Under the pieces are notes generated by a model. It worked only from the letters and a program-made list of their open reading frames with translations. It did not search any database and was not told the origin of the DNA. A stretch of 64,000 nt of DNA from Blastococcus colisei (GTDB lineage Bacteria; Actinomycetota; Actinomycetes; Mycobacteriales; Geodermatophilaceae): positions 3,286,001-3,350,000 of the forward strand of contig NZ_VFQE01000001.1 in the NCBI RefSeq assembly GCF_006717095.1. Reading direction: 5' to 3'. Shown here one piece after another: positions 1 to 64,000 of this stretch (position 1 is its first letter; every line of letters begins with the position of its first letter). Both the position numbers and the translations under genes were made by a program.

Positions 1-2
1 GG

Positions 3-128
3 GCCGCTGACGTCCTGCTCGCACATCGCGCCGTCGTCGAAGGCCTCGTCAGCGTCCTGCTGGCAGAGGAGTCCCTGGAGGGATCGGCGCTGGAGCGGCA
101 CCTGCAGGCGGTCGTCCCGACGACCTGA
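3..128 (+). CDS. C-terminal fragment, FtsH-like zinc metalloprotease (partial)
   Basis: The window opens inside a reading frame that ends at a TGA at 126-128. The 41 visible residues are helical, with a spaced pattern of an Arg-Val-Val segment, a Leu-Leu pair, Glu-Glu-x-Leu-x-Gly and a final Leu. This resembles the last helices of the M41 peptidase domain in FtsH-type proteases, where a similar stretch (LLxxExLxGxxL) closes the domain. Nothing catalytic is visible because the gene begins outside the window. It converges on the znuB gene. Another helical protein cannot be excluded. Confidence 0.4.
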   Translation, partial: AADVLLAHRAVVEGLVSVLLAEESLEGSALERHLQAVVPTT

Positions 129-161
129 GGGCCGCCGCGGACGGGACCAAGCGTCAGCCGC

Positions 162-1064
162 TCAGAGCAACAGGCTGACCTGGGAACGTATCCCCGGCCG
201 AGCCGGGCCGACGGCGGGGCGACCGCGGCCCACGGCGGCGTTGCCGCGAGCGAGCAGTCGTCGCAGGATCAGGTGAGCACCCGGGGCACCACTAGCTCCA
301 GCGAACAGCACGACGGCCAGAAGCACGATCGCCCCGCCCGCGGGCAGGCCCGCGTAGTAGGCAGCGGTCGTCCCGACGACCGCGACGACGGCGCCGATGG
401 CCACCGCAGCCACCAGCGTGCCTCGGAAACTACGGGCCATCGCCATCGCAGCGGCAGCCGGAAGGACCATCAGGGCGCTGACCAACAACAGGCCCAGGAT
501 GCGCATCGAGGCCACCACGGTCGCCGCCGTGGTGGCAGCGAACAGGAGGTTCAGCGGGACGACGGGCAGGCCCGCGGCGCGCGCGCACTCCTCGTCGACG
601 GAGACGGCGAACAGCGCCCGGCGCCACCCGACGGTGACCGCCAGCACGGCGGCCACCGTCCCGCTGAGGACGAGGAGGTCGGTGCGGGTGGTCGTCAGGA
701 TGGCGCCGAAGAGATAGGCATCCAGGTTCATCGAGCCGCCGGCGGGCGCCCAGGAGAGGACCACGACCCCGCCGGCGATGCCCCCCGCGAAGAGGATCGC
801 CAGGAGGACGTCGGCCTCGCTGCGGCGCAGCCCTCGCAGCAGCTCCATCCCCACGGCTCCGGCCACGGCCACGGCCATCGCGGTGCCGGTCGGCGCCCAG
901 CCGGCCACCACCCCGAGCGCCACGCCGGACAGCGCCACGTGCCCGATGCCGTCACCGATGATCGACATCCGACGCTGCACCAGATGCACCCCCACGGTCG
1001 GCGCCATGACACCCACCAGCACGCCCGCCACCAGCGCTGACTGCATGAAGCCGTACCTGAGCAC
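162..1064 (-). CDS. znuB: Zinc/manganese ABC transporter permease (ZnuB-like)
   Basis: This 300-residue protein is almost entirely hydrophobic, with about eight or nine predicted membrane helices, the normal size and make-up of an ABC-3 family permease that forms the membrane channel for Zn or Mn uptake. The N-terminal VGVHLVQRRMSIIGDGIGH stretch and the ADVLLAILF region are typical of the family. A Zur-like palindrome lies about 43 bases upstream of the ATG (1107-1121). The usual partners znuA (binding protein) and znuC (ATPase) are not adjacent: upstream there is only a decayed methyltransferase and then a metal exporter, so this permease must borrow subunits from elsewhere or is an orphan. 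Family assignment is firm; the metal is inferred from the box and neighbourhood. Confidence 0.85.
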   Translation of the reverse strand: MLRYGFMQSALVAGVLVGVMAPTVGVHLVQRRMSIIGDGIGHVALSGVALGVVAGWAPTGTAMAVAVAGAVGMELLRGLRRSEADVLLAILFAGGIAGGVVVLSWAPAGGSMNLDAYLFGAILTTTRTDLLVLSGTVAAVLAVTVGWRRALFAVSVDEECARAAGLPVVPLNLLFAATTAATVVASMRILGLLLVSALMVLPAAAAMAMARSFRGTLVAAVAIGAVVAVVGTTAAYYAGLPAGGAIVLLAVVLFAGASGAPGAHLILRRLLARGNAAVGRGRPAVGPARPGIRSQVSLLL

Positions 1065-1106
1065 GTCGCTGCCCTCCCAAGCCCTAGGGCCACCACATCG
1101 CGCTAT

Positions 1107-1121
1107 CGAGAATCGTTCTCA
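1107..1121 (-). promoter_or_regulatory. Zur-like operator upstream of znuB
   Basis: The palindrome GAGAA-TCG-TTCTC sits at 1108-1120, with matching C and A flanks, in AT-rich surroundings that are rare in this window. Its form resembles actinobacterial Zur boxes (GAAAATnATTTTC type). It lies just upstream of znuB and next to possible -10 sequences, so zinc-bound Zur would be expected to block transcription. A Fur-type regulator is the main alternative. Confidence 0.6.
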
Positions 1122-1469
1122 TATAAGACTAGACGAGACGGCGCCCAAGCGGACCTGGGGAGCAGCGATCCGTGCCCGGAGCACCCGAGCCGGCTCGGCG
1201 GCGGGCCAGCCGGAGGCGTGTCTCACCCGCTCCCGGGCCACGCTCGGGTCAGGACCATGCCGGGGGGCGATCATCGCGTCGGCCTGCCGGTCTCGGTCAG
1301 GAGCGCATCACGGTGGGGCACGAGGGATCCTGGGTCTGGTCGGGTGCTTGGCGGCTCCCCCCACCAAACCCGGAGGCCCCTCCTCACATCAGGATCAGTC
1401 GCTCAGCGACTCCCCGCACCAACCTGTCCGAGCAGTCAGCTGCCGTGGGCCCGTGTGGCGTCACCTGCG

Positions 1470-1750
1470 TGCGCCGCAGCTGTCCGTGGCGCCGCGGGAC
1501 CAGCTCGGCCTCATCGCCGGGGAGGTCGACGGCATCGACGTGACCGGACGGACCCGACGGCAGGGCCGGCCAGCGCCGCCGAGGCACCGTCCCGCAGCAG
1601 GCGTCGAGCGCCGGCTCCCCGGGCTGCAGGTCGACCGGGACCACGGTGGCCTGATCCAGGGGATCCCACCGAAGCGGCGCTCAGACGGCAGAAGTCGCTG
1701 GCCGCTCGGTCAAACGCCCCGGCCCAGCGCGCCGGCGCCTCCGGCTCGGC
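1470..1750 (-). pseudogene. Frameshifted remnant of a SAM-dependent methyltransferase
   Basis: Two minus-strand frames together spell the start of a class I methyltransferase. One frame (about 1680-1750) gives AFDRAASDFCRLS. After a frame change near 1675 the other gives WDPLDQATVVPVDLQPG and then the SAM-binding glycine motif LDACCGT, followed after another shift by GHVDAVDL. No single frame carries both, and nothing recognisable follows. It therefore looks like a decayed gene, lying between znuB and ctpC. Sequencing error is less likely because at least two shifts are needed and the C-terminal half is missing. Confidence 0.55.
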
Positions 1751-1763
1751 TCCCCCGGGAGGT

Positions 1764-3938
1764 TCACGGTGCCGCCGCCTCCGGCTCGATCGCCGGGTCC
1801 GAGCGGGGCACGCCGCGGTAGCGCACCAGCCGGGAGGAGTTGAGCGCGACCGCCACCGAGGAGGCGTTGTGCAAGACGGCGGCGAGCACCGGCGACAGCG
1901 CGCCGCCGGCACCGGCCAGGAGCCCCGCGCCGTTGACGGCGATCGACATGCCGTAGTTCTGGCTGACGATGTCGAGGGTGCGGCCGCCCAACTGGCGCAG
2001 ATCGAGCAGGTGGCGCAGGTCGTCCCCGACGAGGGCGACGTCGGCGGTCTCGACGGCGACGTCGGTACCCGAGACGCCCATGGCGATGCCGATGTCCGCG
2101 GCCGCCAGGGCGGGCGCGTCGTTGGTGCCGTCGCCCACCATGGCCACGGTGTAGCCCTCCGCCCGTAGCTGCGCGATCACGTCCTGCTTGTGCTCGGGCA
2201 GCGTCTCGGCCCGCCACTCCTCGATGTCGAGCGACCGGGCGACCGCGGCTGCGGCGGTCGCGTGATCCCCAGTGAGCATCACCACGCGCCGCACCCCGTC
2301 GGCGCGCAGCGCGTCGAGGACGTCCTTGGCCTCCGGCCGCACCTCGTCGCGCAAGCTGACCAACCCCACCAGCCGGCCGTCGACGGCCAGCAGCAGGGGC
2401 GTCTCGGTGGCCTCACGCAGCCTGCGCAGCCAGTCCAGCGCCTCGGCACCGACCGGCACGCCTTCGGCGGCCATCAACGCCTCGCTACCCAGCAGGAGCA
2501 CCCTGCCGTCGGCCTGGGTGCGCATACCCAGCCCGAGCAGGACCTCGCACTCCTCGTGCGGCGGGATGAAAACGTGGCGTTCCTCGGTGGAGCGGATTAC
2601 CGCCTGGGCCAGGGGGTGGCGCGAGTGCACTTCGGAGCTGGCCGCGTAGCCCAGCACCTGCTCCGGCGTCCAGCCGTCGGCGAAGGAAACGATGTTGGTC
2701 ACCACCGGAGTACCCACGGTCAGCGTGCCCGTCTTGTCGAAGACGACCGCGTCCACCTGCCCGGCAGCCTCCAGATGTGCGCCGCCCTTGATAAGGACGC
2801 CCCGCGAGGCACCGTTACCGATCGCCGCGCTCACCGCGGTGGGGGTGGACAGGCCGACGGCACAGGGGCAGGCGATGAGCAGCATGGTCATAGCCCGCCG
2901 CACGTCCCCCGTGACCAGCCAGGTGAGCGCGGCCAGGGTGAAGGACGCGGGGACGAACCGTCGGGAGAAGGTTTCCCCGACCGTCTGGATGGGTGCCCGG
3001 TCGTCCTGGGCTCGCTCGACGCGGGCGATGATCCGGCCGATGGCGGTGTCCTCGCCGGTGGCCGAGGCCCGGACCACCAGGCGACCCCGGAGGTTGACTG
3101 ATCCCGCGTGCACCCGGTCTCCCGACGCCACCGCGATCGGCAGCGACTCGCCGGTGATGGCCGCCTGGTCCACCACACCGGTTCCCTCGACCACCTCGCC
3201 GTCCACGGGCACGGTCACCTGGTCGTGCAGGATCACGTGGTCGCCTACGCGGAGCCGAGTGATGTCCAGTTGGACCTCGGTGCCATCCGACAGTCGCACC
3301 CAGGCCGCGCTCTCAGCACCGGCCAGCAGCGCGGAGATCGCCCGCCGGGTGCGCCGCAACGTGAGCGCCTGCAGCCATTCCCCGATGTTGAGCAGCCACA
3401 GCACGGTCAGGGCGACGACGTTCTCCCGCAGCAGCAGGCTCGCCACGGTCGCCGCGGTGACCAGTGCGTCGGTGCCGGCGGTGCGCCGGCCGGCCAGCGT
3501 GCCCACCGCCCCCTTAGCGAAGGGATACCCGGTGAAAAGGGTCACCAGGGAGGTCGCGAGCCGGCTCCGGCCGGAGAGCGCCGGCGGGCGGCCGAGCCCG
3601 TAGCGGCGGATCCCCAGCAGCACGAGTGCCCCGCCGCCCACGGCGATGCGGATGAGGTCGCCGTTGGTGACATCGGCCGAACGGGGAGCGCGGGTGACGG
3701 GTGCGTCGACGGGGGAATCTGCCGCCTCGGAGACGACCTTGAGCACCTCCGCATGGTCGGCCTCGGCATCCAGCCAGACCACGACGTGCCCGGTGACCGG
3801 GAACGCCTGAACCGCGACGACCCCGAGCACCTCATCGAGGGCGTCCTCGACGAGCACCGCCCGCGACGGCGAGCCGGTCAACTGGGGCGCGAACAGCCGC
3901 ACCCGACCGCCGGCGTCGGCAACGACGACCGGGCGCAT
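1764..3938 (-). CDS. ctpC: Metal-exporting P1B-type ATPase (CtpC-like)
   Basis: This 724-residue heavy-metal P-type ATPase shows the membrane metal site ACPCAVGLSTPTA, the phosphorylation motif DKTGTLT and the hinge motif MVGDGTNDAPALAAADIGIA. Two features are shared with mycobacterial CtpC, a Zn/Mn exporter: an N-terminal domain without the usual CxxC metal site, and the long conserved HSRHPLAQAVIRSTEER and PHEECEVL segments. It should pump zinc (possibly manganese) out of the cytoplasm at the cost of ATP. The start codon overlaps the stop of the upstream pacL1-like gene by one base (TGATG), so the two are translationally coupled. Together with the Zur-regulated permease downstream it suggests a zinc homeostasis neighbourhood. 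Confidence 0.92.
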   Translation of the reverse strand: MRPVVVADAGGRVRLFAPQLTGSPSRAVLVEDALDEVLGVVAVQAFPVTGHVVVWLDAEADHAEVLKVVSEAADSPVDAPVTRAPRSADVTNGDLIRIAVGGGALVLLGIRRYGLGRPPALSGRSRLATSLVTLFTGYPFAKGAVGTLAGRRTAGTDALVTAATVASLLLRENVVALTVLWLLNIGEWLQALTLRRTRRAISALLAGAESAAWVRLSDGTEVQLDITRLRVGDHVILHDQVTVPVDGEVVEGTGVVDQAAITGESLPIAVASGDRVHAGSVNLRGRLVVRASATGEDTAIGRIIARVERAQDDRAPIQTVGETFSRRFVPASFTLAALTWLVTGDVRRAMTMLLIACPCAVGLSTPTAVSAAIGNGASRGVLIKGGAHLEAAGQVDAVVFDKTGTLTVGTPVVTNIVSFADGWTPEQVLGYAASSEVHSRHPLAQAVIRSTEERHVFIPPHEECEVLLGLGMRTQADGRVLLLGSEALMAAEGVPVGAEALDWLRRLREATETPLLLAVDGRLVGLVSLRDEVRPEAKDVLDALRADGVRRVVMLTGDHATAAAAVARSLDIEEWRAETLPEHKQDVIAQLRAEGYTVAMVGDGTNDAPALAAADIGIAMGVSGTDVAVETADVALVGDDLRHLLDLRQLGGRTLDIVSQNYGMSIAVNGAGLLAGAGGALSPVLAAVLHNASSVAVALNSSRLVRYRGVPRSDPAIEPEAAAP

Positions 3939-4255
3939 CAGTGAGCGTGGCCGTGCGGCTCTGCGCTGCGGGTCGAAGGCGGCGGAGCCTGCTCCCCCAG
4001 TTGGGCGTAGGCCGCGGCACGGATGTCGCCGGCGGCCAGCCGCGCCCGCTCCACCGCGGCCTCGGCCCGACGGGCCCCCACGATGCCCCAGCGGGTCACC
4101 CGCACGGCGACCTTGCGGGGCAGGGTGCCCGGCTCCACGCCCTCGATGAGACGGACCGCGAGAACCCCCGTCACACCGGTAGCCAGCGTGCCGGCCGCCT
4201 TCCTCAGGACCCGCGTCGCTCTTGGACGGCGGTCTGCCGTCTCGTGCTCCGACAC
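3938..4255 (-). CDS. PacL1-like metal-binding partner of CtpC (DUF1490 family)
   Basis: This 105-residue protein has a moderately hydrophobic segment (about residues 20-40), an Ala/Glu/Arg-rich helix (TRWGIVGARRAEAAVERARL) and a histidine-rich tail ending EPHGHAH. This is the architecture of PacL1 (Rv3269), which in mycobacteria sits directly before ctpC, binds zinc through a His/Asp tail and clusters the pump in the membrane. Here too it directly precedes and overlaps ctpC. The role is known from the mycobacterial family; the metal-binding tail is visible in this sequence but has fewer acidic residues than the mycobacterial version. The upstream region 4256-4310 should hold the promoter. Confidence 0.8.
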   Translation of the reverse strand: MSEHETADRRPRATRVLRKAAGTLATGVTGVLAVRLIEGVEPGTLPRKVAVRVTRWGIVGARRAEAAVERARLAAGDIRAAAYAQLGEQAPPPSTRSAEPHGHAH

Positions 4256-4430
4256 GATGTGCTCCTCCCTCGCCGGCGGACGTGCGACCGTAGCCGACAG
4301 TAGACGAGAACCATGTTCAGCAAGCAGGGGGTGTGCATGTCCAGCCCGGCCGCGGGTCCGCGCGCACCGTCACGTCGACCCAGTCCTCCTCCCGCCGGGG
4401 GTCGCCGTCCGAACGGCTCCGGCCGGTCCC

Positions 4431-4790
4431 GTGGTCGCGGGACGTCCTGTTGGCTTGCTGGGGACCACCATTGTGCTCGTTCTCCTGTGGCCAGGCCTGC
4501 TTGTCCTCCCCGCCCAGTTGCCACGATTCGGGCTGCGTGGCGTCGACCTCGACATCCCGCCCGGAGACCGGGTGGTGCTGGTCGGGCCGTCCGGCGATCT
4601 CGACGAGATCGCCATCGAGCGCGCCCTCGCCGGCGACGGCGTCCGCCTCGAGCACCTGACCCCAACTGAGCAGGACGAAGTCGTCCGGCGCCTCACCGAG
4701 CACGGCAAGTCCATCCGCGACATCGCCCAACAGCTCGCCACCACCAAACGCACGATCTCCCGCCGGCCTGCGTCCATCAACGCCGCATGA
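4431..4790 (+). CDS. Small putative protein with C-terminal helix-turn-helix
   Basis: The plus frame ending at 4790 contains a convincing HTH segment, LTPTEQDEVVRRLTEHGKSI followed by RDIAQQLATTKRTISRR, of the kind found in resolvase-like and phage-type DNA-binding proteins. If translation begins at the GTG at 4431, the protein has 119 residues with a hydrophobic stretch near the N-terminus (IVLVLLWPGLLVLP). No good ribosome binding site is visible, so the start is uncertain. It could be the 3' end of a decayed gene. A minus-strand frame over the same bases (4317-4730) looks less protein-like. Confidence 0.35.
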   Translation: MVAGRPVGLLGTTIVLVLLWPGLLVLPAQLPRFGLRGVDLDIPPGDRVVLVGPSGDLDEIAIERALAGDGVRLEHLTPTEQDEVVRRLTEHGKSIRDIAQQLATTKRTISRRPASINAA

Positions 4791-5105
4791 CCATGTGAGC
4801 GCCGCGTCGGCTCCGGAACACCAGCGTCAACAGGATCTCCGGCTTCGCCGGAAGGGCGTGCGGGACCGTGGTGACAGCAACGTCGGCCACGCCGCGTATG
4901 CCATTGAGTCGGTGAAAGCCTTGTGTCCCGGTTTGCTACACGGTCGGAAGTGCGAGGCGGCGTGAGCGGCCCTCCTCGCATGGACTGCGTCGGACCGCGA
5001 TGCCGCCTGCTGTCGAAGTGGGCGAACACGAATTCAGGCGTGGAGGGGCAGCTACGGGAGAGAACCCGTGGCCGGCACCGGGGCCCCCGGCGCGGAACGC
5101 TCGGG
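4791..5105. other. Intergenic, no gene seen
   Basis: This stretch lies between the end of the small HTH frame and the end of the subtilisin gene. I see no convincing coding frame, RNA or strong hairpin in it. Confidence 0.5.
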
Positions 5106-6554
5106 TCAACGCTTCGGCACGACCTCGTTGCTGGGCGCCGACTCGGGGCTGGTGCCGACCGCGTTGGTCGCCGTGACCGTGAAGGTGTACTTCGCACCCG
5201 CGGTCAGGCCGGTGATCTTCACGCTGGTGGCACTGGCGCTCACCGAGACGCTCCCGACGTAGCTGCCTGTCTTGTACACACGGACGGTCTGGTCGGTGAC
5301 CGCCGAGCCGCCGTCGCTGCCCTGCGTCCAGCTGAGGGTCACCGAGCGCTTGCCGGCGACCGCCTGCACGTTCGTCGGAGCGGCAGGGGCGGTGGCTGTC
5401 GGGCTGGTGGTCGCGATCGGGGCCGGGTCGGCCCACAGCATGCGGTTCGGCGAGCCCGTGCCGCCGCCGGTCACTACGCCGGTCGTCGCCGTGGCCACCA
5501 GCCGGTCCCCGAGGGCGGCGGGCGACAGGCCCGGCTCCACCTCGAGCAGGGCTGCCGCGGCGCCGGCCCCGTGCGGGGAGGCCATCGAGGTGCCACTCAG
5601 GGTCGCCGTAGCGGTGCTTGAGGTGTACCAGGTCGACACCACGCCGACGCCGGGTGCGAACAGGTCTAGGCAGCTGCCGTAGTTGGAGAACGAGGCGCGC
5701 GCGTCCGCCTTGTCGGTCGCGCCGATGGTGAGGGCCGCCGCAACGCGGGCGGGCGAGGTTGCGCACGCGTCCTCGTTCGCGTTGCCGGCGGCGACGACGA
5801 CCGCCACGCCGTCGTTGATCGTGGACTGAACCGCGTTGTCCAGCGTCGTCGAGGCCGGACCGCCGAGGGAGAGGTTGGCCACCGCCGGCGCGCCGGCGGC
5901 GTGCTGTGCGATCACCCAGTCCAGGCCACTCACGACGCCCGACATCGTGCCGGAACCGTCGCAGCCGAGGACGCGGATCGGGACCAGGCGCACCGCTTTG
6001 GCGACCCCGTGGCTGCCACCGCCCACCGTGCCGGCGACGTGCGTGCCGTGACCGTTGCAGTCGCTCGTGCCGTAGCCGTCGCTGATTGCCGTGTAGCCCG
6101 CGGCGATGCGCCCCTCGAAGTCGGCGTGGTCGGCGCGGATGCCGGTGTCGATGACGTAGACGCTGACGCCGTTTCCGGTCGGCGTGTAGCTGTACGAGCC
6201 GCTCAGCGGCAGCGAGCGCTGATCGACCCGGTCCAGACCCCACGGCGGGGAACTCTGCGTCGTCGTCGCCCGCACGACGGAGTCGGCCTCGACGTGCAGC
6301 ACGCGCGGGTTGCGGGCCAGCACGGACGCCGCCCGCTCCGACAGACGCGCCACCGCGCCGGAGAAGACATGCTCGAGGATGCGGTCCACCTGACCGCCCT
6401 GGGCGCGCACCTCGCGGGCGCCGTCCGCCGGGGTCGTGCCTGCGGCGAACTGGACGACGTACCGGCGCTCCTGGGCCGGCTGCTCCGCCATAGCCGGAGC
6501 GGCGACCGCGGGAACGAACAGGGCAGCTGCGAGGATTGCGACACTGAGGCGCAT
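5106..6554 (-). CDS. Secreted subtilisin-family serine protease with fibronectin III tail
   Basis: This 482-residue protein has a Sec signal peptide (1-23, cleavage near AMA/EQ), an I9-type propeptide (about 30-97, including YVVQFAAG), an S8 peptidase domain (about 105-375) and a C-terminal fibronectin type III domain (about 392-480, PTNVQAVAGKRSVTLSW). The catalytic triad is visible as Asp136 in DTG, His169 in GHGTHVAG and Ser323 in GTSMASPH. It should be exported, self-process and act as an extracellular protease, with the FN3 domain probably for binding a surface or polymer. It stands alone; the 320 bases upstream should hold its promoter. Confidence 0.93.
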   Translation of the reverse strand: MRLSVAILAAALFVPAVAAPAMAEQPAQERRYVVQFAAGTTPADGAREVRAQGGQVDRILEHVFSGAVARLSERAASVLARNPRVLHVEADSVVRATTTQSSPPWGLDRVDQRSLPLSGSYSYTPTGNGVSVYVIDTGIRADHADFEGRIAAGYTAISDGYGTSDCNGHGTHVAGTVGGGSHGVAKAVRLVPIRVLGCDGSGTMSGVVSGLDWVIAQHAAGAPAVANLSLGGPASTTLDNAVQSTINDGVAVVVAAGNANEDACATSPARVAAALTIGATDKADARASFSNYGSCLDLFAPGVGVVSTWYTSSTATATLSGTSMASPHGAGAAAALLEVEPGLSPAALGDRLVATATTGVVTGGGTGSPNRMLWADPAPIATTSPTATAPAAPTNVQAVAGKRSVTLSWTQGSDGGSAVTDQTVRVYKTGSYVGSVSVSASATSVKITGLTAGAKYTFTVTATNAVGTSPESAPSNEVVPKR

Positions 6555-6874
6555 GCTCGATGTATCGGCAACTCGCCCTCAAGCCTTTAGGCACAATCGG
6601 CAACCGGGACACGAACCACCCGACAAGGTGACTCGGAGGGCCGCCGCGAATCGCAGCAGCTGTGCCGGCGACAGCGGCGCGGCCGAGTCCTTGCGGGGGC
6701 GGTCAGCACGGCCCGTATGGGAGTCCGGGCGAGGTCGAAGCAGCCAGTCCAACTGGATCCGGCCCCGGCCCTCGTTGCAGCGCGGGCTGGAGGCCGGCGG
6801 CGAACTCGGTATCGGCTCCGGGCACGGACCGGTGCACCACTTCTCCGGGATCTGGCCGGACTGACCCGCTGCGG
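6555..6874. other. Intergenic, no gene seen
   Basis: Spacer between the start of the protease gene and the end of the bluB-cobT gene, both on the minus strand. It probably holds the protease promoter. A short inverted repeat (CTGACC/GGTCAG) at 6861-6878 spans the bluB-cobT stop region but is too weak to call a terminator. Confidence 0.4.
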
Positions 6875-8632
6875 TCAGAAGTCGACCCGCGCGGTGCCGC
6901 GCCGGAGCGCGAGGCCGTCGAGGAGCAGGCCGGTGGCGAGAGAGGCGCCTACGCCTTCACCAGCGCGCATCCGTAGGTCCAGCAACGGCTCGCACCCCAG
7001 GTGCTCGAGGACGAGGACATGCCCCCGCTCGCGGCTGCGCTGTCCGGCGATCAGGCACGCCTGGACGGCGGGCTCGAGCTGCACGGCCACCAGGGCCGCC
7101 AGCGAGACGGCAAAGCCGTCGACGACGACGACCGCGCGCGCCTGGGCGGCCCCCGAGGCGACCCCGGCGAGCACCGCCAGCTCAGGGCCCCCGAGTTCGG
7201 CCAGGGCCGTCAGCGGATCGTCGTCCAGCGCCGGATGGCTCCGTCGCGCCCGGCCCAGCGCGGCGGAGACCGCGTCCCGCTTGCGATCGAGCATGGCCGC
7301 GTCTGCGCCGGATCCGAGGCCGGTCACCTCGTCGGGGTTGGCGCCGAGCAGCGCACAGGCGAGGGCGGCCGCCACGGTGGTGTTGGCGACGCCGATCTCG
7401 CCGAGCGCGACGATGCCTGTGGTCCCGACTTCACGTCCCAGCCCGCGCCCGGCTTCTACCAGGCGCCGGGTGTCGGCGACCGTCATCCCCGGCGTGTTCA
7501 CCAGGTCCCCGCGGAGTCCCCACGGTCGCAGGGCCGTGACACCGGGGACCGGTTCCCCGGCCACGCCGGCATCGACGATCCTCAGCCCCAGGCCGACCGT
7601 TCGCGCGGCCGTGGCACCGAGCGACGTCCCCGCGACGGCGGCACGCAACAAGTCCCCGGTGATGGTCGGGTCGTAGGGGGAGACCTCGTGCGACGCGACG
7701 GGATGGTCTGCGGCGGCCAGGACCAGCACCCCGCCGGTGGCCGCGCCGCGGCCCAGCGCGATGGCGCGGTCAACGGCCCGGTCCAGGACCCCCAGGGAGC
7801 CGGGAACAGCGAGCAGCCGATCGGCCTCGTCACGAGCGCCGACTACCGCCGGTTGATCGGGCGCGCGCAGCCGTGACGGCGGTACGGGCGGCGCGCCGGC
7901 ATCGTCGGGCCATCGGTCGGCGAGCACGACGTCGCGCAGCGCGAGCCGCCGCGACCAGCCTGCGCGTTCCAGGCCCGGCGCGGGCGGGCGTTCGTCGGGC
8001 CAGCCGAGGCACAGCCAGCCCAAGGTGACCACGCCGTCGGGCAGGCCGAACAGTTCGGCCAGGTCCTCGGGCTGGAAGAGCGTCACCCAGCCGAGGCCCA
8101 GCCCCTCGGCCCGCGCGGCCAGCCACAGGTTTTGGATGGCCGCCGCGCAGCTCCACAGGTCGGCGTCGGGGAACGTAGCCCGGCCCAGCACCCCCGCGGC
8201 GGGGGTGCGTCGGTCACAGCAGACGACGATCCCGAGCGGGGCCTCTCGGACACCTTCGAGCTGCAGGTCGAGGAGACGACGAGCCGCGTCTGCGTCGAGT
8301 CCGGCGGCCTGACGCAGCCGCTCACGATCGGTGAGGACGGCCGCCCGGTCCCGGATCTCCGGATCGCGGACAACGAGGAACCGCCAGGGCTGGCTGTGCC
8401 CGACCGACGGAGCGGCGTGCGCGGCCCCGAGGACTCGCTGCAGGACCTCGTCGGGCAGCGGGTCTGGACGGAACCGGCGGACGTCCCGCCGGACCCCGAT
8501 CGCCTCGTACAGCCCCGCCCGGGCCTCGGTCCCCAGCGCCCAGCCGGTCGGGTCGGCGGCCCGCTCGGAGGCCGCGGTCGCATCACCGACGAGCGGCACC
8601 GGCCGGGGCCACACCCGCTCGTCCGGCGTCAC
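6875..8632 (-). CDS. Fused BluB-CobT: DMB synthase / nicotinate-nucleotide:DMB phosphoribosyltransferase
   Basis: This 585-residue protein joins two cobalamin enzymes. Residues about 30-245 match BluB, a flavin-destroying nitroreductase-fold enzyme that makes 5,6-dimethylbenzimidazole (DMB) from FMNH2 and O2 (GVRRDVRRFRPDPLPDEVL, APSVGHSQPWRFLVV). Residues about 255-585 match CobT, which couples DMB to nicotinate mononucleotide to give alpha-ribazole phosphate. The CobT part has the GEIGVANTT loop and the C-terminal GCEPLLDLRMRAGEG segment carrying the catalytic glutamate. The fusion would hand DMB straight to the enzyme that activates it. It starts four bases after thiC, so the two are probably one transcript under the TPP riboswitch. 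Confidence 0.9.
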   Translation of the reverse strand: MTPDERVWPRPVPLVGDATAASERAADPTGWALGTEARAGLYEAIGVRRDVRRFRPDPLPDEVLQRVLGAAHAAPSVGHSQPWRFLVVRDPEIRDRAAVLTDRERLRQAAGLDADAARRLLDLQLEGVREAPLGIVVCCDRRTPAAGVLGRATFPDADLWSCAAAIQNLWLAARAEGLGLGWVTLFQPEDLAELFGLPDGVVTLGWLCLGWPDERPPAPGLERAGWSRRLALRDVVLADRWPDDAGAPPVPPSRLRAPDQPAVVGARDEADRLLAVPGSLGVLDRAVDRAIALGRGAATGGVLVLAAADHPVASHEVSPYDPTITGDLLRAAVAGTSLGATAARTVGLGLRIVDAGVAGEPVPGVTALRPWGLRGDLVNTPGMTVADTRRLVEAGRGLGREVGTTGIVALGEIGVANTTVAAALACALLGANPDEVTGLGSGADAAMLDRKRDAVSAALGRARRSHPALDDDPLTALAELGGPELAVLAGVASGAAQARAVVVVDGFAVSLAALVAVQLEPAVQACLIAGQRSRERGHVLVLEHLGCEPLLDLRMRAGEGVGASLATGLLLDGLALRRGTARVDF

Positions 8633-8636
8633 GGGG

Positions 8637-10476
<1,840 letters not shown>

Positions 10477-10899
10477 GCGAAAGGGACCCTAGACCTTGCC
10501 CCCGGGCGGCCCGCCACGACCCCGACGAGTCCTGTCACGCGAGCATCGCCACGGCGGCGGAGGCCGGCGAGCTACGTGGTGACCGCGTCCCGGTCCCGCT
10601 CCCGGGCGCACGAGCGCACGAGCACACGAGCGCGACCTGACCACCTACAGCTGCCAGTGGTCCACGGCGGAGGACCGGACCGGGAGGGCGGCGGGGGCCC
10701 TTCTCGCCACTTTCCGCGGGCTGGGCTGGGCGCGGACTCGAGTCAAGCAGCCAGCCGCGTCGAAGAGGCACGTTCCCGGGGAGGATGACCGACTCGATCG
10801 TTGATGCCTCAGGCTGCGACCCGCGGTTCCGCCATGCTCAAGACCGCACCTGTCGCTGCCGATGAATGAGCCGACGTCCATTCGAGCCGGAGGTGCCGG
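10477..10899. other. Intergenic between divergent thiC and ECF sigma genes
   Basis: About 420 bases without a convincing gene. It should hold the promoter of the thiC operon (reading left) and of the sigma factor (reading right). I could not fix -35/-10 boxes. Confidence 0.4.
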
Positions 10900-11457
10900 A
10901 TGTCAGTAGGGATGCCCTTCCCCGGGGTGCTGGCGGCCGCGCAGGCGGGCGCCTCCTGGGCGCTGGAGGTGCTCTATCGGGAGCTGGCGCCCTCCGTGAC
11001 CGGCTACCTGCGGCTGCACGGCGCTCTGGAGCCGGATGACCTGGCCAGTGAGACGTTCATCGGGGTCTTCAACGGCCTGTCCTCGTTCGAGGGGGACGAG
11101 GCCGCGCTGCGCGCCTGGGTCTTCACCATCGCGCACCGCCGCCTGATTGACGACTGGCGGCGCAGGAGTCGCCGACCCGAGCTGGTCGACTGCGGTGAGG
11201 AGGTCCTGCGGGGCTCCGTCGGCGGCGACGCCGAGGATGACGCACTCGCGGTGCTGGGCTCAGGCGCCGTCCAAGAGATGTGTGCCGCCCTGCCCGCCGA
11301 TCAGCGCACGGTCCTGCTGCTGCGCATCCTCGCCGACCTGTCCGTCGAGCAGGTCGCCTCCGTGATGGGCCGCTCCGCGGCAGCGGTCAAGGCGCTGCAG
11401 CGGCGAGGACTGGTCACCCTTCGGAGTGAGCTCGTGCAGGAGGTCGCGCCCCTATGA
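10900..11457 (+). CDS. ECF-type RNA polymerase sigma factor
   Basis: This 185-residue protein has the two-domain layout of an extracytoplasmic-function sigma factor. Region 2 is at about 20-90 (ELAPSVTGYLRLHGALEPDD, LRAWVFTIAHRRLIDDWRRR) and region 4 at about 130-180 (LPADQRTVLLLRILADLSVE, then the HTH segment VASVMGRSAAAVKALQRRGL). A GGAGG-like site precedes the ATG. Its stop overlaps the next gene by four bases (ATGA), so that gene is very likely its regulatory partner. The target genes are unknown. It differs clearly from the second, SigC-like sigma factor at 37.2 kb. Confidence 0.88.
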   Translation: MSVGMPFPGVLAAAQAGASWALEVLYRELAPSVTGYLRLHGALEPDDLASETFIGVFNGLSSFEGDEAALRAWVFTIAHRRLIDDWRRRSRRPELVDCGEEVLRGSVGGDAEDDALAVLGSGAVQEMCAALPADQRTVLLLRILADLSVEQVASVMGRSAAAVKALQRRGLVTLRSELVQEVAPL

Positions 11458-12344
11458 GCCGGTCCAGCGATGTCGGGGATGAGATGACCAACGACCAGTT
11501 CGACGAGGCTTTCGAGTGCTTCCTCGTGGGACGACCCGTCCCGGCAGAGGCCGCTCCGCTCGTGGCATTCGCCGAGACGGTCCGGAACAGCTCCGCCCGT
11601 CCCGGGCGGCCCAGCCCGCAGCTGGCCGAGCTGCTGGCGACCGGTCTTCTCACCGATCCCGTCGGCCCGTCGACGGGGACGACCCCCACTGCTCCGGAGT
11701 CCGCGCGCGCCGCGGCCCCCGGGCCATCCACAAGGAGACGCCGCACAATGTTCACCGTCCTCGCCGCCGCCGCGGCCAAGTTCGCCTCTGCCGGAGTCGC
11801 TGCCCAGGCCGCGACCGGCGTGGGACTTGCGCTAGTCAGCGTGACCGGTGCCGGAGCCGCCGGGGTCCTGCCCGCTTCCATCCAGGACGGTGTCGCAGAA
11901 GTGATCGAATCCGTCACCCCCTTCGACCTGCCCGAGGCAGCCGATCGTCCGGTTCTCCCCGAGCAGGCCACCGTGCCTCACCCCGACGAGACAAGGCGCA
12001 CACCCGAGGACCTGCCCGGTCCTGGGGACGTCCCCACCAAGGAGCAGTTCGGTACGTCCGTCAGGGAGGACGCGCAGGACGGCGGTGTCGACGGTGCGCA
12101 GGTCAGCACTGACGCCCGCGAGACCCACCAGCCCGAGCAGCCGGCGACCCCGGGAACCCGGGCCGCCGAGCGTCCGTCCGAACAGCCGGCGACCCCGGAA
12201 ACCCGGGCCGCCGAGCGTCCGGCCCAGCAGTCTGCGGCCCCCCCGGCGCCCGAGACCCCCGGGGCGCCCGAGCCCTCGAGCGGAGGATCCGCGCGGCAGG
12301 GTTCTGCGGACGGTCAGGCGCAGGGCAGCTCCGGCCGGCCCTGA
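11454..12344 (+). CDS. Putative membrane partner of the ECF sigma factor, with Pro/Ala/Glu repeat tail
   Basis: This 296-residue protein is translationally coupled to the ECF sigma gene, the position of an anti-sigma factor. A cytoplasmic-looking N-terminus (1-95, with a helical NDQFDEAFECFLVGRP start) leads to one hydrophobic segment at about 103-135 (AAAAAKFASAGVAAQAATGV). After that comes a long, low-complexity region rich in Pro, Ala, Glu and Thr, with an imperfect tandem repeat of EQPATPxTRAAERP (about 222-255). No zinc-finger motif is present. I recognise no named family; the anti-sigma role is inferred from position and topology only. A terminator follows at 12385-12425. Confidence 0.7.
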   Translation: MSRSSDVGDEMTNDQFDEAFECFLVGRPVPAEAAPLVAFAETVRNSSARPGRPSPQLAELLATGLLTDPVGPSTGTTPTAPESARAAAPGPSTRRRRTMFTVLAAAAAKFASAGVAAQAATGVGLALVSVTGAGAAGVLPASIQDGVAEVIESVTPFDLPEAADRPVLPEQATVPHPDETRRTPEDLPGPGDVPTKEQFGTSVREDAQDGGVDGAQVSTDARETHQPEQPATPGTRAAERPSEQPATPETRAAERPAQQSAAPPAPETPGAPEPSSGGSARQGSADGQAQGSSGRP

Positions 12345-12384
12345 CCCCGACGGCACCAGTTCTGCATACCCGCCATCGAGACCT

Positions 12385-12425
12385 GCGACGTCGTGGGCAT
12401 CCGCGCGATGCCCACGACGTCGCAA
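12385..12425 (+). terminator. Strong terminator-like hairpin after the sigma operon
   Basis: A perfect 17-base inverted repeat (TGCGACGTCGTGGGCAT and its complement) flanks a 7-base loop (12402-12408). No clear T run follows, as is common in high-GC actinobacteria. It lies 40 bases after the stop of the sigma-partner gene. Confidence 0.75.
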
Positions 12426-12457
12426 ACTCAGTGCGCTGACCGCGCCCAGATCCATCC

Positions 12458-12742
12458 TTAGCTCGCGCAGCTGGCGGGACCAGGGCAGATCCTGCTGCTG
12501 TTCGCCGACCGCAACGAGCGGTCGTGCGGTACTCCGTGGGCAACACCGCCCAACCGATGGCGGTGTCCATCTCCACCTACGACACGCTGCCGCCCGCCGA
12601 GCAGCGGGCGCTGCCCCGCAGCGGACAAGGTGGCTGCAGCCCTCGACACGCGGTGCAGGTGCACGGCCAGCGAATGTCGCTGGCCGAGTACATCGAGCGC
12701 CTGGAGCAGCAGCGGAGCGCGGCCCGCCGATCGACTACTAGC
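12458..12742 (+). pseudogene. Degraded remnant of an unrecognised gene
   Basis: Fragments that look like real protein appear in changing plus-strand frames: PGQILLLFADRNERS (about 12470-12515), TYDTLPPAEQRAL (about 12577-12612), DKVAAALDTR (about 12625-12655) and VHGQRMSLAEYIERLEQQRS (about 12658-12720). A plausible ancestral protein would need several frame changes, so the gene is probably broken. It sits where the mobile region appears to begin. The family is not recognised. Confidence 0.3.
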
Positions 12743-13121
12743 TGGCAGGGATGCCGAGAGCGCGGGATATCCGGTTCAGTGCCGTCAGATCGTGCCGGTG
12801 GCCCCGGCCCTGCTCGATGCGCTGGCAAGTCATGATCGGCACACCCGCCAGCTCAGCCAGCTGCTGCAGGGACAGGCCGCGAGCCAAGCGCAGTACCCGC
12901 AGCGGTGGCCGGGCCGGGTCGACGTCGTACAGAACGACCGAGTCAACGCCGAGGGCGGCCGCCAGCCGCGGCACGTACCGCGCTTGCGGTGCGTGCGCGC
13001 CCCGCTCCCAGTCCCGTATACGGTCCGCCGAGCGCACGCCGGCCCGCTGGGCGAGGTCTTCGCGGGTCAACCCGGCGGCGAGCCGAGCCTGCCGCAGCCG
13101 ATCGCCGGAGAAGTGCCCCAC
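12738..13121 (-). CDS. Transcriptional regulator with two XRE-type HTH domains
   Basis: This 127-residue protein consists of two lambda-repressor-like HTH modules in tandem. The first spans about residues 6-62 (LRQARLAAGLTREDLAQRAG, then DRIRDWERGAHAP). The second spans about 72-125 (LRVLRLARGLSLQQLAELAG, then CQRIEQGRG). A single chain with two such domains can bind a two-half-site operator without dimerising. It is the first intact gene of the apparent mobile region, a common place for an element's master repressor. The function is inferred. Confidence 0.8.
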   Translation of the reverse strand: MGHFSGDRLRQARLAAGLTREDLAQRAGVRSADRIRDWERGAHAPQARYVPRLAAALGVDSVVLYDVDPARPPLRVLRLARGLSLQQLAELAGVPIMTCQRIEQGRGHRHDLTALNRISRALGIPAS

Positions 13122-13310
13122 CGGCGCATCCTCGTACCGACCGTGGATTCATCACCACCGGTTCGTCACAGTCCTCGACCTCGCTGACGCTGCGCCTGGT
13201 CGGTCCAGGGCTTCCCGGTGGTGGCACCGCTGCCATGTCCACGGCCGCCCGAGTAGCACCGCTCGAGTCACCTCAGCAGCCCCTGTGTCACTCGGTCGGC
13301 TCCGGCGGCC

Positions 13311-13649
13311 TCAGGAAGTCAGCGTCGCGACCGGCTTCGCGGCAGCGGGCGATGGCCGGTTGGCCGCCTTCGTCAGCCGCCGGACCTCGGCGGTGTCCAG
13401 TTCCAGTAGCGCGGCCGCCCGCTCGGCCGGCACGCCCTCGGCGAGCAACCTGCGCAGCGTCTCGCCGAGCGCCGCCGTCGCCGCCGCCAAGGCCTGCTCG
13501 GCTTCGCTCCGCGCCTCCAGGGCCACGAGCGCCTCGGCCGTCGCCTCCTCGATCCGACGGTCGTGTTCATCGCGGGCGCCGTCCAGCGCCCGTCGTCGTT
13601 CCCGCGCCTTCGTCAGCGCCGCCGCCTGCCGACTCACCGTTCTGGCCAC
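13311..13649 (-). CDS. Small coiled-coil protein with HTH-like end, divergent from the relaxase
   Basis: This 112-residue, highly charged helical protein has a coiled-coil-like middle (about 12-68, DEHDRRIEEATAEALVALEA) and a short helix-turn-helix-like end (LLAEGVPAERAAALLELDTA, then EVRRLTK). It is transcribed away from the relaxase, and the 224 bases between them carry two copies of a GGCGTCACCCCA repeat. Small DNA-binding proteins next to relaxase genes often act as relaxosome accessory factors. That role is inferred; the family is not recognised. Confidence 0.6.
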   Translation of the reverse strand: MARTVSRQAAALTKARERRRALDGARDEHDRRIEEATAEALVALEARSEAEQALAAATAALGETLRRLLAEGVPAERAAALLELDTAEVRRLTKAANRPSPAAAKPVATLTS

Positions 13650-13720
13650 CGCTTCCTCCGCTCGTCCAGCTGACCGACCGCCGGATCGTCACACGGCCTC
13701 ATGACACGGCTCCTGACCCG

Positions 13721-13768
13721 GGCGTCACCCCAGCAGCAGACCAGCACCCCGGAGCCGGCGTCACCCCA
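13721..13768. repeat. Direct repeats GGCGTCACCCCA upstream of the relaxase (oriT or operator candidate)
   Basis: The 12-mer GGCGTCACCCCA occurs at 13721-13732 and again at 13757-13768, 36 bases apart. Its complement contains GGGGTGACGCC, also found upstream of the secretion operon at 36882-36892. Position next to the relaxase makes an origin of transfer or a shared regulator site plausible. Confidence 0.5.
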
Positions 13769-13873
13769 CCCCCTCCGACCTGACACACCTCATGCATCAC
13801 GGCCCGAACCGCCCCTGATCGAGGCGCCGCGGCGCCGGCCCGTGGCAGACGGGCTCGCGACTGTGGGGTCGTG

Positions 13874-16800
13874 ATGACGCTGCACAAGCTCACCGCGGGG
13901 GACGGATACACGTATCTGACCCGCCAGGTGGCTGCGCACGACGCCACCACCCGCGGGTTCGACAACCTGGGCGCCTACTACAGCGAGAAGGGTGAGGCTC
14001 CGGGCGTCTGGATGGGACGCGGGCTTGCCGCCGTGCCCGATTTTCCGGTCGGTGATCGGGTCACCGAGGCGCAGATGGTCGCGCTGTTCGGGGAGGGGCG
14101 GCACCCGAACGCCGACCAGATCGAGCGCGATGCGCAGCTGGCCGGCAAGAACCCGCAGGAGGTCGATCAGGCCAGCCGCCTGGGCGCGCCCTACCGCATT
14201 CACGAGCAGGCGAACATGTTCCACCGCCGCTCGGCAGGGGCGTTCCGCGACCACAACACCGCGCTCGGCCTGCCCGCCGACACCCCCGTGCCGGCCGAGG
14301 AACGAGCCCGCATCCGCACCGAGCTGGCCTCGGCGATGTTCGTCGAGACCTACGGCCGCCCCCCGGCCGACGCCCGCGAGCTGTCCGGTCACCTGGCCCG
14401 CATCTCCCGCCAGGCCACCACCGCGGTCGCCGGGTACGACCTGACGTTCAGCCCTGTCAAGAGTGTGTCCACGCTGTGGGCGATCGCCCCGCAAGAGGTC
14501 GCGGCCGTCATCGAGCAGGCGCACGCCGACGCCGTGGCAGACACCCTGGCCTGGTTGGAGGACCACGCCGCCTACACCCGCACGGGCCGTAACGGAGTGG
14601 CGCAGGTGGAGGTACGCGGGCTGATCGCGGCGGCGTTCACCCACCGCGACTCGCGCGCCGGCGACCCGGATTTGCACACCCACGTGGCCGTCAGCAACAA
14701 GGTGCAGACCCGCGACGGGCGGTGGCTGGCGCTGGACGGTCGACTGCTCTACAAGAACAACGTCACCGCCTCCGAGCGGTACAACACCCGCCTGCAGGCC
14801 CTGCTCACCGAGCGGCTCGGCGTCTGCTTCGCCGGCCGCCCCGGCGCGGATCCGAACAAGCGGCCGGTGCGGGAGATCGTCGGCGTCGACGGCGAGCTGC
14901 CCCGGCTCTGGTCGTCGCGGCGAGCGTCGATCGATACCCGCCGCGCGGCGCTGTCGGCAGAGTTCCAGGCCGACCACGGGCGGCCGCCGACGCCGAAAGA
15001 GGCCGTGTCCCTGGCGCAGCGGGCCAATCTCGAGACCCGGCAGCGCAAGCACCAGCCCCGCTCCTACGCCGAGCAGCGCGCCGCCTGGCGCACCGAGGCG
15101 CTGGCGGTGCTGGGCGGGGAGAGCGGTCTGCGTGACTACCTCCACGAGGCACTCGCCCCCCGCCGCGGACCCCTGGCGAAGCTCCCGACGCGTAGGTGGC
15201 TGGACCAGACCGCCCAGCACGTGCTGTCGGCGGTGCAGAGCTCGCGTGCGACCTGGCAGGTGAACCACGTGCGCGCGGAGGCCGAGCGGCAGGCCCGCGC
15301 CGCCGCGATCCGGCTGACCGACCTCGACGGAGCCATCGACGCCGTCGTGGACAGGGCGCTGTCCCTGTCGACGCCGTTGGGCAGCCGCGAGCCGGTGACC
15401 GAGCCCCCGGCGCTGCGCCGCTCGGACGGCAGCTCCGTCTACACCGTGGCCGGCTCGACGCTGTACACCTCGACCGCGATCCTCGCCGCCGAGCGGGCCA
15501 TCCTCGCCGCGGCCGGACGCCGCGACGGACGCGTGGTGCCGGCCGCGGCTGTCGACGTCGCGCTGCTGGAGTCCACCGCCAATCGGGTCGAACTCAACCC
15601 CGGCCAGGTGCAGCTCGTCCGCGAGCTGGCAATCTCCGGCGCCCGGGTGCAACTGGCACTGGCCCCGGCAGGCACCGGCAAGACCACCGCCCTTCGCGCG
15701 CTCGCTGCGGCGTGGCGGGCCGACGGCGGGAACGTGGTCGGCCTTGCTCCCTCGGCAGCTGCGGCGGCGGTGTTGGGTGAGGAAGTCGGCACCGACACCG
15801 ACACTCTCGCCAAGCTGATCCACGCACTGGCCACCGGCAGCGCCGTCCCGACCTGGGTCGCCCGCATCGGCCCGGACAGCCTCGTGGTCATCGACGAAGC
15901 GGGCATGGCCAGCACTTCCGACCTGGCCCGGGCGATCGCGTTCGTCACCGAGGCCGGCGGGTCGGTCCGGCTGATCGGCGACGACCAGCAGCTGGCCGCG
16001 ATCGGCGCCGGCGGAGTGCTGCGCGACATCGTCGCCACCCACGGTGCGGTCACCCTCTCGCAGGTACTGCGCTTCACCGACCCTGACACCGGCGCCCCCG
16101 ACCACGCCGAAGGCGCCGCGTCCCTGGCGCTGCGCGACGGCGACCCGGCCGCCCTTGCCTACTACATCGATCACGGACGGGTGCACGTCGGCGATCTGGC
16201 CACGGTCACCGGTGACGCCTACACCGCCTGGTCGACCGACCGGGCCGCCGGGCGCGACGCCATCATGCTGGCGCCCACCCGCGAGCTGGTCGCCGAATTG
16301 AACACTCGCGCCCGCCGCGACCGCCTCGCCCAGCAGAACGACCCGGTCGGGCCTCAGGTCACCCTCGCCGATTCCTCGCAGGCCTCCGCCGGGGATGCGG
16401 TCATCACCCGCCGCAACGAGCGCACCCTTGCCATCAGCGCGACCGACTGGGTCAAGAACGGCGACCGGTTCACGGTCACCGCCGTCCGCGATACCGGCGC
16501 CCTCGACGTCGTCCACCAGCGCACCGGACGGCGCCTGACCCTGCCTGCCGATTACGTCACTGACCACGTCAGCCTCGGCTACGCCACCACCGTCCACGGG
16601 GCACAAGGCCTCACCGCCGACACCTGCTACACCGTCGCCACCGGCGAGGAGTCCCGCCAGCTGCTCTACGTCGCCCTGACCCGCGGCAGGCACGCCAACC
16701 ACGTCTTCCTCACCACCGCCGGCGACGGCGACCCGCACAGCGTGATCACCCGCGACGCGCTGCTGCCGCCTACCGCCGTCGACGTCTTGACTCGTGTGCT

Positions 16801-19477
16801 CGCTCGCGACGGCGCCCCGACCTCGGCCACCAGCCAGGCCCGCGCGCTGGCCGATCCCGCCGCTCTGCTCTCTCACGCCGCAGATCGGTATTACGACGCG
16901 CTCAATGCCGCCGCGGAGGACCGCCTCGGGCTGGAGGCGCTCGAGGCCATCGACGCTGCCGCCGACGCCGCGATGCCGGGCCTGACCACGCAGGCTGCCT
17001 ATCCCGTCCTGCGCGCGCACCTGGCGCTGTGTGCGGTCTCCGGCCGTGATCCCTCCGAAGTGCTCGGGCAGGCCCTGGCCTCGGGTCGAAGTGTGGACGA
17101 CGCCCGCGATGTGGCCGCGGTCCTGGACTGGCGTATCGACCCCACCGGGCGACACTCGGCTGGGACCGGCCCCCTGCCGTGGCTGCCCGCCCTTCCGAAG
17201 ACGCTCGGTGACGACCTCGAGTGGGGCCCCTACCTCGCCAACTCCGCCGACCAGGTCACCTCACCGGCCGGCGACGTCGCCGCCCGTGCGCGCACCTGGA
17301 CCCCGAACAGCGCCCCTACGTGGGCGCTTCCGCTCATCGACCGCGATTCCCAGCTGGTCGCCGACCTCGCCGTCTGGCGCACCGCCCACGGCGTTGACGA
17401 CACCGACCGGCGTCCCACCGGTCCGGCGCTGCCACGCACCGCCGACGCCCGAACCCAGCGGGCGCTCGACGACCGCGTCACGCGGCTGCTCGGCGATGGG
17501 CGCACGCTCACCGCACGATGGGCGCCGCTCGTCGACAGCATCGACCCACGCATCGCTGGCGACCCCTACTGGCCGATCCTGGCCGAACGGCTCGCCGTCG
17601 CCGACCGGGCCGGCATCGACATCACCGCGATTACCCACGCCGTGGCCGCCGAACGTCCCCTACCGGACGAGCAGCCCGCCGCCGCGCTGTGGTGGCGACT
17701 GTGTCGGCACCTCTCCCCCGCCGCGATGACCGCCAACGGTGGCTCCGTCTCCGAGACGCTGCGCCCGGAATGGACTCCAGTCCTGGCCGACGTCGTCGGC
17801 CCGGTAGCCGCCGAGCGGGTGGTCGCCGACCCTGCCTGGCCCGCGCTGGTTGCCGCCGTCACCGCCGCTCGCGGCGCCGGCTGGCAGCCCGACCAGGTGC
17901 TGTCCACGGCCCATGACCTGCTGCGCGCTGGTCATCCCGACGACGATCAACTGCGCCCGGACGAGCTGGCCACCGCCCTGGTGTGGCGGATCCGCGTGCT
18001 CACCGATCCGGCGTCTGCCGCAGGCACCCACGCACCGATGTCGCCGTCCGACCTCGATCTGCTGCCTACAGCCAACGGAGTTGCCGACGACGACTGGCTG
18101 GCCGGTCTTGTTGAACCCGACGACGCCGAAGTGCTCCATGGACAGCTGGACGGCGACGACCCGGCAGCTGCCGAGCACCCCGTCACGGGACTCGATAGCC
18201 GAGCCACCGACGCTCGCCGTCGAGCCGCAGCCGACCGGCCCGACGAGGGAGTTCGCGTTGACCGGCACCGCCTCCTGGAACTCAACCAGCAGGCCGCCGA
18301 CTTCTTCACCGCTCACTTCCGCGACTCCTGGGCACCGGCCTACCTCACCGACCGGCTCGGCACCGACCTTGCCGACGACGAGCGGTTCACCCTGGGCTAC
18401 GCACCCGTGGGCTGGACCGCGCTGACCAGTCACCTGCGCCACCTCGGCGCCACCGACGCCGAGATCGTCGCCGCCGGCCTCGGCAGCTACGCCTCCACCG
18501 GCCGGGTCATCGACCGCTTCCGCAACCGGCTTGTCTTCGCCATCCGCGACGGCGAAGAGATCCACGGCTGGATCGGCCGCCGAAACCCCGACCACGAGCA
18601 GGACGGGAACAACGCCGTCCCCAAGTACCTCAACACCGCGGTGACCGAGCTGTTCGCCAAGGGTCACGAGCTGTACGGCCTTAGCGAAGGAGCCGCTGCA
18701 CTGGCCGCCGGCGCCGTCCCGGTCATCGTCGAAGGCCCCCTCGACGCGCTGGCAGTCACCCTCGCCGGCGACGGCGACTACGTCGGCATCGCCCCACTGG
18801 GCACTGCCTTCACCGACGCGCAGACCGAGGCGCTACGCCCATTCCTCGGCGATGGAAAGCGCGGGATCATCGTCGCCACCGACGCCGACCGTGCCGGACA
18901 GCAGGCCGCCCAGCGCATCTTCTGGCAACTCACCGCCCGTGGCGACGATCCCCGCCACCTCGCCATCCCGACCGGCAAGGACCCCGCCGAACTGCTGCAG
19001 ACGGCCGGCGCCACCGCTCTGCGTCAGGCCCTCGCGGCCTCTCCCAGCCTGGCCAGCGCGCTCATCGATGCCCGCGTCGCCGTCTACGCCGACCGGCTGG
19101 ACACCGTCGAAGGCCGGGTGTACGCCGCCCGCCGCGCCGCGGAGGTCATCGCCGCTGTCCCGTCAACGAGTTGGCCGGCGCACCTCACCCACGTCGTGGC
19201 CCGCACCGGTATCGCGCCCGACATCGCGCTGTCGGAAGTCCTCGACGCCGCTCGGACTCGGACAGAAGATGATCGGGTGCCGGCACGGACAGCGTCGCCC
19301 GGCCGGCTGCTCGAGCCGGCCACTGATCCGGCATTGGAGCCCCGCGTCCCCGTGATGTCCGCAGCGGAGACAGGGTCGAAAACTCTGGCCGACAGCGTGC
19401 AGGCGGCGCAGCGGGTTGCATCCGGGCGGCCACCTTTTCGCCCCCCAACTCGGCCGAGGCCACGCCAACGGTTCTGA
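13874..19477 (+). CDS. MobF relaxase-helicase fused to a DnaG-like primase (TrwC/TraI family)
   Basis: This 1867-residue conjugative relaxase has paired N-terminal tyrosines (YTYL, near residue 13) for nicking. The three-histidine metal site lies in AFTHRDSRAGDPDLHTHVAV (about 255-272). The helicase part has Walker A APAGTGKTTALRAL (about 598), Walker B VVIDEAGMAS (about 670) and late motifs YATTVHGAQGLT and LLYVALTRGRHAN. Unlike classical TrwC, the C-terminus (about 1465-1800) adds a DnaG catalytic core: a YLTDRLGTDLADDERFTLGY stretch and a Toprim domain with VIVEGPLDALA and ATDADRAGQQA. No zinc-binding CHC2 module is seen. The chain should nick, unwind and possibly prime the transferred strand. 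The ATG at 13874 is preferred over the adjacent GTG at 13871 by similarity to family starts (MTLHKL). Confidence 0.92.
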   Translation: MTLHKLTAGDGYTYLTRQVAAHDATTRGFDNLGAYYSEKGEAPGVWMGRGLAAVPDFPVGDRVTEAQMVALFGEGRHPNADQIERDAQLAGKNPQEVDQASRLGAPYRIHEQANMFHRRSAGAFRDHNTALGLPADTPVPAEERARIRTELASAMFVETYGRPPADARELSGHLARISRQATTAVAGYDLTFSPVKSVSTLWAIAPQEVAAVIEQAHADAVADTLAWLEDHAAYTRTGRNGVAQVEVRGLIAAAFTHRDSRAGDPDLHTHVAVSNKVQTRDGRWLALDGRLLYKNNVTASERYNTRLQALLTERLGVCFAGRPGADPNKRPVREIVGVDGELPRLWSSRRASIDTRRAALSAEFQADHGRPPTPKEAVSLAQRANLETRQRKHQPRSYAEQRAAWRTEALAVLGGESGLRDYLHEALAPRRGPLAKLPTRRWLDQTAQHVLSAVQSSRATWQVNHVRAEAERQARAAAIRLTDLDGAIDAVVDRALSLSTPLGSREPVTEPPALRRSDGSSVYTVAGSTLYTSTAILAAERAILAAAGRRDGRVVPAAAVDVALLESTANRVELNPGQVQLVRELAISGARVQLALAPAGTGKTTALRALAAAWRADGGNVVGLAPSAAAAAVLGEEVGTDTDTLAKLIHALATGSAVPTWVARIGPDSLVVIDEAGMASTSDLARAIAFVTEAGGSVRLIGDDQQLAAIGAGGVLRDIVATHGAVTLSQVLRFTDPDTGAPDHAEGAASLALRDGDPAALAYYIDHGRVHVGDLATVTGDAYTAWSTDRAAGRDAIMLAPTRELVAELNTRARRDRLAQQNDPVGPQVTLADSSQASAGDAVITRRNERTLAISATDWVKNGDRFTVTAVRDTGALDVVHQRTGRRLTLPADYVTDHVSLGYATTVHGAQGLTADTCYTVATGEESRQLLYVALTRGRHANHVFLTTAGDGDPHSVITRDALLPPTAVDVLTRVLARDGAPTSATSQARALADPAALLSHAADRYYDALNAAAEDRLGLEALEAIDAAADAAMPGLTTQAAYPVLRAHLALCAVSGRDPSEVLGQALASGRSVDDARDVAAVLDWRIDPTGRHSAGTGPLPWLPALPKTLGDDLEWGPYLANSADQVTSPAGDVAARARTWTPNSAPTWALPLIDRDSQLVADLAVWRTAHGVDDTDRRPTGPALPRTADARTQRALDDRVTRLLGDGRTLTARWAPLVDSIDPRIAGDPYWPILAERLAVADRAGIDITAITHAVAAERPLPDEQPAAALWWRLCRHLSPAAMTANGGSVSETLRPEWTPVLADVVGPVAAERVVADPAWPALVAAVTAARGAGWQPDQVLSTAHDLLRAGHPDDDQLRPDELATALVWRIRVLTDPASAAGTHAPMSPSDLDLLPTANGVADDDWLAGLVEPDDAEVLHGQLDGDDPAAAEHPVTGLDSRATDARRRAAADRPDEGVRVDRHRLLELNQQAADFFTAHFRDSWAPAYLTDRLGTDLADDERFTLGYAPVGWTALTSHLRHLGATDAEIVAAGLGSYASTGRVIDRFRNRLVFAIRDGEEIHGWIGRRNPDHEQDGNNAVPKYLNTAVTELFAKGHELYGLSEGAAALAAGAVPVIVEGPLDALAVTLAGDGDYVGIAPLGTAFTDAQTEALRPFLGDGKRGIIVATDADRAGQQAAQRIFWQLTARGDDPRHLAIPTGKDPAELLQTAGATALRQALAASPSLASALIDARVAVYADRLDTVEGRVYAARRAAEVIAAVPSTSWPAHLTHVVARTGIAPDIALSEVLDAARTRTEDDRVPARTASPGRLLEPATDPALEPRVPVMSAAETGSKTLADSVQAAQRVASGRPPFRPPTRPRPRQRF

Positions 19478-19728
19478 CGTCTGAGGATTTGGCTCGCAGC
19501 GCTCCTACCCCGATTAGGCAGCCTGCCCCCCTGAGGGCGGCTTCAGGGCAATGTGGCGAGCGCGCGGAGGCGTGGCCAGGAGAGAGCCGCTGCGCCGTCA
19601 GTGATGGGGGTATCAGCGCCGAGCGCACCCGCTATTACCGCTCGCAGCGGTGCCCGGACTTTGAACAACCGACGCTGCCGGCCGTGCCCGATCGTCGACC
19701 CCTTGCTTCGCCGGATTTGGGGCTACGC

Positions 19729-20865
19729 TCAACGGAACGTTTGGCGGATAACGCCAACCCAGATGCTCACAGTCTCCTCGTCGCGAGACTTCAGTAGTCT
19801 CATGTGAGAGAGCCTATTCCGGACTGGAAGAACCTGCTCCCTAAACTTTTGCCAGATGTGCGAGGCGACGCCTAAGCCACCTATTCGCGTAGACGTAATG
19901 ACGTCGAGCAGTTCTGACAGTGTCAGCCACTCAAGCGGGTCGCGCAATTCGCGAACGCTCACGGCTGACAGGCTTGAGTCCAGTTGTGCTCGCTTGAGTA
20001 CTTCGGTCGCCAAGCCGCCGACAGCGGCGACCCTCCAGCGTTCCCCTTCTGACTGGGAGACGTGCCGCCGCAGAGCTGACCGCATCGTACGTTCAATGAA
20101 CCACAGTCCACTGCTGACCGCTGCAAGCTCGGCGGGAGCGTCGGTTAGAGTGCCGAGAAGATGAGCTACTGCCGCCTTAATCTCGGCCAGAGACCGGCGA
20201 TTAGCCAATTCGATGCCGCCATCGGACGAAACGACTATGAGACCAGCCCCGCGTAAGGCCTCCGTCTCGCGAATTGACAAGAAAGAGAGGCCGTTCGATG
20301 AGCGTGGGTCTATCTCGAACAGACAGTGGTCGAGGGCGCTCAGCACCCCAGTCCCCAACTCGCCGAGTACCTTTTCCATGAGATCGCCGTCTTGCTCCCC
20401 GAACGACGCCTCCGGGAGGTGCCATAGCGGGGCCCGCTCTTCTGTACCGCTAAGCTCACTCTCGTCGAGGAAATCAAGTAGAGCGAGTGATGCGTCCTCC
20501 AGCAGCGAACTGCCGGGCACACTTCCAAAAGCGACGCGTGGGGCGGTCGACACAAGGCAAACCCGGTGCCCATTGTCTAATAGACGCAACGAGCGTTCGC
20601 GGAGCGCACTCAGTCGGTCACTGCCGTTGGCGGCGAGGGATAGCGATTCTACATTACAGATTGCAATCGTGGAGGGCGGCTGCTCGTCGAACCCCGCCAG
20701 GACCTCCTCAACACTCACGACCGTGTCCGCGATTAGTTCCAGAAGATCACTGCGCAGTACGCGGAAGCTTGAGCCTAGCTGCAGAAAGACAAGTCGATGC
20801 CGGGCTAAGCTAGCCTCCAGCCGCCCCGCGCGTCGCTGCAATACAGCCTTGAGCGCCTCGCTCAT
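19729..20865 (-). CDS. Swt1-type HEPN-domain protein, second gene of a putative defence pair
   Basis: This 378-residue protein ends in a domain of about 120 residues that looks like the Swt1-type HEPN fold: LWFIERTMRSALRRHV (about 254-269), LEWLTLSELLDVI (311-323) and then FREQVLPVRNRLSHMRLL, which holds the HEPN RNase signature R349-x4-H354. The N-terminal 130 residues read like a P-loop NTPase fold that has lost its Walker A (HRLVFLQLGSSFRVLR, then a hydrophobic strand STIAICNVESL where Walker B would be). It overlaps the upstream ATPase gene by four bases (ATGA). Base composition is clearly lower in GC than the rest of the window. A toxic RNase controlled by the ATPase is the natural reading; it is inference. 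Confidence 0.7.
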   Translation of the reverse strand: MSEALKAVLQRRAGRLEASLARHRLVFLQLGSSFRVLRSDLLELIADTVVSVEEVLAGFDEQPPSTIAICNVESLSLAANGSDRLSALRERSLRLLDNGHRVCLVSTAPRVAFGSVPGSSLLEDASLALLDFLDESELSGTEERAPLWHLPEASFGEQDGDLMEKVLGELGTGVLSALDHCLFEIDPRSSNGLSFLSIRETEALRGAGLIVVSSDGGIELANRRSLAEIKAAVAHLLGTLTDAPAELAAVSSGLWFIERTMRSALRRHVSQSEGERWRVAAVGGLATEVLKRAQLDSSLSAVSVRELRDPLEWLTLSELLDVITSTRIGGLGVASHIWQKFREQVLPVRNRLSHMRLLKSRDEETVSIWVGVIRQTFR

Positions 20866-22430
20866 ACAAGGCTCAGGACGGTTGTCGTCTCGTACCCTCT
20901 CCCGTCCTCCTGGATCAAACCTAGGTTGATCAAGTGCTGAAGAGCCAGCGGATACTCGTTGGCGAGGTCGTCGAAGGCTTCAGGTTCATCCTGTAAAGCG
21001 TCTAGCAGTATCCCTTCGATGGGATAATAGCGCCTGACATGATTCAGCATTTCACTAAGGTTGCCAGCCACGGAGCGCTTCCATGAGCCGAGTGCACGAA
21101 GCACGTCGCCGCGGGTCACCCTTCGCTGAAATACGTCTACCGGCAGCGTTTGAACTACGTTGGACGCGAGGCTGCGATACAGGAAGGCGTGACCGCCCGT
21201 AGCTTCAAAAAAGGCCTGCAGTGCACCTTGCTCGATCTCGATCCCCATTCTACCGCCCAGGGAGACGGCCAGTTCATCCGCCTCGCCTCGATCAAATGGA
21301 GAAAGATAGTGAGTCTTGGCCCAGCTGAAGAGCGGATTTGGGCGCCCGTACAATCTCCCACTCTCAACTATGGCACTAGTTAGACCCGACACCACAAAAG
21401 TAAAATTCCCGTTTTCTTGAACTAGGCTCCGGAGCACTCCCAGGAACTGTGCGATGCTAGGCATCGCCCCCTCTTCTATGTCGATGCGATCCGAGGGCGT
21501 GAGGTATTCGATCTCATCTAGCATGAGCACTACGTCAACTTCCCGGAGGGCTAGTGAGCGCAAAGTCGACTGCACGGCTCGCCGGAACTCCGAGAGGTCT
21601 GCGTCCCTCGACAACTGGCGCAGACCTGTGACATCGAAGTGTCGTATGCCCAATTGGTCAATGAGGTCCGCCACGAGATCCCGAATGAGGCCTGGGATCG
21701 GATCCTCGGGAGGAGATGGCAGACTTTCCAAGTCCCGCAGGATAATCATCCGCTTTGAATCTTGCATGGTTTCGGCGAGCTGAGTCAAAACGCTCGTCTT
21801 CCCAGCTTTTCGCAACCCAAAGAGCCCAGCCACTCGTCGAGACGTGACGTCATCTCTCAAGCTGCGCAACAACTGCCGCCTACCGAAGAAGCTATCGCCT
21901 CGGACCGGAGTCGACTCGTAAAACAGGTCTCGTGCGTAGATGTAATCCCGAAGAACGGAAATCAGTGAAACTGGCGAGCTGCTTGTAGCATTCGCTAGGG
22001 GGATGGCCAGGACCCGCCCTCCCTGTGACCAGTCGTCCAGCTTCTGCCGCGCTCGCGGATCGGGTGACCATATGAAAATGATGTCGGGCGTTATGTCTCG
22101 ACGAGCCATCTTTATTGCCGTCTTGGCCGCTTCGAATTCCCTGATTTGGAGGTCGGCGTACGGACTGTAGAAGAACATGACCTCGCGCGTCAGCCCGAAG
22201 GCCAACTCGATTGCGCCCGAGAACCTGACCAGAGCCCAATGACAGTCGCGCAGCCCATTCACTTCAGATCTCTGGGTGTACACCATCTGAGAGCCGAGCT
22301 GTTCGAGTATAAGGCGGTGATCCTCGACGATCGGGAATTGTCGTTCGAGCCGGCGAAGAGCTTCGTGCAGTTTTGGATTCGAGGTTGGCCTCACCGCACC
22401 GGCGGTCCAACCACTTGATGGGTGAGTCAC
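20862..22430 (-). CDS. STAND-like AAA ATPase, first gene of a putative defence pair
   Basis: This 522-residue protein has an ATPase core opening with the FFGRRQLLRSL entry (about 181-191) usual in archaeal-type/STAND NTPases. It is followed by Walker A GLRKAGKT (205-212), Walker B VVLMLDEIEYL (300-310), a sensor-like FTFVVSGLTSAI (344-355) and a C-terminal winged-helix-like region (about 455-520). The N-terminal 170 residues are not recognised; they contain VMFFYSPYADLQIREFEAAK and DIIFIWSPDPRARQKLDD, which could be a sensing or nuclease-like domain. Low GC and many rarer codons mark recent transfer. It starts the two-gene operon with the HEPN protein and lies between the relaxase and the secretion operon, a typical cargo slot. 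Confidence 0.75.
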   Translation of the reverse strand: MTHPSSGWTAGAVRPTSNPKLHEALRRLERQFPIVEDHRLILEQLGSQMVYTQRSEVNGLRDCHWALVRFSGAIELAFGLTREVMFFYSPYADLQIREFEAAKTAIKMARRDITPDIIFIWSPDPRARQKLDDWSQGGRVLAIPLANATSSSPVSLISVLRDYIYARDLFYESTPVRGDSFFGRRQLLRSLRDDVTSRRVAGLFGLRKAGKTSVLTQLAETMQDSKRMIILRDLESLPSPPEDPIPGLIRDLVADLIDQLGIRHFDVTGLRQLSRDADLSEFRRAVQSTLRSLALREVDVVLMLDEIEYLTPSDRIDIEEGAMPSIAQFLGVLRSLVQENGNFTFVVSGLTSAIVESGRLYGRPNPLFSWAKTHYLSPFDRGEADELAVSLGGRMGIEIEQGALQAFFEATGGHAFLYRSLASNVVQTLPVDVFQRRVTRGDVLRALGSWKRSVAGNLSEMLNHVRRYYPIEGILLDALQDEPEAFDDLANEYPLALQHLINLGLIQEDGRGYETTTVLSLV

Positions 22431-22711
22431 TTTTCATCCTCTTGTGGTGGGGCCGACCCAGATACAATAGTCCGGTTCGGCTTCGGTTGAAGCTGGCGTC
22501 AGCCCGGGTGATCGGTTATGTGTGTTCGAGGACTTCGGTGCGGCCATCGTAAGCATGGGTCAGCGCGAACCACGGATTAAGCGTGAGGGGAGTGAACGAA
22601 AGACTCGTCGAGTCTGGAATCGCGTCCCATCACAAGGTCGCCGAAGGTTCGGACAGTTCCCTGCAGCGCCGACCTCCGCCGCTCGGCCACAGTCGCAGCC
22701 GTAGGGCAACC

Positions 22712-23404
22712 CTAGGGCCGGCTGGCCAACAGGCTGGCAACGGTGCTGGTTGCCTGCAGGTACTGACCCAGTTGGGGATCGAGACGGGCGGCGACGCCAA
22801 TTAGGTCGGCCAGTCGTCCGGCGACGTCGGTGGTCAGCAGGGGTTCATGGTGGGCCACGCGGTTACGCAGATCGTGCAGGCGGCCGACCGGACCGTCGAC
22901 ATGGACGGCGCGGTCGGTGCCGGACGGGAAGGCGCGGTGCAGCGCGGGCACCCACAGGGTCTTCTCGTGCGCCGCGGAGCTGAGGTAGCGCCAGAAGCCG
23001 AACATGAGCTCGGCGACGATCTTTCCTGGCGGGGCGGTCCGGCCGCCGGCGTTGGCGATCGCATGGCGCAGGCTGTCCCGGGGCTTGTCGTTGACGTCGA
23101 CGCGGCGTCGTCCGCGCGTGCGGTAGACCGGAGCGAAGACGGCGTTTGCAGCCAGCGTCCAGTGCGGAGGCCCCGGCCAGCGGGCGGACAGGGCGACGTC
23201 GTAGGCGTTGCGCAGCCCGACCTCCACGTGCGCCAGGTCGTGGAGCAGCGCGTCGCTGAGTTGGGCGTTCCACTCGTACAGAGCTAACGCCCGGTCTCGG
23301 TCCGCGCTCGCAGCGGTTAGGTAGACCGCGAATCGCGGGGCACTGAGCCAGGCCTCCACCCAGCGACCGGCCGGCGGGAAGGCCGGTGGCGTCGGCGTTG
23401 TCAT
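22712..23404 (-). CDS. Abi-family (AbiD/F-like, HEPN) abortive infection protein
   Basis: This 230-residue protein matches the Abi_2-like pattern. An early helical segment (WLSAPRFAVYLTAASADRDR, ALALYEWNAQLSDALLHDLA) is followed by HVEVGLRNAYD (about 60-70). A middle FGFWRYLSSAAHEKTLW (about 135-150) and a late LHDLRNRVAHHEPLL complete it; the last contains RNRVAH, the R-x4-H signature of HEPN ribonucleases. Such proteins typically stop growth of phage-infected or plasmid-invaded cells by cutting RNA. GC content is high, unlike the pair beside it, so the two arrived separately. A hairpin at 23437-23478 separates it from the secretion operon. Confidence 0.75.
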   Translation of the reverse strand: MTTPTPPAFPPAGRWVEAWLSAPRFAVYLTAASADRDRALALYEWNAQLSDALLHDLAHVEVGLRNAYDVALSARWPGPPHWTLAANAVFAPVYRTRGRRRVDVNDKPRDSLRHAIANAGGRTAPPGKIVAELMFGFWRYLSSAAHEKTLWVPALHRAFPSGTDRAVHVDGPVGRLHDLRNRVAHHEPLLTTDVAGRLADLIGVAARLDPQLGQYLQATSTVASLLASRP

Positions 23405-23436
23405 CGGGTTGCATCCTGGCGTACAGTGATCGTGAA

Positions 23437-23478
23437 AGCCCCGGTGGACCGCTGACCTCTGGTCATGTCGCCGGGGCT
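23437..23478 (-). terminator. Terminator-like hairpin at the end of the secretion operon
   Basis: An 8-base perfect stem (AGCCCCGG/CCGGGGCT) encloses about 26 bases that hold a smaller GACC/GGTC stem. On the minus strand it is followed by TTTCACG, on the plus strand by ACGTCTTTT, so it may work in both directions. It lies after the last secretion-operon gene and just before the Abi gene. Confidence 0.55.
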
Positions 23479-23540
23479 ACGTCTTTTCCTGGCCTCGTCC
23501 GCCCGTTTCCTCGCGGTGATCCGCTGGGCGCCTGCGCTGA

Positions 23541-24032
23541 TCATCGAGGGGAGGCGTCGAGGAAGGCGGTGTAGCGGCTTTCGGCGGGCCAGTCCTGGTG
23601 CCGGCCGGTGCGGCAGGTGCTCTCCCCGAGCCGCTGGGCCATGCGATCGCAGAACATCGGGAAGGCGTACCGGTTCCATTCCTCCATCAGCTGGGGACCT
23701 GCTGCGTTCTCCGCTTCCCACCGCAGCACCGTCAGCACGGGCAGTTCCCGGGCGATGTGGGCGTGGCGGGGCCAGCAGACCGGGACCATCTGCGCGGGCC
23801 GCCACGCGTACTCATGGTTGATCCATGCGACGACGTCGTCACACCAGCTCCAGACCGCTGTGCTGAGCTCGCCGCTGCAGCCGGCGGGCTCCCAGGGGCG
23901 CTCCAGGTCGGCCACGGCGCCGGCTTGGGCCGCTCCCCCGCGGTCGCCTCGACGCGTGTTCCCCAGGAGTTCGAGCGCACGCAGCACCGCGAGGGGTGGC
24001 GGCGGGAACGGCAGGACGATCACCAGGACCAC
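23541..24032 (-). CDS. Hypothetical protein, last gene of the conjugation operon
   Basis: This 163-residue Trp-rich protein is not confidently assigned. Its second half (WSWCDDVVAWINHEYAWRPA, CWPRHAHIARELPVLTVLRW, CDRMAQRLGESTCRTGRH) looks like the small WCxxWW-type proteins often encoded beside actinobacterial conjugation genes. The start overlaps the end of the coupling-protein gene by 13 bases, so it belongs to that operon. No signal peptide is evident, although the first 15 residues are hydrophobic. Confidence 0.6.
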   Translation of the reverse strand: MVLVIVLPFPPPPLAVLRALELLGNTRRGDRGGAAQAGAVADLERPWEPAGCSGELSTAVWSWCDDVVAWINHEYAWRPAQMVPVCWPRHAHIARELPVLTVLRWEAENAAGPQLMEEWNRYAFPMFCDRMAQRLGESTCRTGRHQDWPAESRYTAFLDASPR

Positions 24033-25540
24033 GCCTCGGGCTGCGGTGCGGCCGGCGGGTCGGCCGGGTCGACGTGCCGGCTCGGGCCGAGCCGGTGATC
24101 GCGGGCGTATGCCAGCGCGGCAGCCGTGCGCTGCTCGACGTCGACGGTGTCGACGCGGGAGCGGCTGACCCGCGCACGGGCGGCGTCGAGCTCGGTCGTG
24201 AGCCGCTGACCGTCCTTGCCGTCGAGGCAGCGCCGCAAGCGGGCGACGATCGGCGGCGCGGTGCCTGCGACGACGAGAGCGTGCCGCTCGGGGATGCGAC
24301 GGATGTCGCCGGGGCGCAGCACCCGCACGTCCTCACCCGAGCGCGACGTGCCGATGCCGCCGGGTCCGTCGGTGACGGTCCGCCGGCTGATCCGCACGTC
24401 GTCGAGCAGGTCGGACAGTTCTCGGTAGAAGTGGACGTCCTTGCCGCCGCCGAAGATGACGAGGTTGTTGGTGAGCCCGAAGAGCGAGCGGGCCTCGTCC
24501 TCGCCGTAGGAGACGACCATCTGTTTCCAGGTCTGGGCGGCGTAGATGAACGAGAGCCCGAGCGCGCGTTCGTTGGCCATCCGCACCCGCAGGGTCGGCA
24601 GCGGCGTGGTGGACGGCAGTTCGTCGAGGCAGGCCAGGAAGCACGGGGTCAGGCGCCCGTGCGGCGAGGTGGTGGCGACGTGCAGGGCGGTGTCGAGGAC
24701 GTGTTCGGCGACCGCGGTCATCAGCGGTGCCGCCGAGGCGTAGGGGTCCTCCCGGCCGAGCAGGTACACCGTTCCCTGCCGAACGATCAGGTCGGCCAGA
24801 TCGGTCGCCGACCGTCCGCGCGAAGGCACGCAGCGCGCCCTGATGTCCGGCTGGAAGAACAGCGCCATCGCTTGCTGGACGGTGGTCACCGTGTTGCCGA
24901 CGGTGTCCGGGCTGCCGTGCAGGGCGCCGATCAGCAGCCCGTCCCAGAACCGGGCTGCGTGCGGATGCTGCTGCAGGATCTCGGCGGGCTGCTCGGCGGC
25001 GACGGGGTTAGCGACCCACTCCAGGACGTGCTCCAGGGTGCGGCTGGTGAGTGCCGCCGCGTGCAGGAAGCCCTGGAGCACCTTGGCGGTCTCCGCGGCG
25101 TAGAACCGGGCGGCGTTGTCCTGCCGGCCGCCGGTGACCGCGCCGGCGACGGTGCCGGCGGCGAACGCCTTGGCTCGTCGTTCGGCGATCCGAGGATCGA
25201 CGCAGCCGGCGACCGGATCCCACACCAGCTCCGGCAGCCCTGGTGCGGCGCCGAAAGGATCGAGCACCGCGACCGGGCGCGGCGGCTCGTCGGGACCAGA
25301 GGGCAGTTGACGCCGTCCGGCGGTCAGCAGCAGGTCGTCGACCTTGGTCAGCGTCGCCAGGCCGGCACCGCGGTGGGCCAGCAGGGCGGGAGCGAGCAGG
25401 TCGAGGGTCTTGCCGGACCCCTGCTCGCCGTAGACGCCGGTGGTGCGGTCGTAGCGGCACCACAGTTCCACCCCGTGCGGCTGGGAGGAGCGGCCCAGCC
25501 GCCAGCCGACGTCGGTCGGGTCGAACCCGGACGTGAGCAT
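24020..25540 (-). CDS. VirD4/TraG-like type IV coupling ATPase
   Basis: This 506-residue ATPase brings the relaxase-DNA complex to the secretion channel. It shows Walker A GEQGSGKT at residues 38-45, Walker B FLACLDELPS at about 301-310 and the conserved FIYAAQTWKQM and NNLVIFGGGKD segments of the TraM-recognition/TraG family. It lacks the N-terminal membrane helices of classical VirD4. A separate 206-residue membrane protein three genes upstream (27153-27773) could supply them, as in other split actinobacterial systems. It is followed directly by a small overlapping gene. Confidence 0.88.
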   Translation of the reverse strand: MLTSGFDPTDVGWRLGRSSQPHGVELWCRYDRTTGVYGEQGSGKTLDLLAPALLAHRGAGLATLTKVDDLLLTAGRRQLPSGPDEPPRPVAVLDPFGAAPGLPELVWDPVAGCVDPRIAERRAKAFAAGTVAGAVTGGRQDNAARFYAAETAKVLQGFLHAAALTSRTLEHVLEWVANPVAAEQPAEILQQHPHAARFWDGLLIGALHGSPDTVGNTVTTVQQAMALFFQPDIRARCVPSRGRSATDLADLIVRQGTVYLLGREDPYASAAPLMTAVAEHVLDTALHVATTSPHGRLTPCFLACLDELPSTTPLPTLRVRMANERALGLSFIYAAQTWKQMVVSYGEDEARSLFGLTNNLVIFGGGKDVHFYRELSDLLDDVRISRRTVTDGPGGIGTSRSGEDVRVLRPGDIRRIPERHALVVAGTAPPIVARLRRCLDGKDGQRLTTELDAARARVSRSRVDTVDVEQRTAAALAYARDHRLGPSRHVDPADPPAAPQPEAWSW

Positions 25541-25552
25541 CCGATTCCCCTT

Positions 25553-26848
25553 TCAGCGTGCCCGGCCGGGGCTGGGCCGCTGGGGTCGCGCCGCCTGCAG
25601 CTGCTGGTGGGCCTGCTGAATGGCCACGCTGAGCGCGACCGGCGTCTGCGGGTCGTCGAGCAGCGCCCGATTCGCGGCCCAGGCCCGGCGCGGGAAGCCG
25701 GCCGTCGCGCGGGCACCCGGATCGGCTACCTGGTCGGCGACGGCGAGGGAGAGCAGTCGGGCGTTGTGCAGGGCGCCGGCGACCGGTTGCAGGTCGGTGG
25801 CGGTGACGCGGACCAGTCCGCCGGGCTGATATCCGCGCAGGTACGCGGCCACCCGCTCCTCGCGCGGCGGCACGTCGCGGGCGTAGGCGATCAGGGATCC
25901 GGTGTCGGCCCAGGACCGGACGGTGCGGTACAGCAGTTGCGTGGCGAGAGTGGGCAGGTGCTGAGCCGCGGACGTGACGGATGCGCGCAGGGACGCCGTC
26001 CAGGTGGCCGGATCGGGCTGGGCAGAGCGGAGGACGGTATGGAGTCGACCGGCTGCGGTGACGCCGGATGGTGTGTGCTGGTGGAAGTGGCGGCTGCCGT
26101 CGTCGTACGGACGCAGGGCCGCTCGGACGGCGCGCCAGGCGTCGGCGGCCGTCGTCTGACCTGCGGGTGGTGCGTCGGCCGAGCCGAGGCGCTCCGCGGC
26201 GGAGCTGAGTGTCTGGGCGGCGATCGTGTAGGCCAGGACCTCGGTGACCGACGGCGGATCATTGGCGCGGGCCGTGGCCTGGAGGAGGACGCCGATGGCG
26301 TCGGGGACCACGCGTGCCGGGTCGACGGACGCAGTGACCGCGGGGCCTGGAACGGGGCGGTCGAGGATGGCGACGTCGGCGCGTGTCGGCGGTTGCAGCG
26401 CGGCTGTCTGCTGGACCAGGACCGCCTGACGCTCTACCTCGGCCAGCCACTGCGTCGCCGGGCCGGCGGGCAGGCGGTGGGCGACCACCTCGGTCAGCGG
26501 CGCCACTGTCTCGGCTACGGCGGTGGCGACGGCCCACCGGCTGGTCACGCTGGTGTGGTCGTACAGGACGCCGACGGTGTCGGCCGCGGCGGCCGCCAAC
26601 CGGGTCAAGGCCGACTCGGTCGCTGGAGCGCGGACGCCGAGCTCGGTGCAGGCGGCAGCCAGGGCGGCGACCTGCTGTTCGCGGCGATCGCCGGCGAATG
26701 GGGATACGCCGTCGCGGCGCAGGTGGGCCAGCGCCCGACCCAGGTGGCCCAACGCGGTGCCTGCATCGGCGCGCGCGGCTGCGCTGTCGTCCGTGGTCCG
26801 CGCTGTGTCGGCGAGGGCGTCGAGCAGCTGCCCGAGCGAGGTGGCCAT
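25553..26848 (-). CDS. Helical conserved hypothetical protein of the conjugation operon
   Basis: This 431-residue protein is rich in Ala, Leu, Thr and Arg and predicted to be all-helical and soluble. There is no signal peptide, membrane segment or nucleotide motif. Its start overlaps the stop of the previous gene by one base (TGATG) and it lies 12 bases before the coupling ATPase, so an auxiliary role with that ATPase or the relaxosome is likely. The family is not recognised. Confidence 0.65.
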   Translation of the reverse strand: MATSLGQLLDALADTARTTDDSAAARADAGTALGHLGRALAHLRRDGVSPFAGDRREQQVAALAAACTELGVRAPATESALTRLAAAAADTVGVLYDHTSVTSRWAVATAVAETVAPLTEVVAHRLPAGPATQWLAEVERQAVLVQQTAALQPPTRADVAILDRPVPGPAVTASVDPARVVPDAIGVLLQATARANDPPSVTEVLAYTIAAQTLSSAAERLGSADAPPAGQTTAADAWRAVRAALRPYDDGSRHFHQHTPSGVTAAGRLHTVLRSAQPDPATWTASLRASVTSAAQHLPTLATQLLYRTVRSWADTGSLIAYARDVPPREERVAAYLRGYQPGGLVRVTATDLQPVAGALHNARLLSLAVADQVADPGARATAGFPRRAWAANRALLDDPQTPVALSVAIQQAHQQLQAARPQRPSPGRAR

Positions 26849-27156
26849 CAGCGTGGCGCACGCAGCGCGCGGTGGCCGTGCTGAGCCGCGGCGAGGACGT
26901 CGGGGTGCGCGAAGTCGTCAGCCGGCAGGTTGCCGAGGATGCGCAGCGCCTGCTCGACGAGCCGGTCGGGGTCGGTGGCGTCGGCGGTCGCGGGCACCGG
27001 GCCGCTGGGCGCGCGCAGGGCGGTGGCGGCGGCGAGGCAGTGCAGCTGCGCTGTCGGCCCGGCCTGGTCGTTGCGGGAAGCGGCGGCGAACAGTGCCGCA
27101 GCCTCGGCGCGGGCGGCGAGCAGATCGGCGTTCAGGTCGTCGTCGGTCGAGCTCAT
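26848..27156 (-). CDS. Small helical hypothetical protein of the conjugation operon
   Basis: This 102-residue, alanine-rich, probably soluble helical protein is acidic at the N-terminus (STDDDLNADLLAARAEAAAL). It overlaps both neighbours (four bases upstream, one base downstream), so it is firmly inside the operon. No family is recognised. Confidence 0.6.
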   Translation of the reverse strand: MSSTDDDLNADLLAARAEAAALFAAASRNDQAGPTAQLHCLAAATALRAPSGPVPATADATDPDRLVEQALRILGNLPADDFAHPDVLAAAQHGHRALRAPR

Positions 27157-27773
27157 CGAGGGGTCTCCTTCACAGTGTGGACGGGTGGTGCCTCGATCGA
27201 CGGTGCTGGGGACGTCGATCGGGAAGTGGTGCTCGGGACGGATCTGTGGGTACGACCGCGGATCGCGTCACCGCCTGTGGACAGGAGGCGATGGACACGT
27301 CCTCGGCTGCCTCTGGACGGGTAGCGGTCCGGGCGGATGACCGCTCGCCCGGCGCGGAGCTGCCGCAACCCGAGGGCTTGCTGGGCCTCCCTGCGGGTGG
27401 CCATGCCGCCGCGGGCGTCGCCCGGTCGCCGGTGGCGGGCGACCAGGACAGCGGTGATGACCGCGGCGGTCAGCAGGACGAGCTCGGCGACGGCAACACA
27501 CGCGTACACCGGGATGGGCTTGGCGACCTGACGCAGTTGGTCGGGCGGCAGGCCGCGGCCGGGGTTGCCGCCCAGGAGCCCGCCGAGGACGTGGGTGATC
27601 GTCTCGGTGCCCTGCGGCCACACCCAGCCACCGCCCCACAACGCCGAGGCGAGTCCGAGACCGACCAGGGCCGCCAGCGCGACAGCGATCAGGGCGCCAC
27701 CGACTGCGGCGACCGCCAGTTCCCATCCCCGGGCGATCGGCTGCGGATCGCGACGCCGGAAGGGCATCGTCAT
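27153..27773 (-). CDS. Membrane protein, possible N-terminal half of the coupling protein
   Basis: This 206-residue protein has two strong membrane helices (about 18-46 and 88-112) separated by an external loop of about 40 residues. A basic cytoplasmic tail follows (RRPGDARGGMATRREAQQAL). This is the topology of the membrane module of VirD4/TraG coupling proteins, and the soluble ATPase three genes downstream lacks exactly that part. GGMATRREAQQALG resembles the sequence just before the ATPase domain in fused versions. Assignment as a split coupling-protein membrane half is inference from topology and position. Confidence 0.6.
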   Translation of the reverse strand: MTMPFRRRDPQPIARGWELAVAAVGGALIAVALAALVGLGLASALWGGGWVWPQGTETITHVLGGLLGGNPGRGLPPDQLRQVAKPIPVYACVAVAELVLLTAAVITAVLVARHRRPGDARGGMATRREAQQALGLRQLRAGRAVIRPDRYPSRGSRGRVHRLLSTGGDAIRGRTHRSVPSTTSRSTSPAPSIEAPPVHTVKETPR

Positions 27774-27827
27774 GCGCCGGCCCCGTTTCGGTGGTGGATG
27801 TCCACGTCCTGGTTCCCTCTCTGCCGG

Positions 27828-28997
27828 TCAGCCGGCGGTGGCGGCATGCAGGTCGACGCCGCGGTCGGCCAGCCACGGCACGGGATCGACGGACGCGCCG
27901 TCGAGGCGGACCTCGAAGTGCAGGTGGACGCCGGTGCTGTTGCCGGTGGACCCCTGGAAACCGAGCAGTGCCCCGGCGCTGACGCCCTGGCCGGCGTTGA
28001 CGGTGTAGGCCGACAGGTGCGCGTAGCGGGTGGTCACCCCGCCGCCGTGGTCGAGTTCGACGAGGTTGCCGTAGCCGGGCAGGCTCAGGCTGCCGTCGCG
28101 GTCGCAGTAGGCGCTGGTGCACGCGGCGGTGACCACGATGCCGTCGGCGGCGGCGTAGACGGGAGTGTCGCGGGGGCCTGCGATGTCGACACCGGCGTGC
28201 AGGGCGCCCCAGCGGGACCCGTAGCCGGAGGTGAAGGTGCCCGCGGTAGGCCGTATCCACGACCCGGCCGGCACCGGCAGGTCCGGGCAGACGCCGGCCG
28301 CCGCACCGCTCCCGTCGGCCGCAGTGGCCTGGGTGGTCGGCCACAGCATGGCGGTCAGCTCGCGGGCGAGCGGCTCCCAGCGGGCGTAGGCACCTCCATA
28401 GGCCGAGACCTGCACGGCCTGTGCGGCCTGGGTGAGCGGCATCGCCCGCCAGTCGGGCACGGCCACGAGTCGGCGGTAGAAGGCCTCGGCGGCGTAGACG
28501 GGGTCCATCAGCTGAGCGACGGTGCCCCAGCCGGCGATCCAGCGCTGTTGGAAGGTGTTGACGCTGTCGTGGTCGGAGCCGAGCCCGTCATGCGGATAGG
28601 TCAGGCTGGTGGCGGTCACCGCGGCCTGCTCGGCGGTGAGTTCGGGGCTGCTGCCGTCGTTGGCCAGCATCCGGATGCGCGACTCCTGGTAGGCGGTGGC
28701 CAGCGCCACGGTCGCCGCGTACGGGTCGAGCTCTTGTGCCGCGGCGACGGTGACGATGGTCTGCGCGTGGCCCATCTGGACGGCGTTCAGGTCGGTGCCG
28801 GCGACGGTGGCGCCGGTGCCGCCGATCGAGCAGACCGAGGACGCCGCCGCCGGCGACGCCTCCGGAGCGGCGAGAACCGCGAGAGGGATCAGCAGCAGCG
28901 TCAGTACGCCGAACACCGGGACGGCGACGGGAGCGGCGGCCTTCCACAGCCATCGCTTCGCGTACGCCCGCGCCAGTCCTTCGGCCGTCCCGCTCAT
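27828..28997 (-). CDS. Membrane-anchored cell-wall hydrolase (lytic transglycosylase-like plus M23 peptidase)
   Basis: This 389-residue protein has one N-terminal membrane helix (about 24-46) and a lysozyme-like region (about 75-200, IVTVAAAQELDPYAATVALA, with a Glu in YQESRIRML). The C-terminal M23 metallopeptidase domain (about 260-380) carries the zinc ligands HAGVD (HxxxD) and HLHFEV (HxH). It should cut peptidoglycan outside the membrane so the secretion channel can pass the wall, as VirB1-type enzymes do. The ATG at 28997 overlaps the VirB4 stop by four bases, which fixes the start; the longer frame upstream is a shadow of VirB4. Confidence 0.88.
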   Translation of the reverse strand: MSGTAEGLARAYAKRWLWKAAAPVAVPVFGVLTLLLIPLAVLAAPEASPAAASSVCSIGGTGATVAGTDLNAVQMGHAQTIVTVAAAQELDPYAATVALATAYQESRIRMLANDGSSPELTAEQAAVTATSLTYPHDGLGSDHDSVNTFQQRWIAGWGTVAQLMDPVYAAEAFYRRLVAVPDWRAMPLTQAAQAVQVSAYGGAYARWEPLARELTAMLWPTTQATAADGSGAAAGVCPDLPVPAGSWIRPTAGTFTSGYGSRWGALHAGVDIAGPRDTPVYAAADGIVVTAACTSAYCDRDGSLSLPGYGNLVELDHGGGVTTRYAHLSAYTVNAGQGVSAGALLGFQGSTGNSTGVHLHFEVRLDGASVDPVPWLADRGVDLHAATAG

Positions 28998-30499
28998 GCC
29001 GGACGTCCTGTGAGGGCCTCGTTGGTGTCGGTCAGGGCCAGCTCGGGCGCCGTGAGGACGGTCTGCACCTTGAAGGCCCGGTCGCCGACCAGCCACAGGG
29101 CACGGCCCTTGCCGGCGATCGCCCAGCCGGTGACCACCCGCTGGGCGATCGGGGTCAGCCCGAGCATGGTGGCGAGCTCGTCGGCGACGGCCTGGTCCTG
29201 GCCGTGCAGCACCTTGACGTCGCACAGGTGCAGCAGGTCGCGGGCGATGGCCACCGCCTGGGAGGAGGCGTCGCCGGCGGTGAGCATGTCCGAGGGCTTG
29301 TGCGCGAGCAGGATCTGCACGTCGGCGTCGCGGCGGGACAGCCGCAGGTTGGCGTCCAGGCTCTTCATCGCCTCGGCACCGAGGCGCATCTGCCGCCAGG
29401 TCTCGTCGCGGATGACGATGCGCAGGTCGCCTGGGTCGGCGATCTCGCGCATCGCCTGGCCCCAGGAGTTCAGGCAGGTCAGCGCGATGCCGACGGCCTG
29501 GTCACCGAGCGGCTCGAGGCGGGACAGCGACAGCGACTGGATCGGCGCGCGCCAGTCGACCTCGATCGACGTGTGGTCGTCGAACAGCCCGGCCAACGAG
29601 CCCTTGACGAGGGAGCCGAGGGCATCGCGCAGGGTGCGGGTGGCGTCGAGGAAGTGCCGGCGGTCGGCGTAGCGGCAAGAGGCGACGAGATCGTCCGTGG
29701 GCTCGTCCAGAGCTTGCCACAGCTGCGGGATGGTGGGCTCGGTCAGCCGGGTGGCGCCGGAGCGGTAGCCGGTGAGCAGTCGCAGCGCCTCGCCGACGGC
29801 GGTCTCCTCCACGGGGCCGAAGGGCACGTTCTGCGAGCCGACCAGGCCACGGATCAGTACCAGCCAGCGGGCGAACATGATGGCCTCGCGGCGGCGGGCC
29901 TCGGCGGCGGCGAGCCGGTCCCAGCCGTGCCCGAGCGGCCCGAAGGCCAGCGGATTGACCCGGGCAGAGAATCCGTGGCCGATGACGAACGGCTCCACGC
30001 CGAGCGCGCGGCACAGCGGCTCGTACTCGTCCTTGGTGTCCCCCAGGATCAGCGTGCGGTAGCCGTAGGCGAGCATGCGTAGCGCGAAGGCCTTGACGGT
30101 GGCGGACTTGCCGCGGCCGGGCTTGCCGAAGACGACGACGTTGGGGTTGGTGACCGGGATGGCGTCGTCGGTGACCCAGCCGACCGGATCGCAGTAGAAC
30201 GCCCCGCCCGACAGCAGGTCGATGCCCATCTGCGCGCCCGTGGGCGGTAGCCCGCTGGTGGCGATCAGCGGCCACACCACCGGCGTCTGCTCCGACGTCA
30301 TCCGCCACACCGACAGCGGCGCCGGTGTCGCCGCCCGGCCCCGGCCCCGGCCACGCGGCCCACGGCGGGGCACCAGCGCGGTGAATGGCCCGCGCTCCCG
30401 TCGCGCCGTCTCGACGGCGGGGACGGCGGGGAGCCGGTGGCCGAAGTCGTCGAGCAGGACGGCAACGTCTCGGCCCCGACGAGCGGTGCGTCGGGTCAT
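28994..30499 (-). CDS. VirB4-like T4SS ATPase (C-terminal ATPase half)
   Basis: This 501-residue protein has Walker A VVFGKPGRGKSATVKAF (GKPGRGKS at about 125-132) and Walker B RIVIRDETWRQM (about 355). It also has VirB4-like conserved stretches ILGDTKDEYEPLCRALGVEP and DVQILLAHKPSDM. It powers assembly of, or transport through, the conjugation channel. The N-terminal domain of classical VirB4 is missing and appears to be carried by the preceding gene (30496-32010), which it overlaps by four bases. That overlap sets the start at 30499. Confidence 0.88.
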   Translation of the reverse strand: MTRRTARRGRDVAVLLDDFGHRLPAVPAVETARRERGPFTALVPRRGPRGRGRGRAATPAPLSVWRMTSEQTPVVWPLIATSGLPPTGAQMGIDLLSGGAFYCDPVGWVTDDAIPVTNPNVVVFGKPGRGKSATVKAFALRMLAYGYRTLILGDTKDEYEPLCRALGVEPFVIGHGFSARVNPLAFGPLGHGWDRLAAAEARRREAIMFARWLVLIRGLVGSQNVPFGPVEETAVGEALRLLTGYRSGATRLTEPTIPQLWQALDEPTDDLVASCRYADRRHFLDATRTLRDALGSLVKGSLAGLFDDHTSIEVDWRAPIQSLSLSRLEPLGDQAVGIALTCLNSWGQAMREIADPGDLRIVIRDETWRQMRLGAEAMKSLDANLRLSRRDADVQILLAHKPSDMLTAGDASSQAVAIARDLLHLCDVKVLHGQDQAVADELATMLGLTPIAQRVVTGWAIAGKGRALWLVGDRAFKVQTVLTAPELALTDTNEALTGRPA

Positions 30500-32010
30500 C
30501 GTCGTCCCCTGCGGTTGGGCAGCCCGACACCCAGCGGAATGGCGGCGGCGGCAAACCCGGAGTCCTGGGCCAGGTCCAGCCGCAGCGGCACGTAACCGGC
30601 GGCACGGATGGAGGCGGCGAGCCGGCGGCCGTGCTCGTCCACCGGCCAGGTGGCCGGGACGGTGACGCAGGCGGCGACGGCGGGGCGAACCAGCGCTCGG
30701 CCGGCGGCCAGCTTCTCGTCGGCGGCACCGATCCGCTCCGAGTCGCGCCGCTGCCGGGCCCGCTGCCGGAATCCCATGCGGGCGCGCAGCTCGTTGCCGG
30801 TGGTGGCGCTCATCTCTTCCCGGCCGACCAGCCGGGTGGCGCGGTCCAGCGGCAGCGGGGCGAGGAACACCGTCAGACAGCGCCGCTCCCCCGCCGTCGT
30901 CGGGACCAGCACCGGGGCCAGTGCGCCGAGCACCGCACCCGAGTCGGGTAGCAGGATCGTGTCGGTGACCGACGCCCATGCGTCGTGCGCGTAGTGCCGT
31001 AGCTCGGCGCGGGCGTGGGTGGGTCCGGCGGCGGCCATCGGCACCCCGGTCGCCAGCTGGGCGCCGTTGGCGGCGGCCAGGTCGGCGGCGATCAGTTGGC
31101 CACGGTCGCCGGGGGCGAAGCCGGTGCGCACCGCGGCAGCGAGTGCTGCCGAGTCCAGCCAGGTGACGGCGGTGCAGCCGACCGGGCCGCGCAGCGCGCT
31201 CTCGACCTCGGCCATCACCCCGTGCAGCACCCGCGCGCGGCCGTCCACCCCGCCGCCGGACTCTTTTGCAGACCGGCTCATCCGTCCCTCACCGACCACG
31301 ACGGTCACGAAGGCTTCCGTGCGCACCGCGGCCGGCGTGAGGGTGGCACCCAGCAGCGCGTTCACCCGGGCGGCCAGGGGCGCGGCGTCCGCACGAGTGT
31401 GGGCCTGCTCCCAGGCGGCGCGCTCAGCACCGTCGTCGGGCACGGTGCGCACCTGCAGCGCCAGGGTGTCGATCAGTTCGGTGCGCGCGGCGATCTCGCA
31501 CAGCTCGGCCAGGCCGGCGCCCATCCGGTCCCGCTCGGCCGGCTCGGCGAGGCCGATGCCGGGGTGGTCGATCCGCGCCACGGCCGCCCAGGTGTCCGCC
31601 GCGGAGTTCTGCACGATCACCGGGCGGGTGAACAGTTGCCCGTAGGGCGGTCCGTCGTGAGTGCGGATGCCGGCGAGCACTCCGGGCAGGTCCGCCTCGG
31701 ACAGGTCCTCGGCCGTCCCGGACGCGGCTCGGGAGCCGAACACCGTCCAGCCCATCGCTCCTCCGATCGCGTGCAGACAGAGATCGGCGAACCAGCGGCC
31801 AGCAGCCCGCCCTCGGATGGGGATCAGCAGCACGGCGGCCAGCAGTGCCCACACCGGCAGCCAGATGGCGAGCAGCGCCCATGCCTGCGCGTTCAAGGTC
31901 AACAGCGCCGGTACGCCGGCGAGGGTGACGAGGGCCAGTTGGGTGCCGGTCATGCCGAGGAACCAGCCCGAGACGTCGCGGGAGTAGTCGCCGTAGCGGA
32001 CGGCGTTCAT
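30496..32010 (-). CDS. SCO6880-type T4SS protein (VirB3-like membrane part plus VirB4 N-terminal-like domain)
   Basis: This 504-residue protein begins MNAVRYGDYSRDVSGWF, the start typical of SCO6880-family proteins found with actinobacterial VirB4 genes. Two membrane helices follow (about 22-65), then a long soluble domain without a P-loop. This arrangement matches VirB3 fused to the N-terminal domain of VirB4. Overlaps on both sides (four bases each) indicate stoichiometric synthesis with its neighbours. Family match is by recognition of start, topology and context. Confidence 0.78.
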   Translation of the reverse strand: MNAVRYGDYSRDVSGWFLGMTGTQLALVTLAGVPALLTLNAQAWALLAIWLPVWALLAAVLLIPIRGRAAGRWFADLCLHAIGGAMGWTVFGSRAASGTAEDLSEADLPGVLAGIRTHDGPPYGQLFTRPVIVQNSAADTWAAVARIDHPGIGLAEPAERDRMGAGLAELCEIAARTELIDTLALQVRTVPDDGAERAAWEQAHTRADAAPLAARVNALLGATLTPAAVRTEAFVTVVVGEGRMSRSAKESGGGVDGRARVLHGVMAEVESALRGPVGCTAVTWLDSAALAAAVRTGFAPGDRGQLIAADLAAANGAQLATGVPMAAAGPTHARAELRHYAHDAWASVTDTILLPDSGAVLGALAPVLVPTTAGERRCLTVFLAPLPLDRATRLVGREEMSATTGNELRARMGFRQRARQRRDSERIGAADEKLAAGRALVRPAVAACVTVPATWPVDEHGRRLAASIRAAGYVPLRLDLAQDSGFAAAAIPLGVGLPNRRGRR

Positions 32011-33617
32011 CGCGCGTCGTCCTGGTCGGGACCGGATGGGTCGCTCTCACCGGGCCGGTCAGGTGCCATGCCGTCGAGGCGCTCGGCGGGCCAGGCCGCA
32101 GAAGATGCGCCTCCGGGAGAGTGGACGTGCCCGTTCCCGGTCGGTCTTGTCGGCTGTGTTCCGCCGTCGTCGGGACGGTGCCCTCCGCCGTGCACGCCTC
32201 CGGTCGCCGTCCCTCCGCCGGAGCCGTTGCCGCGCACCGGTACCCGGGCGGGCAGCGGCTGCCCGTAGTACGGGTGGGTGTGCCCGACTCCGGCGCCCGA
32301 CAGCACGTCTGACGCCGAGGCGGCCACCCCCGCGGCCAGTCGGCCGGCCGTGGAGGTGCCCGTGGTCAGCGCACGCAGCGCGCCGGCGAAGCGCCCACTG
32401 GTCGTCGCGTCTGCGGTTGACTCGCCCTGCGCGCGGTCACCAGCCAACCGAGCCGCGGCACCTGAGGCGGCCACCCCACCGGATGCGGCACCCGCCGCCG
32501 CGGTGGCCACGGCCGCTCGCCCGCCTCCAGCCTTCTGCAGCGCGCCCATGACTCCGCCGGAGGCGGCCAGCGACGAGCGCAACGCCGCCCCAGACGACGT
32601 GCCGGGATCGACGAAGGCCAGCAGCCGGAACAGCGCCAGCGGACAGATGGCTCCGAGCAGGATGAGCAGACAGCCGACCACCGCCATGCCGCTCGCGGCC
32701 TCGGTGCTCGTTTCCTCGGCTCCGGTGATGATGCCCTCGGTGATGGTCACTCCGACGCCGAGGACGAGCACGGCGACGGGGGCAACCAGCAGCGCGGCGA
32801 GGAACCAGCGCAGGCTGCGCCAGAACCAGGTACTCGACGTCTGCGCCAGCAGTCCTCCTGCGGAGATCGCCGAGGTCGCGGCCAGCACGATCAGCGCCGC
32901 CTCGCGGACCAGCATGAGCAGCAGGTAACCCACGCTGGCCGGAACGAGCAGGAAGATGGAGCTGACCCCCAGCACGGTGGCGACCGTGCCGTCGACCATG
33001 TCGCGGCCCACGCTGATCGACGGGTCGAAAGCGGCCAGGGTGTCTATACCGAGAAGGCTGCGCAGCAGGGCGGTGGTCAGTCCGGAGACGCCGGTGACCA
33101 ACAGCGCCGCCACGCCGACGTAGCCGACCCAGACCAGCCCGAACTGAAGCAGGCCGATGAGCAGCCGGCCGAGGGTCTGCCCGTCCCGGCGCGCCGCCGC
33201 GACACCGAGCTGCACCATGACCATCAGCGCCGCGACCGTGGCGCCGATGCCGAAGGTCACCGGATAGACCGCGGCCAGCGGGCCGCCGGCGGACAGGTCG
33301 GGGGTGGCCAGTGCGTCGATCACCGAGAAGGCCAGGCCCAGCAGCCACAGCCCGGCCCCCCACAGAGACAACATGGCGCTGATCCACACGTCGGCGACCA
33401 CGGCTCCGGCCGCCTCGCCGATCACACAGAACGGGTTGATCGGCAGACACGGGAGCGAGCCGTCGTCCGCAGCCGGAGCCGTCGGGAAGGCCATCACCGC
33501 CGTGTCTGCCCAGGCAGGAGCGGCGGTCGCCAGCCAACCCACCGCCGCCAGCAGGAGCACGACCGAAGCCCTCCGCCGGACCCAAGGAATCCGCCGTCGC
33601 GACTGCGGCCTAGACAT
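32007..33617 (-). CDS. VirB6/TrbL-like polytopic T4SS membrane protein
   Basis: This 536-residue protein has a signal peptide (about 18-38, AAPAWA) and roughly seven membrane helices between residues 70 and 345. Its long, flexible, Gly/Ala/Ser/His-rich cytoplasmic tail is of the kind seen in VirB6/TrbL channel proteins. Conserved features include the paired cysteines in LPCLPINPFC just after the signal peptide. It should form the inner-membrane base of the DNA channel. The end overlaps the next gene by four bases. Confidence 0.78.
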   Translation of the reverse strand: MSRPQSRRRIPWVRRRASVVLLLAAVGWLATAAPAWADTAVMAFPTAPAADDGSLPCLPINPFCVIGEAAGAVVADVWISAMLSLWGAGLWLLGLAFSVIDALATPDLSAGGPLAAVYPVTFGIGATVAALMVMVQLGVAAARRDGQTLGRLLIGLLQFGLVWVGYVGVAALLVTGVSGLTTALLRSLLGIDTLAAFDPSISVGRDMVDGTVATVLGVSSIFLLVPASVGYLLLMLVREAALIVLAATSAISAGGLLAQTSSTWFWRSLRWFLAALLVAPVAVLVLGVGVTITEGIITGAEETSTEAASGMAVVGCLLILLGAICPLALFRLLAFVDPGTSSGAALRSSLAASGGVMGALQKAGGGRAAVATAAAGAASGGVAASGAAARLAGDRAQGESTADATTSGRFAGALRALTTGTSTAGRLAAGVAASASDVLSGAGVGHTHPYYGQPLPARVPVRGNGSGGGTATGGVHGGGHRPDDGGTQPTRPTGNGHVHSPGGASSAAWPAERLDGMAPDRPGESDPSGPDQDDAR

Positions 33618-34416
33618 GGCGCAGGTCCCGCCAGCCAGCCGCGATTGCGGTGTCGGTACCCGGCCAGACCGACGGAGCCGGCGCCGGCTCCGGCCCGGGG
33701 CCGATCACCCACCGATCCCCGGCCCATGACATGCGCTGGCAGTCGGCGATCGCGATCCGCGAGGTCTGCTCCACGGTGACGGTGAACTCGAAGTTCACGC
33801 ACACCACCGCGAACTCCTCGCCCACCGTGCCCTTGATCAGCCCCATCACCGGGCGGACGACGATCGCCAGCTGCGGCGACCCAGCACCGGACAGGCCCGC
33901 TGCAGACAACAAGCTCGCCATGCCGTCCACCCCGGACCACGTCTCCGGGGTCGGCCCGCCGGGAGCGGCCCACTCGGCGATCACCCGCCGCACGCCGTCC
34001 ATCGAGCCGCTCTGCATCGCCGTCACGTCGATCGCCGCCAGCTGCGCCAGCGAACCCTCTGGAGTTCGCGGGAAGCCGGTGGGCACGTCCGCCGCGCCCG
34101 CGCCGGTGGCGCGCGGCAACTCGAGAACGTCCGCAGCCTGCCTCGACACCGGGCCAGGGAGCGCGTCATCCGGGTCGGCGGTCGGCATCGGCGCGGCGGC
34201 CAGCGCATCGTGCCGCGACATGTCCGGGGAGGGAGCTGCAGCCTGTAGTGCGGCGTCCCTCTCGTCCGGCTCCTCGCTCAGCCCTCCGACAACCGCCAAG
34301 ACCAGGCCCGCCAGCACCGCCAGCGCTACCACCGCGCTGACCACGAGCGCCGCAAGGAGACGCGCCGGGCTCCACTCCGGCGCACCGCTCCTCTGGATGT
34401 CGGGACGGCGGCGCAT
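33610..34416 (-). CDS. Single-pass T4SS component, VirB8/TcpC-like position
   Basis: This 268-residue protein has a short basic N-terminus, one membrane helix (about 22-46) and an extracytoplasmic region. That region ends in an alpha/beta segment (LAIVVRPVMGLIKGTVGEEF, VCVNFEFTVTVEQTSRIAIA) with a terminal Trp-rich tail. Such a layout fits VirB8/TcpC-type channel scaffold proteins, though the sequence alone does not prove it. The start at 34416 is set by the TGATG overlap with the preceding pilin-like gene. Confidence 0.65.
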   Translation of the reverse strand: MRRRPDIQRSGAPEWSPARLLAALVVSAVVALAVLAGLVLAVVGGLSEEPDERDAALQAAAPSPDMSRHDALAAAPMPTADPDDALPGPVSRQAADVLELPRATGAGAADVPTGFPRTPEGSLAQLAAIDVTAMQSGSMDGVRRVIAEWAAPGGPTPETWSGVDGMASLLSAAGLSGAGSPQLAIVVRPVMGLIKGTVGEEFAVVCVNFEFTVTVEQTSRIAIADCQRMSWAGDRWVIGPGPEPAPAPSVWPGTDTAIAAGWRDLRHV

Positions 34417-34796
34417 CAGGTGCACCCACTGCCGGTGATCGAGTCCAGGATGACGAGGATGACCGTGTAGGTGATGGCCACCATCACGACCACCGCGACG
34501 CCCATCGCCCCAAAGCGGGAGGCATGCGGATGGGAGAACATCCGGCCCACCAGGACCGAGCCCAGCGACACGACGGCGGCGATCCCGATCAGCGCCAGCA
34601 CGCCCCACTTCACCCACGCCGTCACCTGATCGGCGAAGGCCTGCACTCCCGGCGGTGCCTCCGGGCAGACCGCCGCGGTCAACTCCACCGGCGCTGCGGT
34701 GGCCGGCCACGCGGTGAGCGCGACCAGGCCGGCGGCGACGAACGCGACGGTCGAGGCCGCTCGTACCGCTGCAGGTGCAATCCTGCGGGGGTTCAC
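34416..34796 (-). CDS. VirB2/TrbC-like small membrane protein (pilin candidate)
   Basis: This 126-residue protein has a signal peptide (1-35, ATAAP) and two further membrane helices (about 62-85 and 95-118) separated by a short polar loop. That is the topology of VirB2/TrbC pilins, although it is slightly longer than usual. A Cys lies in each periplasmic end (AAVCPEAPP and GSGCT), which could form a disulfide. It is tightly coupled to the genes on both sides. Confidence 0.65.
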   Translation of the reverse strand: MNPRRIAPAAVRAASTVAFVAAGLVALTAWPATAAPVELTAAVCPEAPPGVQAFADQVTAWVKWGVLALIGIAAVVSLGSVLVGRMFSHPHASRFGAMGVAVVVMVAITYTVILVILDSITGSGCT

Positions 34797-35905
34797 CGGG
34801 CCTCCCCCGCCGCCCCCGGCTGGGACGATGCCGCCCGGTGCCGATGCCGAGGCTGCGGTGGCACGGCCGGCATCAGCAGCGCGGTCAGCGACCGGCCGGC
34901 AGCCTCCACAGCCTTGGGCAGCCGGTCCCCGGTCAGACCGGCTGTCTGCAGTCGTCGGTCGACCGGTACTCGGACCACCCGCCCCTGCGACCGCAACTCG
35001 CGAAGCCGCGGTCCGCAGTTGGCCTTCACCGCCTGGGGCCAGCGCGCCGGGCCCACGATGGCCACCACCACCGGCTGCTCGGCCAGCTGGCTCAGCACGT
35101 GCTCGGTCAATCGCACCCCGGGCACGGTCGGCCGGCAGACGACGACGGTGCGCGTGCGGTCGGCGGCCAGTCGGGCCAGGTTCTCCGGAGCAGGCAGCCC
35201 GAGATCGAGGACGGTGACCGCCGGTTCTTCGCTGATCGGGAGGACCGGCCAGCCGCCAGGCTCCACGTCCTCAACGCGGCGGTCGATCGTGACGCGGTCG
35301 CGGGAGCCACGTCGCCAGGCGCCGGCGGCGTCGGTGCCCATCTCCGCCGACGCCGCGGCAATCAGCCCCGACCGGCGGGGATGCGCAGTCTCCACCAGGT
35401 GCACCCGCCGGTCGGTGGCTGCGGCGGCGTCGCTGATGGCCAGCGCCACCGTGGAGGCGCCGGCACCGGCGTGTGCCGCTACGACCGTGATCCAGTCAGC
35501 TGCCAGGGCGTCGCTGTCACCCCTGCCTGGGACAGCCGCGGGCGCGCTGTCACCCCTGCTCACGCTTCCCTGCGGCGCTCTGTCACCGCTGTCAGGCCAG
35601 CGCTCGCGGTGCATGTCGTCCCGAGCCGGAAGCGAGGTCCTGCCCTCGTCTTTTCTGGGGCGGCGGGCGGGTGGAACCGGTGTACCCGCCGGAGCAGTGC
35701 CCTCGGATTCGAAGGGCTCATGGAGACGCGTCGGCTCGGCCAGCCCTCGTGCGGCGAGTCGGGAACGACGGGCACGCAGCTCGTGGAAGGCCTGCTGTAT
35801 CTCCGCAACCGATAGCAGTCGATCGTCGGGGCCGACGTCGCCGCCATTGGCTACACCGCCCGTCACGGCGCCGGCTTCATCAACGTCCTGCAGCAGAGGG
35901 CTCAC
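34793..35905 (-). CDS. MinD/ParA-like protein with a degenerate P-loop
   Basis: This 370-residue protein has a variable N-terminal part, then an alpha/beta domain from about residue 138 that opens WITVVAAHAGAGASTVALAI. The glycine-rich loop is where MinD/ParA has KGGxGKT, but both lysines are missing (AHAGAGAST), so ATP binding may be lost. The linker (about 105-135) contains three 11-residue repeats of the form GDxAPxxxxxR, encoded by an exact 33-base period that carries a GGGGTGAC-like motif. GTG at 35905 is chosen because it overlaps the previous stop by four bases. It may position the secretion machine at the pole or septum; that is inference. Confidence 0.65.
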   Translation of the reverse strand: MSPLLQDVDEAGAVTGGVANGGDVGPDDRLLSVAEIQQAFHELRARRSRLAARGLAEPTRLHEPFESEGTAPAGTPVPPARRPRKDEGRTSLPARDDMHRERWPDSGDRAPQGSVSRGDSAPAAVPGRGDSDALAADWITVVAAHAGAGASTVALAISDAAAATDRRVHLVETAHPRRSGLIAAASAEMGTDAAGAWRRGSRDRVTIDRRVEDVEPGGWPVLPISEEPAVTVLDLGLPAPENLARLAADRTRTVVVCRPTVPGVRLTEHVLSQLAEQPVVVAIVGPARWPQAVKANCGPRLRELRSQGRVVRVPVDRRLQTAGLTGDRLPKAVEAAGRSLTALLMPAVPPQPRHRHRAASSQPGAAGEAR

Positions 35906-36660
35906 GCGACGGCCGCCAGATACTGCGGAGCCACGCCGCGCAGGGCGGTCAGCGTGCGGTTCCGCCGGCGGTACAGGGTGCGCGTCGTGATGCCGTGTGC
36001 GGCGGCGACCTTCTGGTCGGCCCGCCGGTGTCGACGGTCGCGGCTGCACTCGGTGGCGATCAGCAGTGCGACGTCCTCGGCGTCGACCCCTGAGCGCACC
36101 GCCCACTGCAGCAGGTCGACTACGTCGAGGTCCTCCCCCTCCTCGTCGGCGCTCGCAGTTGCGATCCGAGTGATGTCGCCCGTAGCGGTCAGGACCTCGA
36201 CCCGGTCGGGGTGGTAGCGGCTGCTGGGTCGCAGCTCGGCGAGTACCGCCCGCCGGGTCTCGGCGCGCAGGTTCGCCGCGATCGCCCGAGGCCGGCGTCG
36301 CCATGGGTAGCGGCGGATCTGGCAAGCGAGTTCGCCGACGACCACGGCGAGGATGTCGGGGGTCAGGTCTGCGAGCTGCCTGGCCATCGTCCGCACCAGT
36401 CCGCTGAGCAAGTGAAGCGTCACCAGCAGCGCGTCGTCGTCGCGGCCACCGTCCACAGCGGCCAGCCGGACGAGCGCGGCGAGCACGACGTCGGGGCGGT
36501 CGCCCGCGCCGCCATCGGCCCAGACGGCGAGCAGGTCATCGACGCTGCTCAGCCCGGTCAGGGCTGGCTCGGTAGCTGCCCAACGGACGAGGATGGCGTC
36601 GCCGTCCAGGCGAGCGGCGAGCGCCGGCCAGCTGCCGACGATGGTGGGGTCGTGGAACAT
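35902..36660 (-). CDS. Putative HTH regulator heading the conjugation operon
   Basis: This 252-residue protein has a helical N-terminal region and a C-terminal sigma-4-like helix-turn-helix (LQWAVRSGVDAEDVALLIAT, then DQKVAAAHGITTRTLYRRRN). It is the first gene of the operon and lies just downstream of the GGGGTGAC repeat cluster, so it may control the operon or act at the transfer origin. The ATG at 36660 is preferred to the ATG at 36678 because a GGAGGA site sits eight bases before it. The family is not recognised. Confidence 0.65.
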   Translation of the reverse strand: MFHDPTIVGSWPALAARLDGDAILVRWAATEPALTGLSSVDDLLAVWADGGAGDRPDVVLAALVRLAAVDGGRDDDALLVTLHLLSGLVRTMARQLADLTPDILAVVVGELACQIRRYPWRRRPRAIAANLRAETRRAVLAELRPSSRYHPDRVEVLTATGDITRIATASADEEGEDLDVVDLLQWAVRSGVDAEDVALLIATECSRDRRHRRADQKVAAAHGITTRTLYRRRNRTLTALRGVAPQYLAAVA

Positions 36661-36721
36661 GTGCGGGTCCTCCGGCATCGGTGTGATGCCGTCGACGCTC
36701 CGCAGGGACGTTCAACGGGCC

Positions 36722-36892
36722 GTCACCCTAGGCAGGGGTGACAGGAGGCGGTCACGTCAGCCCGTGACCAGCGCTGCCCCGCTATCGCGTCTGGGGACAT
36801 TCGGCTCCTGCAGCGGGGGGTGACGGAGCGAGAAGCGAGGGGTGACGTACGCGAGGTGCAACGACGAAGGCGGCGTGTTGCGGGGTGACGCC
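36722..36892. repeat. GGGGTGAC repeat cluster upstream of the conjugation operon
   Basis: GGGGTGAC occurs at 36735-36742, 36817-36824, 36839-36846 and 36882-36889. The first copy faces an inverted partner (GTCACCCT, 36722-36729). The last three are 22 and 43 bases apart, close to two and four helical turns, so a protein could line up on one face. The surrounding 36661-37235 region has no gene. Iteron, oriT or operator functions are all possible. Confidence 0.55.
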
Positions 36893-37235
36893 TGGGTCAG
36901 CATTTCTTGCGCCCTTCGACTGGGTCGCTACCGCCCGTGGGCCCGACTCGCGTCGCCCTCGACACATAACATTGCCCGCCTATGGCGATACCCAGTCAGC
37001 GGCCCTATGCGGGAATCCTCACCGGGCGGGTCTTCCGGGCACGTCTTCCACCACACCGGCCGGGGCGGCTGCTCACTCCGTCGCGCCGACGAGGGGATGC
37101 CGGAGCGGGCGTTCGTCCGCCGCTCAGAGTCTGCCGGGGTGCCGCCGCTGGCCCGACGGTGCGGTTTCGCTGAGCTCAGGTGACCACGTCCCCTGCCATC
37201 ACCCCAGCCCGGCGCGGGAACAGCCCGGCGCCACG
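36893..37235. other. Intergenic, no gene seen
   Basis: About 340 bases between the repeat cluster and the end of the sigC-like gene. No convincing frame or RNA is visible. The 36960-37010 part is less GC-rich and might hold a promoter, but I could not place one. Confidence 0.35.
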
Positions 37236-37775
37236 TCAGCCCAGCGCCGCGTCGTCCGCCGCGTCCAGGGCCGCCATCAGGTCGGTGCGGGCCCGGGCGA
37301 CTCGTGACCGGATGGTGCCAATCGGGCACCCGACCACCTCGGCGGCTTCGGCGTAGGGCAGCCCGAGTAGCTGTGTGAGCACGAACGCCTCCCGCCGGTC
37401 GCGGTCGAGCCGGGCGAGCAGGTCGTCGACGGCGGCCTGCTCGCCGACCCGGTCAGCACCGTCGGACATCTCGATGTCGGCGGCGTCCACCCCGCGCACG
37501 AGGGTCGGCCGCCGGCGGCGGGAGCGGACGGCGTCGGCGCAGACCCGCCGGGCGATGGCGAGCAGCCAGGTGCGCAGCGACGAGCGGCCCTCGAAGCGGT
37601 GCAGCCCGGCGAATGCCCGCAGGTAGGTCTCCTGGGTTAGGTCGTCGGCCGACTGGCGGTCGCCGAGCGCGGCGCACAGTCGCCAGACGTCGGATTGCGT
37701 GGCCCGGACCAGGGTGGCGGCGGCGAGCGGGTCGCCGTCGGCGGCGGCCGTGGCGAACCGTGCCAGCTCGTCCAC
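37236..37775 (-). CDS. sigC: SigC-like ECF sigma factor of the copper cassette
   Basis: This 179-residue ECF sigma factor closely follows the pattern of mycobacterial SigC: SDVWRLCAALGDRQSADDLT in region 2, RSSLRTWLLAIARRVCADAV, and in region 4 LLGLPYAEAAEVVGCPIGTI followed by RSRVARAR. SigC in mycobacteria has been linked to copper acquisition. Here it is divergent from a zinc-finger membrane protein and the copper genes, with only 29 bases between the two starts, so it probably controls them. The ATG at 37775 gives a normal length. Confidence 0.85.
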   Translation of the reverse strand: MDELARFATAAADGDPLAAATLVRATQSDVWRLCAALGDRQSADDLTQETYLRAFAGLHRFEGRSSLRTWLLAIARRVCADAVRSRRRRPTLVRGVDAADIEMSDGADRVGEQAAVDDLLARLDRDRREAFVLTQLLGLPYAEAAEVVGCPIGTIRSRVARARTDLMAALDAADDAALG

Positions 37776-37804
37776 CGGACTCCCTCCATGAGACCGGGAA
37801 CCGG

Positions 37805-38482
37805 ATGGCTCCCCTCGACGACTACTTCACCATGCAGTGTTCCGCGTTCCGCGAGGCGGCCTCGGCGCGTCTCGATGGCGAGGCGCTCGGCATGCCCGAG
37901 TCGGCCCTCGACCGGCACCTGGCCGCCTGTCGGGGCTGCGCCGTCTGGGTGGCCGAGGCTGCGGTGGTGTCCCGCCGCGCGCGTCTGACTTCCGCACCGC
38001 CGGTGCCCGACCTGACCGCGCGGGTGCTCATCGCGTTGCCGAAGGAGCTACCGGGCGTGCGCGCGGCCGCTCGCGTCCGGTTGGTTGGCAGCGCGCTGCG
38101 GCTGGCCCTGGTGGCCGTCGCCGTGGCGCAGGCCGGAGTGGCCTGGCCTGCGCTGCTGAGCGGGACGGCGGCGATGAGCGCGCCGGTGCACATGGCGCAC
38201 GAGACCGGCGCGTGGAACGCCGCGGTCGCCGTTGCGTTCATCGCCGTGGCTGCCCGGCCGCGGTGGGCGGCCGGCTCGCTGCCGTTTCTCGGCGCCTTCA
38301 CCATCTTCCTGCTCGCCACCACGGTGGCCGACCTGGCCGCCGGACACGTGCACCTGGACCGGGCGCTCGTCCACCTGCTGCTGCTGGCGGGGGTCGTGCT
38401 CATCTGCGTCGTGGCGTGGCGCGGACGTCCGCCCCGGCAGCGGTCGGCGCTTGCTGTGGCACGGCGACGGGCGGCCGCGTGA
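37805..38482 (+). CDS. Zinc-finger membrane anti-sigma factor (DUF2275-like)
   Basis: This 225-residue protein has an N-terminal zf-HC2 anti-sigma domain (His and Cys in RHLAACRGCAVW, about residues 38-49, with an upstream Cys at the start of MQCSAF) followed by about four to five membrane helices (100-210). This architecture is used by membrane anti-sigma factors that sequester ECF sigmas until a metal or redox signal arrives. It is divergent from the SigC-like gene and overlaps the copCD gene by four bases (GTGA). An alternative ATG lies at 37832. Confidence 0.8.
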   Translation: MAPLDDYFTMQCSAFREAASARLDGEALGMPESALDRHLAACRGCAVWVAEAAVVSRRARLTSAPPVPDLTARVLIALPKELPGVRAAARVRLVGSALRLALVAVAVAQAGVAWPALLSGTAAMSAPVHMAHETGAWNAAVAVAFIAVAARPRWAAGSLPFLGAFTIFLLATTVADLAAGHVHLDRALVHLLLLAGVVLICVVAWRGRPPRQRSALAVARRRAAA

Positions 38483-40227
38483 CGGGAACCGCCCGGGCAC
38501 GTGCCGTCGGCGTGGCCCTCGTCGGCTGGCTGCTGACCTTCGGTGTCACCGCGGGCCCCGCCGCTGCGCACGCCGAGCTGGTGGCGACCACGCCGGGTGA
38601 GAGCGCGGCGCTCGAGACGGCGCCCGGTGAGGTGACCCTCCGATTCACCGAGGCGGTGTCGCTGGGCGCCGGCTACGCGCGGGTGCTCGACAGCGACGCC
38701 GAGCGGGTCGACACCGGAGCGCCGTCCGTCGACGGGGCCACGGTGACCATTCCGTTGCGCGAGGACCTGTCGGACGACGGCTATCTGGTCACCTATCGGA
38801 TGATCTCGGCCGACTCGCACCCGGTCAGCGGTGCGTTCGGCTTCGTCGTCGGCGACGCCGAGCCGGTCGACCAGGCGCTGGCCGACGCCGACGCCGACAG
38901 CGGCCCGTTCGTCGCCGGGCTGCTCGTGGTCGCCCGCTGGCTGGGGTTCGCCGGGCTCGCGCTGGGGCTCGGCGTCCCGGCGTTCCTGCTGCTGTGCTGG
39001 CCGGCCGGTTGGGGGGTTGCCCGCTTGCGCCGGCTCGCCGCCGCCGGCGCGGCCGCTGTCGCGGCCGGCGGTCTGCTCATGTTCCTGCTGCAGGGGCCGT
39101 ACGCGGCCGGCAGCGGCCTCGGCGCACTCGTCGCGCCGGACCTGCTCGCGGCGACAGCATCTTCCACCTACGGCCTCACCGTGCTGGCCCGCGTCGTGCT
39201 GGCTCTCCTACTGCTCGCCGCGCTCCGGTTCGCGCCACGACGAGCCGCCGTGATCGTCGGCGCCATCCTGGCGCTTGGGTTGATCGCCACCACCGCCGCC
39301 GTCGGGCACCCGGTCGCCGGCGCCATGCCGGTGCTCGCCGTGGTCGTCACCTCTGTGCACGTCGCCGGGATGACCCTGTGGCTGGGCGGGGTGGTCACGC
39401 TGCTGACCGGGCTGCTCCGCCCGGGCGTCACGGCCGGCGAACTGGCAAGAGCGCTGCCACGGTTCTCCCGGCTGGCGTTCGGCTCGGTGGTCGCGCTCGT
39501 CGTCACCGGTGTCGTGCAGACCGTGCGCGAGGTCGGCACACCGACCGCGCTGTTCATTACCACCTACGGCTGGGTGCTGGTGGCCAAGGTCGCGCTCGTC
39601 CTGCTCGTGCTCGGCGCCGCAGGCGTCGCCCGAGTGTGGGTGCAGCAGCACCTGGGCGGGCCCCGGCCCCGCCGCGGCGGCCGGCGGGTCACCGCGCAGG
39701 CCTTCGTCGCAGAGGCCGAGTCACTCCAGGTAGCCGCGCGGGCCCGGGCCGCCGCACAGGCCGACGCCGCAATCGAGGACATCGACCCGTTCCGCCGGTC
39801 GGTGCTGCTGGAGGCGACGGTCGTGGCCGTCGTCCTCGTGCTGTCGGCCGTGCTGGCGGGTACGCCACCGGCGCGCTCGGCGGTCGCCGACCCGGTGGAC
39901 GCCACCCTGGCCCTGGAGGGGGCCGCCGGCACCGAGGGAACCGTCCAGATATCTCTCGTGCCGGCCCAGACGGGGCCGAACACCTTGCACGTCTACCTGT
40001 TCGACGTGAATGGCCGACTGACCCAGCCACAGGACCTCCAGGTGACCCTCACCGAGCCCCAGCAGCAGATTGGTCCGCTCGAGGTCGACCTCGAACCCGT
40101 CGGGCCCGGCCACTACATCGGCGACGGCCTCACCATCCCCACCGCCGGCACCTGGACCCTCGCGGTCACCGTCCGGCTCGACGAGTTCACCGCGACTACC
40201 GCGCGCACCACCTTCCCGGTGCGCTGA
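38479..40227 (+). CDS. copCD: CopC-CopD copper resistance/import fusion protein
   Basis: This 582-residue protein has, in order, a signal peptide (1-32, AAAHA) and a CopC beta-sandwich (about 33-130). The copper-binding mature N-terminal His is seen in AHAELVATTP and a later His in SADSHPVSGAFG. Then come eight or so membrane helices of CopD (about 150-460), including HPVAG and HVAGMTLWLGG, and a C-terminal YtkA/CopC-like extracytoplasmic domain (about 475-582). It binds periplasmic Cu(I)/Cu(II) and moves it through the membrane, supplying copper enzymes. The GTG at 38479 is fixed by the GTGA overlap with the anti-sigma gene. Confidence 0.92.
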   Translation: MTGTARARAVGVALVGWLLTFGVTAGPAAAHAELVATTPGESAALETAPGEVTLRFTEAVSLGAGYARVLDSDAERVDTGAPSVDGATVTIPLREDLSDDGYLVTYRMISADSHPVSGAFGFVVGDAEPVDQALADADADSGPFVAGLLVVARWLGFAGLALGLGVPAFLLLCWPAGWGVARLRRLAAAGAAAVAAGGLLMFLLQGPYAAGSGLGALVAPDLLAATASSTYGLTVLARVVLALLLLAALRFAPRRAAVIVGAILALGLIATTAAVGHPVAGAMPVLAVVVTSVHVAGMTLWLGGVVTLLTGLLRPGVTAGELARALPRFSRLAFGSVVALVVTGVVQTVREVGTPTALFITTYGWVLVAKVALVLLVLGAAGVARVWVQQHLGGPRPRRGGRRVTAQAFVAEAESLQVAARARAAAQADAAIEDIDPFRRSVLLEATVVAVVLVLSAVLAGTPPARSAVADPVDATLALEGAAGTEGTVQISLVPAQTGPNTLHVYLFDVNGRLTQPQDLQVTLTEPQQQIGPLEVDLEPVGPGHYIGDGLTIPTAGTWTLAVTVRLDEFTATTARTTFPVR

Positions 40228-40254
40228 TCCCACACAGAGAAAAGAAGGAGAACC

Positions 40255-40989
40255 GTGTCCCACACGATCCACCGGCTCGCCGTCGTCCTGGCGGCCGTCC
40301 TTACCACCCTTGTGGCGCTCGCCGGCGTCGCCGCCGCGCACGTGGGCGTTTCGTCACCGGACGCGGAACCCGGCGGCTACGGCAAGCTGACCTTCCGGGT
40401 GCCCAGCGAGAGTGACACCGCCAGCACCGTGGGGGTGCGCATCGCCATCCCGGAGGAGGCCGCCATGGCCTCGCTGCGTGCGATGCCGATGCCCGGCTGG
40501 ACGGTGGACATGACCACCACCCGGCTCGATGACCCGCTGGAGGCGCACGGCCAGGAGATCACCGAGTACGTGTCGGTGGTCGAGTTCCGCGCCGAGAACG
40601 AGGGCGTCGGCATCGGTCCCGGCGAGTTCGGCGAATTCGGGTTGTCCGGCGGACCCTTCCCGGACGCGGAGACGCTCAGCTACCCGACGGTGCAGACCTA
40701 CAGCGACGGCAGCGAATCCGCCTGGATCGAGCCGACCGTCGACGGGGCGGAGCCGGAGTCCCCTGCCCCGGTGCTGGCGCTGACCGGCGAGGCCACCGGT
40801 CATGACGCCGACGCGGACGACGCTGCGGACGAGGCCGCCGTGGAGGAGGCGGCCACCAGCAGCGAGGCCGCGGACGGCGGCTCGGCGACGGCCACCACGG
40901 CCCTTGTCGTGGCCATCCTGGGGCTGCTCGCCGGGCTCGGCGGTCTCGCGCTCGGCTGGACGGCGCGTCGCCGCACCGTGTCCTCCTGA
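40255..40989 (+). CDS. ycnI: YcnI-family copper-binding membrane protein (DUF1775)
   Basis: This 244-residue protein has a signal peptide (1-27), a YcnI/DUF1775 domain (about 28-155) and a C-terminal membrane helix (about 212-235) after an acidic linker. The mature N-terminal His (AAAHVGVS) and the Trp in MPGW are the residues that bind Cu(II) in characterised YcnI proteins. It usually works with CopCD, as here, 27 bases downstream. AAGGAG precedes the GTG start. A strong hairpin follows at 41002-41051. Confidence 0.9.
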   Translation: MSHTIHRLAVVLAAVLTTLVALAGVAAAHVGVSSPDAEPGGYGKLTFRVPSESDTASTVGVRIAIPEEAAMASLRAMPMPGWTVDMTTTRLDDPLEAHGQEITEYVSVVEFRAENEGVGIGPGEFGEFGLSGGPFPDAETLSYPTVQTYSDGSESAWIEPTVDGAEPESPAPVLALTGEATGHDADADDAADEAAVEEAATSSEAADGGSATATTALVVAILGLLAGLGGLALGWTARRRTVSS

Positions 40990-41001
40990 TTCGCTCCGCC
41001 C

Positions 41002-41051
41002 GCAGCAGCTGCCGCCTGACTCGCCGTAGGCGGGTCGGCGGCAGCGGCTGC
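41002..41051 (+). terminator. Long terminator hairpin after ycnI
   Basis: Two arms of 15 bases (41002-41016 and 41037-41051) pair with a single mismatch and continue inward as GACTCGCC/GGCGGGTC, leaving a loop of about 3 bases. The total stem is about 24 base pairs. It should end the anti-sigma/copCD/ycnI transcript and lies before a gene-poor stretch. Confidence 0.8.
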
Positions 41052-41657
41052 AGCAGCGCGGGTGTTGACACAACCCCGCCGGGCACGCCAGGCACCGTGA
41101 CGCCGCCGCGACGGCGGGGCTGGATGACCGCTTCGCTGGCATCAGCCTGCCCGAGCATTACCACGCCCGTCCTTTCCCCTCACCGACACCGTCGGCGAGA
41201 CCAACGACCGCGCCATGGAGACCGGTGGCCAACCGCCACTGCTGTTCTTCCAACCAGCTACTGGACCTTGACCTGTCCTCCGGCTTGACCGGCGACCAGG
41301 AGTCCGTGCTCGGGGAGCACCCGACTGTCGAGTCTCGGCCGCTCCACTTCGCCGCCGCCTTGAGGGTCTCGCCGGGCCGGCGCAGCGCCAGGTTCCCTGC
41401 CCGCGGCCGGTGCAACTCGGCCGATTCCTCGCTGCTACTCACCCCGGCCGCTGACTGGCGTCGACCACGACGCGGCGCACAGACTTGCGCACCGTCTCGG
41501 TTGATCCGATGCCACCTTCCGCGCCACCGAGCCGAGCGCGTGGCCTCGAAGCCGGTGGCGTGATTTGCCCGTTTGCTCAGGCCAGACTGAACTGAAGGTT
41601 GGGATTCGGGCGCCGGCTTTCGGTGGGGACCCGACGTGCCGGTCGGATGCTCGCGGC
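41052..41657. other. Gene-poor stretch, possibly degraded DNA
   Basis: No intact gene is visible between the terminator and the thiol-oxidase gene. A short plus-strand piece around 41115-41165 reads LDDRFAGISLPEHYHARP, which looks protein-like but is interrupted. The rest gives only low-quality frames. It may be a decayed insertion. Confidence 0.35.
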
Positions 41658-42443
41658 TCACTCGGTTGCGGCCTGCACGGCGGCGAGCAGCGCTTCGGCG
41701 GTCGGCACGGCCAGCGGTTCGCCGTTTACCAGCACCGTGGGTGTGCCGGTCAGCCCCTCCTGGCTGGCCTGATCGGTCACCCGCGCCACCCAGTCGCCGA
41801 ACCGCAGCTCGCGGATGCCGGTCTCCACGTCGGCGCCCGTGGCACCGGCCTGGGCGGCGAGTGAGACCAGCTCCTGATCGGACAGGCCGGGGCCACCTTC
41901 GGCGGGCTGGTTGGCGAAGAGCAGGTCCGAGAACTCGAGGAACGTCTCGACGCCGGCGGCGTCGGCGACGACCGCGGCCGCGTTGGCAGCCCGGGTCGAG
42001 TAGTCGTCGGCTGAGAGCCGGTCGAGGATGGCCACCGGCCGGTAGCGCACCAGGGCCTCCCCCTCGGCAGCGAGCTGGTCGAGCGCGTCGCCGGCCACTT
42101 CCTCGAAGGCCCGGCAGGCCGGGCAGAGGTAGTCCTCGTAGACGTCGATGGTCACCGGCGCGTCGGCCGGGCCGGTGGCGAAGCCGGCGCCGCCGGTGCC
42201 CTCGGCCACGGTGGCCGGCGTGGCGGCATCAGCGGTGTCGGTGCGCGCCGACTGCACGATGATCGCGACCACCACGATGACCGCGACGATGGCGGCGACC
42301 ACGGACCCGGTGACCAGCCGGGCGCGGCGCTTGCGCGCCTGCTCCTGGCGCGCCTTCTCCGCGGCCCGCTTGGTCGCGATGCGGTCCCGGGCGGCCGGTC
42401 GGCCGCCCGGGCGGCCGGTCGTGCGGTCAGATGCGGACGGCAT
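41658..42443 (-). CDS. Membrane-anchored DsbA-like thiol:disulfide oxidoreductase
   Basis: This 261-residue protein has a basic N-terminus, one membrane helix (about 46-66) and an extracytoplasmic thioredoxin/DsbA fold with the redox motif CPAC (VYEDYLCPACRAFEE) and the cis-Pro loop GTPTVLVNG. It probably oxidises or reduces cysteines of copper-handling proteins such as SCO1. Its start overlaps the end of the MauE-like gene by 17 bases, so the two are co-expressed, and the MauE-like protein may re-oxidise or reduce it. Confidence 0.88.
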   Translation of the reverse strand: MPSASDRTTGRPGGRPAARDRIATKRAAEKARQEQARKRRARLVTGSVVAAIVAVIVVVAIIVQSARTDTADAATPATVAEGTGGAGFATGPADAPVTIDVYEDYLCPACRAFEEVAGDALDQLAAEGEALVRYRPVAILDRLSADDYSTRAANAAAVVADAAGVETFLEFSDLLFANQPAEGGPGLSDQELVSLAAQAGATGADVETGIRELRFGDWVARVTDQASQEGLTGTPTVLVNGEPLAVPTAEALLAAVQAATE

Positions 42444-42927
42444 AGCGGTCTCCCGTCGTCGTGTCGTCGGCTGATTCGGCGCGGTCGGCCAGGGCGAGGC
42501 GCGATCGGGGCCACACCGCCAGGACGGCGGCCGGCACCAGCAGAACCAGGTCGCGGACTATTTCGCTGAGGTAGGCGGTCTGCCCGGGGTCGACCTGCCC
42601 GCCGCCACCGAAGCAGCCGCAGTCGATCGTCAGCCCACGTGCCCAAGCGGAGGCGACCGCGGCGACGAACACGCCCAGCAGCACCGCCGAGGCCACGGCC
42701 GCCGCCCGCACGAAGACGCCGAGCAGCAGCAGGACGCCGACGGCGATTTCCAGCGCGGGCAGGCCGAAGGCGACCGGCGCCACGAACGGCTCCGGCAGCA
42801 GCTGGTAAGCCCGCACGGCGCGTTCGGCCGCAGCCGGGTCAGGCAGCTTCAGCCCACCGGCGACCAGCCACACGATGCCAAGCACGGCGCGGCAGCCGGT
42901 GCGCAGCCACGGTCTGATCGTTCGCAT
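42427..42927 (-). CDS. MauE/DoxX-like membrane redox protein
   Basis: This 166-residue protein has four membrane helices and a GLTIDCGCFGG motif before the last helix, the CxC pair typical of MauE-type proteins that pass electrons to periplasmic thioredoxin-fold partners. The N-terminal VLGIVWLVAGGLKLPDP stretch is family-like. It is coupled to the DsbA-like gene downstream. The ATG at 42927 is chosen because the frame further upstream has no protein-like character. Confidence 0.85.
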   Translation of the reverse strand: MRTIRPWLRTGCRAVLGIVWLVAGGLKLPDPAAAERAVRAYQLLPEPFVAPVAFGLPALEIAVGVLLLLGVFVRAAAVASAVLLGVFVAAVASAWARGLTIDCGCFGGGGQVDPGQTAYLSEIVRDLVLLVPAAVLAVWPRSRLALADRAESADDTTTGDRYAVRI

Positions 42928-43102
42928 ACCTGATTTGTCGTCGTCGCGGCCGGCATGGTTCCGCCGTCGCCGCAAAAGGTGCACCGGAGCGAAGGCCGGC
43001 CCCACCCGCCGCCCAGCTGACACGGCGGTACCGTGATCCGGCGTCCTCCCGGCGGCAACCCTCAGTCGAGGGCGGCCCGCGGGTGACGGAGGCCCAGTTC
43101 CG

Positions 43103-43678
43103 TCAGTCGGTTCCGTCCGCACCGTGGTGCAGGGGCGCGTTAATCGGCTCGACCGGCAGAACGATGTCGACCGCGCCGGCCCGCTCGAAGGTCAGCGTGA
43201 GCGTCACCGTGTCACCGGCGGCCGGCGCCGTCTTCAGCGGCTCGAGCATGAGATGCGCCGCCCCGGAGCGGAACCGGAAGGCGTCGTGCGCTGGCACGAC
43301 CACCTCGTCGAGATCGGTCATGGTGCCCACGCCGTCCTCGGACGTCTCGGTCATCGGCATCACCATCGCCGCGACGTCGCTGGTGACGAAGATGAGCCGA
43401 TCATCGGTGTCGCCGTTGTTGACGATCGTCAGGTACGCCGCGGCCACCGACGGGGACGCCGGCTCACGGACGTACCCGTCGCCGGCGCTGAGCTCTCCCA
43501 AAGTGGCCTGCACGTGCTCGATCGCGCCGCCTGCGGGCGCGGTCGTGGCCGAGGGCGGTGACGACGTCGACGGGGCGCCCACGGGCGGGCCACTGCCGCA
43601 GCCGGCGATCGGCCCGATCAGCGCGAACGCCGCCGCCAGGGTGAGGCGCGACAGGATGGGGTGCGACCGGGAAAACAT
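43103..43678 (-). CDS. PCuAC-type periplasmic copper chaperone (lipoprotein)
   Basis: This 191-residue protein has a lipoprotein signal (IAGCGSG, Cys about 27) and a PCuAC domain. The copper ligands fit the known H/M pattern: MVMPMTETSEDG, then VPAHDAFRF and AHLMLEPL. It should bind Cu(I) outside the membrane and, with SCO1, load the CuA site of cytochrome oxidase. It is divergent from the SCO1 gene with 118 bases between, so both are likely controlled from that spacer. Confidence 0.9.
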   Translation of the reverse strand: MFSRSHPILSRLTLAAAFALIGPIAGCGSGPPVGAPSTSSPPSATTAPAGGAIEHVQATLGELSAGDGYVREPASPSVAAAYLTIVNNGDTDDRLIFVTSDVAAMVMPMTETSEDGVGTMTDLDEVVVPAHDAFRFRSGAAHLMLEPLKTAPAAGDTVTLTLTFERAGAVDIVLPVEPINAPLHHGADGTD

Positions 43679-43796
43679 GGAGGACACGAAGAAGGAGTCG
43701 TGCCCAGACCCAGCGGAATTCCCCCGGTTTCCCCAGAGCCGGAATTTGAACACCATCGGTGGGAACCCGGATCGCGCACCAAGCGACGAAGAGAAC

Positions 43797-44498
43797 ATGC
43801 ACCCATCTCCCGTCGATCGCCCCAGCCGCGCCGTTCGCCGTCGCCGTCGCGGCGACGCGGCGGCGCTCGTCGCGACCGGCCTGCTGCTGGCCGGCTGCGG
43901 CGCCGGCGACACCGCCTCGGCCCCGGCCACGATGAGCACCTTCAATGACAGCTCCGGCTTCCGCGGCACCTCCCTGCCGGAGCCGGTATCACTGACCGAT
44001 GCCGCGGCGACGGCCGTGTTCGACACCGCCGTCGAAGGCACGACGACGCTCGGCGAGCTGCAGCAGGATCGGGTGATGCTGGTCTCCTTTGGCTACACGC
44101 ACTGCCCGGACGTCTGCCCGACCACGATGGCCGACCTGGGCATCGCGCTGCAGCGGGCGCCAGAGCGTGTGCAGGAGCGGACCCAGGTCGTGTTCATCAC
44201 CTCTGACCCCGAACGGGACACGCCTGCGGTGCTGGCCGACTGGCTCGCCCACTTCGACACCGGGCTGGCAGCCCCGTTCGTCGGGCTGACCGCGTCGCCG
44301 GGGCAGGTGACCGCGGTCGCCGAGTCGATGGGCGTCTCGCTGGCCCCGCCCCAGGTCGCCCCGGATGGCACGGTGACCGTCCAGCACGGCGTCCAGACGC
44401 TGGCGTTCGTCGACGGCCGCGCGGGCCTGGTCTGGACCTCCGGCAGCACACCCGACGACTACCGCGCCGACCTGGAACGACTGGTGGACGACGCGTGA
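43797..44498 (+). CDS. SCO1/SenC-family copper chaperone (lipoprotein)
   Basis: This 233-residue protein has a lipoprotein signal (LLAGCGAG), then a thioredoxin-like SCO domain with copper-binding CPDVCP (GYTHCPDVCPTTMADLG) and a distal His (VQHGVQTLAFVD). SCO proteins deliver copper to, or reduce the cysteines of, the CuA centre in cytochrome c oxidase. It starts a plus-strand run of three overlapping genes. GAAGAGAAC precedes the ATG. Confidence 0.92.
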   Translation: MHPSPVDRPSRAVRRRRRGDAAALVATGLLLAGCGAGDTASAPATMSTFNDSSGFRGTSLPEPVSLTDAAATAVFDTAVEGTTTLGELQQDRVMLVSFGYTHCPDVCPTTMADLGIALQRAPERVQERTQVVFITSDPERDTPAVLADWLAHFDTGLAAPFVGLTASPGQVTAVAESMGVSLAPPQVAPDGTVTVQHGVQTLAFVDGRAGLVWTSGSTPDDYRADLERLVDDA

Positions 44499-45001
44499 GC
44501 CGCCGCCCGCGCGCCGCCGCACTGCTCCTCCTCCCCGTCCTGGCCGCGGGCTGCGGCGGTGCCGACACGGCCGCGGCCGGGGATCCGTTACTGCCGCAGG
44601 ACGCCGCCTCCGCCGCCGAGGTAGGGTTGGTCGACGTTCCCGGCCTCGGGGGGGTGCTCGCCGACGGCGAAGGCTTCGTGCTTTACATGTTCCCGCCCGA
44701 CGTCCGCGCGCGGGTCACCTGCACCGGGCCGTGCGCGGGATCGTGGCCGCCGCTGGCCGTGGCCGACGGGGTCATCCCCGCGGGCGGCGACGGGATCGAC
44801 GCCGAGCTGCTGGGCACGCTGCCCGATCCGAACACCGGCGGGCAGATCGTCACCTACGGGGGCTACCCGCTGTACCGCTACGCCGGCGACGTCGATCCCA
44901 GCACCGCGCACGGCCAGGCGCTGCTGCTCAACGGCGCCCCCTGGTACGTGCTCGACGCCTCCGGGCAGCCGCTGACCACCGACCCGAGGGCGACGCCGTG
45001 A
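44495..45001 (+). CDS. Secreted lipoprotein with COG4315-type repeats
   Basis: This 168-residue lipoprotein (AAGCGGA) has two repeats of the type found in COG4315/Lipoprotein_15 proteins: GFVLYMFPPDVRARVTCTGP with CAGSWPPLAV, and GGYPLYRYAGDVDPSTAHGQ. Such proteins are common beside copper and redox genes; their biochemical role is unknown. The start overlaps the SCO1 stop and its own stop overlaps the next gene, both by four bases. Confidence 0.8.
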   Translation: MSRRPRAAALLLLPVLAAGCGGADTAAAGDPLLPQDAASAAEVGLVDVPGLGGVLADGEGFVLYMFPPDVRARVTCTGPCAGSWPPLAVADGVIPAGGDGIDAELLGTLPDPNTGGQIVTYGGYPLYRYAGDVDPSTAHGQALLLNGAPWYVLDASGQPLTTDPRATP

Positions 45002-45729
45002 CCGCCAACCCGGTCCCGCGGGTGGGACGTGGCTCGCTCAGCCGCCGCGGCCTGCTCACCGGCGCCGCAGGCCTGGTCGCTGGCGTGGGCGGCACCCAGG
45101 CGGTACACCTCCTGGTTGACGCCGACGACAACGCCGCAGCGCCACGCCCGCCGTCGCCGGGTGAGGAGCTGATGACCGAGCACGGCGTGCTCAAGAGGAT
45201 CCTGCTGGCCTACCGCGCCGCCGCCGATCAGCTCAACGCTGGCGTCACGCCGCCGGTCGGCGCCGTCGTCGACGCCGCCCGGCTGGTCTACGACTACGTG
45301 GAGAGCTTCCACGAGGGCCTGGAGGAGGCCTACGTCTTCCCACGGGTCCGCGCGGCCCACCCCGACCTTGTCCGCACCCTGCTCATCCAGCACGACCGGG
45401 GCCGGCACCTCACCGCCCGGATCTACCGCGCCGATGACCTCGACCTCACCCGCGCTGATGTCCGCGACCGGCTGCGCACCATGCTCGACCAGTTCGTCCG
45501 CATGTATGAGCCGCACGAGGCATGGGAGGACACCGTCATCTACCCGGCGCTGCGGCGCGGCACCCCGCAGCGCGAGTTGGACCTGCTTGCCGAGCGGTTC
45601 GCCGACCTCGAAAACAGCCACTATGGCGACGCCGCACTTCAGCAGGTACTGGACCGGGTCGCCGGCATCGAGGAACAGTTGGGCGTCGCCGACCTCGCGG
45701 CGTTCACCCCGGACGACAACGGCTCCTGA
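44998..45729 (+). CDS. Exported hemerythrin-domain protein (Tat signal)
   Basis: This 243-residue protein begins with a twin-arginine signal (SRRGLLTGAAGLVAG) and contains a hemerythrin four-helix bundle. The iron ligands are spread as expected: EHGVLKRI, SFHEGLEEAYVFPRV, QHDRGRHLT and EPHEAWEDTVIYP. It may bind O2, NO or peroxide, or store iron, outside the membrane. The GTG at 44998 is set by the four-base overlap. It ends the plus-strand copper run. Confidence 0.85.
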   Translation: MTANPVPRVGRGSLSRRGLLTGAAGLVAGVGGTQAVHLLVDADDNAAAPRPPSPGEELMTEHGVLKRILLAYRAAADQLNAGVTPPVGAVVDAARLVYDYVESFHEGLEEAYVFPRVRAAHPDLVRTLLIQHDRGRHLTARIYRADDLDLTRADVRDRLRTMLDQFVRMYEPHEAWEDTVIYPALRRGTPQRELDLLAERFADLENSHYGDAALQQVLDRVAGIEEQLGVADLAAFTPDDNGS

Positions 45730-46242
45730 CCGCTGTGCCCGGCGGTGCGGCGCTTCGCCGTCTCGTGCGTTGCGCAGCCCGACAGTCCCACCCCGAGCCG
45801 GCCGGGCCCTGGTCACGCCGTCACGTTGACCGGGATGGCGGTGAAGATTGCAAACCCGACGGTGAAGAAAGTCGGCGCTGAGCCGGGAAGTCTCGCCCTG
45901 GCTTCGCCCTGCTCCGGTCATCGGCTCGGGGTCCTTCAACAGGTGGTGCCGAAGCCGAACCTCGTGTGGGAATGGTGGAGGTCAGTGAGGGATCACCGGA
46001 TCCCCGTCCCGGAAGACCCGCGCGAGAAGATGCCCAATGACCGGGGGCTATGCGGGGCACGCGGTTCGGTCCCGCAGGCGGCGACGCTGCAGCAGGCACT
46101 GCCGCGCCGAATGGCTCGAGCCTTCCCTCCCCCGTGGGCAGAGCACTGATTGTCCTACCGCCGTCCGGACGGCTACTCGAAGTTGTGCAGGTTCGTCGGC
46201 CCATCCGTAGCGGTTCGCACCTCGAGCCAGCTCCGTCGTCGG
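45730..46242. other. Intergenic between convergent operons
   Basis: About 510 bases between the hemerythrin gene and the end of the LysM-BTAD gene. I see no gene that is better than the random frames in GC-rich DNA and no strong hairpin. Confidence 0.4.
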
Positions 46243-49200
46243 TCAACCGGCCCTGCTGATCCACTGTCGGCGGAAGAGGATCTCGGCGGTTCTGGGTGGA
46301 AGGTCTTCTTCCACCTCGGCATCGTGATTGGCCAGAATGCGGGCAACGTAGGCGTCGGCCTCCGCCCGGTTGTCCTGCGCGTCGCAGGCGGCGACCAGGT
46401 CGAGCAGCGGCACGTCCTCGTAGCTGCCGGCTTTCAGCGCCACGTGCGCGGCGGCCGCAGCGAGCGCAGGCTCACCGGCGGCTAGGTGGTGCGTCGCGAC
46501 GGTGTGCGCGACGTCGACGATCATGGCGGCGTACTCGTGGTCTAGCCGCGAGTTCTCCTCGACCAGCCAGCTGTAGCCGCCGGGCGCACCCTGCCGCAAC
46601 GGGGACAGGTCGAACGGCCGCCCGGTAACAAGGTCGAGAGCGGCGCGCAGGTCGGCAATCCCATCGACACCGCGGGCCAGCCCGCGGACTCGGAGTCGGC
46701 GGAACAGCCCGGCGTCGATGAGGACGTCGTCGATGCGGTAGCGGCCAAGCCCACCGGCGGTGACCCCCGACGGGAGGTAGTCCCGGCCAGTCGCCGGGTT
46801 GGCGCCCAGCCAGGCGCGCACGATCGAGATCGACTGCCGCACCTTGGTCTTGCCGACGACATCGTGCTCGTTGGGCCACATCGCGGTGGCGTAGCGCTCG
46901 CTGGTCACGCCGCCGGGCCGGGTGGCCAGGTAGGCGACGATCTCGGTGTAGAACTGCCGCCGCGGGTTGCGCTCGGGCAGCGTGCCCTGCGCCCGCACTT
47001 CGACCGGGCCGAGCAGGGTCAACTTCGGCCGCGGGCAGGACGGGTCGGCCCAGTCGGCGAGGTCGGCGTCCAGGGCAGGGTCGGCGCCCTCGACCTGGCC
47101 GCGGATGCCTTCGTCGGTGGCCGGAGCCAGTGCCTGCAGATCCTGCTCCGTGGTCGCGGCTCGGTCCAGGTAGGTCTGCGCGGACAGCGGCAGCACCGAG
47201 TTCGTCATCCGGGCCGCTATGCCTGTTTGGCAGGCCACCGGCACGTCCTCCGCCTCGGCCGGCGCCGGTGGCGTTCGCCGGGCGGCGCGGGACGGGTTGA
47301 CTCGAAGGCCGCCGCAGGCGTCGGCGTGCTCGTCCCAGGACTCATCACCGCGAGAGGGTGGGACCGGGCGGTCGTCGGTGACGGTAGCCAGCGCGAGCAC
47401 CTGGGCCAGCTGCGCGGCCTCGTCGGCCGGGATCTGCTGCGCGATCAGCTCGACTCCCAGGGCGGGGATAGTGAGCGTGCCGGCCTCATCGACAGTCAGC
47501 TGCCAGCGGGCGGCGTCCGCGTGGTCCGGGTCGTCGATGAGCACCAACGCGGCCGCGCCGCGGGCGCGCTGCTGCTTCATGGCGGTCAGCAGCCGTTCCA
47601 GCCCGGCGCTGTCCTCTGCCACATCCGGGGCGATGAGCAGCACGTGCGGCGCCCACGCGTCGCCGGCCACGTCGCGCAACCGGCCCGACAGCACGTCGAC
47701 ATCGGCCATCTGCATGGCTTCGGTGACCGACTGGACCTGGCCGCCGAGCACCGCGATCGCCTTCTCGACGTCGTCGGTGTAGGTCAGCCGGTCGGGATTG
47801 ATCTGGGCCAACTCTTTGCCGAAGCCGACCAGGGTCACCTGCAGCATCTCCGACCACGTGTTGTGCGCCAGCTCGGCAGCCAGGAACCGGGCCAGATTCA
47901 GACATCGTTCGGCGTCCCCGAAGAGGGACAGGGTCGCGACCCGTTCCAGGTCGAGCAACCAGTGCTCGCCTTCGGCCGTGTAGCCCACCGACGCGAGCAT
48001 GGGGAACGGTGCGAAGAAGTACGGCCGCCGCTGCTCGTCATACGTCAGCGGATCATCGCGCCGGATCGACCAGCGGGTACCGGCCGCGTCCACCGTCCAC
48101 GGCTCCGGGACCTCCGAGGCTGGCTCGGTGAGTACCAGAGTCAGGACGTCGTCGGTCATGCAGGCCGCCACCACGTCGGGCAGGCGAGCACCGTCGACGC
48201 TCGCCAGGGCTTGCACCAGGGCGCGCAGCGCCTGATCAAGCCAGGTGACGTCGGCACTGCCGGCGCTGCCGGCCCTCTGCAGTGCTCGTTCAACGTGCAG
48301 CAGCTCTGGTGGCGTGCTGCCGATCGTGCGGCCGGGACGTCGCTGCCGGAACTGCCTGCGGCGGTAGCGCAGCAGCGCGGTCAGCGAGGCGCCGGCCAGC
48401 AGCAGCCCACCGCCGGCGAAGGCGATCATCGGCAGGTCCGAGGTGCTACCCGTCGAGGCCTCGTCAGGCCTCGCGGGCGACGGCTCGGCGCTGCTCGGTG
48501 CAGCCGTGGGAGACGAGGTCGGGGCGTTGGTGGCCGAACTGGGCGCGGCCGGAGGCGGCGCATTGGTGCCCGGCGTGGTCGGGTCAGCTGGAGGGGCGGT
48601 GCTCGGGACTGGCGCTAATGGCGGTGCCGGCTCGGTCGTGGGCGGTGCCGGTTCGCCTGCAGGAGGCGACGGTGCGCTGGGCGCGGGCGTCCCAGGACCG
48701 GCCGGGCCCGGGATGCGCAGCGTCCAGCCCGGTCGGATCAGTGACGGGTCGGTGAAGGTGGCGCCTCCGGGTTGGCTGCGTCCCCGGTTGAGCTCCCAGG
48801 CCTGTTGCCAGTTGTGCCCACTGCCGGTGATCTCCTCCGTGAGGTCCCACAGGGTGTCACCGGGTTCCACCGTGACGTCCTCGACGGTCATCGCGGTGTC
48901 CGGGGCCAGGCCCATCGGCGGCAGGCCGACCGCGTCAGGCGGCAGCACCAGCACCGTGCCCGGAAGGATCTCGTTGTCCGAACCGACCGCGGTCGGGTTG
49001 AGCCTGGCGATCTCCGGATAGCGCAGCGGGTCCCCGAGATGCCGCTCGGCCAACGCCCACAGAGTGTCCCGGCGCTGCACCTGGTAGGTCGTGGTCGCGA
49101 CCGGAGGCGCGTACTCGTCCGGCATGGCGTACGCGACCGGTGTCTGCGCTTTGACGGGCGCGCTGGCGTACTGCGCCGACGCCGGGACGACGGTGGATGC

Positions 49201-49611
49201 GGTCGCGACCGGCAGCGGCGGCGGTGCCGTTGCGGTGGTTGCGGGGGTGCCGGCCAGCGGAGCGACGGTGAAGCCGACCGCGACGGCGGTGACCAGGGCG
49301 GCGGCCGGACGCTGGAAGATCCCGAGGCCAGGTAGCGCCGGAACCGGCCGTGCGCGAGCGAACGCCACGACCTCCGCCACTGTCGCGGCCGTGAACAGTG
49401 CCCAGCACACCCACACGCCGGCCGCGAGGACGAGTCCAGCCAGCTGCCCGTTGTCGCGGGACGTCAGGACGGCGCCGACCTCGTCCAGCGACGGCAAGGT
49501 CTCCGGCACCAGATGAAGCACCGCCATCAGCACCGGTACGCCGACGACGACGGCGAGCAGCGCCATGAGGGCACCGGCGGCCCTGAGCAGGCGGGCGGCG
49601 TGGCCGGTCAC
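46243..49611 (-). CDS. Membrane LysM protein with C-terminal winged-helix and BTAD regulator domains
   Basis: This 1122-residue protein has in order: three membrane helices (about 8-30, 50-80, 98-120); LysM (about 177-225, YQVQRRDTLWALAERHLGD); a second LysM-like unit (about 245-300, VTVEPGDTLWDLTEEI); a Pro/Ala/Ser-rich linker; a membrane helix (about 393-418); a large cytoplasmic region; an OmpR-like winged helix (about 905-985, LTLLGPVEVRAQG); and a bacterial transcriptional activator domain (about 1005-1115). It joins cell-wall binding to a SARP-type regulator, so it could report wall contact to the pilus operon. It is the last gene of the Tad operon, coupled by GTGA. Confidence 0.82.
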   Translation of the reverse strand: MTGHAARLLRAAGALMALLAVVVGVPVLMAVLHLVPETLPSLDEVGAVLTSRDNGQLAGLVLAAGVWVCWALFTAATVAEVVAFARARPVPALPGLGIFQRPAAALVTAVAVGFTVAPLAGTPATTATAPPPLPVATASTVVPASAQYASAPVKAQTPVAYAMPDEYAPPVATTTYQVQRRDTLWALAERHLGDPLRYPEIARLNPTAVGSDNEILPGTVLVLPPDAVGLPPMGLAPDTAMTVEDVTVEPGDTLWDLTEEITGSGHNWQQAWELNRGRSQPGGATFTDPSLIRPGWTLRIPGPAGPGTPAPSAPSPPAGEPAPPTTEPAPPLAPVPSTAPPADPTTPGTNAPPPAAPSSATNAPTSSPTAAPSSAEPSPARPDEASTGSTSDLPMIAFAGGGLLLAGASLTALLRYRRRQFRQRRPGRTIGSTPPELLHVERALQRAGSAGSADVTWLDQALRALVQALASVDGARLPDVVAACMTDDVLTLVLTEPASEVPEPWTVDAAGTRWSIRRDDPLTYDEQRRPYFFAPFPMLASVGYTAEGEHWLLDLERVATLSLFGDAERCLNLARFLAAELAHNTWSEMLQVTLVGFGKELAQINPDRLTYTDDVEKAIAVLGGQVQSVTEAMQMADVDVLSGRLRDVAGDAWAPHVLLIAPDVAEDSAGLERLLTAMKQQRARGAAALVLIDDPDHADAARWQLTVDEAGTLTIPALGVELIAQQIPADEAAQLAQVLALATVTDDRPVPPSRGDESWDEHADACGGLRVNPSRAARRTPPAPAEAEDVPVACQTGIAARMTNSVLPLSAQTYLDRAATTEQDLQALAPATDEGIRGQVEGADPALDADLADWADPSCPRPKLTLLGPVEVRAQGTLPERNPRRQFYTEIVAYLATRPGGVTSERYATAMWPNEHDVVGKTKVRQSISIVRAWLGANPATGRDYLPSGVTAGGLGRYRIDDVLIDAGLFRRLRVRGLARGVDGIADLRAALDLVTGRPFDLSPLRQGAPGGYSWLVEENSRLDHEYAAMIVDVAHTVATHHLAAGEPALAAAAAHVALKAGSYEDVPLLDLVAACDAQDNRAEADAYVARILANHDAEVEEDLPPRTAEILFRRQWISRAG

Positions 49612-50033
49612 GACAATCCCTCACCGGAGGTGACCCCGACCAGCAGCTGGGCGGTGTGCACGCGGGTCTGGCTTACCGCGATGCCGAGCAAGGGTGTCGA
49701 GTCTGTGACGGTCACACTGACCTCGACGATGCCGGGGCCGGTGACGGTCACCGTGCCGGTCGCGCCGGCTTGCTCGAGGTAGGAGCGGGCCGCGGTCGCC
49801 GCCAATTGCGCGTCGGTGCTGCCTCCGGTGGGAACCGGGCCGATGGCGATGCTGGCCGCGCGGGCTGCCTCAGCCGAGTATGTGTCGGCGCGGTTGGCGG
49901 CTTGGATCGCGGTCCCTGCGTCGACGAGTGCGGTGACCAGGACGCCGACGATGAGCACGATGAAGCAGAACAGCACGGCCACCGACCCGCGGTCGTCCCG
50001 GAACCGAGCGCTGACATGCGGGCGGGGTGTCAC
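49608..50033 (-). CDS. TadG-like pseudopilin-type membrane protein
   Basis: This 141-residue protein begins with DDRGSVAVLFCFIVLIVGVL, the start-type of secreted TadE/G-family proteins in actinobacterial Tad operons, followed by a soluble domain. Unlike its two upstream neighbours it lacks the Glu at position +5 after the Gly-Ser junction, so processing by the prepilin peptidase is less certain. The GTG start overlaps the previous stop by four bases. Confidence 0.75.
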   Translation of the reverse strand: MTPRPHVSARFRDDRGSVAVLFCFIVLIVGVLVTALVDAGTAIQAANRADTYSAEAARAASIAIGPVPTGGSTDAQLAATAARSYLEQAGATGTVTVTGPGIVEVSVTVTDSTPLLGIAVSQTRVHTAQLLVGVTSGEGLS

Positions 50034-50497
50034 GACAGGTCCCGGGCAGGGTCGAGCGGGCTGGTGGCGCTGTCGTGCAGCGTCCGGGAGCCGGGCAGGC
50101 CGGCAACTCCACCAATGTCGGACAGGTTGACGGTGCACGACACGACGACGGTGACCGATGCCGAGGTGCCCGGTGGCGCGGTGAACCCCGCGGTGTCGAC
50201 GCTGACCTGGACGTCGATGCAGTGCAGGCCCTGGCTGGCCAGTGCGGTGGCGGCGGTGTCGGTGGCGATCTGCTGGGCCGCGGCGGCCGATCGGGCCAGC
50301 GAGGCGTCCCGGGCCGCGATGCCGGCGACGCCGCTCATGCGGTCGCCGGCCAACGCGATCCGGGCGCCGACCACCAGCATGGCGACCAAGAGGAGCCCGA
50401 CCGGCAGCAGGATCGCCAGCTCGACCGACTCCGAGCCTCGGTCGTCCCGCCGCGGCTTTTGACGGCCGTTCGTGGCCGGTTGCAGGTCGCGCCTCAT
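50030..50497 (-). CDS. TadE-like pseudopilin
   Basis: This 155-residue protein has a basic leader ending DDRG, then SESVELAILLPVGLLLVAML: Glu at position +5 after the Gly and a hydrophobic segment, the pattern of class III prepilins. The soluble part contains two Cys (GLHCID and VVSCTV). It overlaps both neighbours and should be a minor pilin of the Tad pilus. Confidence 0.8.
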   Translation of the reverse strand: MRRDLQPATNGRQKPRRDDRGSESVELAILLPVGLLLVAMLVVGARIALAGDRMSGVAGIAARDASLARSAAAAQQIATDTAATALASQGLHCIDVQVSVDTAGFTAPPGTSASVTVVVSCTVNLSDIGGVAGLPGSRTLHDSATSPLDPARDLS

Positions 50498-50964
50498 GGT
50501 GAGTCCGGTGTGGTGAAGCGTTCCTTGCCGCGCACCACGGTGACATCGACGGTCGGGGCGAAGCCGGGCAGGGGGATCACGTTGGGCACGCTGGCTGTGA
50601 CGTGCACCGTGACCGTGGTGGCGGTGTCGGACTCGGTCACCGAGTAGCCGGTGATCGCGCCGGTCCCGAGTCTGGCCAAGTACGTGTCCGCCGCAGCCTG
50701 CCCCGCTCCCCCGACCGCCCCGTGGACGCTGGCGGCGCGGGCTCCGACGTGCGCCGCGGCGTCGGCCGCTTCCCGGGCGAAGTACCACAGCGCGAGCTGC
50801 GGGCCGGCCAACAGCAGCGCGACGATGATGGGAAACAGGATCGCGAACTCGACGCTGGATGAGCCCAGCTCGCTTCCGCGGCCGCGGTCTCGGCGGGATC
50901 CTGGACGCGCGACCGGACCGCGCGGCGAGGATGCCGCACGGTCCGGAGTACGCGCCTCGAGCAT
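50494..50964 (-). CDS. TadE-like pseudopilin
   Basis: This 156-residue protein has a long basic leader, then RGSELGSSSVEFAILFPIIV: after the second Gly the Glu sits at +5 (SSSVE), followed by a membrane segment. The soluble domain is beta-rich. The ATG at 50964 is chosen because the frame further upstream runs through the pilin gene. It lies 16 bases after that gene. Confidence 0.8.
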   Translation of the reverse strand: MLEARTPDRAASSPRGPVARPGSRRDRGRGSELGSSSVEFAILFPIIVALLLAGPQLALWYFAREAADAAAHVGARAASVHGAVGGAGQAAADTYLARLGTGAITGYSVTESDTATTVTVHVTASVPNVIPLPGFAPTVDVTVVRGKERFTTPDSP

Positions 50965-50980
50965 GGAACGGCTGCCGGTT

Positions 50981-51220
50981 CTACTGGAACAGCGACGTCT
51001 TGCTGGCCACGAACGCGATGGCCGCTGCGCTGACGGCGCCGCCCAGCGCGATGGCCAGGATGACCATGAACGCCTTCTCCGAGGAGTCCGAGCCTCGGTC
51101 GTCGGTGACCTGATCGGCGCGCAGCCAGGCCAGGACCGACAGGGCCATGACAGACAGGGCCGTGACGCACTGCGCAACGACGGCCTGGGCACCCCGACGT
51201 CGGATGGTGAGCTGGAACAT
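50981..51220 (-). CDS. Flp-type major pilin candidate
   Basis: This 79-residue protein has two hydrophobic segments, the second preceded by RGSDSSEKAFMVILAIALGG. Counting from the Gly, Glu is at +5, as in Flp/Fap pilins (G-xxxxE). Cleavage there would release a peptide of about 40 residues that is almost entirely one helix, the size expected for a Tad major pilin. The usual Glu-Tyr pair is replaced by Glu-Lys, which is unusual. It lies between tadC and the TadE-like genes. Confidence 0.72.
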   Translation of the reverse strand: MFQLTIRRRGAQAVVAQCVTALSVMALSVLAWLRADQVTDDRGSDSSEKAFMVILAIALGGAVSAAAIAFVASKTSLFQ

Positions 51221-51246
51221 GGGAAGCCTCCCGGTTGGCGGTGCGG

Positions 51247-52143
51247 TCAGGACGAGATCCCGAACATGCGGAGCATGAAGGGCACGAGCACGAACAAGGT
51301 CAGCCCGGTGACCAGCAGGGCCAGTGGGCGGGACATCCGCTCGCTGACCTGGTTTGCCTCGGTACGTGCGTCGGACAGCTCGGCGTGCCGAAGCGTGCGG
51401 GCGCTGGCCAGGAGGGTGTTGTAGACCGAGGCACCGTCCGCGGCCACTGCCGCGATGTCCGCGAGGTTGCGCAGCTCGGCGACCTGCAGCTCCTCGCCGA
51501 GGTCACGCAGCTCGCTCCACGGTTTTCGGCCGGACAGCGCTGCACGGCGGATGGCGCGGCGCATGCGGACGAACGGCATGCTGCCTGAGATCTCGGCGGC
51601 CTCCTCCAGTGCCTGCTCCACCGAGCCTCGCGCCCGACGTTCACCGGCCACCAGGGTGAGGAAAGACTCGAGGTTGCTCCGGAACTCCACCCGCGCCTTG
51701 TCCGCCAACTCACGGGCCTCGGCCGAGGGCAAGAACCACCCAACGACGGCGATCCCCAGCCCGACCGCGGCGGGCAGGACGAAGGGCACCGGAACATCGA
51801 GCAGCACGAACACCAGGCCGAACAGCGACGGGGTCAGCAATCCGGCGAGTGCCAGGGTCAGCTTGCGGGCCGCGAGCTGAGCGCGGGTCCAGCCGATGAT
51901 CGCCAGGTCGGCGTCCGAAACGCCCAGATGCCCGTCCAACGCCCGAGCCACCGGCACCGGCACCGGCAGCCAGTCCCACCGGTCTCGAGTGGACGTCGGC
52001 GCCGTTCGCACGGTTGGCTCGGCCGCCAACTGCTCCAGTGCGGCCACCAGCGACGGCGGCGCCGGACGCAGCGCACGGACCGCGAGTACGAGGCCGCCAG
52101 CGATGAGCATCCCGGCGAGGGTGGCTGTCTGCAGCCCGGTCAC
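51247..52143 (-). CDS. tadC: TadC-like pilus assembly membrane protein
   Basis: This 298-residue protein has membrane helices near residues 5-25, 105-150 and 270-295 and the T2SSF/GspF domain signatures GERRARGSVEQALEEAAEI and MRRAIRRAALSGRKPWSELR. With TadB it forms the inner-membrane platform on which the TadA ATPase works. The GTG start is fixed by the GTGA overlap with tadB. Confidence 0.85.
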   Translation of the reverse strand: MTGLQTATLAGMLIAGGLVLAVRALRPAPPSLVAALEQLAAEPTVRTAPTSTRDRWDWLPVPVPVARALDGHLGVSDADLAIIGWTRAQLAARKLTLALAGLLTPSLFGLVFVLLDVPVPFVLPAAVGLGIAVVGWFLPSAEARELADKARVEFRSNLESFLTLVAGERRARGSVEQALEEAAEISGSMPFVRMRRAIRRAALSGRKPWSELRDLGEELQVAELRNLADIAAVAADGASVYNTLLASARTLRHAELSDARTEANQVSERMSRPLALLVTGLTLFVLVPFMLRMFGISS

Positions 52144-53006
52144 GGGTTCACCGGAGCCGGGTCGGGGTCGAAGAGCACCCGCGGGGGCTTGACCGGCTCG
52201 GACAACCGGCGCATCCATCGCAGCGACGTCGTGAAGATCGCCACCACCGCCAGCAAGGCGATCTGCCCGAACGGCGTCGAGTAGCCCGACAGGAAGGTCC
52301 GGGCGAACAGCGTCATCCCGACCACCAGCACCAGGGTCACCACGACGATGGTGCGCATGTTCGACCGCGGCTTGGCGCGTTCGGACTCCACCTCACGGAC
52401 CATGCGGGAGCGGTCGTCCAGGTCGGCGGCCAGCGCGGTGAGCACCTCGGCGAGCCCCGGCCCACCGTTGCGCTCCCGCAGGATGAGCACCATGGCGATC
52501 TTCTCGGCGGCCGGGTCGTCGATCTCGCGGGCGAACTGCCGCAGGGCCGTCTCGGTGCCCTGCGGTCCCATCCTGGTCACCAGGTTGGTGACCGCCGGCG
52601 CGATCGGCTCCGGCACCGAGTTCAGGGAGCGACGCAGCGCATCGCGCGTCGACCCGGCGGCGCCGGAATTGATCAGGTCGGCCAGCCGCCGCGTCCAGTC
52701 CGCCAGCGCCTCGGACGTGGCGATCAGCCGCTTGGCTTCCTTGCTGCCGCCGAGCACCTTCGGGATGAACACGACGCCGCCGGCAGCGCCCAGTGCCGCG
52801 GCCGGCCAGCCGGTGACCAGTAGGACGAGCACGCCGGCGGCCAAAGCACCGGGGAGCAGTGGAGTGGCTCGTCGCCGCGAGGATGAGCGCACCGACGGCG
52901 AGCGCTCCGGAAGGAAGGAGACGCCGCGCACCGCCCCGACGACGCCGACCAGGCCGGCCGAGAGCAGCAGCCCGGCCAGGGTCAGCAGCAGCCCACCGGC
53001 GGTCAC
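52140..53006 (-). CDS. tadB: TadB-like pilus assembly membrane protein
   Basis: This 288-residue protein has paired N-terminal helices (about 3-25 and 48-78) and C-terminal helices (about 220-265) around a T2SSF domain (LADWTRRLADLINSGAAGST, ILRERNGGPGLAEVLTALAA). It overlaps tadA upstream and tadC downstream by four bases each. It makes the platform complex with TadC. Confidence 0.85.
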   Translation of the reverse strand: MTAGGLLLTLAGLLLSAGLVGVVGAVRGVSFLPERSPSVRSSSRRRATPLLPGALAAGVLVLLVTGWPAAALGAAGGVVFIPKVLGGSKEAKRLIATSEALADWTRRLADLINSGAAGSTRDALRRSLNSVPEPIAPAVTNLVTRMGPQGTETALRQFAREIDDPAAEKIAMVLILRERNGGPGLAEVLTALAADLDDRSRMVREVESERAKPRSNMRTIVVVTLVLVVGMTLFARTFLSGYSTPFGQIALLAVVAIFTTSLRWMRRLSEPVKPPRVLFDPDPAPVNP

Positions 53007-54550
53007 GACGCACGCTCACGGCGGTGGGGACCGGTGTGCCAGTCCGAGGCGCCCGGGTGCAGCCAGTTCAGGTCGAAGCCGACCGCGGTCAGCCGCTCGG
53101 CCAGTGACTCGCTGAGCATCCCTGGCCCGGTGGCCTGCCCGCGCCCGTCCTCGGCGCGGGGCGCGAAGATCGGCTTGAGGTCCGGTCGACCGGAGTCGCC
53201 GATCGGGCCGAGTTCGTAGATGCCCGAGACGTACCGGGCGTAGTCGCGGTCGCGATGCACGTGCACGACCAGGTTCAGGGCGGCCAGCGAGCGCAGGACC
53301 AGCTCCGGGGACGGCGCCGGATGCGCCTTCAGCGCGTTGATCAGCACCTTGTCGAACACGCCGTCGGCCGACGGCGAGTGAATCGTGCACATGACCGACG
53401 AGATGCCGCTGGTCGCGGCCTCCAGCAGAGCGGTCACGTAGGCGCCGCGGACCTCCCCCACGAGCACCCAGGTCGGGGACGCGCGCAGCGCCAGGTGCAG
53501 CGCATCCCCCATGTCGAACCCGCCTCGACCTTCGGCGTTGGGCAGCCGGGACTCGAACGTCCGGCACACCGCGTGCCGCCTGACCAGCTGACGGTGGTCG
53601 GAATCCCACCGAGGCAGGTGCAGACCAAGCTCCCGCTCGTCCTCCACGGTGATGACCACGTTGCTCCACGGGATCGCGTTGCCCAGCGCACGCAGCAGCG
53701 TTGTCTTGCCGACCCCCGGCGCTCCACTGACCAGCGGCGATGCGCCGGCGAGGATCGCGGCATGCAGGAAGGCTCGCATCGGTGAGTCGACCATGTTCAT
53801 CTCGTGCAGGTCGTCGAGGCTCGGATCACTGAACCGGTGCACCCGGATCACCCCGGCCGGGCGCGGGAGCACGTCCATCGCCGCCTGTAGCCGGGCGCCC
53901 AGCTCGGTCACGCCCTTCAGCCGCACGTTCAGGATGGGGTTGGCCGAGGAGAACTCGCGGCTGGTCTGCCCGTCGTCCGACCGTGAACCGATCGACCGCA
54001 GCAGCTGCTCGAGCTCCTCGTCGCTGGAGGCGATCGCCGGCCCGGGCACCAGTTGACCGCTGGCCATCCGCAGCATCGTCGGCTCACAGCCCTCGAAGTG
54101 GATGTCCTCCACGTCGTCCCGGGCCAGCAGCGGAGCCAGTCGCCCCAGCCCGTCCAGCTCGGCCAGCACGGCCGCGAAGATCCTGTCCTCGGTGGTCACT
54201 GCCGGAGCCGGACGGCCGAGGTTGGCCTCGTGCAGCAGCCACTGGTCGTACTCGTCGCGGATCAACTTCCGGGTCAGCTCGCGCCGCGGGCCCGGGGCGT
54301 AGTTCCTGTCTTCCACCGTCAACCGGGTCGACACCCGGTCACGCAGCTCCACCACGATGCGGTACTCGCTGCTGCTGACCTCCCTGGTTTCGACGGGCGT
54401 CGCGTCGACCGGCGCGGCCGCCGGCCGCTGCGCGTCCGCCGCAGCCAGTTGCTCCGGCGCCGGCAGCGGCGGACGCTCCCGAGCGGGCCGCGACAGGTCG
54501 CGGGCGGCCGCGACTCCCAACCGCGGCGACGCGGTGTCCTCGGTGCTCAT
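53003..54550 (-). CDS. tadA: TadA/CpaF secretion ATPase
   Basis: This 515-residue ATPase powers pilus assembly. It shows Walker A SGAPGVGKTTLLRALG (near residue 277), an Asp-rich DGLGRLAPLLARDDVEDIHF segment before it, VVITVEDERELGLHLPRWDS after it, and the conserved SPTWVLVGEVRGAYVTALLE (Walker B region) and GISSVMCTIHSPSADGVFDK. It lies downstream of a CpaE/TadZ-like gene with a four-base ATGA overlap and upstream of tadB with a GTGA overlap. Confidence 0.92.
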   Translation of the reverse strand: MSTEDTASPRLGVAAARDLSRPARERPPLPAPEQLAAADAQRPAAAPVDATPVETREVSSSEYRIVVELRDRVSTRLTVEDRNYAPGPRRELTRKLIRDEYDQWLLHEANLGRPAPAVTTEDRIFAAVLAELDGLGRLAPLLARDDVEDIHFEGCEPTMLRMASGQLVPGPAIASSDEELEQLLRSIGSRSDDGQTSREFSSANPILNVRLKGVTELGARLQAAMDVLPRPAGVIRVHRFSDPSLDDLHEMNMVDSPMRAFLHAAILAGASPLVSGAPGVGKTTLLRALGNAIPWSNVVITVEDERELGLHLPRWDSDHRQLVRRHAVCRTFESRLPNAEGRGGFDMGDALHLALRASPTWVLVGEVRGAYVTALLEAATSGISSVMCTIHSPSADGVFDKVLINALKAHPAPSPELVLRSLAALNLVVHVHRDRDYARYVSGIYELGPIGDSGRPDLKPIFAPRAEDGRGQATGPGMLSESLAERLTAVGFDLNWLHPGASDWHTGPHRRERAS

Positions 54551-55329
54551 CCGGCCACCGCCTCGGCGACGCGGGACGCCTCCGTCGGACTGGTCAGCGT
54601 CTCGGCCAGGGATGACGCCGCCCGGAGCAGTGCCGACCGGTGCAGAGTCTTCGGACTGACGGTCGCACCGTCGGAGAGCGCCTGCGCTGCGGTCCGGTCA
54701 TAGGGCAACGTGCCGCCCAGCGGCAGGTCCAACGCCTTGGTCACTTCGCCCGCGGAGTACGGCCCGTCCCCGACCACGAGTGCGGTGACCTTCGCCAGGT
54801 CGCCGAGCTCGTGGCGCAGTCGTTGCGTCGCATCCTGCGCCGCGTGCACCGACCGGACGCTGGGCCGCACCGCCACCAGCACCCGGTCGGCGGCCCGCAG
54901 CACCGGCCAGCAGCCGCGGTCGGTCACCAGGCGTCCTGCGTCGACCAAGGCGTCCCGCCCGATCGACGCACTTGACGTCTTCAGGGCCGACGCCAACCGC
55001 TCCCACGCCTCGGCGGTGAACGAGGTGCCCTGCGCGGCGGTCGTGACTCCTGGAAGCAGCCACACCTGCGGCTGCTCGGGAAGCTGCACCGCATGCTCGG
55101 CGACCATGGTGGCGGCCTGCATCGCCGGGACACCCCGCCGGGCCGCCGTCGACCATGACAGCAGTCCCCGGTCGGCGCTGACCCGGCCGGCCAGCAGCCC
55201 CGGCGCCATGTCCCCGCCTGCCGGGTCACAGTCGGCGACCAGCAACGGCCCGGGCCACGCCAGAGCCAACGCCCAGGTCGAGGTGGTCACCCCGGGCGCG
55301 GCCTTCCCGGAGGTCACGACGGTGAGCAT
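54547..55329 (-). CDS. TadZ/CpaE-like MinD-family protein with altered P-loop
   Basis: This 260-residue protein opens MLTVVTSGKAAPGVTTSTWA. The signature lysine of the deviant Walker A is present (GKAAPG), but the second lysine position is Val/Thr, so ATPase activity is doubtful. Later motifs follow the MinD fold (LLVADCDPAGGD and VLVAVRPSVRSVHAAQDATQ). TadZ/CpaE proteins set the location of Tad pili. It lies four bases after the CpaB-like gene. Confidence 0.72.
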   Translation of the reverse strand: MLTVVTSGKAAPGVTTSTWALALAWPGPLLVADCDPAGGDMAPGLLAGRVSADRGLLSWSTAARRGVPAMQAATMVAEHAVQLPEQPQVWLLPGVTTAAQGTSFTAEAWERLASALKTSSASIGRDALVDAGRLVTDRGCWPVLRAADRVLVAVRPSVRSVHAAQDATQRLRHELGDLAKVTALVVGDGPYSAGEVTKALDLPLGGTLPYDRTAAQALSDGATVSPKTLHRSALLRAASSLAETLTSPTEASRVAEAVAG

Positions 55330-55333
55330 CAGT

Positions 55334-56068
55334 TCACCGCCCAGCCGGCAGCACGATCAACGCCAGGTTGCCGGTCGATGCCAGCTCGGCCACCCGCACG
55401 CCGTCGTCCGCGCTGACTCGCACGTCGATCACCGTCACCTGTGTGGCCTGGTTCAGCGGACCGACCTCGGCGACCGTCGCGTCGATCTGCTGATCACGGG
55501 CACCGTCTGTGCCGGCAGCCGGGGTACCGCTGCCGCTGGTCGAGCCGGTACTGCCGGGCGTCGCCACGATCAGTACCTGCCGGCCTGGGCTCAGCCCGCG
55601 GGCCGGGAACTGCCCCTCCTTCAATGGCAGGGCGACCAGCATCTCCCCCGCCGTGAACCCGCTGTCCGGGCCGACCTGGGCGCCGGTCAGCAGCTCTCCC
55701 CGGGTCAGTGGAACCTGGGCGACCATCCCGACGATCTGTGACAGCTGCGAGGCAGGGATCGGTGACAGGTTGGGATCCGACGTCACGTTCGCGACCGTCA
55801 GGTCCTCCGTGGTGATCGTCGAGCCCAGTTGCACGTCTCGGGCGACCGCCAGCACCTCGGTGCGCGCGGTCAGCATTTGGCCGGCGGCGAGGGCCAACAG
55901 CCCCCCGAGCAGCACGAGCAGCACGCTCAGGACCAGCGACTTGCGGCTGGCACGTCTCCTCGCCGCTGCGGTACGCACCGGAGGCGCCGGCGGCGGCGCT
56001 GCCCCTGGCGCCGGAGCCGCATAGCGCCCGGCCGCCGGCGCCGCCATCCCGTCGACTCGTGTTGTCAC
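55334..56068 (-). CDS. CpaB/RcpC-like SAF-domain pilus assembly protein
   Basis: This 244-residue protein has a proline-rich cytoplasmic start, one membrane helix (about 45-68) and a SAF domain (about 72-135, VLAVARDVQLGSTITTEDLT, with VPLTRGELLTGAQV). It resembles CpaB/RcpC-type proteins of Tad systems. The GTG at 56068 is chosen because it overlaps the previous stop by four bases. Confidence 0.78.
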   Translation of the reverse strand: MTTRVDGMAAPAAGRYAAPAPGAAPPPAPPVRTAAARRRASRKSLVLSVLLVLLGGLLALAAGQMLTARTEVLAVARDVQLGSTITTEDLTVANVTSDPNLSPIPASQLSQIVGMVAQVPLTRGELLTGAQVGPDSGFTAGEMLVALPLKEGQFPARGLSPGRQVLIVATPGSTGSTSGSGTPAAGTDGARDQQIDATVAEVGPLNQATQVTVIDVRVSADDGVRVAELASTGNLALIVLPAGR

Positions 56069-57072
56069 CTGATAACCACCGACTGCACCTCCGCTACCGC
56101 GAACGTCGCGTTCGAGGTCGTCGTCAGGTCCGGCAGCGTGCCGGTGGCGCCCGTCGACGACGTCCAGGTGACCGACCACTGGATGCCGTACGTCGCCGTC
56201 ACCCGCCCATCGGCCTGGTGGATCGATGAGTGCGGGTACCGGTAGTCACAGCCCGCCGGCGACGCGGCCCACACCCCGTCGCCCGGCTGCCAGACCACAC
56301 CAGGACCCGGGCACGACACCGCGGAAGCCCCATCGCCCGGCGTGAACGACAGCGCCGTCGGAGCCACGCTCACCTCCGCCCACACGCCTCCAGCGTCGGC
56401 ACGTGCGGTCAGCGCTCGGAACGATCCCGGGTCGGTCCAGAACCAGGTGTAGGCGTTGACGACCGTGAACGGCTGCCCGTCCTGCAGAGTGCCGGCCGGA
56501 TACCGGCCCGTCGTCGGTGACGGCACCGTCAGTGTGCTGAGCGCCTGTAGCGCGAGCTGCGCTGGATCGATCGCGGCCGGAGCCGCCGGCGGAGTCGCCG
56601 ACCAGAAGGTGAAGCCGTTGGTACCGGGGAACGCCCCACCGCCGGTGTAGGAGAGGCAGCTGTAGATGGCGCCATCCGTGCGACCGCCCCAGATGGGCGA
56701 GTTCTTCGGAGGCTGATGGGCCATCGCCTCCACGTAGCACTGCATGTCCTGTGCCCACCATGCCTGGCCGTCCTGGCAGGGAATGACGGTGCCGGAGGGG
56801 CTGACCGTGCAGACAGCCGCAGACGTGCCGCCACCGCCGCCGCCGGGAGTCGTCGCGCCCGGTGGGGCCGCCGTCCCACCGTCATGGTCGCCCGTCTCGA
56901 CTTCGATCACACAGATGCCGTGCGAGTCGTACTGCTGGCAGGTCGCCGGATCAGCGACAGCAGTTGGCGAAAGGACCAGCGAGGCGCAGACGCACAGCAG
57001 CGCAGCCGCCAGGGCGAGGGCTACTCGTCGCACGACTGCGCCTGCCTGTTCGGAGCCTCGCTGACCCGCCAC
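56065..57072 (-). CDS. Secreted Trp-rich protein of the Tad operon
   Basis: This 335-residue protein has a signal peptide (about 14-41, AVADPA) and then a mature part with several Cys (ATCQQYDSHGICVIEVE, AVCTVSPSG, VIPCQDGQAWW). Many Trp/Gly/Pro residues suggest a beta-rich extracellular fold. Its start region overlaps the lipoprotein gene by about 50 bases; a GTG at 57033 is an alternative start. It may be a pilus adhesin or assembly factor; no family is recognised. Confidence 0.65.
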   Translation of the reverse strand: MAGQRGSEQAGAVVRRVALALAAALLCVCASLVLSPTAVADPATCQQYDSHGICVIEVETGDHDGGTAAPPGATTPGGGGGGTSAAVCTVSPSGTVIPCQDGQAWWAQDMQCYVEAMAHQPPKNSPIWGGRTDGAIYSCLSYTGGGAFPGTNGFTFWSATPPAAPAAIDPAQLALQALSTLTVPSPTTGRYPAGTLQDGQPFTVVNAYTWFWTDPGSFRALTARADAGGVWAEVSVAPTALSFTPGDGASAVSCPGPGVVWQPGDGVWAASPAGCDYRYPHSSIHQADGRVTATYGIQWSVTWTSSTGATGTLPDLTTTSNATFAVAEVQSVVIR

Positions 57073-57635
57073 GACGACGTGTCCGGATAGTTCGGGTTCA
57101 CCACGGTGACTTGCTGGATGAGGTACCTCGGACGACCTGAAGGCACGATGGACGTCCCGGAGGCATCGATCGCGTCCACCTCGCCCACGTCGACGCAGGC
57201 GGTGACGACGACGGTCGGGAAGACAGGTAACGGTGAAGCGGCGGGACTGTTCGAGAGGTCGGTGCTGGCGGCCGACGCAGTCACCAGCTGCGACCTACCG
57301 GTCTGGCGGTAGCCCTGGGAACGGAACTTGCCGATCGCTGTGGCCTGGGCAGTGGCCTCCGGAGCCACCGCGACCTGGTAGATCCCGTCGAGCGGGAGTG
57401 ACGGGTCGAGGTACAGGTCGTCGATCGTGGCCAGGTAGTCCGGAACGAGGGCGACCGCCTGTGCCTGCGCTTCTTCGGCGGGGTTGGGAGTGGTCGGCGC
57501 GGGGCTCGACGGGCGGGAGGTCGAGGTACCGGAAGTCGGCGAACTCGACGAGCCGGGAGCGGACGACGAACAGCCCGAGGCCGTCAGCGCCAGGAGCATT
57601 GCGGCTGCCCCCGCTGCCGTCCGTATCACCGTCAC
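57021..57635 (-). CDS. Lipoprotein, first gene of the Tad operon
   Basis: This 204-residue protein has a lipobox (ASGCSSS), a Ser/Thr/Pro linker and a compact alpha/beta domain (about 55-200). An ideal ribosome binding site (AGGAGGTGATC) sits before the GTG at 57635, so this gene is the probable head of the operon that runs down to 46243. No family is recognised. A role in pilus anchoring outside the membrane is possible. Confidence 0.7.
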   Translation of the reverse strand: MTVIRTAAGAAAMLLALTASGCSSSAPGSSSSPTSGTSTSRPSSPAPTTPNPAEEAQAQAVALVPDYLATIDDLYLDPSLPLDGIYQVAVAPEATAQATAIGKFRSQGYRQTGRSQLVTASAASTDLSNSPAASPLPVFPTVVVTACVDVGEVDAIDASGTSIVPSGRPRYLIQQVTVVNPNYPDTSSWRVSEAPNRQAQSCDE

Positions 57636-57895
57636 GCCTGATCACCTCCTAGCGCGTCACCGTCCGTCGACCGAGGTTGCCCTCCGTACTGAACAGACGT
57701 GTGACCCTCGTCGCCTTCCCACCCTTTCGGGTGACAGTTCGTCCCTGGGTCCGTCACTCGTCCTCCCCGTCTGGGTGTACCGCGCGCTGGTGACACGCTG
57801 CCGCACCGCAAGCTGGGGTGGCGCAGATATCCACAGGGTCCGCGCGGCGAGGAACGCGACGAGATCCCTGTGGAGGCGAGGGTGGCCGCCAGCGG

Positions 57896-58534
57896 ATGAA
57901 CGGCACGTGGATGGTCGCCTCGGTGGCGGGAGCGCTGTTCGGCGCCGCGGCTACGCCCCGGCTTACTACGCACGGACTCGCGCAGCTGGCGCGGATCGAC
58001 GCTGTCCGTCCGGGCCTGGCGATGGCCAGCGCCGCCGCCGGTGGCGGGGCGGGGGCCGCAGCGATCGTGACGTCCCATCGTGCGGGGACGTGGTGGCTGG
58101 TGCCTGCCCTGCTGGTCTGGGGATGCGCCTTGGTCGCCGCAGCCTCCTGCGATGCGGTCACCCAACGCATCCCGACACCACTCGTCCGGCAGGCCGCCGT
58201 CGTCACCGGCGTATTGCTGACCGTCGGCTTCGCCATGCACGGTGACTGGCGCGGCCTGTTCTTCAGCGGCCTCGCTGCTGTGGCGGCGGGGGTTGTCCTG
58301 CTGTTGTGCTGGCGGTTCGCGGGAGCAGGGTTCGGCGACGTTCGCCTGGCTATGCTTGGTGGTTTGGGTCTCGGACACGCCACGCATCACGGCTTGTTGT
58401 TGGCCCTCGCCGCGTTCACCTTGATCACCGTGACGCAGGCCGTGATCACGTTGATGCGTGGCGGAGGTCGCCAAAGCACCTTCCCCTACGGCCCTGCCCT
58501 CGCGGCGGGCTTTCTACTCGCGGCCACCCTTTGA
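57896..58534 (+). CDS. A24-family prepilin peptidase
   Basis: This 212-residue polytopic protein has about six membrane helices. The two aspartates of this peptidase family are visible: SCDAVTQRIPTPLV (about 82-95) and GAGFGDVRLAMLGGLGLG (GxGD motif, about 142-159). It lacks the N-terminal methyltransferase part of larger enzymes, as is usual for Tad systems (TadV/CpaA). It should process the three G-xxxxE pilins of this operon. It is transcribed divergently from the pilus operon, with 260 bases between. Confidence 0.85.
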   Translation: MNGTWMVASVAGALFGAAATPRLTTHGLAQLARIDAVRPGLAMASAAAGGGAGAAAIVTSHRAGTWWLVPALLVWGCALVAAASCDAVTQRIPTPLVRQAAVVTGVLLTVGFAMHGDWRGLFFSGLAAVAAGVVLLLCWRFAGAGFGDVRLAMLGGLGLGHATHHGLLLALAAFTLITVTQAVITLMRGGGRQSTFPYGPALAAGFLLAATL

Positions 58535-58685
58535 CTGTGACGTCCATCCGAAACCGTTGGCGGTGGGTTCCCCGAGCAACATCTATGGCACGGCAGCAGG
58601 GCGCCGGTCCCCATGGGGCGATTTCGTCGCCGCCTCCATCACCGCGCAAGGCGCGCAGAACAAGCTCGGCCGCGGTGCTCCAGTG

Positions 58686-59816
58686 TCAGTCGCGGGTCTC
58701 TTCGGTTCCTGTGGCCGCGATATCGCCTCGACGCCGTGCGCGTCCCGCGGGTGACTGGGGGCGCCGCGCCTTGGTGGTTAGGGCGTTGTCGAGTCGGGCT
58801 TCGGCTCGGTCAGCTCTGCTGCGCTGCACAAGGGTTTCGTCGCGCGCCGTATTGAGCTCTCCGCGCGACTCCGCGAGTTCCTCGCGCACCCGGCGGTTCT
58901 CCTCCTCGTGACGGGCACGCAGGTCGTCGACTCGCTGGTAGCCATGGGTCTTCTCGCGCTCGGCGTCGTGTACGGCAGCGTCCCGCTGGGCGGTCATCGC
59001 CGCCAGCTTCCCGCGCAGGTCGCTGACCTCGTCACGGAGCTCTGCGACTTGCTGGTCAGCCTGCGCCAGGCCCCGACGTACCGACTCGACCGCATCCTCG
59101 GCACGGGCAGCGCGCGCTGACTCCGCGTCAGCCCGCTCGACAGCGTTGCGGGATCGCGCTTCCGCCTCGGACTGGGCGATGATCGCGGTTTCCGCTCGTC
59201 GGACCGCGGCGTCGCGGTCGCCGTGTGCCTCGACCAGCCGCGCCTCGACGATGATCAGCTCGGCGTTCAGCCTGTCTCGCTCGGTCTCGGCCTGCGTTAG
59301 CCGCTGGCGAGCCTCTTCTAGCCCGGTACGGAGCTGCTCGCTCAGCGCAGAGGCATCCTCAGCGGCGGCGTCGGCCTCCGCGCGCTCGGCCTCGGCATAC
59401 TGTTGCGCCTGCTCGGCCCGGCTGGCGCGAGCCACGGCGGTCGCCACCTGCTCGGCCGCCTCACTCGTCACAGCTTCGATCTGTAGCTGGGCGGCCTCCG
59501 GATCGGCCACCGTCCGCAGCTCCTCGAGCAACACCTTCAGCTGCTGAGTCAAGTGCTCGATCATGCCGGCGATCTGGCCGTGCAACTCACTTGCCCGCTG
59601 TCGCGCGGCATCAATCGGCCGCTGGTCGATCTCGGCCGCGTGCCCGGACTGCTCCATGCGCAGCCGGCGACGGGCGTGCCAGGCGGCGGTCCGATTGTGC
59701 GCGCTGTCGTCGCAGTACTCCGGCGGGCGGCCTGCCCCGGATTGCGAGGCTGCCGTCGGCCGTCGGCAACCGGGAAACCGGCAGGTACGCCGTTCCGTAT
59801 CAGTTGGCTCGCTCAT
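58686..59816 (-). CDS. Long coiled-coil protein with N-terminal zinc-finger-like motif (KfrA-like layout)
   Basis: This protein of about 376 residues starts with a Cys/His cluster (TCRFPGCRRPTAAS, PEYCDDSAHN, then AWHARRR) that looks like a small zinc-binding DNA or RNA module. It continues with an unbroken coiled coil of about 250 residues rich in Ala, Glu, Arg and Gln. The layout is that of KfrA-type proteins of plasmids, which combine a DNA-binding head with a long coiled-coil tail and help segregation. Proteins of this type are frequent near transfer and replication genes in actinobacterial elements. A start at 59831, five codons earlier, is possible. Confidence 0.65.
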   Translation of the reverse strand: MSEPTDTERRTCRFPGCRRPTAASQSGAGRPPEYCDDSAHNRTAAWHARRRLRMEQSGHAAEIDQRPIDAARQRASELHGQIAGMIEHLTQQLKVLLEELRTVADPEAAQLQIEAVTSEAAEQVATAVARASRAEQAQQYAEAERAEADAAAEDASALSEQLRTGLEEARQRLTQAETERDRLNAELIIVEARLVEAHGDRDAAVRRAETAIIAQSEAEARSRNAVERADAESARAARAEDAVESVRRGLAQADQQVAELRDEVSDLRGKLAAMTAQRDAAVHDAEREKTHGYQRVDDLRARHEEENRRVREELAESRGELNTARDETLVQRSRADRAEARLDNALTTKARRPQSPAGRARRRGDIAATGTEETRD

Positions 59817-59831
59817 AACGTAAAGCTGCAC

Positions 59832-60258
59832 CGACGTAATGACGACAGAACGCTACGAGGACCGTCCTGTGGACAGCGAGCCAGCTTCCACAGCCTCCGC
59901 TGGCGGATCCTTTCCCTGTGGAGCCGAGTCGACGTGGGTGTGACCTCTCCAGCAGTCGATGGCGAGGAGCGCATCGTCGGTGACCCCGTCGTCGCCGTCG
60001 CAGATGACATTGGTTCAGTCGCGGCGGATCACGGCTGACGGCCTCTACAGGAAGGCCCGCTCGCTTCGGGCCGTTCGGCTGCCGAAGGCCGGTGACCGGG
60101 TCCAGGATGGCCATGTCGTGGGCAGCTGCGTCAGGCCGAGCGATCATCGTCAATGGGTGGTGATTCCGCCAGATCGCGTTACAGCCGGGTACTGGGTGCT
60201 GCACGCTCGCTGGCGACCTGCGTTTACGCAGGTCAGCACAGCGTTCAGCCGGGAAGTG
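59832..60258. other. Element end region with weak open frame
   Basis: About 430 bases between the coiled-coil gene and the tRNA fragment. A plus-strand frame from 60004 reads like protein in part (SCVRPSDHRQWVVIPPDRVT), but it runs on into the tRNA fragment and has no ribosome binding site, so I do not call a gene. No integrase or excisionase frame is seen here. Confidence 0.35.
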
Positions 60259-60303
60259 CTCATAATCCCTGGGTCGTGGGTTCGAGCCCCACCCGCCCCA
60301 CCA
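60259..60303 (+). tRNA. 3' fragment of a tRNA-Met gene (attachment-site duplicate)
   Basis: The bases CTCATAA (anticodon loop, CAT = Met) are followed by a 3' anticodon arm, a variable loop, a perfect T stem-loop (GTGGG-TTCGAGC-CCCAC), the acceptor strand CCGCCCC, a discriminator A and an encoded CCA. The 5' half (acceptor GGGGCGG, D arm) is absent upstream. This is the classical mark left when a tRNA-targeting integrase inserts an element: the 3' end is copied at the far side. Its orientation places the element to the left. The antisense frame yields the GARTHDPG-type peptide known from tRNA genes. Confidence 0.75.
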
Positions 60304-60528
60304 CCAGGCCGTACGCCCAAAGCACACGCAGATCCGGTGCGGCACAGCGCTCGTACAGGCTGGGACTGCGTCAGGCGGGGAAGCATGACACGCGCTGGGA
60401 AGCGGGTTCTGTCGATGACCTGGTCGTGCTGCCGGCCGGGACACGCGCCCGTGCGGCCACCATCCATCGCACGGAACTTTCCTTTACAGTTGCACCCTGT
60501 CTGTATTGGTTAGTTCCGAGGAGATGTG

Positions 60529-61101
60529 ATGGCCTGGAGCGGTCTGCCAGCGACGTTCACCTACTCGCAGGCGCGTGCAGCCGGTCTGACCAAGCACGAG
60601 CTGTACCGGCTGCGAGACCGTGGCGACGTCGAAGCGATCGGCCGCGGCCTATACCGCCAGACCAGCGCACCCCTGGCCGACCTGGACCTCGTCACAATCG
60701 CGGAACGGGCCCCCGAAGCCACCCTCTGCCTGACGTCGGCACTGGCCGAGCACGGGCTGACCGACACCATCCCGATCGAACACGACGTCGCGCTGCCGCG
60801 CGGCACCTGGCACCCGCACGTCGACGTTCCGGTTCACTGGCACAGCTTCGCGACGGACACCTTTCGTATCGGTCGTGACCGACTGGCCCTCGACGATGAC
60901 ACGGAGATCGGCCTCTACAGTGCTCCGCGCACCATCGTCGACGTCTTCCGTATGCGCGGTGCGGTCGGCCCGGACCTGGCCTATGAAGCGCTTCGCCGCT
61001 GGTTGCGACGCGGCGGACAACCGGTCGAGCTGCTCCGTATCGCGAAGTCCTTTCCCCGTGCGACTTCGTCGCTTCGGCAGGCTCTGGAGGTCCTGCTGTG
61101 A
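60529..61101 (+). CDS. abiEi: AbiEi-family antitoxin / transcriptional regulator
   Basis: This 190-residue protein has an N-terminal winged-helix-like domain (FTYSQARAAGLTKHELYRLR, then DRGDVEAIGRGLYRQ) and the AbiEi middle region (LTSALAEHGLTDTIPIEHDV, YSAPRTIVDVFRMRGAVG). In type IV toxin-antitoxin systems it represses the operon and counteracts the AbiEii nucleotidyltransferase. ATG at 60529 has GAGGAG five bases before it. The stop overlaps the abiEii start by four bases (GTGA). It lies just outside the tRNA fragment. Confidence 0.85.
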   Translation: MAWSGLPATFTYSQARAAGLTKHELYRLRDRGDVEAIGRGLYRQTSAPLADLDLVTIAERAPEATLCLTSALAEHGLTDTIPIEHDVALPRGTWHPHVDVPVHWHSFATDTFRIGRDRLALDDDTEIGLYSAPRTIVDVFRMRGAVGPDLAYEALRRWLRRGGQPVELLRIAKSFPRATSSLRQALEVLL

Positions 61102-62023
61102 CCCTGCCGCGCCGCGTCAACGCCACCCGCGCCACACCCGATGGCCGCGCATACCTGGACCTACGGTCCGAAGCCAAGAAGGCCGGCCGCGCCACCGCCG
61201 AGTACCTGCGCCTGTACGCGCTCGAAGGATTCCTGACCCGGCTCGCCGCGTCGCCGCATGCCCGCCACCTCGTCCTCAAGGGTGGCGTGCTGCTGGCTGC
61301 CTATGACCTGCGCCGCCCGACCGCAGACATCGACTTCGCCGCGCTGGCTCAATCTCGGGAGATCGACCATGTCCGTCAGCTGGTCGCCGAGGTGGCCCGA
61401 ACCGTCCTACCGCCCGGCCAGGACGACGGGCTCGAGTTCGACACCTCCGACGTTCACGCCGAGTCCATCCGAGACGAGGACGAGTACAACGGCGTGCGAG
61501 TCACCTTGCGCGCCCGGCTCGCCACCGCCCATGAGACCTTTCACGTCGACGTCAACGTCGGCGACCCGATCTGGCCGCAGCCCGAGACGGTGCACGTTCC
61601 GCGACTGCTGGGCGGGCAGATCGACCTGCTCGGCTACCGATCCCCATGGTGCTCGCAGAGAAGGTGGTCACCGCCGCTCAGCGCGGCACGGCGAGCACCC
61701 GCTGGCGGGACTTCGGCGACATCTACCTGCTGACCGGCTCCCACTCCTTCGACGCACGGGCCGCACGAGGGGCCCTGCTGACGGTGGCCGCCCACCGCGG
61801 CGCAGACCTTCGGCCGCTACGCGGGATCCTCGACGGCTACGCCGAGCTCGCCCAGACCCGCTACCGCCGGTGGCCCGATCGCCAACATCTGCAAGACCGG
61901 CTGCCCGAGCAGTTCGGCGAACTCCTCAAAGCCACCGTGCGGTTCGCCGACCCGCTGCTCGACACAACAACCGTGCCGGACACGGCGACGTGGGCCCCGG
62001 CCACGCGCAACTGGATAGCGTGA
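61098..62023 (+). pseudogene. abiEii: AbiEii-like nucleotidyltransferase toxin, frameshifted
   Basis: The first 180 or so codons match AbiEii, with the toxin signature HLVLKGGVLLAAYDLRRP followed by TADIDFA. At about 61637 the frame breaks. The real C-terminus (MVLAEKVVTAAQRGTASTRW, then RDFGDIYLLTGSHSF) continues in the +1 shifted frame to a stop at 62021-62023, while the original frame ends at 61733 in low-quality sequence. One extra C in TACCGATCC would restore the frame and give about 308 residues, the normal length. It is either a natural single-base deletion that disarms the toxin or a sequencing error. Confidence 0.8.
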
Positions 62024-62198
62024 GCCTGGAACCATGACGACCAGATGCAGCATGCGCAGTGGGTGGCTGATGGCCGACGGTGCTTCGGCTGATCCTTGAC
62101 GCTCTCTCGATGAGGGAGCTGAGCGTGGCAGAGCAGTGCTGGGCTCAAGGGGGCCGACCGATCGCATCGTCGGTCCCCGTCCCCCTACATACTCACTG

Positions 62199-62942
62199 TC
62201 AGGCGGCGACCGCGGTGGCGAAGACGCAGATGCCTTCCCCTCGGTCCGCTCGTGCGCGCAGGCCCACGAGGCTCAGCAGCGACAGCTCGATCCGGTGCAC
62301 GAGGAGACGGGCGCCGCTGTACTCGGCGCTACCGCCGCGGCGCACCTCGATGCGGTCGAACCTCGCCTGCCGCAGGTGCTCGGTCAGCATCCAGTCCGGG
62401 AGGATCGAGATGTGGCCGGGCCGGTGGTAGAGGTCGGGTCCGAAGAGGAACGGGTCGCCGGTCAGCAGCGCCTTCAGCCGCGAGTGCGGATGCCTGACGT
62501 TCGGCGTGCTCACCAGCAGCCGGTCGCCCGCCCCGAGCAGTGACCGGATCGACCGCAGCACCTGCCGCGGATTCTCCACGTGCTCGAGGGTCTCGATGCA
62601 GACGACCATGTCGAAGGGGCCCCGGGTCTCGTCGGTCCACTCGGGAGCGTTCAGGTCGAGGCGGAAGATCCAGTCGTGCGGAGGATCGAGATCGGTGGGC
62701 ACGACGTCGAACCCGGCCTCCCGCAGCCGCAGTGTCAGAGCGCCGCACCCGGCACCGACCTCCAGGATCCGCCCGCCGTCCGGAAGGGCGGCCCGCGCGA
62801 GTTCGACGGCGTACTCGTGCACCCCCAGAGCGGCGTGCACGGCGTGCCCCTTGTACGACCGCGTGCTCGCCGTCCGTTGGACTGATTCCTGTACGGGCCG
62901 GCTCACGCGCCAAGCATGCATCGGGGGGACCACACCCGGCAT
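62199..62942 (-). CDS. Class I SAM-dependent methyltransferase
   Basis: This 247-residue protein has motif I GGRILEVGAGCGALTLRL, then VVPTDLDPP, FDMVVCIETLEHVENP and a C-terminal VSTPNVRHPHSR segment, as in Methyltransf_11/23 families that modify small molecules or lipids. The substrate is unknown. The ATG at 62942 or the second ATG at 62921 is the likely start; the longer frame upstream is not protein-like. This gene appears to be core chromosome to the right of the element. Confidence 0.85.
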   Translation of the reverse strand: MPGVVPPMHAWRVSRPVQESVQRTASTRSYKGHAVHAALGVHEYAVELARAALPDGGRILEVGAGCGALTLRLREAGFDVVPTDLDPPHDWIFRLDLNAPEWTDETRGPFDMVVCIETLEHVENPRQVLRSIRSLLGAGDRLLVSTPNVRHPHSRLKALLTGDPFLFGPDLYHRPGHISILPDWMLTEHLRQARFDRIEVRRGGSAEYSGARLLVHRIELSLLSLVGLRARADRGEGICVFATAVAA

Positions 62943-63152
62943 GTCGGCGTAGATCCGACGAGTCGTCGGCCACGACGGGCCAGAGGCCGCTCCGACCTGG
63001 CCCCCGACAGGCTGCTCCGATCTTGTGCCGATCGCAACGGTGGCCCCGCGACCCGGCACTCGACGAGCGGAGAGGCGCGCCGCAGGGGTGGCCCAGCACG
63101 CGGGCCGGGCCCCCGTGCGAAGCTCGGCAGAACCCCGACGAGAGGTGGTTCT

Positions 63153-63569
63153 GTGCTTTCCGACAGCGTGCTCGCCAGCCGAGTGCAGGCCGTGCTCGAC
63201 ATCCCGCTGCACCGTTTCCTCGGCATGCAGCTGCGCGACGTCTCCGAGCCGTCGGCCGGCATCTGGTTCCCGGTGGCCGAGCCGACGCGGAACCAGGCGA
63301 CGGTGCTGCACGGCGGCGTGGTCTACACGCTGATGGACGTCGCGTCGTTCCTGGCCCTGCTGCCGTCCCTGTCGGACGAGGAGCACGCGGTGACCCACGA
63401 CCTCACCGTGTCCCTGCTCCGGCCCGTCGCCGCCGACGCGCGGGTGGACATCACGGGAACGGTGCTGCGCAGAGGCCGGCAGGTCGCGTTCATGCGCGCG
63501 GAGGCGACGGTGGACGGGCAGGTCGTCGCCGCCGCGCAGGTCACGAAGAGCGTCGTCCGGCTCGGCTGA
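63153..63569 (+). CDS. PaaI-type hotdog thioesterase
   Basis: This 138-residue protein matches the PaaI/YigI hotdog family of acyl-CoA thioesterases. It shows the substrate-pocket segment QATVLHGGVVYTLMDVASFL (the HGG motif) and later TVSLLRPVAADARVDITGTV and QVAAAQ-like strands. GAGAGG precedes the GTG start at 63153. It is convergent with the alcohol dehydrogenase; the stop codons abut. Confidence 0.87.
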   Translation: MLSDSVLASRVQAVLDIPLHRFLGMQLRDVSEPSAGIWFPVAEPTRNQATVLHGGVVYTLMDVASFLALLPSLSDEEHAVTHDLTVSLLRPVAADARVDITGTVLRRGRQVAFMRAEATVDGQVVAAAQVTKSVVRLG

Positions 63570-64000
63570 TCACCACAGCGACATCGACCGGCGAAAGATG
63601 CCGGCGATGTCGTCCTCGGTGACGTCACGGGGGCTGGTCGCGAGCAGCCGCTGCTGCTTCATCGTCCCCTCGACCAGGTCGGGGATGTCGTTCTCCCCGA
63701 AGCCCACGGCACCCACACCGTTCGGGATGTCGATGTCGCGCATCAGGTCCACCAGGACCATGGGCAGGAACTCCTCCGCGGCGGTCGGCAGACCCGCGTT
63801 CGGCGCCAGCAGCTGGGCCGCCCGCACGTGCCGCTCCGGGGACGCCTCGAAGGTGAAGCGGAAGGCCTCCGGCGCGGTCAGCGCCACCGACATGCCGTGC
63901 GGGACCATCGGCTCCTCGGCCGGGTAGTCCTTGGGATGGAAGTCCTTGACCTGTCCGGCGATCGGATAGGCGTTGGCGTGCGGGATGTGCACCCCGGCGT
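63570..64000 (-). CDS. Iron-containing alcohol dehydrogenase, C-terminal part (partial)
   Basis: The last 143 residues of a group III iron-dependent alcohol dehydrogenase are present, perhaps of the hydroxyacid-oxoacid transhydrogenase type. The window edge cuts the N-terminus. The visible start AGVHIPHANAYPIAG corresponds to the conserved metal-ligand His region (normally AGxxxxHxxxHxxG), and the C-terminal helices (FTFEASPERHVRAAQLL, LLATSPRDVTEDDIAGIF) are typical. Confidence 0.82.
   Translation of the reverse strand, partial: AGVHIPHANAYPIAGQVKDFHPKDYPAEEPMVPHGMSVALTAPEAFRFTFEASPERHVRAAQLLAPNAGLPTAAEEFLPMVLVDLMRDIDIPNGVGAVGFGENDIPDLVEGTMKQQRLLATSPRDVTEDDIAGIFRRSMSLW

Follow-up and report, generated by a model that had tools for sequence, protein, structure and literature searches.

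A candidate two-gene defence cassette of a STAND-like ATPase and a HEPN-signature partner in the cargo slot of an actinobacterial conjugative element

Two overlapping genes of low GC content lie between the relaxase and coupling-protein genes of a conjugative element in Blastococcus colisei. Do they form a unit, what do the two proteins resemble, and is the unit a defence system? An earlier note, made from the letters of the DNA, had described a STAND-like ATPase with a Swt1-type HEPN protein. We followed this up in the window, the whole stretch of 64,000 nucleotides that was analysed.

Results

Both open reading frames lie on the minus strand and share the four bases ATGA, an overlap that the note had already described. 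The ATPase gene (20862..22430) is the first of the pair, starts with GTG and encodes 522 residues, and the HEPN-signature partner gene (19729..20865) encodes 378 residues. The pair was found to be poorer in GC than its neighbours, as claimed, with 56-60% (0.564 for the ATPase and 0.596 for the partner gene) against 0.709 for the Abi_2-like gene and 0.728 for the coupling-protein gene. In a 1-kb profile the GC content drops to 0.558. The promoter scan showed no promoter-like sites, and the terminator scan one terminator-like site where 3.1 were expected.

A neighbourhood survey, which the note had proposed, showed the same gene order and the 4-base overlap in all five complete loci, the others being those of Micromonospora arida, M. 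parva and two further genomes. Identity across these loci went down to 35%, and to 23% for the partner. Between the two Micromonospora copies dN/dS was 0.020 for the ATPase and 0.089 for the partner, and these copies are under purifying selection. The recurrence with the same order and overlap and the low dN/dS argue that the pair is more than a chance arrangement. Both Micromonospora pairs are GC-poor too (0.545 and 0.546, where the surrounding DNA has 0.656 and 0.673), so that the low GC is a mark of origin and not of date. The pair had been called recent cargo of the conjugative element; the foreign cargo stands, while the recency lacks support. The locus L003 of S. elongata was rejected as a complete pair because the ATPase similarity breaks off 131 bases short of the end of the contig. 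The ATPase family is rare, since its profile A4 (E<=1e-20) matched only the own genome among 396 genomes of the phylum sample. The partner profile matched 2 of 394 class genomes, the own genome included, both times adjoining an ATPase gene.

The ATPase carries the Walker A motif GLRKAGKTS at residues 205-213 (21792..21818, minus strand) and the Walker B motif VLMLDEIEYL at residues 301-310 (21501..21530, minus strand), both of which had been noticed before. The residues G205, R207, G210, K211, T212 and S213 of Walker A and D305 and E306 of Walker B were invariant in all ten aligned ATPases. When the protein was scanned with Pfam, AAA_22 (1.5e-5), AAA_16 (2.3e-5) and nSTAND1 (8.8e-5) were found, all under their curated cut-offs. 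For nSTAND1 (PF20703) the score was 22.7 bits against a cut-off of 27.1, which the relative in L055 passes with 28.7 bits. The nine-row family profile resembled solved archaeal ATPases and Cdc6 (2fna 1.6e-11, 2qen 5.6e-10, Cdc6 2qby 0.0027). The invariant Walker motifs and these matches support the prediction of an active STAND-like NTPase, in line with the first assignment. R334 of the ATPase (10/10) and R89 of the partner (5/5) were likewise invariant; both precede the presumed sensor-1 strand and may be the arginine fingers of the two proteins.

The first 170 residues of the ATPase had been regarded as unrecognised. They are not unique to the window protein, since about 115 residues (60-174; 21909..22253, minus strand) could be aligned in 13 of the 13 relatives tried, weakly in the distant ones, with 13-31% identity and two nearly invariant columns (alignment A15). 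This N-terminal domain is common to two-gene and single-chain relatives and is a candidate sensor or assembly domain. With the Nostoc protein P0015, hhalign gave 2.4e-32 over the second half of the domain and the ATPase core. An IF2_N domain precedes it in two of five near relatives (L003 and L006, but not L002, L004 and L055).

The partner contains the R-x4-H signature RNRLSH at R349-H354 (19804..19821, minus strand), as described in the note. HEPN RNases are defined by R-x4-6-H. All five aligned partners have the motif RNRxxHMR, which falls within this definition, and R349, N350, R351, H354, M355 and R356 are invariant. By motif and conservation the C-terminal half (19732..20148, minus strand) is HEPN-like. 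The front half had been taken for a dead-looking NTPase. Walker A is indeed absent, and a Walker-B-like strand, TIAICNVESL at residues 66-75 (20641..20670, minus strand), was recognised by eye, as were the matching strands IVIDELES in L006 and VITDIEVL in L002. This part of the description is weakly supported, as profile comparisons of the putative eroded NTPase half with hhalign gave no significant match. The HEPN and the dead-NTPase folds of the partner are therefore putative and based on motifs.

The label Swt1-type found no support. PF18731, the Swt1 HEPN model, matched neither the whole partner (E<=1) nor its C-terminal half (E<=10) nor the partners of L002, L006 and L055, and the other Pfam HEPN models failed on the partner and on its scanned relatives. 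The partner had no sequence match in Pfam, NCBIfam, PADLOC (E<=1) or the PDB, and the profile of its C-terminal half found a single PDB chain, GerE, at 0.093. None of the profile comparisons A8/A9, A2/P0018, A2/P0016, A2/A4, A14/A13 and A11/A12 was significant, and these include the comparison with C-terminal domains from single-chain relatives (0.054) and the one with second ATPases of relatives (0.56).

The pair occupies a variable cargo slot (19552..22709). On the left the slot is bordered by the gene for a TrwC relaxase that also has helicase and TOPRIM/primase-like domains (13871..19477, plus strand; PF08751 4.5e-89), and on its right side is the gene for a type IV coupling protein of the TraD/TrwB type (24020..25540, minus strand; PF12696 4.2e-20). 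In the five closest sister elements, whose coupling proteins are 94-96% identical, both flanks are common (86-92% nucleotide identity) and the cargo is different; none of the five contains the pair. Instead, the slot was filled with Lamassu (LmuA 1.2e-106, LmuC 8.8e-60, LmuB 2.5e-239), Pycsar (PycC 3.3e-96, PycTM 1.4e-26), a TIR gene (spbK model 1.1e-20) or, in two elements, the same HNH-TPR gene (PDC-M68A model 3.7e-27). The comparison comprises five elements, two of them with nearly identical cargo, and the argument from the slot to defence is one by association. Convincing repeats flanking the slot were not found. The pair of another genome, G200, is likewise found directly upstream of a gene for a TrwC relaxase. 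These results support the view that the pair is foreign, exchangeable cargo of the conjugative element.

Beside the slot lies an Abi_2-like gene (22712..23404, minus strand; PF07751 2.7e-5, with 25.0 bits where the cut-off is 25.6). We did not count it as a third member, since it has the GC content of the element and three of the five sisters have it without the pair; it is possibly itself cargo. With PF18731 it scores 0.087. An AbiEi/AbiEii pair is also found inside the window.

Distant ATPase relatives occur in viral contigs, in P4-like satellites and in the neighbourhood of restriction or methylase genes, and have the ATPase core fused to varied effectors. Of these, a kinase fusion overlaps an HsdR gene, and an AlbA_2 fusion has a C5 methylase about 1.9 kb away. 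Among 5426 E. coli genomes, five have a homologue, in each case in a P4-like satellite between integrase and psu at tRNA-Sec; the integrase-psu slot is described as an anti-phage hotspot (PMC9122126). The viral-contig relative L015 has a weak, sub-threshold CSD, TPR and STAND, and its second gene encodes an ATPase with an R-x4-H end. All six single-chain relatives chosen for alignment have R-x3-H, one residue short of R-x4-6-H, and no HEPN model matches them, so they give weaker support for a HEPN architecture than first thought. No matches were obtained in the phage collection with P0001 and P0018, in the plasmid collection with P0002, P0018 and the slot DNA, in viral contigs with profile A2, or in E. 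coli genomes with the DNA of the L015 pair.

Discussion

Since sister elements fill the same slot with known anti-virus systems, a role in defence is likely, and to this extent the slot context bears out the earlier proposal of a defence candidate. The pair is probably a cassette against phages (or against mobile elements), in which a STAND switch acts with a HEPN partner and which travels as exchangeable cargo of the conjugative element. The N-terminal region of the ATPase would sense infection, and ATP binding would let the ATPase assemble with its partner, whose front half looks like an NTPase subunit dead for nucleotide binding. Assembly would pair the HEPN domains, RNA would be cut and the cell might be arrested ahead of phage progeny.

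A wider and less likely reading is that the pair and its relatives make up a modular class of immune switches that watch translation. A STAND ATPase with this N-terminal domain, preceded in some members by IF2_N or cold-shock/TPR modules, might build a mixed ring with a nucleotide-dead partner. When a phage disturbs translation initiation, the ring might release an effector, which differs between members (HEPN RNase, Schlafen AlbA_2, protein kinase or predicted nuclease).

That the pair is a toxin-antitoxin or addiction module seems unlikely. The partner would then be an RNase toxin that the ATPase restrains, and the element would be kept in the cell; the overlapping genes, the RNase-like signature, the mobile element and the AbiEi/AbiEii pair of the window would suit this. 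However, a large ATPase that keeps both Walker motifs, and whose core is fused to varied effectors in distant relatives, fits a sensor-switch better than an antidote, and the slot swaps whole cassettes with Lamassu and Pycsar. A role in conjugation or entry exclusion, with the pair controlling transfer or keeping out rival elements, is improbable. The position of the pair between relaxase and coupling-protein genes and the place of the G200 pair are consistent with such a role, but the five sisters without it show that the element family does not need the pair, and the contexts of the distant relatives (viral contigs, satellites, restriction or methylase genes) also speak against it. There is likewise little chance that the HEPN-like half is non-catalytic and works by binding, as a nucleic-acid or ribosome sensor: inactive HEPN domains exist, according to PMC3710099, and IF2_N in two near relatives and TPR with the sub-threshold CSD in L015 point to RNA or translation contacts, but R349 and H354 are invariant in all five partners at identities down to 23%.

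If the defence reading is true, the pair represents a compact defence family of Actinobacteria that consists of two genes and offers clear candidate catalytic residues for mutation, and further defence systems may be sought in the cargo slot beside the relaxase gene of actinobacterial conjugative elements. The IF2_N domain on the ATPase of two relatives is a concrete starting point for asking what STAND proteins of this kind might sense.

The note knew of no system of this exact combination. This has to be qualified by a two-gene prediction of 2021 (PMC8195603) and a table of 2013 (PMC3710099). The 2021 prediction is a mobile two-gene operon in which an active STAND is paired with an eroded STAND that carries a fused GT4 or HEPN. 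The window pair is likewise a mobile two-gene unit, by its overlap in 5/5 loci and its variable slot, with one STAND NTPase predicted to be active and a putative HEPN-type effector behind a putative eroded NTPase. Unlike the predicted operon, its ATPase has no match to PF20702 (nSTAND2) at E<=1 and instead resembles AAA_22 and nSTAND1, among others, weakly, and therefore we do not place the pair in the nSTAND2 operon class. The one scanned ATPase with a PF20702 hit was the distant relative P0017 (0.002, 17.9 against 24 bits); an nSTAND2 search of genomes gave 0/198, which is uninformative as all 14 controls were silent. A bench test of the 2021 prediction was not found, but subscription journals were mostly uncovered, and PMC13092281 reports four validated HEPN systems, so its absence is unproven. 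A system of this kind has been predicted on paper, and the window pair is most likely an anti-phage system of that kind; new are the lineage in actinobacteria together with its family of partners, the IF2_N domain that some of the ATPases have, and the relaxase-side slot.

The 2013 table lists Swt1-like HEPN domains fused to STAND-ATPase, TPR and S1. A HEPN effector, putative in the window pair, with a STAND ATPase is common to both, and L015 is similar in its RNA-binding and TPR accessories. The window partner differs, as it lacks a Swt1 HEPN match, TPR and S1, and its putative HEPN is on a separate chain. Single-chain 'AAA-like' ATPases from Klebsiella plasmids and E. coli P4-like satellites have the N-terminal domain and STAND core of the window ATPase. 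They are encoded by one gene, with about 23% identity over the ATPase, and their C-terminal domains have R-x3-H in place of R-x4-H and are not significantly partner-like by profile.

With PADLOC-DB 2.0.0 the ATPase matched only mad8 (1.6e-4) and PDC-S01 (0.0035), over 44-61 residues at the P-loop, and no single named anti-phage system was matched by both proteins; PARIS-named models were not among the matches of the pair. PARIS (AriA and AriB) has an AAA_15/AAA_21-type ATPase and a TOPRIM-like AriB, unlike the window pair, but it is also a two-gene cassette of ATPase and effector, and it too occupies a slot for exchangeable anti-phage cargo on a mobile element (PMC9122126).

Conservation of the gene pair

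The window contains two minus-strand genes that overlap at ATGA, an ATPase gene at 20862..22430 (-) and a partner gene at 19729..20865 (-). The Walker A motif GLRKAGKTS and the Walker B motif VLMLDEIEYL were present in the ATPase and R-N-R-L-S-H close to the C-terminal end of the partner, confirming genes and motifs as the earlier note had read them. The GC content was 0.564 for the ATPase gene and 0.596 for the partner gene (GC3 0.635 and 0.649), 0.709 for the Abi_2-like gene and 0.728 for the coupling-protein gene. Neither protein matched anything but itself in the own genome (5.16 Mb in 4 contigs).

Scanning genome contigs yielded three relatives, in Micromonospora arida (L002), M. parva (L004) and Saccharopolyspora elongata (L003, truncated); the partner of L003 is not judgeable because the locus stops at a contig edge. 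At E<=1e-6, and with the own genome counted in both, 5 of 394 class genomes and 3 of 200 order genomes have the ATPase; three of these class matches (G126, G187, G255) and one order match (G805) are distant single-chain relatives. The partner profile matched two of the 394 class genomes, the own included, and the ATPase gene adjoins in both. Complete pairs were found in the window, L002, L004 and the genomes G200 (L006/L041) and G794 (L055), all five with the four-base gene overlap. When the five partners were aligned (23-50% identity to the window partner), P-x-R-N-R-x-x-H-M-R was invariant. Between the two Micromonospora copies dN/dS was 0.020 for the ATPase and 0.089 for the partner; the remaining comparisons were saturated or nearly so, with a dS of 3.03 and a ratio of 0.243 for the window and G200 partners. 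The pair is real and conserved.

Domains of the two proteins

Pfam gave only sub-threshold matches on the ATPase. A nine-row family profile matched the solved ATPases 2fna (1.6e-11), 2qen (5.6e-10) and Cdc6 (0.0027). All 13 relatives tried could be aligned over about 115 residues N-terminal to the P-loop, though the distant ones aligned weakly; the ORF of the relative P0005 starts later, leaving only the second half of this region visible. Judged by eye, the N-terminal region looks alpha/beta. An IF2_N domain is fused ahead of the STAND ATPase in the proteins at L003 5794..7161 (1.8e-10) and L006 1201..3048 (3.5e-12). None was seen by eye upstream of the ATPase in three same-strand frames of the window, L002 and L004, and the L055 ATPase had no IF2_N match. 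The N-terminal part of IF2 has a role in 30S binding.

The partner had no family match in any profile library tested. Its front half, described in the earlier note as a dead-looking NTPase, lacks Walker A, and a Walker-B-like strand followed by an L-R helix is visible by eye, most clearly in L006 (IVIDELES); profile tests of an eroded NTPase gave nothing significant. The C-terminal half appears HEPN-like from its motif; compared by hhalign with the corresponding domains of six single-chain proteins it gave a non-significant 0.054.

The cargo slot

On one side of the pair is a TrwC relaxase gene (4.5e-89), on the other an Abi_2-like gene together with the coupling-protein gene. Of 200 order genomes, 16 have the coupling protein at E<=1e-100, and ten regions from nine or more of these were compared. 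In five of them the coupling protein is 94-96% identical, and the alignment with the window extends to 19469-19551 and resumes at 22710 in three regions and at 23456-23488 in two. The pair was found in none of these five. Their slots carry Lamassu LmuA/C/B (G390), Pycsar (G869) and a TIR gene with further ORFs (G907), while G822 and G913 share an HNH-TPR gene in slots that are 99.3% identical, with the G822 protein scanned. The window slot has a GC content of 0.587, and those of the five close elements range over 0.610-0.635. The relaxase/coupling-protein slot (window 19552..22709; L031-L035) is an exchangeable cargo site of an actinobacterial element family. The five remaining regions come from elements that are further removed (65-77% where they match), and the pair is absent from all of them; the slot of L039 has a helicase-like gene, and the one ORF scanned in each of L037 and L038 had no match.

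The HNH-TPR slot protein has 818 aa (L031 8218..10674 (-); L034 3200..5656 (+)); PDC-M68A and CBASS HNH effector models match at its HNH end, and elsewhere it has TPR or no assignment. Beside the TIR gene of L035 lie ORFs at 10672..11508 (-) and 11489..11893 (-), of which the 278-aa one had no Pfam or PADLOC match. The Abi_2-like protein of the window (22712..23404 (-)) has an R-N-R-V-A-H of its own. Its gene was present in three of the five close sister elements and not found in two, and is therefore perhaps older cargo.

Relatives and their neighbourhoods

In G200 the pair lies upstream of a TrwC relaxase gene (1.1e-90), at a distance of about 0.8 kb, and an ORF judged by eye to be integrase-like follows about 7.5 kb further on. 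In G794 the pair is flanked by integrase-like and transposase-like ORFs (by eye). The kinase-fused ATPase ORF of G255 overlaps an HSDR_N gene (6.3e-14) preceded by HsdM-like and HsdS-like ORFs (by eye), and a C5 methylase gene (1.6e-58) lies about 1.9 kb from the AlbA-fused ATPase of G187.

In distant relatives, at about 19-30% identity, the common ATPase core is joined to Schlafen AlbA_2 (P0003) or a protein kinase (P0004, P0005). Single-chain relatives on Klebsiella, Qingshengfaniella and Deinococcus plasmids, two viral contigs and in one actinobacterium end in an R-x3-H domain; the six rows aligned were picked after the motif was noticed, and L051, which is incomplete, and L053, a near-copy, were excluded. 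This motif is one residue shorter than the R-x4-6-H of HEPN domains in the portion of PMC3710099 available, and HEPN models did not match these relatives; P0012 weakly matched PDC-M34B (0.0017). Five of 5426 E. coli genomes (L054, L057-L060) have a homologue of the Klebsiella protein (94%), in each case between integrase and psu and adjoining tRNA-Sec. IS elements are present in two of the loci, and the AAA-like gene is annotated as split in two of the five. On our reading of the int/psu-side genes, the host elements are P4-like. The int-psu slot is described as an anti-phage hotspot, and an uncharacterised HEPN system is mentioned for it (PMC9122126, in part).

An intact second ATPase was seen in two-gene relatives on the viral contig L015, in L052 and in Nostoc (P0015/P0016). 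In L015, P0017 (TPR, sub-threshold CSD, STAND) overlaps P0018, an ATPase that ends in R-T-D-K-A-H and gave 2.4e-13 against the ATPase family by hhalign and 0.22 for HEPN_SAV2148. In the two-gene relative L052 (2854..4413 (+)) the partner contains pP_pnuc_1 (3e-11) in place of the R-x4-H end. Across these relatives, therefore, the ATPase core stays the same and the effector changes.

Possible function

We consider the pair very probably defensive. The observed genes, with their motifs, linkage, selection and slot, could work as follows. The N-terminal region of the ATPase would sense, the ATPase would assemble in an ATP-dependent manner and the partner may enter this assembly as a dead subunit; its putative HEPN domain would then cut host or phage RNA, leading to cell arrest. 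That STAND proteins assemble in an ATP-dependent way and that HEPN domains cut RNA is established biology, as excerpts of PMC8195603 and PMC3710099 state. The earlier note had put the pair forward as an undescribed system, but it is a variant within a kind that is already predicted, not a separate kind. In the excerpt of PMC8195603, a mobile two-gene operon of two STAND proteins is predicted, one of which is eroded and carries GT4 or HEPN as a fusion; in that of PMC3710099, a fusion of Swt1-like HEPN with STAND-ATPase, TPR and S1 is among the entries. The accessible part of PMC7159879 contained no such HEPN/STAND pair. Among 31 further validated systems, four have HEPN and seven P-loop NTPase domains, CBS-HEPN being one (PMC13092281, in part). 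In the portions of the literature searched for a bench-tested HEPN/STAND pair, none was recognised.

Elsewhere in the window, at 60526..61733 (+), AbiEi_4 (8.2e-9) and AbiEii (2.3e-16) form a type IV toxin-antitoxin pair. The own genome has a second coupling-protein gene, 66% identical (G000:C1:3678691-3680094), in a region with an integrase-like ORF (by eye), and this gene perhaps marks a second element.
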